Shown: positions 1 through 36,635 of the stretch, one piece after another
Position numbering within the stretch: position 1 is the first letter of the stretch
Layout of the letters: each line of letters starts with the position of its first letter
Origin: Actinomycetota bacterium
GTDB taxonomy: Bacteria > Actinomycetota > Thermoleophilia > Gaiellales > Gaiellaceae
DNA: 36,635 nt
Reading direction: 5' to 3'
Assembly (NCBI GenBank): GCA_020029595.1
Contig: JAIBJN010000022.1
Location: 1 to 36,635, forward strand
Translations under genes and position numbers: made by a program
The notes under the pieces: model-generated
Seen by the model: the letters and a program-made list of their open reading frames with translations, nothing else
Told to the model about the DNA's origin: nothing
Databases searched by the model: none

Positions 1-162
1 ATCGAAGTAGAGATGGCTCTCCGACTCGTTGTCGAGGTTGGGCTGCTCGAAGACGAAGGGCATGCCGAGCATACCTTCCCAGAAGCCGATCGACGTCCGC
101 CGGTCGGCCCCGACGATCGTGATGTGGTGGACGCCCTGGCTCTGAAGCTTTCGCGCTGACAT
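1..162 (-). CDS. VOC-family (glyoxalase/bleomycin-resistance fold) protein, N-terminal part
   Basis: Only the first 54 codons lie in the window; the gene runs off the left edge. The N-terminus contains VHHITIVGAD followed by SIGFWEGMLGMPFVFEQPN, which is the first beta-alpha-beta unit of the vicinal-oxygen-chelate fold, and HH is in the place of the first metal ligand. Members are metal-dependent dioxygenases, lyases or isomerases, and substrate cannot be read from this part. The start is ATG at 160-162. No Shine-Dalgarno is visible, but TAGGTT lies 6 nt upstream, so a leaderless transcript is likely. The gene follows the CoA ligase on the same strand after 9 nt. Confidence 0.8.
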   Translation of the reverse strand, partial: MSARKLQSQGVHHITIVGADRRTSIGFWEGMLGMPFVFEQPNLDNESESHLYFD

Positions 163-168
163 CGCCCA

Positions 169-174
169 AACCTA
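169..174 (-). promoter_or_regulatory. -10 box of a leaderless promoter for the VOC gene
   Basis: TAGGTT ends 6 nt before the ATG at 162. Its first three bases are the TAG stop codon of the upstream CoA ligase gene. Confidence 0.5.
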
Positions 175-1476
175 GCGCTCGACGAGCTTCGACTTGTACT
201 CGCTCCGCCGAAGGCTCCCCCACGCCACGAGATCCACTCGCATCTGGACGACGAGCACGCTTCGGAGTCTCTCACGGATGGCCTCCGAGAGTCCGGTGTC
301 GGCGGTCGCGCCCCGCGCCAGCTCGACGGTCACCGGGAGCGGGGGCTCCTGCTTCACGCCTGGCGCCTCCGGCCGGATCAGGATCTGGCCGCTGACCTCG
401 GGAGCGAATGCGCTCACCACCTCGCGGACGGCCGAAGGGAAGACGTTGACCCCGCGGACGATGAGCATGTCGTCGGTTCGCCCGAGGCACCGCACGCGCG
501 GGCTCGTGCGGCCGCACCTGCAAGGGCTCGTCCGGACCTGGACGTGATCGCGCGTGCGGAAGCGCAGGAGCGGTGCCGCCCGATGCTGAAGATGCGTCAG
601 CACGAGCTCGCCCGTGGCGCCATCGTCCATCTCGACCGCGACGCCCGTCTCTGGATCGATCAGCTCGGCGTGGACGAAGCCGCGCGCGCCCAGGTGCATG
701 CCGTCCTGCTCTTCGCACTCCCCCCAGAGCGACACGCCGATGTCGCCGATGCCCATCGCCTCGGTGACCCTCGCGCCCCAGCCCTCCTCGAGCTTCGCAC
801 GGAAGGCCGGCTCGCCACCTCCGGGCTCGCCTGCCACGAGCACGCGCTTCACGCTCGACCGGGCGAGATCAACGTTCCGCCCCGCCGCCCATTCGATGAG
901 ATAGGCGGCGTAGGAAGGCGTGAGGATCGCCGCCTCGGGCCCGAGTTGCTCGACCGCCGTCATGAGACGCTCGGTGTTCCCGGTGCCAAACGGGATATGG
1001 CACAGGCCGATACGGTCGAAAGCCTCGATCGCTGCGCCCGCCACGAACGGTCCGGCGTTGTAGGAGGAGACCGCGCGCTGACCTGCGATGACGCCGGAGG
1101 CCGCGTAGCTGCGCGCCGAGGCCGTCACCCAGTTGTCGAGATCGCCCGCGGTGAGGGGGATGTAGCTCGGAGTCCCGGTGGTGCCGCTCGTCGAGTAGAT
1201 CCGGACGATCTCCGACGAGGTCGCGCAGAGATGCGCGCCGATCGGGTTGTCGGGCGTGCAGGTCGCCCTGAGCTCGCCCTTCTCGGTGAGCGGCAGCTGC
1301 GCGATGTCTGCGAGTCCGCCCGCCGCCCGGGCGGTGGCGAATCCAGCCCCGGTCAGCTTGGTGCCATAGAAGGCCGAGCGGTCGAAGAGGTAGGCGAGCT
1401 GGGTCCGGTAGCACGCATTGTCGACGGCAAGCTGCTCTGCCCACGGGCGGGTTTCGACCTCGTACGCGAGCATCAT
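172..1476 (-). CDS. Phenylacetate-CoA ligase-like AMP-forming acyl-CoA synthetase
   Basis: The 434-residue protein is the usual length for the PaaK family, which activates a carboxylate with ATP and CoA. The AMP/phosphate-binding loop is YSTSGTTGTPSYIPLT near residue 93. A C-terminal GRTDDMLIVRGVNVFPSAV segment marks the mobile domain, and CRCGRTSPR carries the cysteines typical of PaaK proteins. The YGLTE-like adenine motif reads AMGIGDIG, and the usual C-terminal lysine region reads RSEYKSKLVER, so the substrate may differ from phenylacetate. The start ATG overlaps the stop of the citrate-synthase-like gene (ATGA), indicating translational coupling. The partner suggests a CoA-ester pathway; the true substrate is unknown. 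Confidence 0.88.
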   Translation of the reverse strand: MMLAYEVETRPWAEQLAVDNACYRTQLAYLFDRSAFYGTKLTGAGFATARAAGGLADIAQLPLTEKGELRATCTPDNPIGAHLCATSSEIVRIYSTSGTTGTPSYIPLTAGDLDNWVTASARSYAASGVIAGQRAVSSYNAGPFVAGAAIEAFDRIGLCHIPFGTGNTERLMTAVEQLGPEAAILTPSYAAYLIEWAAGRNVDLARSSVKRVLVAGEPGGGEPAFRAKLEEGWGARVTEAMGIGDIGVSLWGECEEQDGMHLGARGFVHAELIDPETGVAVEMDDGATGELVLTHLQHRAAPLLRFRTRDHVQVRTSPCRCGRTSPRVRCLGRTDDMLIVRGVNVFPSAVREVVSAFAPEVSGQILIRPEAPGVKQEPPLPVTVELARGATADTGLSEAIRERLRSVLVVQMRVDLVAWGSLRRSEYKSKLVER

Positions 1477-2270
1477 TGGAGCTTGTCTTCCGGCTGGCGC
1501 TCGTACTCGATCGCCTCCTCTGCCCTCCCCGCCATGAGGAAGCCGAGGGGACGCTGTTGCTCCTCGGCCAGATGAGCGAGCAGACCGGCCGTGCGCGCGA
1601 GAATCGGAACGGCCTTTGCGGCGGCTGACGGAAAGCCCAGGTCGAGCAGCACGGCCGCGATTGGCATGGAGACGTTCATCGTGAGCGGCTTGCCCCAGGC
1701 CTCTGCCACGGCGTCGCGGAGGCAGCGTGCCAGCAGGACGTGGGGCCCGCTCACCCCGCGGGCATCCGAGAGCTCGAGAATCCGTTCGGCGCGCGGGTCG
1801 AGCGGCCGATGAACTGCATGGCCGAACCCGGGCAACCTGCCGCCGGAAGCATGGACCTCACGCGCGATGTCCTCGGCGACCGCCGCGGGAGCACCAGCGG
1901 ACGCCACTCGTTCCTGTGCCTCCTCGAGCAGCCGCGCACACGATTCGGACGTGCCGAGGACGACCGGCCCGCAGCCGAGGATCCCCGCGGCGACGGCACC
2001 CTGCAGCGATTCGGGGTCGGCAGCAAGCGTCATGCGCGCGGCGATGTTGGTGGGCATCATCCCGTGCTCGGCGATTGTGACGAGCAGCAGGTCGAGGAAG
2101 AAGCGCTGCTCTTCGGTCGGCTCGCGGCCGGTGAGCAACAGGTGGAAGTACTCGGTGAAGCTCAACCTGCCCATCAGGTCGCCGCAGAGGTCGCGTCCCC
2201 GCACCTCGACCCTGTCGGGGTAGGCCTGGCTGATGTGGCTGACGGGGATCTCGGCCTTACCGATCTGCAT
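1473..2270 (-). CDS. Citrate synthase-superfamily protein (citryl-CoA lyase-like)
   Basis: The 265-residue protein is much shorter than citrate synthase (about 370-430) and matches the short proteins usually annotated citryl-CoA lyase. It keeps LPGFGHAVH, which corresponds to the second catalytic histidine region of citrate synthase. The region of the first histidine reads GPVVLGTSE, without His, and the third (usual Asp) region reads MNVSMPIAAVLLDLGFP. Two of three catalytic residues therefore seem replaced, and the reaction is uncertain. GGAGG lies 7 nt upstream of the ATG. The gene is the first of a two-gene operon with the CoA ligase and is divergent from the arsR gene. Confidence 0.8.
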   Translation of the reverse strand: MQIGKAEIPVSHISQAYPDRVEVRGRDLCGDLMGRLSFTEYFHLLLTGREPTEEQRFFLDLLLVTIAEHGMMPTNIAARMTLAADPESLQGAVAAGILGCGPVVLGTSESCARLLEEAQERVASAGAPAAVAEDIAREVHASGGRLPGFGHAVHRPLDPRAERILELSDARGVSGPHVLLARCLRDAVAEAWGKPLTMNVSMPIAAVLLDLGFPSAAAKAVPILARTAGLLAHLAEEQQRPLGFLMAGRAEEAIEYERQPEDKLQ

Positions 2271-2407
2271 GCAACGGCCTCCAGCCCCCGCTCAGCCGTC
2301 GGCGCCGATCTGCGACGAGCATCTCGGCGACGCTACGCATCGCTCATCCGACCGTCAAGGGCAACGGCGGCCGCTCCCCCAGCGCGTCCGTGGGCCGAGA
2401 GGAGCGC

Positions 2408-2436
2408 TTGACGGGCGACCGACGGCTGTGTATATA
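2408..2436 (+). promoter_or_regulatory. Sigma-70-type promoter of the arsR operon
   Basis: TTGACG (2408-2413), a 17-nt spacer and TATATA (2431-2436) form the clearest vegetative promoter in the window. Transcription would start near 2443, giving a leader of about 29 nt that has no obvious Shine-Dalgarno. Confidence 0.7.
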
Positions 2437-2443
2437 ACTCTTC

Positions 2444-2470
2444 GGTTAGATAACCCAGTGATTAGATACC
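2444..2470 (+). promoter_or_regulatory. Probable ArsR operator
   Basis: GGTTAGATAACC (2444-2455) is an inverted repeat with 5-bp arms around GA. A second, partial copy, TTAGATACCC, ends at 2471. Both lie between the predicted transcription start and the arsR ATG, a position suited to repression by the ArsR product. Function is inferred from position. Confidence 0.5.
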
Positions 2471-2471
2471 C

Positions 2472-2822
2472 ATGGCAACCGATGCCCTGAGCACCACATT
2501 CGCCGCCCTCGCCGACCCCACGCGCCGCGCGATCCTTGCCCGCCTCGCCGCGGGCGCGGCCACGGTCAAGGAGCTCTCGGCGCCGTTTGCGATGAGCGGC
2601 CCCGCCGTCTCCAAGCACCTCCGCGTGCTCGAGCGCGCCGGCCTCATCGCGCGCGGCCGCGAGGCGCAGTGGCGTCCCTGCCGGCTCGAGGCGGCGCCGC
2701 TCAAGGACGTCGCCGAGTGGGCGGAGGCCTATCGCCGCTTCTGGGACGAGAGCTACGAACGGCTGGATGAATACCTTCATCACCTGCAAGGAAAGGAGAG
2801 GAACCATGGCCACGACAAGTAA
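2472..2822 (+). CDS. ArsR-family winged-helix transcriptional regulator
   Basis: The 116-residue protein has the family start LADPTRRAILARLAAG, then VKELSAPFAMSGPAVSKHLRVLERAGLI, a complete winged helix-turn-helix with the SGPAVSKHLRVL recognition helix. It lacks the CVC metal site of ArsR/SmtB sensors. This is typical of the large ArsR group paired with SRPBCC (AHSA1) genes. The gene overlaps the next one by 17 nt in another frame, so the two are co-expressed. It probably represses its own operon through the inverted repeat just upstream; the inducing ligand is unknown. Confidence 0.92.
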   Translation: MATDALSTTFAALADPTRRAILARLAAGAATVKELSAPFAMSGPAVSKHLRVLERAGLIARGREAQWRPCRLEAAPLKDVAEWAEAYRRFWDESYERLDEYLHHLQGKERNHGHDK

Positions 2823-3294
2823 GGTTGGCGCGACGGCGGTGACGACGCCGTCGGACCGGGAGATCGTCATGACGCGCGTCTTCGACGCGCCGCGCAGGCT
2901 CGTCTTCGAGGCCCACACCGACCCCGAGCACCTGCCGCACTGGATGCTCGGCCCGGAAGGCTGGACCATGCCGGTCTGCGAGATCGATCTCCGCCCCGGC
3001 GGAGCGTGGCACTTCGTCTGGCGTCGTTCCGACGGCACCGAGATGGAGATGCGCGGCGAGTATCGGGAGATCACGCCGCCCGAGCGGCTCGTCTCGACTG
3101 AGTCGTGGGGCGGCGACTGGCCCGAAACGCTCAACACGCTGATCCTCACCGAGGAGGACGGCAAGACGACGATGACGAGCACGGTTCTCTACCCATCGAA
3201 GGAGGCTCGCGACGCGGCGCTCGAGACGGGGATGAAGGAAGGCGCGTCCTTGAGCTTCGATCGTCTCGCCGAGTACCTGCGGACGCTGGACTGA
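2806..3294 (+). CDS. SRPBCC (AHSA1-like) ligand-binding protein
   Basis: The 162-residue protein has the AHSA1/START-like core: REIVMTRVFDAPRRLVFEAHTDPEHLPHW, LRPGGAWHF, MEMRGEYREITPPERLV and a C-terminal amphipathic helix. Such proteins hold a hydrophobic ligand in a helix-grip cavity; enzymatic roles are rarely shown. The start at 2806 is chosen because GAAAGGAGAG lies 5 nt upstream; an earlier in-frame ATG at 2767 has no such site and would extend beyond the family N-terminus. It sits between arsR and a VOC gene, a common grouping. Confidence 0.9.
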   Translation: MATTSKVGATAVTTPSDREIVMTRVFDAPRRLVFEAHTDPEHLPHWMLGPEGWTMPVCEIDLRPGGAWHFVWRRSDGTEMEMRGEYREITPPERLVSTESWGGDWPETLNTLILTEEDGKTTMTSTVLYPSKEARDAALETGMKEGASLSFDRLAEYLRTLD

Positions 3295-3355
3295 GGCTCG
3301 CCCGAGGGCGCGACAACAGCAGCGCGCTCGTCTGAACCACGACCAAGGAGCAACC

Positions 3356-3751
3356 ATGCCCACCGCGACATCCCTCGTCACCGGCGTCGACTTCATCACC
3401 GTGCCCACTCGTGACTTCGAGAAGGCCAGCGAGTTCTACGGCACCGTGCTCGGCCTCGAGTGCTCGACCCGCTGGGGGCAGATGCCCGCGGCCGAGTTCG
3501 AGACCGGCACCCTGACCATCGCAGTCATGCAGTCCGACGCGTTCGGCGTCGGGTTCCAGCCGCACACGCACCCGATCGCGCTGCACGTCGAGGACGTCGG
3601 GGCCGCGCGCGCCGAGCTCGAGTCGCGCGGGGTCGTCTTCCCCCGCGACACGCTCGACAGCGGGGTCTGCCACATGGCCCACTTCGCGGATCCGGACGGC
3701 AACGCGCTCATGCTCCACCACCGCTACGCGCCACGCGCGCCTGAAGCCTGA
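3356..3751 (+). CDS. VOC-family protein (glyoxalase-like)
   Basis: The 131-residue protein has two VOC modules: VDFITVPTRDFEKASEFYGTVLG and PIALHVEDVGAARAELESRG, ending with HFADPDGNALMLHHRY. The first metal-ligand position appears to be Asp/Phe rather than His, and the final Glu is replaced by His, so the metal site may be altered. AAGGAG lies upstream of the ATG at a good distance. It is the third gene of the arsR-SRPBCC operon, 61 nt after the previous stop. Substrate unknown; it could be a dioxygenase, a detoxifying transferase or a binding protein. Confidence 0.85.
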   Translation: MPTATSLVTGVDFITVPTRDFEKASEFYGTVLGLECSTRWGQMPAAEFETGTLTIAVMQSDAFGVGFQPHTHPIALHVEDVGAARAELESRGVVFPRDTLDSGVCHMAHFADPDGNALMLHHRYAPRAPEA

Positions 3752-3811
3752 CAGCCGGACCGCGCCGGGAGCGCGGGCAGGCCTTGACTCCGTCGCACCG
3801 ACCGGTCGTCG

Positions 3812-4951
3812 TTAGCCCGAGCCGGCGTCGTCGTTCCGCCAGCTCCAGAGGTCGTACACGCGCCTCACCTCGCGCACGACTTGGCGCGCCACGATGTCAC
3901 CCCCGGCGCGCTCGAGGTGGACGCCGTCGTCGGCGCGCACCTTCTCGAGCTGTCCGGACGCGTCCGGTAGGTACGGGGCGAACTTGCCGTCGTCGTCGGA
4001 GAGCATCGCGTACATGTCCACGAACGCCACGGCCCCGGAGCGCTTGCGGGACTCCGCGCTGACGATGCGGTTGATCGTCCTGAACCGCCGCGACTGAGCC
4101 GCGTCGCGGGTGACCGGGAGCCCGAGCCAGACGACGAAGGCGCCGGCTTGGCTCGCCGTGTCCATCAGTCCGCCCACGCGCCGTGCGTACTCCCTCGTCC
4201 ACTTCGGCTCGCCGAAGCCGTCGAGCGAGACACCCTTCGGCAGGCCCGTCATGTCGCCGTGGTCGTCGTTCGCGCCGAAGTTGAAGACGACCGTGTCGAT
4301 CTTCTTCTTCCGCACCTGCTCGGCGACGTGGCGAAACCAGTTGAAGACGTCCGGGCGGGCGAGGCCGGTGGCCACGCGCCCGTCGACGTCGCCGACGATC
4401 TCGACCGCGTCGTTCTGGCCGAGGGCGCGGTAGACCGCGTAGCCCGGCGTGATCACGAGCGAGTCGCCCGCGACCCACAGGCGCATCGTGTTCTCGGGCG
4501 TGAAGCGAGGCTTCGCGGGCTTCGTCGGGGCTGCCGGGCCAGAGGGGCCCTCGCCCGTGGGAGCCGAGCCAGGGCTCGACCCGGAGCCTGACGCCGGGGT
4601 CGGGGTCGTCTCGACCGGCGGCGGCGGCAGCACGATCTCGGTGTCGATCGTGGCGTGCTCCCGCCCGATCGCGCTCTCGACCCAGGCTCGCGGCCGATCG
4701 AGCCGGAGCGCCATGCTCACCTCCCGGAGGGGCCCGGCGAAGGCGAGCGCAATGTCGCGCTGCAGCCCGTCCGGCTGGTTGTAGACGGACTTGTAGATGT
4801 TCTGGGCGTTGAGGAGAGCCGCGAGGAGCAGGGCGAGCGCCGCAACGACCACCGCTCGCGCGGCCGTGGAGAGCAGGCGCCCGTCCTCGGCAGGCGCCGC
4901 CGGCCGCGGCGCGCGCCCCTCGCCCCTCGCTCTCTCGGTCTCCACAGCCAT
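3812..4951 (-). CDS. Membrane-anchored SGNH hydrolase-like protein (AlgJ/DUF459 type)
   Basis: The 379-residue protein has a short cytoplasmic N-terminus, one membrane helix (about residues 30-48), a Pro/Thr/Ser/Gly-rich linker (108-150) and an extracellular SGNH domain. Block I is AGDSL (161-165), block III is GANDD (226-230) and block V is DDGVH (341-345), so Ser164, Asp342 and His345 form the expected catalytic set. The ATG at 4951 overlaps the MBOAT stop codon by one base (TGATG). Paired MBOAT and SGNH proteins O-acetylate surface polysaccharides, as in the AlgI/AlgJ/AlgX and PatA/PatB systems; that role is inferred here. The polysaccharide is unknown. The same frame stays open upstream of 4951, but that part is arginine-rich and antisense to the MBOAT frame. 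Confidence 0.87.
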   Translation of the reverse strand: MAVETERARGEGRAPRPAAPAEDGRLLSTAARAVVVAALALLLAALLNAQNIYKSVYNQPDGLQRDIALAFAGPLREVSMALRLDRPRAWVESAIGREHATIDTEIVLPPPPVETTPTPASGSGSSPGSAPTGEGPSGPAAPTKPAKPRFTPENTMRLWVAGDSLVITPGYAVYRALGQNDAVEIVGDVDGRVATGLARPDVFNWFRHVAEQVRKKKIDTVVFNFGANDDHGDMTGLPKGVSLDGFGEPKWTREYARRVGGLMDTASQAGAFVVWLGLPVTRDAAQSRRFRTINRIVSAESRKRSGAVAFVDMYAMLSDDDGKFAPYLPDASGQLEKVRADDGVHLERAGGDIVARQVVREVRRVYDLWSWRNDDAGSG

Positions 4952-6378
4952 CAGAACTGGAAGTAGATGAAGGGTGCCACGTCCTGCGGGCCGAGGGCCT
5001 GCGTGACCATGAGCGAGAGCGCGAGCACGGCCGCCTGCGCGACGACGTTCAGCCGCGAGAAGGTAGCGAGAACGACGCGCGGCACCCGCGCGGGGAGGTA
5101 CTGCGACCCGATCCCGACCGCGATCGCCAGGAGAACGCCGCCCGTCACGAGGGGCGACGGCTCGCCCCAGCCCGTGAAGAGGCCCGTGATCATCTCCCAG
5201 GCGACGCCGAACGTGTCGGCCCGGAAGAAGATCCAGGCGAAGCAGACGACGTGGAAGGTGAGGAGCCGCCGCCACGCGAGACCGGCGGCGCCGACGCTCA
5301 GCTCCTCGGTCGAGGCTCCCGGGCGGGTGCGCCGCCAGCGCTCGATGCAGAGCCCGACGCCGTGGATCCCGCCCCAGACGACGAAGGTCCACCCCGCCCC
5401 GTGCCAGAGCCCGCCGATCAGCATCGTCAGCATCAGGTTCCGGTAGGCGATCGCCGCGCCGCGCCGGCTCCCGCCCAGCGGGATGTAGAGGTAGTCGCGC
5501 AACCAGCGGGAGAGCGTCATGTGCCAGCGGCGCCAGAAGTCCTGGAGCGACACGGCCGCGTAGGGGGAGTCGAAGTTCTGCGGGAACTTGAACCCGAGCA
5601 GGAGCGCGATGCCGATGGCGATGTCCGTGTAGCCGGAGAAGTCGGCGTAGATCTGCACGGCGTAGGCGTAGATTGCGATCAGGATCTCGAGCGAGGAGTG
5701 CTGACTCGGGTTCGCGAAGACCTCGTCGACGATGTTCGAGGCCAGGTAGCTCGAGATCACCACCTTCTTGAAGAGCCCGGCCGCGATCAGGTAGAAGGCG
5801 CGGCTCGTGTCCACCCGCCGCGCCGAGCGCGGAGAGTCGAACTGCGGAATCAGCTCGTTCGGGCGCACGATCGGCCCGGCCACCAGGTGCGGGAAGAACG
5901 AGAGGTAGACGGCGAACTTCTCGAGCGTCGTCGGCACCGTGTCCCCGCGGTACGTGTCGACCACGTAGCTGATCCCCATGAACGTGTAGAAGGAGATCCC
6001 GACCGGGAGCACGAGGGTCCGCACCTCGAGCGGCAGGTCGATGCCCACGAGCGTGAGCAGGTTCTGCGTCGAGCTGACGAAGAAGTCGTAGTACTTGAAG
6101 TAGCCGAGGATGGCGAGGTTCCCCCCGACGGCGAGGATCAGGAGCGAGCGGCTCAGGCTGGGCTGGCCCGCCGCTCGATGGATGCGGACGGCCAAGAGCT
6201 GGTTCCAGAGGATGGAGCCGGCGAGGAGGAGGACGAACCGCCAGTCCCACCAGCTGTAGAAGACGAAGCTCGCCGCGATGATGAAGGGCCGCCAGCGGTG
6301 CACGGACGGCATCAAGAGCCACGAGAGCGGCAGGACGATCATGAAGAAGATGGCGAAGGTCGCGGTGGGGAAGAGCAC
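4951..6378 (-). CDS. MBOAT-family membrane O-acyltransferase
   Basis: The 475-residue polytopic protein (about 10-12 membrane helices) carries all MBOAT hallmarks: SFFPHLVAGPIVRP (160-173), YADFSGYTDIAIG (244-256), FWRRWHMTLSRWLRDYLY (281-298) and GGLWHGAGWTFVVWGG (322-337), with catalytic His326. The family (AlgI, DltB, PatA) moves acyl groups across the membrane to an extracellular acceptor. Translation is taken from GTG at 6378, where the protein begins MLFPTATFAIFF as in relatives. The upstream sequence has no strong Shine-Dalgarno. The downstream SGNH gene is translationally coupled to it. Confidence 0.93.
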   Translation of the reverse strand: MLFPTATFAIFFMIVLPLSWLLMPSVHRWRPFIIAASFVFYSWWDWRFVLLLAGSILWNQLLAVRIHRAAGQPSLSRSLLILAVGGNLAILGYFKYYDFFVSSTQNLLTLVGIDLPLEVRTLVLPVGISFYTFMGISYVVDTYRGDTVPTTLEKFAVYLSFFPHLVAGPIVRPNELIPQFDSPRSARRVDTSRAFYLIAAGLFKKVVISSYLASNIVDEVFANPSQHSSLEILIAIYAYAVQIYADFSGYTDIAIGIALLLGFKFPQNFDSPYAAVSLQDFWRRWHMTLSRWLRDYLYIPLGGSRRGAAIAYRNLMLTMLIGGLWHGAGWTFVVWGGIHGVGLCIERWRRTRPGASTEELSVGAAGLAWRRLLTFHVVCFAWIFFRADTFGVAWEMITGLFTGWGEPSPLVTGGVLLAIAVGIGSQYLPARVPRVVLATFSRLNVVAQAAVLALSLMVTQALGPQDVAPFIYFQF

Positions 6379-6581
6379 CGCGGTGCCTCGCGCCCGGCCT
6401 CAGACAGCGATCACGCCGGGGCGTGACCGTGGACGCTTCGTGACGGGTCGGATCCTCATGCGGCGGGGGAGCGCCCAGCTCGCCGCCGGCCCTACCTCCG
6501 CGCGCCGAGCGTCGGGTCCGCGAAGGGTAGCGAGTCCCCGAGACCGCGGCCCGCGCGACTGGCGACGGCCTGGAACGGGGT

Positions 6582-6587
6582 TATCCT
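6582..6587 (+). promoter_or_regulatory. -10 box of a leaderless promoter for the secreted SGNH gene
   Basis: TATCCT ends 6 nt before the ATG at 6594, which would place the transcription start on the start codon. A GTG at 6588 would overlap the spacer, so ATG 6594 is preferred. Confidence 0.5.
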
Positions 6588-6593
6588 GTGGTC

Positions 6594-7517
6594 ATGCGCG
6601 GGCGACTCCCAGCCGCGGGACGACGGCCGCTCCTTCTCGCTATCGTGCTCGCCGCCCTGGTCGGGCTGGGGCCGGCGGCCGGGTCCGCACACGCGCTCCG
6701 CGTCACCTTCATCGGCGACTCGAAGGCGGCCGGGATCGAGTTCAGCACGCCGGCGAAGCGGCTGCTCGCGCGCGGCTACACGGTGCGGCGCGACCTGAAG
6801 GTGTGCAGGCGCCTCGTCGCGCCGAGCTGCACCTACCAGGGAGTGACCCCGCTGACCGTCCTCCAGGCGATCAGGCACTACGGGCGGACCCTCGGGGCCG
6901 TGCTCATCGTCGACGTCGGCTACAACGACACCTCGAGCACGTACAGGAAGCAGCTCGACCAGGTCATGCTCGCCGCGCGCAACCGGGGCGTGAAGGGCGT
7001 CGTCTGGGTGAACCTCCGCGCGGTCAGGCCCGACTACTGGCGGATCAACGCGATCATCAACCAGGCCGCGCAGCGCTGGCTCCGCATGTACGTCGCCAAC
7101 TGGAACGTCTACTCGCGTGGCCACCCTTCCTGGTTCGCGGCGTGGGACACCGAAGGCCTCCACCTGACCAGCGCCGGCGCGGTCGGGCTCGTGCGGCTCG
7201 TCCGCCGGTACATCCCGCTCGCCGCTCAGGGTCCGCGCGACCCGCCGGCCCGCACTGGAGTCGCAGGGGCCTCGGCCGGCGAGGACGGCTGGACGAACTA
7301 CGTGCCGCTGGAGGGCGCCGGGGATCAGGCGCCGACGGAGACGGAGACGGCCGCCGTCGCCGCGGACCTGACCGGCAACAGCCCTCCCGTCGGCTCGCAC
7401 ATCGGGGGCGCCGACGAAGGCTCCACCGGCTTGAGCGGCATCCTCCCCTTCGCCGGCGGCGCGGCGCTCATGCTCTTCCTGATCTTCGTGACCGTCAAGC
7501 GGCGCGGCGCCGGCTAG
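6594..7517 (+). CDS. Secreted SGNH/GDSL-like protein with C-terminal wall/membrane anchor
   Basis: The 307-residue protein has an arginine-rich n-region and hydrophobic signal core (10-30) with likely cleavage after SAHA. A compact SGNH domain follows: FIGDSK (39-44), VGYNDTS (108-114) and DTEGLHLTSAG (185-195), so Ser43, Asp185 and His190 are present. Two cysteines at 71 and 79 may form a disulfide. After a low-complexity linker (211-275), the tail reads LPFAGG, a membrane helix and KRR, which is the layout of a sortase sorting signal. It is divergent from the MBOAT/SGNH pair and may work on the same surface polymer. GTG at 6588 is an alternative start. Confidence 0.82.
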   Translation: MRGRLPAAGRRPLLLAIVLAALVGLGPAAGSAHALRVTFIGDSKAAGIEFSTPAKRLLARGYTVRRDLKVCRRLVAPSCTYQGVTPLTVLQAIRHYGRTLGAVLIVDVGYNDTSSTYRKQLDQVMLAARNRGVKGVVWVNLRAVRPDYWRINAIINQAAQRWLRMYVANWNVYSRGHPSWFAAWDTEGLHLTSAGAVGLVRLVRRYIPLAAQGPRDPPARTGVAGASAGEDGWTNYVPLEGAGDQAPTETETAAVAADLTGNSPPVGSHIGGADEGSTGLSGILPFAGGAALMLFLIFVTVKRRGAG

Positions 7518-8227
7518 GCTCCCGGCCGGCCGTGCTCGGCGAGCACCTCCGCCGTCGGCGCCTCGGGCGTGCGGTGACTCCCGCTGAGGACGGCCCGGTG
7601 CACGACCACCGCGAGAACGGCGCCGAGCGGAGGCGCGATCAGGTAGATCCAGATCCCGTCCCACACGTTGCCGACCAGATCGGGCCCGAAGGTCCGAGCG
7701 GGGTTCACCGAGGAGCCGCTGAAGGGGATCGCGGCGAAGTGCACGGCGGCGAGGGTGAGCGGGATGGCGAGGAGGGCGCTGTCCCCGAACCTCCCGCTGA
7801 CGCTCGCCTGGAGGATGACCGCCACGAAGATCGTCGTGAAGAGCAGCTCGATCAGGAAGGCCGTGCCGTCGCCGAAGGACCCGGGAACGGTTGCGGTGTC
7901 GGCGACGTCGTCCTGGCTCGTGGCGAGGAGGAGCGCGAGCGCTGCCAGGATCCCGCCGGCGAATTGCGCGATCCAGTACTTGACCACGTCGCTGCTCGAG
8001 AGCCGCCGGTCGAGGAACATCGCGAGCGAGACCGCCGGGTTGAAATGGCCGCCCGAGACCTCTCCGAACGCATAGAGGCCGCCGAGCAGGGCGAGCCCGA
8101 AGGCGAGCGGGACGACTACGAGCACGGGCGCAGCCGTCAGGAGCGACGCCACGATCGCCGTCGTGCCGGCGAAGACGAGGACGAACGTTCCGAGCAGCTC
8201 AGCTGCGTACTTCTGCCAGGTATCCAT
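7514..8227 (-). CDS. Aquaporin / MIP-family channel
   Basis: The 237-residue protein has six membrane helices and two NPA boxes: GGHFNPAVSLAMF near residue 60 and SSVNPARTFGPDLV near residue 172. The N-terminus WQKYAAELLGTFVLVFAGT is typical of the family. The ATG at 8227 is preceded by GGAGGA at good spacing; the frame stays open upstream but that part has no family similarity. Specificity between water, glycerol and other small solutes cannot be settled by reading alone. Its TAG stop and the TAG stop of the convergent SGNH gene share one CTAG (7514-7517). Confidence 0.93.
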   Translation of the reverse strand: MDTWQKYAAELLGTFVLVFAGTTAIVASLLTAAPVLVVVPLAFGLALLGGLYAFGEVSGGHFNPAVSLAMFLDRRLSSSDVVKYWIAQFAGGILAALALLLATSQDDVADTATVPGSFGDGTAFLIELLFTTIFVAVILQASVSGRFGDSALLAIPLTLAAVHFAAIPFSGSSVNPARTFGPDLVGNVWDGIWIYLIAPPLGAVLAVVVHRAVLSGSHRTPEAPTAEVLAEHGRPGA

Positions 8228-8372
8228 GGAATCCTCCAGGGGGACGGGGGACGACGCGACCTTCGCCGAGAAGGCGGCGACATTCTGTCCCAAGGAGCCC
8301 TCCCGGCGTCGAGGACGGCGGACCAGGAGGGGTTGGCGGAACGTTGCTCGTCGCCGGGGTGCGCTGGTCGGG

Positions 8373-8439
8373 CCGAGGCAAGGACGCAGAGAGCGCTCGT
8401 AGCAGGAAGCTACGGGTGCGACCGAGGACACCGCCTCGG
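8373..8439. other. Structured intergenic element with competing stems
   Basis: CCGAGGC (8373-8379) pairs with GCCTCGG (8433-8439). Inside lies a perfect hairpin, CGTAGC-AGGAA-GCTACG (8398-8414). A second CCGAGG (8422-8427) could pair with the same CCTCGG, so the two long pairings exclude each other. It sits in the 250-bp gap (8228-8477) between aquaporin and the PaaI remnant, upstream of aquaporin on the minus strand. No gene is seen in that gap. Confidence 0.45.
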
Positions 8440-8477
8440 GGCGAGCAGCGCGGCCCGGCGGCACAGCCTGGGTTTCG

Positions 8478-8880
8478 TCAAAACCGGCCGCGGAAGGACG
8501 CGACGAGCTCGCCGTTCGCGCGGCGGACGTCGACGTCGTAGACGCCGTTTCGCCCCTCCCGGAAGCGCTCCTCGGCGACCGCGACGAGCTCGTCCCCCTC
8601 ACAGGCGGGCGCGAGGGAACTCGATGCTGCACCCGGCGGCGACCGTGACGACGTCGTAGGAGTTGCAGGCGAAGGCAAAGGCGGAGTCGGCGAGCGCGAA
8701 GACGATCCCCCCGTGGCAGGTGCCGTGGCCGTTGAGCATGTCGGCGCGGACGGTCATGCGCGTGCGGGCGTAGCCCGGGCGGATCTCGTCGAGCGCCATC
8801 CCGAGCGCCTGCGAGGCGCTGTCGCGCGCGTACATCGCCTCCCCGACCGCGGCGGCCAGGCGCTCCTCGGGTGCGGCCAT
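8478..8880 (-). pseudogene. PaaI-type hotdog thioesterase, interrupted by a frameshift
   Basis: The N-terminal frame gives MAAPEERLAAAVGEAM, then MLNGHGTCHGGIVFALADS, the HGG active-site loop of hydroxyphenylacetyl-CoA thioesterases, and ends CSIEFPRARL. The rest of the domain continues in another frame as LAPACEGDELVAVAEERF and GVYDVDVRRANGELVASF, stopping at 8478. Removing one base from the three-base C run (G at 8615-8617 on the plus strand) restores CSIEFLAPACEGDEL, the family sequence. This is either a real frameshift mutation or a sequencing error in a homopolymer. Joined, the protein would be about 133 residues, a normal PaaI length. PaaI hydrolyses aromatic acyl-CoA esters, which fits the CoA ligase 7 kb away only loosely. 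Confidence 0.82.
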
Positions 8881-8919
8881 GGGCGCCCACGATAGCCCCC
8901 GCCGAGGCGGCGGAGCAAC

Positions 8920-9024
8920 GCTTGTGTTCCACCGGCACAAAGTCTCAGGCCGCCAAGGGAGCCGATTGACCGCCGGGCAAGAGCGAGGAAGCCCGGGGAG
9001 GGCTTGTGTGTGTGGAACACAAGC
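8920..9024. repeat. Inverted 13-bp repeats between the nitroreductase and paaI-like genes
   Basis: GCTTGTGTTCCAC (8920-8932) and GTGGAACACAAGC (9012-9024) are perfect inverted copies 79 nt apart. Each copy also forms a small dyad of its own: TTGTG/CACAA at 8922-8940 and CTTGTGT/ACACAAG at 9003-9023. A hairpin AAGCCC-GGGGA-GGGCTT (8989-9005) lies between them. They could be regulator sites or a small palindromic repeat; no coding sequence is seen here. Confidence 0.55.
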
Positions 9025-9057
9025 TCCCTCGGGCGCTCATGGGGCGCCGCCGAGTGC

Positions 9058-9570
9058 CTAGATGCGCTGGATGAGCTCGTCGAGCGGGCGGCGGTTGGCG
9101 CGCGCGCTCCACTCGTCCGCTGAGCGGCTGAACGGGTCACGCGGGCGCGCCGGGTAGCCGAAGGTGAGCACGATGGCGGGGCGCTCCCCCTCGCTGAGGC
9201 CGAGCACCTCCGCGACGGCGTCCGCGTCCGGCATCCCGTTGGGACAAGAGCCGACGCCTTCGTCCCAGGCGGCGAGCAGCATGTTCTGCGCCGCGCGGCC
9301 GGCGTCGAACGCGAGCGGGCCCTTCCCGGAGACGACGATCGCCACGACGAGCTGCGCGCCGCGGACGTTCCCCGGCTCGAACACACAGTCCGCGAGCCGC
9401 TCCCGACGGCCGGAATCCTCGACGACCAGGAAGCGCCACGGCTGGGCGTTCTGCGCGCTGCCCGCCAGCCGGCCCGCGTCGAGAATGCGCCGCTCGACGT
9501 CCTCCGGGATCGACCGCTCCGCGTAGTCCCTCACCTCTCGCCGCGAGGCGATGGCGAGCCGAAGCTCCAT
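9058..9570 (-). CDS. Nitroreductase-family FMN oxidoreductase
   Basis: The 170-residue protein begins MELRLAIASRREVRDYAERSIP, the family N-terminus with the SRR FMN-phosphate contact. It continues with LAGSAQNAQPWRFLVVED (FMN-binding NxQPW), GRAAQNMLLAAWDEGVGSCP and IVLTFGYPA. Members use NAD(P)H to reduce nitro groups, quinones or enones; the substrate here is unknown. It lacks a Shine-Dalgarno, but TAGACT ends 6 nt before the ATG, which argues for leaderless translation. It lies 9 nt after the small membrane protein gene on the same strand. Confidence 0.92.
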   Translation of the reverse strand: MELRLAIASRREVRDYAERSIPEDVERRILDAGRLAGSAQNAQPWRFLVVEDSGRRERLADCVFEPGNVRGAQLVVAIVVSGKGPLAFDAGRAAQNMLLAAWDEGVGSCPNGMPDADAVAEVLGLSEGERPAIVLTFGYPARPRDPFSRSADEWSARANRRPLDELIQRI

Positions 9571-9576
9571 GGCGAG

Positions 9577-9582
9577 AGTCTA
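9577..9582 (-). promoter_or_regulatory. -10 box of a leaderless promoter for the nitroreductase
   Basis: TAGACT ends 6 nt before the ATG at 9570. Its first three bases are the TAG stop codon of the upstream membrane protein gene. Confidence 0.5.
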
Positions 9583-10005
9583 GTGCCCCTCGCCCGCGAG
9601 GACGCCGAGCACGACGCCGAAGAGCGCGTGCACGGCCGCCTCGTAGGCAAAGACGCGCGGGTTCGTAAAGAGGGGCGGCCAGGTGCCGCGTCGCCGGTCC
9701 GGGTGGACGCGGTCGACGACGGCCATCCCCGGCCAGAGGGCGAGGTTCTCCGCCTGCGCGGCAACGAGGCCGCGCTTCCACCCACGCCCGCCCGAGCGGG
9801 CGAAGACTGCGCCGAAGAGGGCACCGTTGGCGAGGTGGGCGCCGAGCCCGGCCCCCTGCCACCCCGGGCCGTCCCGGGAGAGAATCGCGCCGAGAAGGCG
9901 CACGTCCGAGTAGCCGGACGGCGGGCGGAAGAGGCGCGCGGCCGCCGGCTCGGCGGCCGCCCACGCCGCGGCGGCGGCGACTCCGGCCAGAGCTCCTCGG
10001 ATCAC
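9580..10005 (-). CDS. Small membrane protein of unknown function
   Basis: The 141-residue protein, read from GTG at 10005, is hydrophobic, with about three to four membrane segments: ALAGVAAAAAWAAAE, LGAHLANGALFGAVFA, LALWPGMAVVD and AAVHALFGVVLGVLA. I do not recognise a family with certainty. The start is chosen because TACGCT ends 6 nt upstream and the preceding residues in the frame look non-coding. It is divergent from the MFS gene with only 22 bp between start codons and is followed closely by the nitroreductase gene. Confidence 0.65.
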   Translation of the reverse strand: MIRGALAGVAAAAAWAAAEPAAARLFRPPSGYSDVRLLGAILSRDGPGWQGAGLGAHLANGALFGAVFARSGGRGWKRGLVAAQAENLALWPGMAVVDRVHPDRRRGTWPPLFTNPRVFAYEAAVHALFGVVLGVLAGEGH

Positions 10006-10011
10006 CCTCGG

Positions 10012-10021
10012 AGCGTATCCT
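10012..10021. promoter_or_regulatory. Overlapping divergent -10 boxes (membrane protein / MFS)
   Basis: The ten bases AGCGTATCCT hold TACGCT on the minus strand (10012-10017) and TATCCT on the plus strand (10016-10021). Each ends exactly 6 nt before a GTG start codon (10005 minus, 10028 plus), so both genes look leaderless and their promoters share two bases. Confidence 0.55.
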
Positions 10022-10027
10022 CCGCGC

Positions 10028-11506
10028 GTGGAGACCCTCGGGCTCGAGTCGCGGCGCCGGCTCACGCTTGCAGCGACGATCCTCGGCTCGTCGCTCGCGT
10101 TCATCGACGCCAGCGTCGTCATCGTCGCGCTGCCCACGATCGAGGAGGACCTCGGCCTCGGCCTCACGGGGCAACAGTGGGTCTTCCTCTCGTACTCCCT
10201 CGCGCTCGCGGCGCTCTATCTCCCCGGCGGCGCGATCGGAGACCGCTACGGGCGGCGCAACGTCTTCATCGCCGGCGCGGCGGGCTTCGCCCTCTCCTCC
10301 CTCCTCGCCGGGTCCGCCGGCAACGAGGCCGTTCTCATCGTGGCACGCACCCTCCAGGGGGTGGCCGGTGCGTTCTTGACGACGAACTCGCTGGCGCTGC
10401 TGAGAGGCGTGTACGGCGCGGAGGCAGGACGGGCGATCGGGCTGTGGACCTCCTTCACGAGCGTGGCGACGATCGCCGGGCCGCCGGTCGGCGGGGCGCT
10501 CGTCGAGTGGGCGTCCTGGCGCTGGATCTTCCTCGTCAACCTGCCGCTGGCCGGCGCCGCCGTCGCGCTGGCGATCCTCGGGCGCTGCGACGAGGAGCCC
10601 TCGGGGCGCGTCGGGCGGCTCGACCTTCCGGGCGCCGCGCTCGCAGCCACCGGCTTCGGCCTGCTCACGTACGGCCTGGTCGAGGGCGCGGATCGGGGCT
10701 TCGGCGGACTGTGGTGGGCGTTCGTCGGCGCGACCGTCGCGCTCGCCGCCTTCGTTGTCGTCGAGCGGAGGGTGGCCGAGCCCATGCTCCCCTTCGCGCT
10801 CTTCCGCGTCCGGAACTTCGCGGCGGCGAACGCCGAGACCTTCCTCGTCTACGCCGGGCTCTACGGCTTCTTCGTCTTCTTCACGCTCTACCTTCAGTTC
10901 CTCGGCTTCTCGCCGTTCGAGGCCGGGCTCCTCAACATCCCCTCGAGCGTGATCATGATCCTGCTCGCCGCCCGCTTCGGCGGCCTCGCGGACCGGCACG
11001 GCCCCCGGCTCTACCTGACGCTCGGCCCGGCGCTGATCGGGGCGGGGACGCTCGTCTTCTCCCTCGTGGACGAGCGCTCGAACTTCTGGACGTTCGGCAT
11101 CGCCGGGCTCCTCCTCTTCTCCTTCGGCCTCGCGATGATGGTCGCGCCCATCACCTCGACGGCGCTCAAGTCCGCGCCCGAGCGCTACGCAGGCATCGCC
11201 TCGGGGGTCAACTCGACGGTCTCGCGGCTGGGGAGCCTCGTGGCGATCGCGGTCATCGGACTTGTGATCGCCCTCGTCTTCGACGCCCGCACGGACGCCC
11301 CCGGCGCGGTCCCTCTTGCCAAGGACCAGACGGCCCCGGAGCTCCGCGAGGCGTCGATCGACGGCTTCCGTGCCGGCATGGTGCTCGCCGCCGCACTCGC
11401 CTTCGCGGGCGCCGCGGTCGGCGCCGTGGGAATCTCGAACCGCGAGGCGCGCGGCGAGGAACCCCCGCTGCTCAGCGAACAGGCACCGGCGCCAGCCGGA
11501 AGCTGA
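10028..11506 (+). CDS. MFS transporter, DHA2-like drug:H+ antiporter family (14 TM)
   Basis: The 492-residue protein has the 14-helix pattern of DHA2 exporters. Motif C-like and motif A signatures are visible: LGSSLAFIDASVVIVALPTI (helix 1), GGAIGDRYGRRNVF (loop 2-3), LQGVAGAFLTTNSLALL and SVATIAGPPVGGALVEW (helix 5). A second DRHGPRL loop lies in the C-terminal half. Such pumps expel drugs, dyes or metabolites in exchange for protons; the cargo is unknown. The start GTG is 6 nt after a TATCCT box. Its 3' end overlaps the convergent ATP-grasp gene by 35 bp. Confidence 0.93.
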   Translation: METLGLESRRRLTLAATILGSSLAFIDASVVIVALPTIEEDLGLGLTGQQWVFLSYSLALAALYLPGGAIGDRYGRRNVFIAGAAGFALSSLLAGSAGNEAVLIVARTLQGVAGAFLTTNSLALLRGVYGAEAGRAIGLWTSFTSVATIAGPPVGGALVEWASWRWIFLVNLPLAGAAVALAILGRCDEEPSGRVGRLDLPGAALAATGFGLLTYGLVEGADRGFGGLWWAFVGATVALAAFVVVERRVAEPMLPFALFRVRNFAAANAETFLVYAGLYGFFVFFTLYLQFLGFSPFEAGLLNIPSSVIMILLAARFGGLADRHGPRLYLTLGPALIGAGTLVFSLVDERSNFWTFGIAGLLLFSFGLAMMVAPITSTALKSAPERYAGIASGVNSTVSRLGSLVAIAVIGLVIALVFDARTDAPGAVPLAKDQTAPELREASIDGFRAGMVLAAALAFAGAAVGAVGISNREARGEEPPLLSEQAPAPAGS

Positions 11507-12644
11507 GCGCGCGGGCGCGCTCGCGGCAGCGCGCGACGGCCTCCTCCCGCGTCTCGCCGATGCCGTAGAGGATGGCCAGGCGATAGCTCTGAGCGTCATT
11601 CACGCCCTGGTCGGAGAGGTAGAGGCCCGGGCGGACGAGCAGCTCGACGTCGCGGTCGGGGTCGGGGACGGCCTCGACGAAGGCGTCCGTGAACACGCGC
11701 AGGCAGTAGCTCACGCCCACCCCCTCGGCCGGGCCCGGGCGCCACGCGGGATCCTGGCCGAGTGCGAGCTCGAAGAGAGCGTCGTACGTCGAGCGTCCGT
11801 GCACGGCCTGGACGAGCGGCGCGAATTGAGAGGCGAGGCGCCCGTTGACCTCGATGATCTGCGCGGGGCCCTGCTCGGGGACGAAGAACTCGACGTTGAA
11901 GAAGCCGCCCTCGAAGCCGAGCGCGGGCAGGACGCGCCCGGTGACGTCGGAGAGCTCCGCGAGCCGCTCCTCCGGAAGCGCGCTCGGGTACTCGAAGCGC
12001 TCGAAGCTGAGCGTCCCCGGGTACTTGACGGAGTCGGTGACCCCGATCGTCGTCACGCGCCCTCCGTGCACGTACCCCTCGAGCGTCACCTCTGCACCGG
12101 AGAGGAGCTCCTCGACGAGGAAGCCGTGCGCATGGGCGGGGTCGGCGCCGGCCAGGGCCGCGATCTCCGCGTAGCGCGTCGTGTAGCGGTCGATCTCGTG
12201 GAGGTCGAGCAGATCGCGAGGGTCGTCGATCCGGAACGCGTTCTGCGAGAGGCGCCCGACGACGGGCTTGACGAAGAACGGGACGTCGAACGGCACGCGG
12301 CCGTCCAGGACGGCGAAGCTCGGAGTCGCCTCTGGAGCGACGCGGTGCTGGAGGGCGCGCGACGTCGGCTTGTGCTGGCAGGCGACGAGCGCCTCCGGCC
12401 GGGGCCCCGGAAGGTCGCGGCGTTCGGCGAGCAGCGAGGCGAGGAGCGCGGATTGATCCTTCGTGCCCACGACCGCCTCGGCCGGGATCGACTCGCACTC
12501 CTCCAGGAAGGCCTCGGGGTCGAAGGCCTCGAGCTGGTCGAGGTCGGAGCCGGCGAAGCGGACGCTGTAGCGATCCTCGAGGCCGGCCGCGCGAATCGCT
12601 TTCAGGTCCCGCTCCTGCGGGCAGAGCACCAGGATGTCTCTCAT
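11472..12644 (-). CDS. ATP-grasp domain protein (carboxylate-amine/thiol ligase-like)
   Basis: The 390-residue protein has a pre-ATP-grasp domain starting MRDILVLCPQERDLKAI, the nucleotide-binding lysine segment FFVKPVVGRLSQNAF, the second-lobe element GFLVEELLSGAEVTLEGYV, and the metal-binding EFFVPEQGPAQIIEVNGRL with its Glu and Asn. Members join a carboxylate to an amine, thiol or peptide using ATP. Substrates cannot be predicted. The ATG at 12644 is preferred to an earlier ATG at 12689, because MRDILVL begins the Rossmann-like strand and TAGCAT (12673-12678, minus) lies upstream as a -10 candidate. It is divergent from the MetE-like gene by 56 bp. Confidence 0.88.
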   Translation of the reverse strand: MRDILVLCPQERDLKAIRAAGLEDRYSVRFAGSDLDQLEAFDPEAFLEECESIPAEAVVGTKDQSALLASLLAERRDLPGPRPEALVACQHKPTSRALQHRVAPEATPSFAVLDGRVPFDVPFFVKPVVGRLSQNAFRIDDPRDLLDLHEIDRYTTRYAEIAALAGADPAHAHGFLVEELLSGAEVTLEGYVHGGRVTTIGVTDSVKYPGTLSFERFEYPSALPEERLAELSDVTGRVLPALGFEGGFFNVEFFVPEQGPAQIIEVNGRLASQFAPLVQAVHGRSTYDALFELALGQDPAWRPGPAEGVGVSYCLRVFTDAFVEAVPDPDRDVELLVRPGLYLSDQGVNDAQSYRLAILYGIGETREEAVARCRERARALSFRLAPVPVR

Positions 12645-12688
12645 AAGGCCTGCGCGCCCGCGCGCGCCGGAAATGCTACCCGTCTGCA

Positions 12689-12694
12689 TACGCT
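12689..12694 (+). promoter_or_regulatory. -10 box of a leaderless promoter for the MetE-like gene
   Basis: TACGCT ends 6 nt before the GTG at 12701. No Shine-Dalgarno is present. Confidence 0.5.
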
Positions 12695-12700
12695 ACCCGC

Positions 12701-13804
12701 GTGCTCGAAGCTCGAACCGACGTCGTCGGCAGCCTGCTCAGGCCCACCGAGCTCCTGGAGGCGCAGGAGCGGCTCGCCGCCGGGGAGCTTTCTCGCGCCG
12801 AGTTCAAGCGCGTAGAGGATCGCGCGGTCGACGAGGCGCTGCAGCTCCAGGAGGAGGCGGGCCTGGACGTCGTCACCGACGGCGAGATGCGCCGGCTCTC
12901 CTTCCAGAGTCAGCTTCCGGCCGCGGTGGAGGGATTCGGCGCCTGGGACCTGGACGCGTTCCTCTGGGGCGATTGGCACTCGGAGGAGCTGGGCGACCTG
13001 AGCGTCGAGCGCCCCCCGCTCGCCGTCGTCGGGACGCTTCGTCGGCGACGCTCCCTCTCCGGCGAGGAGTTCGCCTACGCCCGCGGCCGCACCGACCGGG
13101 TCCTGAAGGTCACTCTTCCGAGCCCGAGCCTCTTCGCCAACTTCTACGATCCCGAGCGCTCCCGTGAGGCCTATCCGGCGCTCGAGGACTTCCTCGGCGC
13201 CGTGGCCGAGATCCTGCGCGAGGAGGTCGAGGAGCTCGTCGACCTCGGCGCCACGTACATCCAGCTCGACGCTCCGCACTACCCGCTGCTCGTCGACCCC
13301 CGCTACCGCGACTTCTACGAGAGCAGGGGCTGGCCGGCCGAGCGCTGGCTCGACCTCGGCCTGGAGCTCGACAACGTCGTCATCGGAGACCATCCGGGCG
13401 TGACCTTCGGCTTCCACCTGTGCCGGGGGAACCAGGCGAGCCGCTGGCTCGTCGAGGGCGGCTACGACTGGCTCGCCGGCCGCCTCTTCCGACGGGTGAA
13501 GGCCCAGCGGCTCCTGCTCGAGTACGACGACGCCCGCTCGGGCGGCTTCGAGCCGCTCGCCGAGGCCCCCGAGGACGCGATCTGCGTGCTCGGGCTCGTG
13601 ACGACGAAGACCCCTCGGCGGGAGAGCGTCGATGAGCTCGTCGGGCGGATCCGCGAGGCCGCCCGCTTCGTCCCGCTCGAGCGGCTCGCGCTCTCGCCGC
13701 AGTGCGGCTTCGCCACGTCGATCGTCGGCAACGCCCTCTCGGTGGAGGACGAGCGGGCGAAGCTCGCGACCATCGCCGAGACGGCCGCGGTGGTGTGGGC
13801 TTGA
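12701..13804 (+). CDS. MetE C-terminal-domain-like zinc methyltransferase
   Basis: The 367-residue protein resembles only the catalytic half of cobalamin-independent methionine synthase (MetE is about 750 residues). It begins TDVVGSLLRP, the usual GS-R-P start of these short homologues. The zinc ligands are visible: His239 and Cys241 in FGFHLCRGN, Glu274 in LLLEYD and Cys335 in LSPQCGF. Such short proteins transfer methyl groups to thiols or split C-S/C-C bonds; which applies here is unknown. The HAL-like gene starts 1 nt after its stop, so the pair is one operon. It probably acts in the same pathway as that protein and the ABC importer. Confidence 0.9.
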   Translation: MLEARTDVVGSLLRPTELLEAQERLAAGELSRAEFKRVEDRAVDEALQLQEEAGLDVVTDGEMRRLSFQSQLPAAVEGFGAWDLDAFLWGDWHSEELGDLSVERPPLAVVGTLRRRRSLSGEEFAYARGRTDRVLKVTLPSPSLFANFYDPERSREAYPALEDFLGAVAEILREEVEELVDLGATYIQLDAPHYPLLVDPRYRDFYESRGWPAERWLDLGLELDNVVIGDHPGVTFGFHLCRGNQASRWLVEGGYDWLAGRLFRRVKAQRLLLEYDDARSGGFEPLAEAPEDAICVLGLVTTKTPRRESVDELVGRIREAARFVPLERLALSPQCGFATSIVGNALSVEDERAKLATIAETAAVVWA

Positions 13805-13805
13805 G

Positions 13806-15269
13806 ATGAACGTCGTCCTCGACGGCTCGAGCCTGACTCTCGTCGACGTCGTCCGTGTGGCGCGCGAGGGCGCGGCCGTGGAGCTCGCGCCCGCGGCGGT
13901 CGAACGGATGCGGGAGGCGCACGCGGTCGTCGAGCGCGCGCTCGAGCGAGGCGACGTGGTCTACGGGCTGACGACCGGCGTCGGCGCCCGGAAGAAGGTG
14001 GGCGTCACGGCCGAACAGAGCCCGGCCTTCAACCGCGCCCTCGTCGCCAACCACCTCGTCGGCACCGGCCCGGACGCGCCGCGCGAGGTCGTGCGGGCGA
14101 CGATGCTCCGCGTGGCGAATGCCCTCGTCAAGGGGACCGCCGGCGTGCGGCCCGAGATCGCCGAGCGGATCGTGACGGCGCTGAACGCGCGGGAGCACCC
14201 GCGCGTGCGCCTGCTCGGCTCACTCGGCCAGGCCGATCTTCCCCAACATGCCGACCTCACGCACGGTCTCTTCGAGGGTGTCGAGCTCCAGGCCAAGGAG
14301 GGGATCGCCCTCCTCAACTCGAACGCCTTCTCGACGGCCCTCGCGGCGCTCGCCCTCGCCGACCTCGGGCGTCTCCTCTCCTCCCTCGACGTCGCGGGCG
14401 CGCTCGACCTCGAGGCCTTCGCAGCAAACCTCACTCTGCTTCACCCGGCCATCGGCGAGGTTCGTCCCTACCCCGGCATCGTCGAGTCCCTCGCCGGCCT
14501 GCGAGAGCTCCTCGAGGGAAGCTCCCTGTGGGATCCCGGCGTGGCCCGGAATCTCCAGGACCCGCTCTCGTTCCGCTGCCTCCCCCAGGTGCACGGCGCC
14601 GTGCGGGACGTGCTTGCCTTCGCCCAGGGCCACCTCGAGATCGAGCTCAACGCCTCGCAGGAGAACCCGCTCGTCCTTCCCGCCGAAGACCGCATCGTCT
14701 CGGTCGCCAACTTCGACATCCTGCCGCTGGCCTCGGCCCTCGACTTCCTCCGCATCGTCCTCGCCTCCGCCCTCACGTGCGCGTGCGAGCGCACGGAGAA
14801 GCTCCTCCAGGGACCGCTGACGGGGCTCCCGGACGGCCTCGCTCCCCGTCAGGGGCTGGCCGAGAACTCGCTCGGCGAGCTCGGGGTCACCGCGCAGGCG
14901 CTCACGGCCGAGGCGCGCCTCCTCGCCCACCCGGTCTCCTTCGAGACCGTCACCTCCACGCACGCCGAGGGGATCGAGGACCGGATGACGATGGCGCCCC
15001 TCGCCGCCCGCCGCCTTGGCGAAATGGTGCGGTTGGGCGAAGCTCTGGTCGCCATCGAGCTCGTGATCGGCTGTCAGGCCGTCGACCTCCGCCGCCCGGC
15101 CCGGCTCGGCGCTGGGACGCTCGTCGCCCACGAGCGCGTGCGCGAGCTCGTCCCCTTCCTGGGCGAAGGCGACACGCTCACGCCGGACCTCGAGCCGGTG
15201 CGCGACCTGATCCGCACGGGCGCGCTCGCTCCGAGAAGAGCAAACCGACGACGAGGAGAGGCGTCCTAG
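13806..15269 (+). CDS. Histidine ammonia-lyase-family protein lacking the MIO-forming triad
   Basis: The 487-residue protein has the HAL/PAL length and fold markers: YGLTTGVG (53-60), KEGIALLN (164-171), QDPLSFRCLPQVHGA (251-265), NASQENPLV (282-290), and HAEGIEDRMTMAPLAARRL near residue 390. In active HAL/PAL/TAL enzymes, GSVGASGDLAP carries the Ala-Ser-Gly that cyclises into the MIO electrophile. Here the region reads GSLGQADLPQHAD, so ASG is replaced by Gln142-Ala143-Asp144. The tyrosine of the usual QDAYSLR motif is Leu254. Tyr53, Asn171 and Arg257 equivalents remain. It cannot be a standard MIO ammonia-lyase; it may catalyse another elimination or addition, or bind an amino acid. It is coupled to the MetE-like gene and followed by an importer. 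Confidence 0.88.
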   Translation: MNVVLDGSSLTLVDVVRVAREGAAVELAPAAVERMREAHAVVERALERGDVVYGLTTGVGARKKVGVTAEQSPAFNRALVANHLVGTGPDAPREVVRATMLRVANALVKGTAGVRPEIAERIVTALNAREHPRVRLLGSLGQADLPQHADLTHGLFEGVELQAKEGIALLNSNAFSTALAALALADLGRLLSSLDVAGALDLEAFAANLTLLHPAIGEVRPYPGIVESLAGLRELLEGSSLWDPGVARNLQDPLSFRCLPQVHGAVRDVLAFAQGHLEIELNASQENPLVLPAEDRIVSVANFDILPLASALDFLRIVLASALTCACERTEKLLQGPLTGLPDGLAPRQGLAENSLGELGVTAQALTAEARLLAHPVSFETVTSTHAEGIEDRMTMAPLAARRLGEMVRLGEALVAIELVIGCQAVDLRRPARLGAGTLVAHERVRELVPFLGEGDTLTPDLEPVRDLIRTGALAPRRANRRRGEAS

Positions 15270-15272
15270 GAG

Positions 15273-15301
15273 TTGACGGAGCACGGGCACCGTGCGATAA
15301 G
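15273..15301 (+). promoter_or_regulatory. Promoter of the ABC importer operon
   Basis: TTGACG (15273-15278), a 17-nt spacer and GATAAG (15296-15301) lie just after the HAL-like stop codon. Transcription from about 15308 would give a leader of about 29 nt containing the Shine-Dalgarno GAGAGGAG (15320-15327). Confidence 0.55.
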
Positions 15302-15336
15302 GGCAGATTCCCGATTTGCGAGAGGAGCTGCGAGAG

Positions 15337-17025
15337 ATGGACGAGACCCAGCGCCGCGTCGACGAGTTCCGCAAGACCAGGAGCGACATCGAGAACAACC
15401 TGATCGACTCGCTCGTCGCAAGGAAGATCAGCCGGCGTGAGTTCGTCCGCCGCGGGACGGTCATCGGCCTTTCCCTGTCCTCGCTTTCCTTCATCGCCTC
15501 GGCGTGCGGCGGGGACGACGACGACGGGGCGGCCACCGGCGCCACCGAGACAACCGAAGCCGGGCCGAAGGCCGGCGGCGCCCTTCGTACGGGCATCATT
15601 GCACCCGCGATCGAGCTCAACCCGGTCGTCGTCTACGACGAGGGCGGGCTTGCAGTCCTCGGCCAGTCCGGCGAGTACCTCGCGTGGTCGAACGACCAGC
15701 TCGAGCTCGAGCCGCGCCTCGCCGAGAGCTGGACGCCGAACGACGACGGGTCCGTGTGGACGTTCGCGATCCGCCAGGGCGTCACGTTCCACGACGGCGC
15801 GCCGCTCACCGCCAAGGACGTCGCCTATACGCTCAACCTCAACGCGGATCCGGCCAACGAGGGCAACGCGCTCTCGGCGTTCGGGGACCCGGGCGGGCTG
15901 TCGGCGGGAGGAGCGAAGGCCGTCGACGACGCCACCCTCGAGGTGACGCTGAACGGCCCGAACGGCAGCTTCCCCTACCTCGTCAGCTCCGACAACTACA
16001 ACGTCATCGTCATCCCCGACGGCTTCGACCCGGCGACGTGGGAGAAGTCGTTCATCGGCACCGGCCCCTGGGTCCTCGACACGTTCACGCCCCAGCAGAG
16101 CGTCACCTACACGAAGAATCCCGACTACTGGGACACGAGCCGCCAGCCGCTCGCCGACACGAGCGAGCTCCGGTTCTTCGCCGAGGACCAGGCTCGCATC
16201 CTCGCGATCCAGGGCGGCGAGGTCGACATCCTGAGCCAGTTCCAGGTCGTCGCCGGCGGGGAGGCGCTGCTCAACGACCCGAACATCGTCGTGACCGAGA
16301 TCCAGGCGGCCCAGCACCGCCAGATCCACATGCGCGCCGACCAGGAGCCGTTCAAGGACAAGCGCACCCGGCAGGCGATGGCGCTCCTGCTCGACCGGCC
16401 GACGATCATCGAGGGCTTCTTCCAGGGCAAGGCCGACCTCGGAAACGACAACCCGTTCGCTCCGGTCTACCCGTACACCGACACGAGCGTGCCACAGCGC
16501 GCGGTGGACGTCGAGGAGGCCAAGCAGCTCCTCGCGGACGCGGGTCAGGGCGACGGCTTCGACGTGAAGCTCTCGACCTGGGACAACTACGAGATCCCGC
16601 AGCTCGCACAGCTCCTCCAGGGCGCGGCGAAGGAGATAGGGATCAACATCACGCTGAACGTCACCGACGCCGGCACCTACTACAGCGACTTCTGGCTCAA
16701 CTCGCCGCTCGGCATCACCGATTACGGACACCGCGGGGTGCCGACCGTGTACCTCACGGCCGCGCTCGGGAGCGCCGGCACCTGGAACGCCGCGCACTTC
16801 AAGAACCCGACCTTCGACGGGATGATCGTGGACTTCATCTCCGCGCTCGACGTCGACGCCCAGAAGGCGGCGGCGAAGTCGATCGAGGAGTTCCTGCTCG
16901 ACGAGACGCCGGTCATCTTCCCGTACTTCTACTACCACCTCTCGGCAGAGAGGAACAACGTGTCGGGGATCGACCCGACCGGGATGGGACACATCGACCT
17001 GACCAAGACGGGCTTCACCAGCTGA
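15337..17025 (+). CDS. ABC transporter substrate-binding lipoprotein (peptide/nickel/opine type, SBP family 5)
   Basis: The 562-residue protein has a 30-residue charged N-terminus, a twin-arginine motif SRREFVRRG (32-40), a hydrophobic stretch and a lipobox IASAC with Cys57, so it is probably a Tat-exported lipoprotein. A Thr/Gly-rich linker leads to the cluster C domain: LAESWTPNDDGSVWTFAIRQ, VTFHDGAPLTAKDVAY, IGTGPWVLDTF and DKRTRQAMALLLDR are classic family-5 motifs. Ligands of this family are di/oligopeptides, opines, metals or amino-acid derivatives. ATG 15337 follows GAGAGGAG; a TTG at 15316 lies inside that leader. The two permeases and ATPase follow directly. Confidence 0.95.
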   Translation: MDETQRRVDEFRKTRSDIENNLIDSLVARKISRREFVRRGTVIGLSLSSLSFIASACGGDDDDGAATGATETTEAGPKAGGALRTGIIAPAIELNPVVVYDEGGLAVLGQSGEYLAWSNDQLELEPRLAESWTPNDDGSVWTFAIRQGVTFHDGAPLTAKDVAYTLNLNADPANEGNALSAFGDPGGLSAGGAKAVDDATLEVTLNGPNGSFPYLVSSDNYNVIVIPDGFDPATWEKSFIGTGPWVLDTFTPQQSVTYTKNPDYWDTSRQPLADTSELRFFAEDQARILAIQGGEVDILSQFQVVAGGEALLNDPNIVVTEIQAAQHRQIHMRADQEPFKDKRTRQAMALLLDRPTIIEGFFQGKADLGNDNPFAPVYPYTDTSVPQRAVDVEEAKQLLADAGQGDGFDVKLSTWDNYEIPQLAQLLQGAAKEIGINITLNVTDAGTYYSDFWLNSPLGITDYGHRGVPTVYLTAALGSAGTWNAAHFKNPTFDGMIVDFISALDVDAQKAAAKSIEEFLLDETPVIFPYFYYHLSAERNNVSGIDPTGMGHIDLTKTGFTS

Positions 17026-17036
17026 GAGCAGCGACG

Positions 17037-17063
17037 CGGGGCCGGGCGATCGCCCCGGCCCCG
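17037..17063 (+). terminator. Strong intercistronic hairpin after the binding-protein gene
   Basis: A perfect 10-bp all-GC stem (17037-17046 with 17054-17063) encloses a 7-nt loop. It begins 11 nt after the binding-protein stop codon and has no T run. Such hairpins between binding-protein and permease genes usually act as partial terminators or 3' stabilisers that keep the binding protein in excess; that role is inferred. Confidence 0.65.
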
Positions 17064-17079
17064 TGCGTGGAGGTGTGCG

Positions 17080-18036
17080 ATCGCACGATTCCTCCTCAAA
17101 CGGCTCGGACTCGCGCTCATCACGCTCGTTCTCCTGAGCGTGATCATCTTCGTCGCGGCGCAGCTCCTCCCCGGGGACGTCGGCCGCGCGATCCTCGGCC
17201 CCTTCGCCGCTCAGAGCTCGGTCGACCAGCTCAACGAGGAGCTCGGCACGAACAGGTCCATCGTCGTCCAGTACGGCGACTGGGTCGGCGGCGTGCTCCA
17301 GGGCGACCTCGGCGACTCCTATGCGTTCAGCCGGCCTGTCGGGGATCTTCTCTGGCCCGCTCTCAAGAACTCGGCCAAGCTCGCCCTCCTCGCCTTCGTC
17401 ATCGTGGTCCCGATCGGCATCCTCGGCGGGGTCGCCGCCGCGCTCAAGGAGGGACGCTTGCGCGACCGGGTCATCTCGATTGGCGGCCTCTCGGCGACCG
17501 CCATTCCCGAGTTCGTCTGGGCCGTGCTCGGGATCATGATCTTCGGCGTCTGGCTCGGCGTCCTGCCCACCACAGCGCAGGCACCGCAGGACGCGGGCTT
17601 CTTCACGCAGGTGAAGTACCTCCTCCTCCCCGCGCTCTGCCTCGTCTTCGTTCTCTTCGGCTACATCGCCCGCATGGCGCGGGCCGGCACGATCGAGTCC
17701 CTTGACGCCGACTACACGCGAACCGCGTATCTCAAGGGCCTGCCACGGCGCACGGTCATCCGGCGCCACGTGCTGCGGAACTCCCTGCTGCCGACGATCG
17801 CGGTCGTCGCGACCCAGGTCGGCTACCTCTTCGGCGGCCTCGTCGCGATCGAGCTCATCTTCAACTACAACGGCCTCGGACAGCTGATCTACCGGGCCGC
17901 TCAGCGACAGGACTTCCCGCTCCTCCTCAGCGCCACCCTCGTCGTCGGCGTCGTCTACCTCGTGGCGACGCTGATCGCCGACGTGCTCTACTCGCTTCTC
18001 AACCCGCGCATCCGCCTCGCCTCGTCCGAGTCATGA
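17080..18036 (+). CDS. ABC transporter permease, DppB/OppB type
   Basis: The 318-residue polytopic protein starts (I)ARFLLKRLGLALITLVLLSVIIF, the standard OppB/DppB N-terminus with its first membrane helix. It has the EAA-like coupling segment DADYTRTAYLKGLPRRTVIRRHVLRNSL in two blocks near residues 208-236. The first canonical in-frame start is GTG at 17140, which would remove most of helix 1. An ATC at 17080 lies 6 nt after GGAGG (17069-17073) and gives the full family N-terminus, so I take AUC as the likely start. The next permease gene overlaps its stop (ATGA). Confidence 0.88.
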   Translation: MARFLLKRLGLALITLVLLSVIIFVAAQLLPGDVGRAILGPFAAQSSVDQLNEELGTNRSIVVQYGDWVGGVLQGDLGDSYAFSRPVGDLLWPALKNSAKLALLAFVIVVPIGILGGVAAALKEGRLRDRVISIGGLSATAIPEFVWAVLGIMIFGVWLGVLPTTAQAPQDAGFFTQVKYLLLPALCLVFVLFGYIARMARAGTIESLDADYTRTAYLKGLPRRTVIRRHVLRNSLLPTIAVVATQVGYLFGGLVAIELIFNYNGLGQLIYRAAQRQDFPLLLSATLVVGVVYLVATLIADVLYSLLNPRIRLASSES

Positions 18037-18950
18037 GCAGGCCCGAAGAGCAGGTCGTTCTCGCAGAGCATCCGCTCCCCGAGACGCCGAGGGGCGAGGG
18101 CGACGAGGAGGCCCGGGTTGCGCGGCGGGAGCGGCTGCGGCTCCTTTCCCGCTCGAAGACCTTCCTCGCCGGAGCGCTCGTCTTCGGCGTCTTCGTCTTC
18201 TGCGCGATCTTCGGCGAGGCGGTCGTGCCCTACGACCCGCTCGGCTCACCTACGGACATCTTGAACAAGCTCGAGGCGCCGTCGTCGTCCCACTACTTCG
18301 GCACGGATCAGCTCGGCCGCGACGTCTTCTCCCGCGTCGTCGTCGGGGCCCGCGACATCCTCGTCGTCGCGTTGGCGGCGACGCTGCTCGGCACCGTTCT
18401 CGGCGCTGCCATCGGCCTCGTCACCGGATACTTCCGCGGGCTCGTCGACGACGTCCTCATGCGCATCGTGGACGCGTTCCTGGCGATCCCGCTCGTCATC
18501 CTCGCCACCGTCGCGCTCGTCGCGCTCGGCCCGTCCAAGGTCACCCTCGTCGTCGTCATCGGCATCGTCTTCGCGCCGATCATCGCCCGCACCGTGCGCG
18601 CCGCCGTGCTCTCCGAGCGCGAGCTCGAGTACGTTCAGGCGGCCAGGCTCCGCAACGAGCACGCCCCCTACATCATGTTCGCCGAGATCCTCCCGAACGT
18701 CACCGCGCCGATCGTGGTGGAGTTCACCGTCCGCCTCGGCTACGCGATCTTCGCGATCGCGACGCTCACGTTTCTCGGCTTCGGCGTCCAGCCGCCCTCG
18801 CCCGACTGGGGCCTCCAGATCAAGGAGAACTACGTGATCCTGAACGGCGGCTACTGGTGGCCGACGCTCTTCCCCGCGCTCGCGATCGCGGCGCTCGTCA
18901 TCAGCATCAACCTGATCACGGACGGAATCTCGAGGGTCTTCGAGCGATGA
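18033..18950 (+). CDS. ABC transporter permease, DppC/OppC type
   Basis: The 305-residue protein has a cytoplasmic N-terminus, a first membrane helix (LAGALVFGVFVFCAIFGEAV), then HYFGTDQLGRDVFSRVVVGAR, the signature of DppC/OppC permeases. The EAA loop is visible around YVQAARLRNEHAPYIMFAEI, and the C-terminus has GVQPPSPDWGLQI. It forms the membrane channel with the preceding permease. The ATG overlaps the previous stop, and the ATPase gene in turn overlaps this stop, so the operon is tightly coupled. Confidence 0.95.
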   Translation: MSRPEEQVVLAEHPLPETPRGEGDEEARVARRERLRLLSRSKTFLAGALVFGVFVFCAIFGEAVVPYDPLGSPTDILNKLEAPSSSHYFGTDQLGRDVFSRVVVGARDILVVALAATLLGTVLGAAIGLVTGYFRGLVDDVLMRIVDAFLAIPLVILATVALVALGPSKVTLVVVIGIVFAPIIARTVRAAVLSERELEYVQAARLRNEHAPYIMFAEILPNVTAPIVVEFTVRLGYAIFAIATLTFLGFGVQPPSPDWGLQIKENYVILNGGYWWPTLFPALAIAALVISINLITDGISRVFER

Positions 18951-21004
18951 CCGCTGCGACCGCGCCTGCGCTCGAGCTGGACGACCTCAACGTCGCCTAC
19001 ACGGTCCGGGGCATCGACCGCCCCGTGCTCCGCGGGGTCACGCTCTCGATCGCCCAGGGCGAGTCCTACGGGCTCGTCGGCGAGTCCGGCTGCGGCAAGT
19101 CGACCGCCGCCTTCGCCCTCATGCGCTATCTCCCTCGAAACGGGAAGATCCAGAGCGGGTCGATCCGGATCGCAGGCCAGGAGCTCATGAGCATGAGCGA
19201 GGATGGTGTCCGGAACCTCCGCGCCACCCAGGTCTCGATGGTCTACCAGAATCCCGGCGCGGCACTGAACCCGTCCATTCACATCGGCGACCAGGTGGCC
19301 GAAGTGTTCGAGATCGCGGGCGGATCGGGCGCGCAGGCGCGGGAGCGCACGCACGAGATCCTCGGCAAGGTGCAGATCTCCGATCCCGCACGCGTGATGC
19401 GCCGCTATCCACACCAGCTCTCGGGCGGCATGCAGCAGCGAGTCGTCATCGCCATGGCGCTCGCCAAAGACCCGGCGCTCCTCATTCTCGACGAGCCGAC
19501 GACAGGCCTCGACGCCACCGTCGAGGCCGAGGTCCTCGACCTCGTCGCGTTGCTCCGGGGCGAGTTCGGGACGAGCGTGTTCTTCATCAGCCACAACCTC
19601 GCCGTGATCCGCAGGATGTGCGAGCGAGTCGGCGTCCTCTACGCGGGTCGCCTCGTCGAAGAGGGGCAGGCCGAGACGGTCTTCACCGATCCGCGCCATC
19701 CGTACACCGTCGGTCTCCTGCGGTGCATCCCCAAAGGCGGCCTGCGCAAGGACGTGCACCGGCTCGACTCCATCCCCGGCTTCCTCCCGCAACTCGGCGC
19801 CGACCTGCCCGGCTGCGTCTTCACGGATCGCTGCGGCCTCGCTCGGGAGATCTGCCGGGAGCACGAGCCCGAGTTCCACCAGCTCGGCGGAGGCCATGCG
19901 AGTCGCTGCCATTTCCACGACGAGGCGCAGACGCTGCCGCGCACGACCCCCTCCCACACGGAGGTGCCGAAGCGCGAGTCGAACGGCGTCCCGGTGGTCA
20001 AGGCCGAGCACATGGCCAAGACCTTTCACCAGGAGGGCCACGACGTCCGCGCACTCGACGATCTCTCCATCGAGATCCGCCCCGGCGAGACGCTCGGCCT
20101 CGTCGGCGAGTCCGGAAGCGGGAAGACGACGTTCGCCCGGCTCTTGCTCGGACTGACCGAACCCGACCAGGGCTCGATCGTCGAGCTCGAGGGCCATCCG
20201 CTCGCACCGCGGATCGCGAAGAGAAGCTCGGACGACGTTCGCGCGCTCCAGATCGTCTTCCAGAACCCGGACGCGGCTCTCAATCGCCGCTTCTCGGTGC
20301 GCCGGATCATCAACCGGGCCCTCACGAAGCTCGTGGGCGCAAAGGGAGAGGGGCGCGACACCCGGCTCCGGGAGCTCGCGCACTCCGTGCGCTTCGACGT
20401 GCGCCTGCTGGGGGCGCGGCCCGCGCAGCTCTCCGGCGGCCTCAAGCAGCGCGTGGCGATCGCGCGCGCGTTTGCCGGCGAACCGCTCGTGGTCGTCTGC
20501 GACGAGCCGACCTCCGCCCTCGACGTCTCCGTGCAGGCCGCGATTCTCAACCTCCTCGCCGATCTCCAGCGCGACAAGGGAGTGACGTACCTCTTCATCT
20601 CCCACGACCTCGGCGTCGTTCGCTACCTCTCCGACCGTATCGCCGTCCTGTATCTCGGACGGCTGATGGAGGTGGGCGACGCGGAGACGGTCTTCAGCGC
20701 GCCTCACCACCCGTACACCGAGGCGCTGCTCTCCGCCGTGCCGAGCGTCGAGGGCGAGGAGCGCCCGCGGATCAGGCTCGAGGGCGAGATCCCGAGCGCG
20801 GCCGATCCTCCCTCCGGCTGCGTCTTCCACACCCGCTGCCCGCGCTACCTGGGAGCGATCTGCGAGGAGCAGGAGCCGCCGCTCGCGGAGGTGGAGCGGG
20901 GCCACTTCATGCGCTGCCACATCCCCGTCGACGAGCTGCGGCGCCTGCAGGCCGAGCCGCCCCCACCGCGGGCGCGAGGTTCTCAGGCGAAGACGACGAG
21001 CTGA
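18947..21004 (+). CDS. Fused double ABC ATPase (DppD-DppF type) of the importer
   Basis: The 685-residue protein joins two complete ATPases. Half 1 has GESGCGKST, LSGGMQQRV and LLILDEPTTGLDATVE; half 2 has GESGSGKTT, LSGGLKQRVAIARAF and VVVCDEPTSALDVSVQ. Each half ends with the cysteine-containing oligopeptide C-terminal extension (GCVFTDRC...C and GCVFHTRC...C). In most Dpp/Opp systems these are two separate genes. Both halves keep Walker A, signature and Walker B residues, so both sites look active. ATG 18947 overlaps the permease stop (ATGA). The 3' end overlaps the convergent alcohol dehydrogenase gene by 22 bp. Confidence 0.95.
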   Translation: MTAATAPALELDDLNVAYTVRGIDRPVLRGVTLSIAQGESYGLVGESGCGKSTAAFALMRYLPRNGKIQSGSIRIAGQELMSMSEDGVRNLRATQVSMVYQNPGAALNPSIHIGDQVAEVFEIAGGSGAQARERTHEILGKVQISDPARVMRRYPHQLSGGMQQRVVIAMALAKDPALLILDEPTTGLDATVEAEVLDLVALLRGEFGTSVFFISHNLAVIRRMCERVGVLYAGRLVEEGQAETVFTDPRHPYTVGLLRCIPKGGLRKDVHRLDSIPGFLPQLGADLPGCVFTDRCGLAREICREHEPEFHQLGGGHASRCHFHDEAQTLPRTTPSHTEVPKRESNGVPVVKAEHMAKTFHQEGHDVRALDDLSIEIRPGETLGLVGESGSGKTTFARLLLGLTEPDQGSIVELEGHPLAPRIAKRSSDDVRALQIVFQNPDAALNRRFSVRRIINRALTKLVGAKGEGRDTRLRELAHSVRFDVRLLGARPAQLSGGLKQRVAIARAFAGEPLVVVCDEPTSALDVSVQAAILNLLADLQRDKGVTYLFISHDLGVVRYLSDRIAVLYLGRLMEVGDAETVFSAPHHPYTEALLSAVPSVEGEERPRIRLEGEIPSAADPPSGCVFHTRCPRYLGAICEEQEPPLAEVERGHFMRCHIPVDELRRLQAEPPPPRARGSQAKTTS

Positions 21005-22086
21005 CGCACGGCCTCGCCCGCACGGAGGCGATCGAGGGCCTCCGGCAGCTCGGCGAGCGCGATGCGGTGGCTGACGAGCTCATCGAGGCGGAACTCGCCC
21101 GCGGCGTACAGGTCGACGAGGCGTGGGACGTCCTCCTGGATCACGGCCGAGCCCAGGAGGCAGCCCTTGAGCGTCTTCTCGTTGATGAAACCCCAGGTGT
21201 CGATCGTGAGCGTCGAGCCCCTCGGCGGGAGCCCGATGACGACGACCGTGCCGCCGGGTCGCACCGCCTCCCACGCCTCGCGGATCGTCTCCTCCCGTCC
21301 GATCGCCTCGAAGGCGTAGTCCGCACCGCCGCCCGTGGCATGGCGGACGCGTCGCGCCGTGTCCGCGCTCGGACGGGCCTGGAGGGTCGCCGTCGCACCC
21401 AGCTGCGCGGCGAGCTCCAGCTTCTCCGGCCGCGTGTCGACGCCGACGATGGGGCTCGCGCCCGAGAGCCGCGCGGCCTGGAGTGCGGAGAGCCCGACGC
21501 CGCCGCAGCCCCAGACGGCAACGCTCGCCCCCTCCTCGACCCCCGCCGTTCTCGTCACGCCGCCCCAGCCCGTGAGGGCCGCGCAGCCGACGAGCGCGGC
21601 GACGTCGAGCCGAACGTCCTCTCGGATCGGCACGGCGACCGATTCCGGCACGACGGCGTACTCCGCGAACGAGGAGACCGCGTTGAAGTGGCGGAGCACG
21701 GTCCCCTCCAGGGAGAGGCGCGAGGTGCCGTCCGCCAGCGTTCCAGTCGCCGACATGCGGTCGCCGAGCTCGCAGAGGTTGGGCCGCCCGCTGCGGCAGC
21801 TCGCGCACTCACTGCACGAGGGGAGGAGCGCGAGGACGACGTGGTCGCCGGGCTGGAGCCGTGTGACGCCCGCACCCGTCTCGACGACGACGCCGGAGGC
21901 CTCGTGCCCGAGGACGAGGGGCAGCGGCTCGGGGAGGTCGCCGTCGACGACGTGCAGGTCGCTCGCGCAGACCCCGCACGCGGCGATGCGGACCAGCGCC
22001 TCGCCTGGCTGCGGCGGCGCCAGCTCCACCTCGCGGATCTCGACCGCCCGACCCGGCTCCCACAGCACTGCGGCCTGCATGCGCAT
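20983..22086 (-). CDS. Zinc-dependent alcohol dehydrogenase (MDR superfamily)
   Basis: The 367-residue protein has the catalytic zinc residues Cys in GVCASDLH and His/Glu in GHEASG, the four structural zinc cysteines in CSECASCRSGRPNLC, and the NAD-binding loop WGCGGVGLSALQAA. It oxidises an alcohol or hemithioacetal with NAD; the substrate is unknown. Close relatives include class III-like enzymes. ATG 22086 has TACGCT 7 nt upstream and no Shine-Dalgarno. It is divergent from a second, related dehydrogenase and convergent with the ABC ATPase. Confidence 0.94.
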   Translation of the reverse strand: MRMQAAVLWEPGRAVEIREVELAPPQPGEALVRIAACGVCASDLHVVDGDLPEPLPLVLGHEASGVVVETGAGVTRLQPGDHVVLALLPSCSECASCRSGRPNLCELGDRMSATGTLADGTSRLSLEGTVLRHFNAVSSFAEYAVVPESVAVPIREDVRLDVAALVGCAALTGWGGVTRTAGVEEGASVAVWGCGGVGLSALQAARLSGASPIVGVDTRPEKLELAAQLGATATLQARPSADTARRVRHATGGGADYAFEAIGREETIREAWEAVRPGGTVVVIGLPPRGSTLTIDTWGFINEKTLKGCLLGSAVIQEDVPRLVDLYAAGEFRLDELVSHRIALAELPEALDRLRAGEAVRQLVVFA

Positions 22087-22093
22087 GCCGGCG

Positions 22094-22119
22094 AGCGTAC
22101 CTGGCGCGCGCCGTAGAAT
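22094..22119. promoter_or_regulatory. Divergent leaderless promoters of the two alcohol dehydrogenases
   Basis: Minus-strand TACGCT (22094-22099) and plus-strand TAGAAT (22114-22119) each end 7 nt before an ATG (22086 minus, 22127 plus). The 14 bp between the boxes contain the perfect palindrome GGCGCGCGCC (22103-22112), a possible shared operator. Confidence 0.55.
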
Positions 22120-22126
22120 CGCCCCC

Positions 22127-23224
22127 ATGCGCGCCGCCGTCCTCCGGGAGATCGGGGAGCCCCTGACCGTCGAGGACGTCGAGCTCGCAGAGCCCGGCCC
22201 CGGCGAGGTGCTCGTCCGCCTCGCCGCGAGCGGCGTCTGCCACAGCGACTGGAACGTGGTCACGGGCGCGACCCCGAACCCCCTGCCGGCCGTCCTCGGC
22301 CACGAGGGCGCCGGCATCGCCGAAAGCACTGGTGACGGGGTGACGGCGCTGCACGAGGGCGACCACGTCGTCCTCTCCTGGCTTCCGGCCTGCGGGCGCT
22401 GCTTCTACTGCCTGCACGGTCGCGCCGCCCTTTGTGACGTGGCCATGGAGGACATGTTCCGCGGCACGCTTCCGGGCGGCGCGCTTCGGCTCTCGCAAGA
22501 CGGGGAGCCGCTCTACCACTACGGCTACCTGTCGACGTTCGCCGAGCGCTGCGTCGTCCCAGAGAGCTGCTGCGTGCGCATTCGGCAGGACGTCCCGTTC
22601 GAGGTGGCCGCCCTCGTCGGGTGCGCGGCCATGACCGGGTTCGGCGCCGCGGTCAACCGGGCGCGCGTCGAGCCGGGATCCACGGTCGTCGTCTTCGGCG
22701 CCGGAGGTGTGGGGCTCTCCGCAATCCTCGGCGCCCGGTTCGCGGGCGCGCGGACGATCGTGGCGGCGGACCCCGTTCCCTTCAAACGCGAGACGGCCCT
22801 CGAGCTCGGCGCGACGCACGCGGCCGACCCGACGGGGGAGGACGTCTCCGCCTTCCTCCGCAAGCTCACCGACGGACGCGGGGCGGACTACGCCTTCGAT
22901 ACCGCGGGGGCGCCCGGCGTCGTCGCGCAGGCGTACGACGCCGTCCGGCGCGGGGGCACCGTCGTCGCCGTCGGGCTCCCACCCGCGGGCGTGACGGCCG
23001 ACCTTCCGGCCGAAGACCTGCCGCGGGAGGAGAAGGTCGTCACGGGGAGCTTCTACGGCTCCTGTCTGCCGCAGCTCGACATGCCGCTCGTTCTCGACCT
23101 CTTCATGGAGGGACGGCTGCCTCTCGACCGGCTCGTCACACGCACCTTCGCGCTCGAGGAGATCAACGAGGCATTCGCCGCCATGAACGCCGGCGAGGTC
23201 GCGCGGGGGGTGATCCGCTTCTGA
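22127..23224 (+). CDS. Zinc-dependent alcohol dehydrogenase, class III-like (MDR superfamily)
   Basis: The 365-residue protein has SGVCHSDWNVV (catalytic Cys), LGHEGAGI, the structural zinc cluster CGRCFYCLHGRAALC and the Rossmann loop FGAGGVGLSAILGA. Extended class III features such as GSFYGSC and LEEINEAFAAMNAGE near the C-terminus resemble thiol-dependent formaldehyde dehydrogenases and related aryl-alcohol enzymes. The neighbouring Fae homologue makes formaldehyde or a hydroxymethyl adduct a plausible substrate, but this is inference. The start is the ATG 7 nt after TAGAAT; longer upstream frames overlap the divergent gene. The next gene overlaps its stop codon. Confidence 0.94.
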   Translation: MRAAVLREIGEPLTVEDVELAEPGPGEVLVRLAASGVCHSDWNVVTGATPNPLPAVLGHEGAGIAESTGDGVTALHEGDHVVLSWLPACGRCFYCLHGRAALCDVAMEDMFRGTLPGGALRLSQDGEPLYHYGYLSTFAERCVVPESCCVRIRQDVPFEVAALVGCAAMTGFGAAVNRARVEPGSTVVVFGAGGVGLSAILGARFAGARTIVAADPVPFKRETALELGATHAADPTGEDVSAFLRKLTDGRGADYAFDTAGAPGVVAQAYDAVRRGGTVVAVGLPPAGVTADLPAEDLPREEKVVTGSFYGSCLPQLDMPLVLDLFMEGRLPLDRLVTRTFALEEINEAFAAMNAGEVARGVIRF

Positions 23225-23733
23225 GGTTCGCGGAGCGGACGCTCGTCGGGGAGGGCTTCGCCGGGAGCGGGCCGAGCGCCGCCCATGTGAACACGGTGCT
23301 CGGTCGTAAGGGCGGCCCGGTCGAGACGGCGTGGGCGACGGCGCTGGCCACCCCTCGCCAGGGGCACATTCCCTTCGTGGCCGTTCTCCGGCCGAACGTG
23401 CCGGTGAAGCCGGCCACGCTGTTCGTGAACAAGGCGGACATCCGCGGTGAGCGTCACGCCGCGCTCACCTGGGGCGCCGCGCAGGCCGGCGTCGCCCAAG
23501 GCGTGCTCGACTCCGTGGCGAACGGGGTGATTCCCGCGGCCGAGGTCGACGATCTCGTCCTCATCGCGGCGGTCTGGGTGGACTGGGCCGCGGAGGTCGA
23601 GGAAGAGATCTATGCGGGCAACGTCGAGGCGACGCGCGACGCGCTCGCGGCCGGCGCCGAGGGACGCCCGGCGATCGACGAGCTCCTCGCTCTTCGCGCC
23701 GAGCCCGAGAACCCTTTCTTCAGACGCTCGTGA
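23221..23733 (+). CDS. Formaldehyde-activating enzyme (Fae) homologue
   Basis: The 170-residue protein matches Fae along its length: ERTLVGEGFAGSGPSAAH with the catalytic-type His22, GRKGGPVETAWATALATP, VPVKPATLFVNKADI, AQAGVAQGVLDSVANGVIP and DDLVLIAAVWVDWAAEVEE. Fae condenses formaldehyde with tetrahydromethanopterin in methylotrophs and archaea; some homologues have other roles. No H4MPT genes are in this window. No ATG, GTG or TTG occurs in frame near the expected N-terminus. CTG at 23221, overlapping the ADH stop as CTGA and preceded by GGGGGG, is the best start. The enolase-superfamily gene overlaps its stop as GTGA. Confidence 0.87.
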   Translation: MRFAERTLVGEGFAGSGPSAAHVNTVLGRKGGPVETAWATALATPRQGHIPFVAVLRPNVPVKPATLFVNKADIRGERHAALTWGAAQAGVAQGVLDSVANGVIPAAEVDDLVLIAAVWVDWAAEVEEEIYAGNVEATRDALAAGAEGRPAIDELLALRAEPENPFFRRS

Positions 23734-24839
23734 AGATCACGGGCGTCCGCCTCCGGCGCCTGCGCTACCCGCTCGACCCTCCCTTCTCCCCCGCCTGGGA
23801 CCCCGACCCACGGCGCACATTCGAGGCGACCCTCGTCTATGTCGACACCGACGAGGGTCTCACCGGCATCGGCTCGGGCGACACGATGGACGGCTTCGAG
23901 CGCTATGCGGGCCTGTTCGTCGGCCGCGACCCACTCGAGATCGAGCGCCACGTGCGCGTGCTCGAGACGATCGCGTTCCACGCAGGTCGCTACTGGCCGC
24001 TCGAGGCGGCGCTCTGGGATCTAGCCGGCAAGGCGGAGGGCGTGCCCGCCGCGCGGCTCTTCGGCGGGGCTCGAGACAGGGCTCCGGCTTACGCCTCGAC
24101 CGCCGAGCGTCGACCGGCCGGCGCTCGCGCCGAGGCCGCGCTCGCGCTTCGCGAGCAGGGCTTCAGGGCGCTCAAGACGCGCATCGACAAGGAGCGGCTC
24201 GAGGAGGGCGTCGAGGCCGTTGTCGCGGTGCGCGAGGCCGTCGGGTCGAGCATGGAGATCATGGTCGATCTCAACCAGGGTTGGCGTATGCCCGGCGACG
24301 TGGCGCCGCTCCTCGACTTCGAGACCGTCCACCGCCTCGCCGGCCGGCTGCGCGGGCTCGGCATCCTCTGGCTCGAGGAGCCGCTCGCCGGCCAGGACGT
24401 CGGCGGCCTCGCCCGCCTGCGCGCAACGGGCGGCGTCCGCATCGCCGGCGGGGAGATGGCGCGGACGCCCGCGGAGCTGGAGGCGTACCTGCAGGCCGAG
24501 GCGCTCGACGTCTACCAGCCGGACGCGGTGCTCGCGGTCGGGCTCCTGCGCGCCCGCGAGCTCGCGAAGCGCGTGCACCGGCGCGGGCTCTGGTTCACGC
24601 CGCACACGTGGACGAACGGGATCGGGCTCCTCGCCAACCTGCACGTCGCTGCGGGCGTCGGCGGCGGCCCCTTCCTGGAGTTCCCCTTCGACCCGCCCGG
24701 CTGGACGCCGGAGCGCCGAGATTTCATGCTCGCCGAGCCCGTGCGCCCCGACGCCGACGGCCATCTCGTCCTCCCTGATCGGCCCGGCCTCGGCTTCGAG
24801 CTCGACGAGGAGTCGGTCGAGCGCTACGCGGTGGGCTGA
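23730..24839 (+). CDS. Enolase-superfamily enzyme (mandelate racemase/muconate lactonising type)
   Basis: The 369-residue protein has an N-terminal capping domain and a C-terminal barrel. Visible active-site elements are ALKTRID with Lys149-x-Arg151, the metal ligands Asp180 (MVDLNQGW), Glu216 (WLEEPL) and Glu242 (GGEM), Asp265 (QPDAVL) and His292 (FTPHTW). The Asp-His dyad is that of the mandelate racemase subgroup, which abstracts a proton alpha to a carboxylate, often for sugar-acid or hydroxy-acid dehydration. The second base is Arg rather than the common Lys. Substrate unknown. GTG 23730 overlaps the Fae stop. Confidence 0.93.
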   Translation: MKITGVRLRRLRYPLDPPFSPAWDPDPRRTFEATLVYVDTDEGLTGIGSGDTMDGFERYAGLFVGRDPLEIERHVRVLETIAFHAGRYWPLEAALWDLAGKAEGVPAARLFGGARDRAPAYASTAERRPAGARAEAALALREQGFRALKTRIDKERLEEGVEAVVAVREAVGSSMEIMVDLNQGWRMPGDVAPLLDFETVHRLAGRLRGLGILWLEEPLAGQDVGGLARLRATGGVRIAGGEMARTPAELEAYLQAEALDVYQPDAVLAVGLLRARELAKRVHRRGLWFTPHTWTNGIGLLANLHVAAGVGGGPFLEFPFDPPGWTPERRDFMLAEPVRPDADGHLVLPDRPGLGFELDEESVERYAVG

Positions 24840-24842
24840 ACC

Positions 24843-25691
24843 ATGCCGACCTTCGACGTGCACCAGCACCTCCTGCCCGAGCCGCTCCTCGAGAGGCTCC
24901 GGGCCCGCCGCGAGCCACCGTGCCTCACCGAGGGGTCCCTCGAGCTCCGCGAGGGCTCGTTCCCGTTCGACGAGGGCGCCCACGACCTCGGCGAACGGAT
25001 CGCCCTCCTGGACCGGGAGGGAGTCGACGTCGGCGTCGTCTCCCTCGCCCCCACGCTCGAGACCGAGGCGCACTTGGAGCTTCGGGACGCCTACCACGAG
25101 GGCATCCGCGAGGTCGTCGCGGTCGCCGACGGACGGCTGGTCGCGCTCGCCGCCGGCGCCTGCCTCGAGGGCTTCGCCGGCGCCTGCGTGTCTGCGGCAG
25201 CGCTCGCCGGGGGCCTCGGTGACCTGCCGGACGACCTTGCCCGGGCCGGTCAAGTGCTCTTTGTGCACCCAGGTCCGCCGGACCCGGTCCCGGAGGGGGC
25301 GCCGCCGTGGTGGGCGCCCGTCGTCGACTACACGGCGCAGATGCAGACCGCGTACTTCTCTTGGCTCGCCGACGGGGTGGAGCGCCACCCGGAGCTCGAG
25401 GTCGTCTTCGCCATCCTCGCCGGCGGGGCACCCTTCCAGCTCGAGCGCCTGCACGCGCGCGGTGCCGAGGTGCGGCCGGCCCTCCACCCGAGGATCCACC
25501 TCGACACGGCCTCCTACGGACGGCGGGCTCTCGAGCACTGCCTGGAGACGTTCGGGGCCGGCCCGCTCGTCTACGGGAGCGACGTGCCGGTGATCGACCC
25601 GGCCCCTACCCTGGACGCCCTGAGGGGATTGGGAGAGGCTGTGCTCGCTACCGTGCGCGCCGAGAACCCTGGACGACTCTTCCGATGCTGA
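24843..25691 (+). CDS. Amidohydrolase-2 (ACMSD-like) family metal hydrolase/decarboxylase
   Basis: The 282-residue protein starts MPTFDVHQHLLPEPL, with the His7-x-His9 metal pair on strand 1 of the barrel, and ends with YGSDVPVIDP, where Asp247 is the last metal ligand. A mid-barrel HPELEVVFAILAGGAPFQLER replaces the more usual catalytic His segment, so metal coordination should be checked by alignment. Relatives include decarboxylases of aromatic or semialdehyde acids and lactonases. It starts 3 nt after the enolase-superfamily gene and overlaps the PLP gene by 7 nt. Confidence 0.9.
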   Translation: MPTFDVHQHLLPEPLLERLRARREPPCLTEGSLELREGSFPFDEGAHDLGERIALLDREGVDVGVVSLAPTLETEAHLELRDAYHEGIREVVAVADGRLVALAAGACLEGFAGACVSAAALAGGLGDLPDDLARAGQVLFVHPGPPDPVPEGAPPWWAPVVDYTAQMQTAYFSWLADGVERHPELEVVFAILAGGAPFQLERLHARGAEVRPALHPRIHLDTASYGRRALEHCLETFGAGPLVYGSDVPVIDPAPTLDALRGLGEAVLATVRAENPGRLFRC

Positions 25692-26596
25692 CGCCGACCC
25701 CGCTCGAGCCTGCACCCGCCTCCCTGGGCGACGGCCGGCCGCTCTTCCTCAAGCGGGAGGACGTCCACGAGCTCGGCGCCTTCAAGTGGCGCGGCGCGCT
25801 GCCGGTGCTCACCAACTACCGGGCGAAGGGCGCCGAGGCTGTCGTGACGGCCTCCACCGGGAACCACGGCGCAGCCACCGCCTGGGCGGCCGAGCGCCTC
25901 GGCCTGCAGGCGATCGTCTACGCGCCCGAGGGCGCGACCCGGACGAAGCTCGCGCTCGTGGAGGGCCTCGGCGCCGAGATCCGGCTCGTCGGCGCCGACC
26001 TCGACGAGGCCAAGAACGAGGCCCGCCGGCACGCCGCGGAGCACGGACTTCCCTTCTTCGAGGACGGCGCCGAGTCGGCTCAGTACGACGGCTACGGCGC
26101 GATCGCCGACGAGATCCTCGACCAGCTCGGCGAGCGGCCCGACGCGGTGGTCGTCCCGGTGGGGAACGGCGCCCTCCTCGGCGGGATCGGGGTGCGAGTC
26201 TGCGCGCGAGCACCCGAGACGCTCCGCATCGGAGTCGCGGCGAAGGAGGCTCCCGTGATGGCCGCCTGCTGGGACGCCGGACGCCTCGTGGAGAGCGAGC
26301 GCTGCGCGACGTTCGCCGACGGGCTTGCCGTCCGCGTCGCGATCCCGCTCGCCGTGGACGTCCTCGGCGAAGTGGGGAGCCGGATGCTCGTCGTCTCCGA
26401 GCGCGAGATGGCCCTGGCGGTCGGGGCCTACGCCGCCGCCGGCATTCGCGTCGAGGGCGCCGCCGGGGCCGCCCTCGCGGCGCTCCCCCAGCTCGCGGAC
26501 GTCGACGGCCCGATCGTCCTCATCGTCACCGGGCGTAACATCGACGACGAGCTCCACGCGCGGGCCCGCGGGCAGCCGGAGTCCTTCCCGGACTAG
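25685..26596 (+). CDS. Threonine/serine dehydratase-like PLP enzyme (fold type II)
   Basis: The 303-residue protein has the PLP lysine Lys34 in GAFKWRGAL (usual SFKIRGA), the substrate loop TASTGNHGAATAWAA, VPVGNGALLGGI for the PLP phosphate and a C-terminal TGRNID. It lacks a regulatory ACT domain, as in catabolic dehydratases and racemases. It would eliminate a beta-substituent from an amino acid to give a 2-oxo acid and ammonia; the actual amino acid is unknown. ATG 25685 overlaps the amidohydrolase stop, making it the last gene of the coupled run that begins with the alcohol dehydrogenase at 22127. Confidence 0.92.
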   Translation: MLTPTPLEPAPASLGDGRPLFLKREDVHELGAFKWRGALPVLTNYRAKGAEAVVTASTGNHGAATAWAAERLGLQAIVYAPEGATRTKLALVEGLGAEIRLVGADLDEAKNEARRHAAEHGLPFFEDGAESAQYDGYGAIADEILDQLGERPDAVVVPVGNGALLGGIGVRVCARAPETLRIGVAAKEAPVMAACWDAGRLVESERCATFADGLAVRVAIPLAVDVLGEVGSRMLVVSEREMALAVGAYAAAGIRVEGAAGAALAALPQLADVDGPIVLIVTGRNIDDELHARARGQPESFPD

Positions 26597-26635
26597 GGAC
26601 GGGTCCTTCGTGCGGCCTTGATGCCGGGCGCCTCG

Positions 26636-27517
26636 CTAGCCGGCGACCGCGGGAGGGTCTCGCCCGCCTGTGGTCCGTCGGTAGAGCCCGTCGGCGTGCA
26701 CGGCGAGCCCCGCGAGCTCGAGCTCCGTCAGCGCGACCGCCGCCTCGGCGCTTCCGACACGGGTAGCCCGCACGATCTCGTCGAGCGTGAGCGCCCCGGA
26801 CGAGAGGCAAGCCAGAACGGCCTGCCCTTCGGGCGACAGGTCGGGAGGCGGAGCCGGCGGCGCCCGCTCCAGGCCGAGCGCGTCGAGCACGTCGCCCGCC
26901 GAGAGCAGCGGCGTCGCACCCTGGCGGATGAGGTCGTTCGTCCCCGCCGAGAGTGCCGAGGTGATCTCTCCGGGCACGGCGAAGACCTCACGTCCGAGCT
27001 CGAGAGCGAAGTCGGCCGTGATCAGCGCGCCGGACCGCTCCCTCGCCTCCACCACGACGGTCGCCCGCGCCAGGCCGGCGACGATACGGTTCCGAGCCGG
27101 GAACCTCCAGGGAGACGGCTCGACGCCAGGCGGGTACTCGGAGACGATGAGGCCGCTCTCGGCAATCCGGCGCGCCAGCTCCGCGTGGGCGCGCGGGTAG
27201 TCCCGGTCGATCCCACAACCGAGGACGGCCACGGTCAGCCCACCGGCGGCGAGCGCTCCACGGTGGGCCTCGCCGTCGATCCCCCGGGCGAGCCCGCTCA
27301 CGACGACGGCGCCCGCCGCAGACAGCTCCCGGGCAACCTCGCGCGCCACCTGGGCGCCGTAGGACGAGCAGCTTCGCGCGCCGACGACCGCGACCGCGGG
27401 CAGGGCCATGACGTCCATGGAGCCTCCCCGGAGGAAGAGACGCGCGGGCGGGTCGTGCAGCTCGGCGAGGAGCGGCGGGTAGCCGCGACCTCCTTTCGAG
27501 ACCGAGGGGTAGGTCAT
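26636..27517 (-). CDS. dprA: DNA-processing protein DprA
   Basis: The 293-residue protein has the DprA Rossmann-like core: VAVVGARSCSSYG, SGLARGIDGEAHRGAL, TVAVLGCGIDRDYP, SPWRFPARNRIVAGL and DLIRQGATPLL. A C-terminal winged-helix domain follows a proline-rich linker. DprA binds incoming single-stranded DNA and loads RecA during transformation. The N-terminal SAM-like domain of longer DprA proteins is absent. The ATG overlaps the yifB stop (ATGA), so the two are co-translated, a common arrangement. Confidence 0.95.
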   Translation of the reverse strand: MTYPSVSKGGRGYPPLLAELHDPPARLFLRGGSMDVMALPAVAVVGARSCSSYGAQVAREVARELSAAGAVVVSGLARGIDGEAHRGALAAGGLTVAVLGCGIDRDYPRAHAELARRIAESGLIVSEYPPGVEPSPWRFPARNRIVAGLARATVVVEARERSGALITADFALELGREVFAVPGEITSALSAGTNDLIRQGATPLLSAGDVLDALGLERAPPAPPPDLSPEGQAVLACLSSGALTLDEIVRATRVGSAEAAVALTELELAGLAVHADGLYRRTTGGRDPPAVAG

Positions 27518-28968
27518 GGCGCGAGCTCAGGCGGTGCGCGGTAAGAGAGCGCCTCGGCGATGTGCGCCGGCTCGATCGACTCCGCCCCCGCCAGCCCTGC
27601 GACCGTCGCCGCGACCCGGGCGACTCGAGCCCGACCCCGCGCCGAGAGAGGTAGCGTGTCCACCGCACGGGTGAGCAGATCCCGCCCCTCCTTGCCGAGA
27701 CTCGGGCGGCTCTCCCGCAGTCGCCCGGACGCCGGCTCCACTCGAGCTCGGATCTCCGCCGACGGCTCACCCGGGGCGGCGTCCAGCTCCCGTCCTCGCG
27801 CGCGCGGCATGTGCACGACGAGGTCGAAGCGATCGAGGAGAGCGCGCGAGAGCTTCGCCCCGTACGCGGCGAGCTTCTGCGGCGTGCACCTGCACTCGAC
27901 GGACGGGTCGCCACGCGCACCGCAGGGGCAGAGGTTCATCGTCCCCACGAGGACAAACCGAGCGGGAAAAACCGCCTGGCCGGCCGCCCGCGCCAGCGCG
28001 ACGCTCCCGTCCTCGATGGGCTGACGCAGGGCCTCCAGCACGGGCCTCTGGAATTCGGGCAGCTCGTCGAGGAGGAGCACGCCGTGGTGCGCGAGGCTCA
28101 CCTCGCCCGGGCGCGGCCCCCGCCCGCCCCCGACGACGGCGGCGGCCGAGGCGGTGTGGTGCGGCGCCCGGAAGGGTGGGCGGTCGATGAGCGGGTGGGT
28201 CGAGGGCAGCACACCCGCGACGGAGTGGATCCGCGTCACCTCGAGCGCCTGATCGAGGGTGAGCGCCGGGAGGATCCCCGGGAGCCGTCGGGCGAGCATC
28301 GTCTTCCCGGTTCCCGGCGGTCCGCCGAGGAGGACGTTGTGCCCTCCCGTGGCGACGATCTCGAGCGCACGCCGCGCCCGCTCCTGTCCGCGCACGTCGG
28401 CGAGGTCGGGCCACGAGCCGTTCGCCGTCGCCACGGCCGGCTCCACGGGCGCCGGCCTGAAGCGCCCCTGGAGATACGCGCTGGCTTCGGCAAGGTGGCG
28501 GAGCGGGACAGGCTCGATCCCAGCCAGGGCGGCCTCGGGCGCCGACTCGAGCGGGCACAGGAGCAGCCCGAGCCCTGCGCGCCTCGCCGCCTCGGCCGCC
28601 ACGATGATGCCCGGGACCGGTCGGAGGCGCCCGTCGAGCGCGAGCTCCCCTACCGCCGCGTGCTCGGCCAGTCGCTCCGGAGGAATCTGACGGGAGGCGG
28701 CCAAGACGGCGAGGGCGATCGGAAGGTCGTAGCCGGACCCCTCCTTGCGCAGGCCGGCGGGTGCGAGATTGACGGTGATCCGACGGAGGGGCCACTCCAG
28801 CTCGGCGCTGGCGATTCCGCTGCGAACCCGTTCCTTGGCCTCCTGGCAGGCCTTGTCGGGAAGCCCGACGATGGCGAAGCCGGGCACGCCTCGCTGGAGG
28901 TGCGCCTCAACCTCGACCGGCCTCGCCTCGAGGCCGACGAGCGCATGGGTGACGGCGCGCGCGAGCAC
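27514..28968 (-). CDS. comM: YifB/ComM-family Mg-chelatase-like AAA+ ATPase
   Basis: The 484-residue protein begins MLARAVTHALVGLEARPVEVEAHL, the family N-terminus, followed by GVPGFAIVGLPDKACQEAKERV. The AAA+ core has Walker A GGPPGTGKTMLARRL, PFRAPHHTASAAAVVGGG, Walker B VLLLDELPEF and a cysteine cluster NLCPCGARGDPSVECRC. ComM is a branch-migration helicase that helps integrate transformed DNA. GTG 28968 is chosen because it gives the family N-terminus and TAGCCT ends 7 nt upstream; the frame is open further but non-coding in appearance. It forms a unit with dprA. Confidence 0.94.
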   Translation of the reverse strand: MLARAVTHALVGLEARPVEVEAHLQRGVPGFAIVGLPDKACQEAKERVRSGIASAELEWPLRRITVNLAPAGLRKEGSGYDLPIALAVLAASRQIPPERLAEHAAVGELALDGRLRPVPGIIVAAEAARRAGLGLLLCPLESAPEAALAGIEPVPLRHLAEASAYLQGRFRPAPVEPAVATANGSWPDLADVRGQERARRALEIVATGGHNVLLGGPPGTGKTMLARRLPGILPALTLDQALEVTRIHSVAGVLPSTHPLIDRPPFRAPHHTASAAAVVGGGRGPRPGEVSLAHHGVLLLDELPEFQRPVLEALRQPIEDGSVALARAAGQAVFPARFVLVGTMNLCPCGARGDPSVECRCTPQKLAAYGAKLSRALLDRFDLVVHMPRARGRELDAAPGEPSAEIRARVEPASGRLRESRPSLGKEGRDLLTRAVDTLPLSARGRARVARVAATVAGLAGAESIEPAHIAEALSYRAPPELAP

Positions 28969-28975
28969 GACTCCG

Positions 28976-28981
28976 AGGCTA
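28976..28981 (-). promoter_or_regulatory. -10 box of a leaderless promoter for yifB/comM
   Basis: TAGCCT ends 7 nt before the GTG at 28968, between yraN and yifB. Confidence 0.5.
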
Positions 28982-29042
28982 GGAAGGAAAGACGCGCGTG
29001 CGGCGCGCGAACCGTGACAGGTCAGTAACGGCTGAGCCGCTC

Positions 29043-29411
29043 CTAGTCGAAGGGGGCACGCTCGATGCGCCGACCGCGCACGGCAACGGCGTCGAAGCGG
29101 ACATCGAGACTCGCGAGCTCCGGGCGGAGGGCGAGCCACCCGAGCGCCGCCTGCCGAACGCGCCGAGCCTTCTCCGGCCCCACGGCTTCCCACGGGTCGC
29201 CGTAGCCGGATCCGCTTCGCGCCTTCACCTCGCAGAAGACGAGTGTTCGCCCGCGGCGGACGACGAGGTCGAGCTCATAGCGTCCCGCCCGGGCATTCGC
29301 GTCGAGGATGCGGTAGCCGCGGAGACGGTAGTAGCGGCGGACTCGCCGCTCCGCCTCAGGACCGAGCCGCCGCGAGAAGCTCTGCCTCGGCGCCGTCTTC
29401 GAGCTCTGCAT
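29043..29411 (-). CDS. yraN: YraN family (UPF0102) endonuclease-like protein
   Basis: The 122-residue protein has the family core EAERRVRRYYRLRGYRIL, then RYELDLVVRRGRTLVFCEVKAR, which holds the Asp and Glu-x-Lys of a PD-(D/E)XK nuclease-like fold, and AVGPEKARRVRQAAL. Function is unproven in bacteria. The start at 29411 makes it overlap rnhB by 56 nt; no better internal start is visible. It follows rnhB as in many genomes. Confidence 0.92.
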   Translation of the reverse strand: MQSSKTAPRQSFSRRLGPEAERRVRRYYRLRGYRILDANARAGRYELDLVVRRGRTLVFCEVKARSGSGYGDPWEAVGPEKARRVRQAALGWLALRPELASLDVRFDAVAVRGRRIERAPFD

Positions 29412-30039
29412 AGCAGCGCGCCTCGAACGAGCGACGATGGATCGCGCTCGGGCCCAGGCGGCGCACGATGGCGGAGTGCCCGGGCGTGATATAGCCGACG
29501 TGGGAGGCGAAGTCGTAGTGGGGGTAGACGGCGTCGAGCCGTCGCATGGCCCGGTCGCGCACGACCTTCGCGACGATCGAGGCAGCAGCGATCGCCGCGC
29601 TCTTCGTGTCTCCGTCGACGACCGCCTCGTGCTCGGGCGCGAGCGGTCCGAGGCGGAACCCGTCGACGAGGCAGGCTTCGGCGGGCGGCGAGAGCGCCGC
29701 GAGGGCTTCCCGGAGCCCGCGCAGGTTGGAGCGGTGCAGACCGTCGCGGTCGATTGCCGCGGGTGGGATCACCCGGACGGCGATGCGGGCGGCGCAGCGC
29801 GCGACGGCACGGAAGAGCTCCTCGCGCTGGGCCGGATCCACCTGCTTCGAGTCGTTCAAGAGCGCGAGCGGGCGCACGGCGTGGTCGCGCAGCCGCTGGT
29901 AGTCGAGGAGGACTCCCGCCGTGACGAGCGGCCCGGCCAGGCTGCCCCGCCCGGCCTCGTCCGCACCGGCGACGAAGCGGACGCCGAGACGACGGTCGAA
30001 GGCGAGGAGCTTGCGGCCCGGACGGCGGATGGTCGCCAC
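29356..30039 (-). CDS. rnhB: Ribonuclease HII
   Basis: The 227-residue protein has the RNase HII active site: GADEAGRGSLAGP (first Asp and Glu), LNDSKQVDP, VDGFRL, VVDGDTKSAAIAAASIVAKVVRD in two parts around residue 150, and YPHYDFASHVGY. It removes RNA from RNA-DNA hybrids, including single ribonucleotides in DNA. GTG 30039 gives MATIRRPGRK and lies 7 nt after TATCCT, supporting a leaderless start; upstream frame is antisense-like sequence within rplS. Confidence 0.95.
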   Translation of the reverse strand: MATIRRPGRKLLAFDRRLGVRFVAGADEAGRGSLAGPLVTAGVLLDYQRLRDHAVRPLALLNDSKQVDPAQREELFRAVARCAARIAVRVIPPAAIDRDGLHRSNLRGLREALAALSPPAEACLVDGFRLGPLAPEHEAVVDGDTKSAAIAAASIVAKVVRDRAMRRLDAVYPHYDFASHVGYITPGHSAIVRRLGPSAIHRRSFEARCYAELEDGAEAELLAAARS

Positions 30040-30046
30040 GGGCGCG

Positions 30047-30052
30047 AGGATA
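30047..30052 (-). promoter_or_regulatory. -10 box of a leaderless promoter for rnhB
   Basis: TATCCT ends 7 nt before the GTG at 30039, in the 17-bp gap after rplS. Confidence 0.5.
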
Positions 30053-30056
30053 GCGC

Positions 30057-30407
30057 CTAGGTCCGCTGTTTCTCGCGGACGCGCGCCTTCTTGCCCACTT
30101 TCGAGCGCAGGTAGTAGAGCTTCGCCCGGCTGACGTCGCCGATCGCTGCGACCTCGACCTTCTCGATCTTGGGCGAGTGGAGCGGGAAGGTTCGCTCGAC
30201 GCCAACACCGAAGGAGTTCTTGCGGACGGTGAAGGTCTCGCGCACGCCCGCTCCCTGGCGCTTGATGACGATGCCCTCGAAGACCTGGACGCGCCTCCGC
30301 TGGCCCTCGATCACCTGAAAGTGCACGCGGACGGTGTCCCCCGCCTTGAACTGCGGGATGTCGTCGCGCAGCTGCTTGCGCTCGAGGATGTCGATCGGCG
30401 TGGTCAT
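30057..30407 (-). CDS. rplS: 50S ribosomal protein L19
   Basis: The 116-residue protein shows the L19 sequence throughout: [59 protein letters not shown] and [17 protein letters not shown]. Length is typical. L19 sits at the 30S-50S interface. The start is ATG 30407; TAGCAT (30435-30440) would start transcription at about 30428, giving a 21-nt leader occupied by a hairpin. It is separated from the signal peptidase genes by 171 bp. Confidence 0.97.
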
Positions 30408-30408
30408 G

Positions 30409-30428
30409 AAAAGGCGGCCGGAGGCCGC
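30409..30428 (-). terminator. Terminator-like hairpin directly before rplS
   Basis: On the minus strand GCGGCC-TCC-GGCCGC (30428-30414) is followed by C and TTTT (30412-30409), then C and the rplS ATG. It has the form of an intrinsic terminator for the upstream genes, but it also begins exactly where the TAGCAT promoter would start the rplS transcript, so it may be a 5' mRNA hairpin or attenuator. Confidence 0.55.
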
Positions 30429-30474
30429 GCGGCAATGCTAGCGGAAGCGAGGCCTCGCACGCGAGCCCGGCCCC

Positions 30475-30548
30475 GGGGCCGGCCGCGGTCCTCCCTCCGC
30501 TACGAGCCTATCGTCGAGAAGCGCGCGTATGGCGCGCACACTGTGCCG
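30475..30548. repeat. Dispersed intergenic repeat, copy 1
   Basis: The first 26 bases (30475-30500) match 35115-35140 at 25 positions, and the full 74-bp segment aligns to 35115-35188 without gaps at about 56 positions. It lies between signal peptidase and rplS. It holds a GCGCGC-GTATG-GCGCGC hairpin. Confidence 0.6.
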
Positions 30549-30578
30549 AGACCCGCGCGAGAGCGTGCCGAACCGACG

Positions 30579-31085
30579 TCACTGGAAGCCGATCCGCCGC
30601 GGCGGCCAGTAGCGCGCGAACATCGGGCCGATCAGGTTCTCCCGCGGGACGGTGCCCCACTCCCGGCTGTCGCACGACTGGTAGCGGTGGTCTCCCATCA
30701 TGAAGTACCGACCCTTGGGGACAGTGACCGGGCCGAACTGCTCTCCCACCTCACCTCCGTAGAGGTACGGCTCGGCAACCGGCTGCCCATTCACGTAGAG
30801 CTGATCGCCGTTGATCTCGAGCTCGTCCCCGGGCACCCCGATGAGGCGCTTGACGAACACGCCTCCCGGCCCGGGGCAGATGCGCTCGGCCTCCGGTGGG
30901 GTCTCGAACACGACGATGTCGCCGCGCTCCGGGTCTTCGAAGTGATACACGAAGCGGTTCGCGAGCACGCGGTCGGAGGTGCCGGACTCGCAGCCCGGCT
31001 CGGGCGAGGCGCAATGGAGGGTCGGCTCCATCGAAGAGGACGGGATGCGGTATGGGTTCACGACCCACGCCTTGATCGCAAGCAC
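30579..31085 (-). CDS. lepB: Signal peptidase I, second tandem copy, start codon apparently lost
   Basis: From GTG 31085 the protein is 168 residues, with catalytic Ser in IPSSSMEPTLHC, Lys in FVKRLIGVPGD, and MMGDHRYQSCDSREWG. The reading frame continues upstream to a TAG at 31183-31185 with clear similarity to the neighbouring copy (LPAPWPTVLDWVVTIAIAV), so the real protein should begin there. That stretch contains no ATG, GTG, TTG or CTG. An AGGAGG remains at 31178-31183. The first codon of the paralogue (GTG) aligns with GAG here. Starting at GTG 31085 would cut the membrane anchor. It may use a non-standard start, or be decaying. Confidence 0.75.
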   Translation of the reverse strand: MLAIKAWVVNPYRIPSSSMEPTLHCASPEPGCESGTSDRVLANRFVYHFEDPERGDIVVFETPPEAERICPGPGGVFVKRLIGVPGDELEINGDQLYVNGQPVAEPYLYGGEVGEQFGPVTVPKGRYFMMGDHRYQSCDSREWGTVPRENLIGPMFARYWPPRRIGFQ

Positions 31086-31182
31086 GGCCGTGACCGCGAT
31101 CGCGATCGTGACAACCCAGTCGAGGACCGTCGGCCAGGGGGCGGGAAGCGACTCGAGCCGGCTGCGGAGGAAGACGGCCTCC

Positions 31183-31247
31183 TAGTGCCCCGGCTGGTGA
31201 TGCCGCCCCGCCAGAGGTGTGGCGTGTATTGCCGGGCGGGGCACTTA
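31183..31247. repeat. 65-bp palindromic element between the two signal peptidase genes
   Basis: The ends are inverted copies AGTGCCCCG (31184-31192) and CGGGGCACT (31237-31245). The interior contains further pairing (CTGG/CCAG; GCCCCG/CGGGGC). Its right end provides the TAA stop of the upstream signal peptidase, and its left end places a TAG exactly before the downstream copy. It resembles a small palindromic (REP/MITE-like) insertion or a bidirectional terminator. Confidence 0.6.
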
Positions 31248-31844
31248 CCGGAGGCCGAGCCGCGTCAGCGGCCAGTAGACGGCGAAGACCGGTCCGATCA
31301 GGTCGGCGCGACCGACCGGGCCCCACTCCCTGCTGTCGCAGGACTGAGCGCGGTTGTCGCCCATCATGAAGTACTCGTCCGGGCCGAGCGTTCTCTCCCT
31401 GAAGTTCGTGCCGGGCGCGCCGCCGTTCACGTACGACTCCTCGACCCGCTTCCCGTTCACGCGCAGGACACCCTCCCGCTGGCCGATCGTGTCCCCGGGG
31501 AGGGCGACGAGGCGCTTGACGAACGTCCCGCCGGCGCCGCAGCGCTCGGCCGCCTTGAGCGGCGTCTCGAAGACGACGATGTCGCCGCGCTCCGGGTCTC
31601 GGAAGCGGTAGATGAAGCGGTTCGCGAGCACCCGGTCCGACGCGCCCGCCTGGCAGCCGGGCTCGGGCGCCGCGCAATGGAGGGTCGGCTCCATCGAGGA
31701 GGACGGTATGCGGTACGGGTTCACGACCCACGCCTTGATCGCAAGCACGGCCGCCACCGCGATCGCGATCGTCACCACCCAGTCCACGACCGTGTCCCAG
31801 GGCGAAGGGAGCGTCGCGGTCAGGCGGTCGAGCGGGCCTCTCAC
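31245..31844 (-). CDS. lepB: Signal peptidase I
   Basis: The 199-residue protein has one N-terminal membrane helix (about 20-36, WVVTIAIAVAAVLAIKAWVV), the catalytic Ser50 in IPSSSMEPTLHC, the general base Lys110 in FVKRLVALPGD, and box E MMGDNRAQSCDSREWG. It cleaves signal peptides of exported proteins at the outer membrane face. A conserved HC...PGC pair suggests a disulfide. GTG 31844 overlaps the trmD stop (GTGA). A close paralogue follows downstream. Ordinary lepB neighbours (trmD, rplS) support the assignment. Confidence 0.95.
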   Translation of the reverse strand: MRGPLDRLTATLPSPWDTVVDWVVTIAIAVAAVLAIKAWVVNPYRIPSSSMEPTLHCAAPEPGCQAGASDRVLANRFIYRFRDPERGDIVVFETPLKAAERCGAGGTFVKRLVALPGDTIGQREGVLRVNGKRVEESYVNGGAPGTNFRERTLGPDEYFMMGDNRAQSCDSREWGPVGRADLIGPVFAVYWPLTRLGLR

Positions 31845-32497
31845 GAGAGCGACCGCTCCCTGCTGCGCTCGAGGCGCCAGCCCTCGATCAAGGCATGGTT
31901 CCCTGAGAGGAGGACGTCGGGGACCCGCCAGCCGCGAAACTCGGCCGGGCGCGTGTAGTGCGGGAACTCAAAGCCGCCCTCGAGCGCCTCCGAGAAGCTC
32001 TCGACGGCTCCGCTCTCCTCCCGGATCGCACCGGGAAGGCGCCGCGCGATCGCGTCGAGGAGCACCATCGCCGGCAGCTCGCCGCCCGAGAGCACGTACG
32101 GTCCGATCGAGACGGCGTCCGTCGCCACGTGCTCGATGATGCGTTCGTCGAAGCCTTCGAAGCGCGCCGAGAGGAGCGTGAGCGCGTCCTCCTCCGCGAG
32201 CTCGTCGACCAGACCCTGATCGAGCTGCCGGCCCTGCGGCGAGAACGCGATCACGCGCCGTCCCTCGGCGTCGCCGTAGACAGCCTCGAGCGCGGCGCAG
32301 ACGACGTCCACCCGCAGCACCATGCCGGCGCCGCCGCCGTAGGGCTCGTCGTCCACCTGGCCGCCGGAGAGCGGCGTGTAGTCGCGGTAGGTGAGGAAGC
32401 GGAGCTCGAGCTCAGAGCCGAGAACGGCGGCGAGGGGGCGCTGCTCGGTCAGCCACGAAAAGGCGTGCGGCAGCAAGGTGAAGACGTCGATCTGCAT
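31841..32497 (-). CDS. trmD: tRNA (guanine-N1-)-methyltransferase TrmD
   Basis: The 218-residue protein starts MQIDVFTLLPHAF and has PYGGGAGMVLRVD, LLSARFEGFDERI, SIGPYVLSGGELPAMVLLDA and FPHYTRPAEFRGWRVPDVLLSGNH, all TrmD motifs of the trefoil-knot SAM site. It methylates G37 of tRNAs, which prevents frameshifting. ATG 32497 is chosen over an earlier ATG because it gives the family N-terminus. It starts 13 nt after rimM and is coupled to lepB. Confidence 0.96.
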   Translation of the reverse strand: MQIDVFTLLPHAFSWLTEQRPLAAVLGSELELRFLTYRDYTPLSGGQVDDEPYGGGAGMVLRVDVVCAALEAVYGDAEGRRVIAFSPQGRQLDQGLVDELAEEDALTLLSARFEGFDERIIEHVATDAVSIGPYVLSGGELPAMVLLDAIARRLPGAIREESGAVESFSEALEGGFEFPHYTRPAEFRGWRVPDVLLSGNHALIEGWRLERSRERSLS

Positions 32498-32510
32498 GCG
32501 CTGTCCGAGA

Positions 32511-32999
32511 TTAGCTTTCGGGTGCGAACCCAGGTGCAACCAGAATCTGGCCTTCCTCCAGATCGACCGCGCGGACGCAGTCCTCGACCATCGGAAGGGC
32601 GATCCCGCCCTCGAGCTCGAGCACGTCGTTCGCCACGCCGGGCACCACGTCCTGCACGCGGCCTAGCAGACGCCCTCCCTCCTCCATCACCGTCAGGCCG
32701 ACGAGCTCGTAGACGTAGAAGGCACCCTTGCCGGCCGGCGGAAGCTCCGACGCGGGAAGCTCGAGCACGGCTCCCCGGGGTACGTCACGGTCGAGACGGA
32801 TGACGAGCCTCTTGCCAGCGACCTTGGACTCGACGACGGTGGCGCGCTCGCGGGCGACGTACACGGTCGCGCCCTTGGCCAAGCGAAGCGGGTCCTTGCT
32901 CGCCCGCTCGACGACGAACGCGCCCACGACGCCGTGCGGGCGGCCGACCCGGCCGACCGCCACCCAGCGTTGCGCGCCCGCGGCGTCAGCGGGCGTCAA
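32511..32999 (-). CDS. rimM: 16S rRNA processing protein RimM
   Basis: The 162-residue protein has the RimM N-terminal barrel (WVAVGRVGRPHGVVGAFVVE) and the C-terminal PRC-barrel (YELVGLTVMEEGGRLLGRV, NDVLELEGG, PMVEDCVRAVDLEEG). RimM helps 30S head assembly and binds S19. A TTG start at 32999 overlaps the KH gene by 14 nt; GTG at 32963, 12 codons later, is the alternative. The rpsP-KH-rimM-trmD order is standard. Confidence 0.92.
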   Translation of the reverse strand: MTPADAAGAQRWVAVGRVGRPHGVVGAFVVERASKDPLRLAKGATVYVARERATVVESKVAGKRLVIRLDRDVPRGAVLELPASELPPAGKGAFYVYELVGLTVMEEGGRLLGRVQDVVPGVANDVLELEGGIALPMVEDCVRAVDLEEGQILVAPGFAPES

Positions 33000-33222
33000 C
33001 GATCTCGAGGAGCGCGCGCTCGTGCTGATGCCCGCCGCTCGCACGGACGAGCGTCCTGAGCGCGCGGGCGATGCGTCCCTGGCGTCCGATGACCTTGCCG
33101 ATGTCGTCCTCGGCGACGTGCAGCCGCAGGACGACGGCACCGTCTCGCTCCGTTCTCTCCACGCGAACCTCGTCGGGCTTGTCGACGAGATTCCGCGCCA
33201 GATACTCGAGCAGCTCTTCCAT
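32986..33222 (-). CDS. khpA: KH-domain RNA-binding protein (KhpA type)
   Basis: The 78-residue protein reads MEELLEYLARNLVDKPDEV, then HVAEDDIGKVIGRQGRIARA with the GxxG loop replaced by IGRQGR, the KH RNA-binding signature, and ALLEIVDAR. KhpA binds RNA, often with KhpB, and affects cell division and sRNA-like regulation in some Gram-positives. It starts 3 nt after rpsP and overlaps rimM. Confidence 0.94.
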   Translation of the reverse strand: MEELLEYLARNLVDKPDEVRVERTERDGAVVLRLHVAEDDIGKVIGRQGRIARALRTLVRASGGHQHERALLEIVDAR

Positions 33223-33225
33223 CCC

Positions 33226-33465
33226 TCAGAGTCCCTGCGCCTTCATGAGACGCCTGACCGAGTCGCTGGGCTGCGCGCCCTTGGAGATCCAATCCTGGAT
33301 CTTGTCGCCGTCGAGGTCGATCGTCGAGGGATCGGTCTGCGGGTTGTAGCGACCGACGATCTCGATGAAGCGGCCGTCGCGCGGGGAGCGTGAGTCGGCG
33401 ACGACGACGCGGTAGATCGGATTCTTCTTCGAGCCCACCCGGGCCAGTCTGATGCGTGTTGCCAT
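33226..33465 (-). CDS. rpsP: 30S ribosomal protein S16
   Basis: The 79-residue protein is clear S16: [40 protein letters not shown] and [18 protein letters not shown]. Length is normal. It is part of the ffh-rpsP-khpA-rimM-trmD run and lies 18 nt after ffh. AAAGGA lies upstream of the ATG. Confidence 0.97.
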
Positions 33466-33483
33466 TCGGTCCTTTCTCGTCTC

Positions 33484-34821
33484 TCAGCGGCGGCGCTGAG
33501 CGGCCGCGATCGACTGGATGTTCGGCATCTTGCCCTTGCCCATCTGCTTGACCATCTTCGCCATCTGCTTGCGTGCGGTGAGGAGCTGGTTCACCTGCTG
33601 CACGGTCGTCCCGCTCCCGCGCGCGATGCGGGCGCGGCGCGAGCCGTTGATGATCTCGGGCCGGCGGCGCTCGTCCGCCGTCATCGAGAGCACGATCGCC
33701 TCCACCCGACCGAGCTCGCGGTCATCGACGTCGACGCCCTGGAGCTGCTTCCCGAGGCCGGGGATCATCCCGACGATGGACTTCAGCGGCCCCATCCGCC
33801 GCATCATCCGGTAGCTCTGGAGAAAGTCGTCGAACGTGAACTGCCCCGCGCGGAGGCGGCGCTCCATCTCCTCCTGCTCGTCCACCTCGGCAGCCTGCTC
33901 GGCCCGCTCGATCAGCGTGAGCACATCGCCCATGCCGAGGATGCGCGACGCCATGCGGTCGGGGTGGAAGTACTCGAGCTGGTCGAGCTTCTCGCCGGTC
34001 GACGCGAGCTTGATCGGCTTGCCCGTGACCGCCTTGACGGAGAGCGCGGCACCTCCGCGGGCGTCGCCGTCGAGCTTCGTGAGGACGACGCCGTCGAAGT
34101 CGACTCGCTCGGCAAACGCCTCGGCGACGGCGACGGCCTCCTGGCCGGTCATCGAGTCGAGGACGAGCAGGACGTTGTGCGGCTTCACCGCCTTGCGGAC
34201 GGCGGCCAGCTCCTTCATCAGCGGCTCGTCGATCTGGAGCCGCCCCGCAGTGTCGACGATGACGACGTCGCGCCCCTGCGCCTGCGCCTGCTCGATCCCG
34301 TGCCGCGCGACCGCGATGGCGTCCTTCGTCGACCGATCGAGGTAGACGGGGATCTGAATCTGCCTGCCGAGCTGCTCGAGCTGGTCGATCGCGGCCGGGC
34401 GCTGCAGATCGGCCGCGACGAGCGCCGGCGACTTCCCTTCACCCTTGCGCAGGAGAAGCGCGAGCTTCGCTGCGGCGGTCGTCTTCCCCGAGCCCTGGAG
34501 TCCGGCCAGGAGGACGACGGTCGGCGGGCGGCCGGCGAACGCGAGCCTCGAGCCGCCCGAGCCCATGAGCTCCGTCAGCTCCTCGTGGACGATCTTCACG
34601 ATCTCCTGGCCCGGCGTCAGGCTCCTGGTCACGGCCGCGCCGCCGGCTCGCTCCTTCACCCGGGCGACGAAGTCCTTGACGACCTTGAAGTTGACGTCGG
34701 CCTCGAGGAGCGCGAGCCGGATCTCGCGCATGGCGCGCGAGAGGTCCTCGTCGGTGAGGACGCCGCGGCTGCGGAGGTCACCGAGCGCGCCTTGCAGCTT
34801 GTCGGAAAGCGTGTCAAACAT
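33484..34821 (-). CDS. ffh: Signal recognition particle protein Ffh (SRP54)
   Basis: The 445-residue protein has the N domain, the GTPase domain with G1 GLQGSGKTT (107-115), DTAGRLQIDEPLMKEL and TKLDGDARGG, and a methionine-rich M domain (MMRRMGPLKSIVGMIPG, ARGSGTTVQQVNQLL, MAKMVKQMGKGK). It recognises signal sequences on ribosomes and docks with FtsY, also encoded here. The TACACT box (34834-34839, minus) ends 12 nt before the ATG, so the leader would be only about 6 nt and no Shine-Dalgarno fits. It is divergent from the dodecin gene. Confidence 0.97.
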   Translation of the reverse strand: MFDTLSDKLQGALGDLRSRGVLTDEDLSRAMREIRLALLEADVNFKVVKDFVARVKERAGGAAVTRSLTPGQEIVKIVHEELTELMGSGGSRLAFAGRPPTVVLLAGLQGSGKTTAAAKLALLLRKGEGKSPALVAADLQRPAAIDQLEQLGRQIQIPVYLDRSTKDAIAVARHGIEQAQAQGRDVVIVDTAGRLQIDEPLMKELAAVRKAVKPHNVLLVLDSMTGQEAVAVAEAFAERVDFDGVVLTKLDGDARGGAALSVKAVTGKPIKLASTGEKLDQLEYFHPDRMASRILGMGDVLTLIERAEQAAEVDEQEEMERRLRAGQFTFDDFLQSYRMMRRMGPLKSIVGMIPGLGKQLQGVDVDDRELGRVEAIVLSMTADERRRPEIINGSRRARIARGSGTTVQQVNQLLTARKQMAKMVKQMGKGKMPNIQSIAAAQRRR

Positions 34822-34880
34822 GGGCCGGCGGGAAGTGTAGCCGTGTACTTTTTCCCACCCAGAGCCAAGGAGGAGACGGC

Positions 34881-35087
34881 ATGGCGGACATCGCCAAGGT
34901 CATCCGGGTCATCGGCCAGTCTGAGGAGAGCTTCGCGGAGGCGGCCCGCGTGGCCGTGAAGGAGGCGGCGAAGACGCTCCGCGACGTCCACGGCGCCCAC
35001 GTCGTCGAGATGAGCGCGCTCGTCGAGGGCGACGACATCGTCATGTTCCGCACGACCGTGGACATCGCGTTCGGCGTCGAGCGCTAG
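34881..35087 (+). CDS. Dodecin family flavin-binding protein
   Basis: The 68-residue protein is full length for dodecin: KVIRVIGQSEESFAEAARVA, DVHGAHVVEMSALVEGDDI and FRTTVDIAFGVER. Dodecins form hollow dodecamers that store or buffer flavins (or CoA). AAGGAGGAG lies 7 nt before the ATG, a strong Shine-Dalgarno, in contrast to the leaderless genes around it. It is a single gene on the opposite strand inside the ffh/ftsY region. Confidence 0.93.
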   Translation: MADIAKVIRVIGQSEESFAEAARVAVKEAAKTLRDVHGAHVVEMSALVEGDDIVMFRTTVDIAFGVER

Positions 35088-35114
35088 GTCCTGTCCGGCG
35101 GGGACGGGGTCCGC

Positions 35115-35188
35115 GGGGCCGGCCGCGGGCCTCCCTCCGCCTTGAGCGTAGCGCTGGAAAACGCACGCGTGGCGAGCACCGCGTGCCG
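35115..35188. repeat. Dispersed intergenic repeat, copy 2
   Basis: Ungapped partner of 30475-30548 in the same orientation; 35115-35140 differs from 30475-30500 only at one base. It begins 27 bp after the dodecin stop and abuts the decayed GNAT gene. The gap 35088-35527 holds this repeat and that remnant, with no intact gene seen. Confidence 0.6.
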
Positions 35189-35189
35189 G

Positions 35190-35489
35190 AAGGCGCGCTT
35201 CATCTCACCAAACGGCAACGTCGTCTGCCTCCGATGGTGCCGCGGCCGAGCGGCGTCAGGACGAGGAAGTTGCCTTGGCGGGAGCTGTGTCCCCGCTTCT
35301 TCCTCGACGCCGGGCACTCGGGCTCCGCGCCGGAGCAGCAATGGCCCACGAGTTCCTCTCCGCGCGTCACCGCCCAGAAGCCGGCTCGGGCGTCACGAGC
35401 TCGTTCTCGTCGTAGGCCGCGTCGCGGCCGGTGTACCGCCAGGTCGCAGTCGCCTCGGCATCGGCCGAGGTGAGCCCACGGACCTCCAG
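35190..35489 (-). pseudogene. Decayed GNAT acetyltransferase
   Basis: Three successive frames read like one GNAT protein. Frame 1 gives LEVRGLTSADAEATATW and then RYTGRDAAYDENELV. Frame 2 gives GFWAVTRGEELVGHCCSG after a shift near 35385. Frame 3 gives ARVPGVEEEAG after a shift near 35324. The acetyl-CoA loop is only recognisable as TPLGRGTIGG in yet another register. No canonical start is in frame with the first segment, and the 3' end is lost at the repeat. The similarity to GNAT is by memory of family patterns and is moderate. Confidence 0.45.
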
Positions 35490-35527
35490 GGACCCAGTCT
35501 TCGCTCACGCGCGAACGCGCCGGGCGC

Positions 35528-36487
35528 TCACTCCTGCGCCACGAGCGCCCGCGCGAAGTCCCGCGGGTCGAACGGTTGCAGGTCGTCGAGCGTCTCCCCC
35601 ACGCCGATCAGCTTCACCGGCAGGCCGAGCTCGTGGGTCACCGCGACGGCGACGCCCCCCTTCGCCGTTCCGTCCAGCTTGGTGAGCGCGACGCCGGTCA
35701 GGCCCACGGCTTCGTCAAAGAGCTGTGCCTGCCGCACGCCGTTCTGACCGGTCGTCGCGTCGAGCACGAGCAGCGTCTCGTGCGGCGCCCCCTCCAGGCG
35801 ACCCGAGATCACACGCCGCACCTTGGCCAGCTCCTCCATCAGGTTCGTCTGCGTGTGCAGCCGCCCGGCGGTGTCGACCACGACGACGTCGCGCCCGCGC
35901 GCCTCGGCCGCCGAGATCGCGTCGAACGCCACCGCGGCCGGATCCGCTCCACGCTGCGAGCCGACGAAGTCCGCGCCGGCGCGCTCCGCCCAGATCTCGA
36001 GCTGCTCCTCCGCCGCGGCCCGGAAGGTGTCTGCCGCCGCGAGGACGACCGAGCGGCCCGACTCCCTCAGCCGGTGGGCCAGCTTCCCGATCGTCGTCGT
36101 CTTCCCCGTCCCGTTCACGCCGACCACCAGCACCACCGTCGGCGGCCCGTCGAACGCCAGGCGCTCCTGGCCGTCGACGGTCACCAGCTCCGCCACGACC
36201 TCCTCCAACCCCTCGAGGAGCTCGGCCTGGCTCGTCGGGTCGCGCGCCTCGAGGCGCTGCACGATCTCCACGGTCGCGCCGACGCCGCAGTCCGCCGCGA
36301 TCAGCGCCTCCTCGATCCGCTCCCACGACTCCTCGTCGCCGGGGTCGAACCCGAGTTCCCGCGTGAGCGCCTGCCGGCTCGACGCGAGCGAGTCGCGAAG
36401 GCGCTCGAACCAGCCACGCCGGTCGCCCGCGTCCTCGACCGGGGCGGCCTCGTGGTCGCCGAGGAACTCCGCCCAGGTGCGCGTCAC
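35528..36487 (-). CDS. ftsY: Signal recognition particle receptor FtsY
   Basis: The 319-residue protein has the NG domain with G1 GVNGTGKTT (123-131), [44 protein letters not shown] and [12 protein letters not shown], ending [19 protein letters not shown]. The acidic A domain is almost absent, with only about 25 residues before the N domain, as in many Gram-positives. It receives SRP-ribosome complexes at the membrane. GTG 36487 overlaps the smc stop (GTGA). Confidence 0.97.
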
Positions 36488-36635
36488 GCGCTGAGCGCCT
36501 CGGCCTCGGGTGCCGCCGCCAGCCGCTTCGAGACGATCTGGGAGATCCCGTCGGCGCCCATCGTGACGCCGTAGAGGATATCCGCGGCCTCGATCGTCCT
36601 CTTCTGGTGCGTGACGACGATGAACTGCGCGCGGC
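36484..36635 (-). CDS. smc: Chromosome segregation protein SMC, C-terminal end
   Basis: About 50 C-terminal residues lie in the window: [19 protein letters not shown], then [19 protein letters not shown] and an Ala/Glu-rich tail. [13 protein letters not shown] is the D-loop/strand after Walker B of the SMC ATPase head, and the rest matches the SMC C-terminus. The remainder is beyond the right edge. The stop overlaps the ftsY start, as in the common smc-ftsY order. Confidence 0.93.

Follow-up and report, generated by a model that had tools for sequence, protein, structure and literature searches.

A member of the histidine ammonia-lyase family without the MIO triad in Gaiellaceae is related to, but distinct from, ergothionase

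We analyzed a 36,635-nucleotide stretch of DNA (positions 1-36,635 of contig JAIBJN010000022.1, hereafter the window) from a soil-dwelling member of the Gaiellaceae (Gaiellales, Thermoleophilia), whose draft genome comprises 140 contigs (assembly GCA_020029595.1). The window encodes a 487-residue lyase of the HAL/PAL family (P0001; 13806..15269, + strand; identified by PF00221 and PDB matches) that lacks the MIO triad. A single base pair separates its ATG from the stop codon of the gene before it (12701..13804, +), which encodes a MetE-core-like zinc methyltransferase of 367 residues, made up of the catalytic domain only (PF01717, E 1.8e-20), with putative zinc ligands (H239, C241, E274, and C335) that are invariant in the five linked copies. 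The lyase is followed by a family-5 ABC substrate-binding protein (15316..17025, +, likely ATG at 15337; PF00496, E 1.8e-75), which is duplicated together with the lyase copy on contig C49, and by two permeases: permease B of the Opp/Dpp/Nik type (17140..18036, +; NCBIfam Opp2B/Opp4B, below cut-off) and permease C (18033..18950, +), which recurs as permease C in the loci of QAD-type relatives and in the C49 copy. Next come a fused two-domain ABC ATPase of the DppD-DppF type (18857..21004, +, true start probably near 18944; NCBIfam), a zinc alcohol dehydrogenase (ADH; 20983..22329, -; PF00107 and PF08240), a formaldehyde-activating-enzyme (Fae) domain protein (23215..23733, +; PF08714, E 3.4e-53), an enolase-superfamily (MR_MLE) protein (23730..24839, +; PF13378), and an Amidohydro_2 metal-dependent hydrolase (24843..25691, +; PF04909). 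An ATP-grasp ligase gene (11472-12689, -) lies divergent from the MetE-like gene, and its order with an MFS gene is also retained in a genome of the same genus (L036). A promoter and terminator pattern scan over 12400-15500 gave no match.

The reading frame of P0001 is open throughout, and its match to the PF00221 profile (E 4.4e-115; 385 bits versus a cut-off of 27) and its HAL/PAL fold place it in the aromatic amino acid lyase superfamily. Against the NCBIfam hutH equivalog, TIGR01225, it scores 331 bits, far under the 539-bit cut-off. The same genome carries a canonical HutH with GSVGASGDL on a different contig (L001), and a second short-loop lyase copy, 81% identical to P0001, on contig C49. 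We found dN/dS values of about 0.17 against the orthologue from the same genus and 0.24 against the 81% paralogue, which indicates that the lyase gene is maintained under purifying selection and has therefore not decayed. On C49 (L124, C49:1-7677), the series of lyase, substrate-binding protein, permeases, ATPase, and ADH is duplicated at approximately 78-86% identity, either as a paralogue or because the draft genome includes a contig of foreign origin.

At the position where canonical HAL/PAL proteins read GSVGASGDL, the alignment places GSLGQADL in P0001 (residues 138-145; 14217..14240, +), which is one residue shorter. Asp144 lines up with the Asp found directly after ASG in all canonical rows, and the change is therefore one of ASG to QA with a one-residue deletion. 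The initial annotation had read this as QAD replacing ASG; residues 142-144 are indeed Gln-Ala-Asp and the triad is gone, but the loop is shortened rather than swapped three for three. A search for [ATSC]SG across the entire protein found none, so that no intact ASG lies at another site, and this part of the claim stands. G141 and D144 are invariant across 20 aligned homologues, xSGDL is absent in 43 out of 43 clade rows, and the position of Tyr280 (QDxYSxR) is occupied by Leu254 in P0001 and by Leu or Ile in all 37 clade rows. Both features of MIO-dependent HAL/PAL/TAL enzymes, the Ala-Ser-Gly triad and Tyr280, are thus missing. P0001 retains Tyr53, His83, Asn171, Gln251, Arg257, and Glu391; Y53, Q251, R257, and D144 are kept in nearly all rows, and Y53, Q251, R257, K332, and E391 are near-invariant despite deep divergence. 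These findings support the idea that the known route to MIO is closed to P0001 and that the framework of the pocket is retained, as had been proposed from the missing triad and from the persistence of Tyr53, Asn171, and Arg257.

A scan of GTDB genomes found this type of lyase in Thermoleophilia/Gaiellales, Chloroflexota, Acidimicrobiales, Euzebyales, Streptomyces cavernae, and Nonomuraea. Within the order, about 35 copies at 45-80% identity were detected. The short loop, which occurs in 43 clade rows (Gaiellales/Thermoleophilia, Chloroflexota, Acidimicrobiales, Streptomyces, and Nonomuraea), is therefore not peculiar to one assembly, and the QAD variants group in one clade, a point that the initial annotation had proposed to check. 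In an unrooted phylogeny (IQ-TREE, 90 rows), one branch sets apart all 32 ASG rows (SH-aLRT 91; 86 after removal of the motif columns), and the MIO state therefore needs a single change on the unrooted tree. The ergothionase group is one clade (support 100), with members from T. denticola, Sinorhizobium, Polaromonas, and Burkholderia. The window clade is a separate one (support 99), and further groups without MIO are placed both between these two and around them. P0001 is therefore like ergothionase without being part of the ergothionase clade. A clade of exactly the QAD and ergothionase rows was rejected (AU test, p-AU 0.0006), probably due to the other MIO-less rows in between.

We also observed a freshwater actinobacterial subclade (L060, L062, L063, L065, L068, and L069) with a GMGD-type loop and a replaced Asn171 position, whose neighbours are hem/ccm/tat housekeeping genes, with betaine-type neighbours absent; this subclade may have a different role. 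The L060 contig is labelled Bifidobacterium breve and clusters with freshwater actinobacteria, so the label is probably wrong. Other triad-less HAL groups stand apart from the window clade, with GSVGYLTHM and similar motifs (L105, L108, L111, and L094), motifs of the GAAGEVIPL type (L038:17407-20544 and L058:4026-5594), or GTGDL (L087, L097, L102, and L115).

To compare gene contexts, we examined 29 QAD loci (348 kb of flank) and 29 ASG loci (378 kb), the latter being controls from other phyla. Near the QAD lyases we found CDO-type thiol dioxygenases (10 out of 29 loci), MTTB-family methyltransferases (8), family-5 substrate-binding proteins (8), MetE (5), OpuAC betaine-binding proteins (4), and homocysteine S-methyltransferases (4), versus 0 out of 29 for each of these among the ASG loci from other phyla. 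These neighbours point to quaternary-amine chemistry. The expectation that the clade always sits beside a MetE-like gene was not borne out: when judged against the 28 QAD loci that have more than 1.3 kb of upstream sequence, adjacency was confined to a minority, namely the window and L036, L038, L039, L044, L049, and L064. In three loci the lyase lies within a hut-type gene cluster, in the order hutF-hutU-hutI-lyase-ABC (L057), hutU-hutI-hutF-M24-lyase (L047), or ABC-lyase-hutU-hutI (L093). The M24 protein beside the hut-like operon (L047:7841-9061) has the DMSP lyase DddP as its best NCBIfam match, below cut-off. By score, the urocanases linked to QAD lyases are either hutU or intermediate between hutU and S-methyl-thiourocanate hydratase. 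The contexts are variable, and most have no urocanase within reach, which counts against the reading proposed below. Fae and MR_MLE also adjoin the lyase in L043 and L056, copies of MR_MLE that are 63-64% identical do so in L061 and L088, and Amidohydro_2 recurs near the lyase in about 10 loci, often paired with a thiol dioxygenase. MR_MLE scores nearest to sugar-acid dehydratases, and the set of ADH, Fae, MR_MLE, and amidohydrolase could be an unrelated sugar-acid pathway, which likewise weighs against that reading.

Elsewhere in the host genome (L123, C27:13429-16959), a second urocanase precedes EgtD (a histidine Nalpha-methyltransferase that scores 293 bits against a cut-off of 291) as well as a gene resembling 3-hydroxyacyl-CoA dehydrogenase. 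This urocanase shares about 71% identity with its counterpart next to the lyase in Streptomyces cavernae, relatives of the dehydrogenase-like gene adjoin the lyase in Streptomyces and Nonomuraea, and EgtD lies beside the dehydrogenase in a further genome (G039). The cluster suggests a link between the lyase and trimethylated histidine. Among genomes of the order, EgtD was no commoner in lyase-bearing genomes than in others, and the case for an EgtD link therefore rests on how these genes adjoin in the host genome, together with the EgtD-dehydrogenase pair in G039. Searches of the host genome for MTTB, CDO, and OpuAC found none of them. Both results count against the reading proposed below.

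We propose that P0001 is probably an ergothionase-type, MIO-independent C-N lyase that releases trimethylamine from a histidine-type betaine, coupled to import of the substrate and urocanase-type hydration of the product; triad loss, kinship to ergothionase, purifying selection, and gene context are demonstrated here, whereas the substrate, its leaving group, and what the MetE-core enzyme does are inferred. Without MIO there would be no attack of an electrophilic cofactor on the substrate and the amino group could not be activated, so the substrate should bring its own good leaving group, trimethylammonium. In the retained HAL fold, Tyr53 would serve as the general base, and Lys332, with Arg257 and Glu391, may bind the carboxylate and polarise the ring. 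An acid/base-assisted beta-elimination would then release trimethylamine from the betaine, most likely hercynine, ergothioneine, or S-methyl-ergothioneine taken up through the adjacent ABC system, and leave a urocanate-type acrylate to be passed to hydration. The MetE-core enzyme may partly salvage methyl groups to methionine; in marine bacteria, methionine synthesis is tied to betaine demethylation through proteins different from those here (PMC12478193). With low confidence, we further suggest that the clade consists of cofactor-free hercynine (trimethylhistidine) lyases, which would form urocanate and trimethylamine in the place of HutH beside HutU, HutI, and HutF. We found no hercynine lyase in the literature searched; if true, such an enzyme would be an MIO-independent entry into histidine degradation.

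The alternative that survives best, possible though doubtful, is an MIO-less lyase acting on a substrate not of the histidine type, either another aromatic or non-aromatic betaine or a compound that undergoes elimination or isomerisation without trimethylamine, with MR_MLE, Fae, ADH, and the amidohydrolase processing the products. Several loci carry these genes next to the lyase, a more frequent arrangement than with urocanase, and the sugar-acid dehydratase likeness of MR_MLE fits this alternative, whereas the three hut-type clusters and the kinship with ergothionase speak against it. It is unlikely that P0001 is simply an ergothionase, converting ergothioneine to trimethylamine and thiourocanate: ergothionase is its top match in both sequence and structure, the two have the active-site signature K63, L254, K332, and E391 in common, and thiol dioxygenase genes lie nearby in the clade, with a rhodanese gene in one locus, but the identity is only about 28-30%, the clades are separate, a loop of about 15 residues after residue 155 is absent, and the linked urocanases do not score as thiourocanate hydratases, unlike in the Burkholderia ergothionase-like locus. 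Loss of both the MIO triad and the Tyr280 equivalent would also be expected of a catalytically dead HAL paralogue retained for binding or regulation, which we consider improbable given the near-invariant pocket residues, the dN/dS of 0.17-0.24, the operon and transporter context, and the same losses in ergothionase, an active enzyme; the initial view of a changed reaction rather than a dead gene is supported. An error in sequencing or assembly, or a frameshift that locally masks ASG, might be suspected in a draft genome of 140 contigs but has next to no probability and is refuted, since 43 homologous proteins and the second copy in the same genome carry this loop too.

Name-based annotation would label these genes as histidine ammonia-lyase, which the known mechanism rules out. 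If our favoured reading of P0001 as a betaine lyase holds, this large MIO-less clade of Actinobacteria and Chloroflexota, with its ties to quaternary-amine genes, could produce trimethylamine in soil as a source so far overlooked, and it would illustrate reuse of the HAL fold for cofactor-free elimination, possibly on more than one substrate. The kind of enzyme is already known, as ergothionase, and no description of the clade, its substrate, or its context was found in the literature searched.

Among known systems, PAL, TAL, and the aminomutases (TIGR01226, TIGR03832, and TIGR04475) resemble P0001 in the family fold only, as it lacks MIO and scores far under all curated cut-offs. The window MetE-core protein resembles the core methionine synthases MesA-D (PMC7857596) in having a catalytic domain without the folate-binding half and in its zinc ligand pattern, but its nearest solved relative, 1ypx, carries no description beyond that of a putative member of the methionine synthase family. 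HutH of P. putida (1b8f) has the same fold as P0001, with equivalents of Tyr53, His83, Gln277, Arg283, and Glu414, but P0001 differs in the absence of ASG and MIO, Leu for Tyr280, the additional Lys332, and its score below the hutH cut-off. When an AlphaFold model of P0001 (built on 20 homologues; pLDDT 88.5, pTM 0.90) was used in a structure search, ergothionase ranked first (TM 0.91), with 1b8f narrowly behind (TM 0.90), and the best PDB sequence match was likewise T. denticola ergothionase 6s7j (E 1e-55, a single full-length alignment). Ergothionase, as described in PMC13405746, which cites Maurer 2019, lacks MIO and cleaves ergothioneine to trimethylamine and thiourocanic acid. P0001 shares with it (T. 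denticola 6s7j and Burkholderia sp. HME13) the MIO-less HAL fold, a GxGD-type loop one residue short (GQAD in P0001, GEGD within IGEGD in ergothionase), Y53, K63, Leu for Tyr280, QDPLSFR, GVGxxK, and K332 and E391 (Lys355 and 411 in T. denticola). R248, P253, L254, F256, K332, I390, and P398, which few ASG rows carry, are shared by the window clade with four ergothionase-like proteins; K63 is not diagnostic because some Chloroflexota ASG rows also carry it. An ergothionase-like gene on a Sinorhizobium meliloti megaplasmid is adjoined by the same type of ABC system as in the window. The Burkholderia ergothionase-like gene, by comparison, adjoins a true thiourocanate hydratase (1049.9 versus a cut-off of 930), whereas the second urocanase of the host and the urocanases of QAD loci fall under that cut-off, and the window clade differs further in its MetE-core/MTTB/CDO context. 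Overall, the initial idea of a changed reaction is supported; it overlooked that this signature was already on record in MIO-less HAL relatives, the ergothionases.
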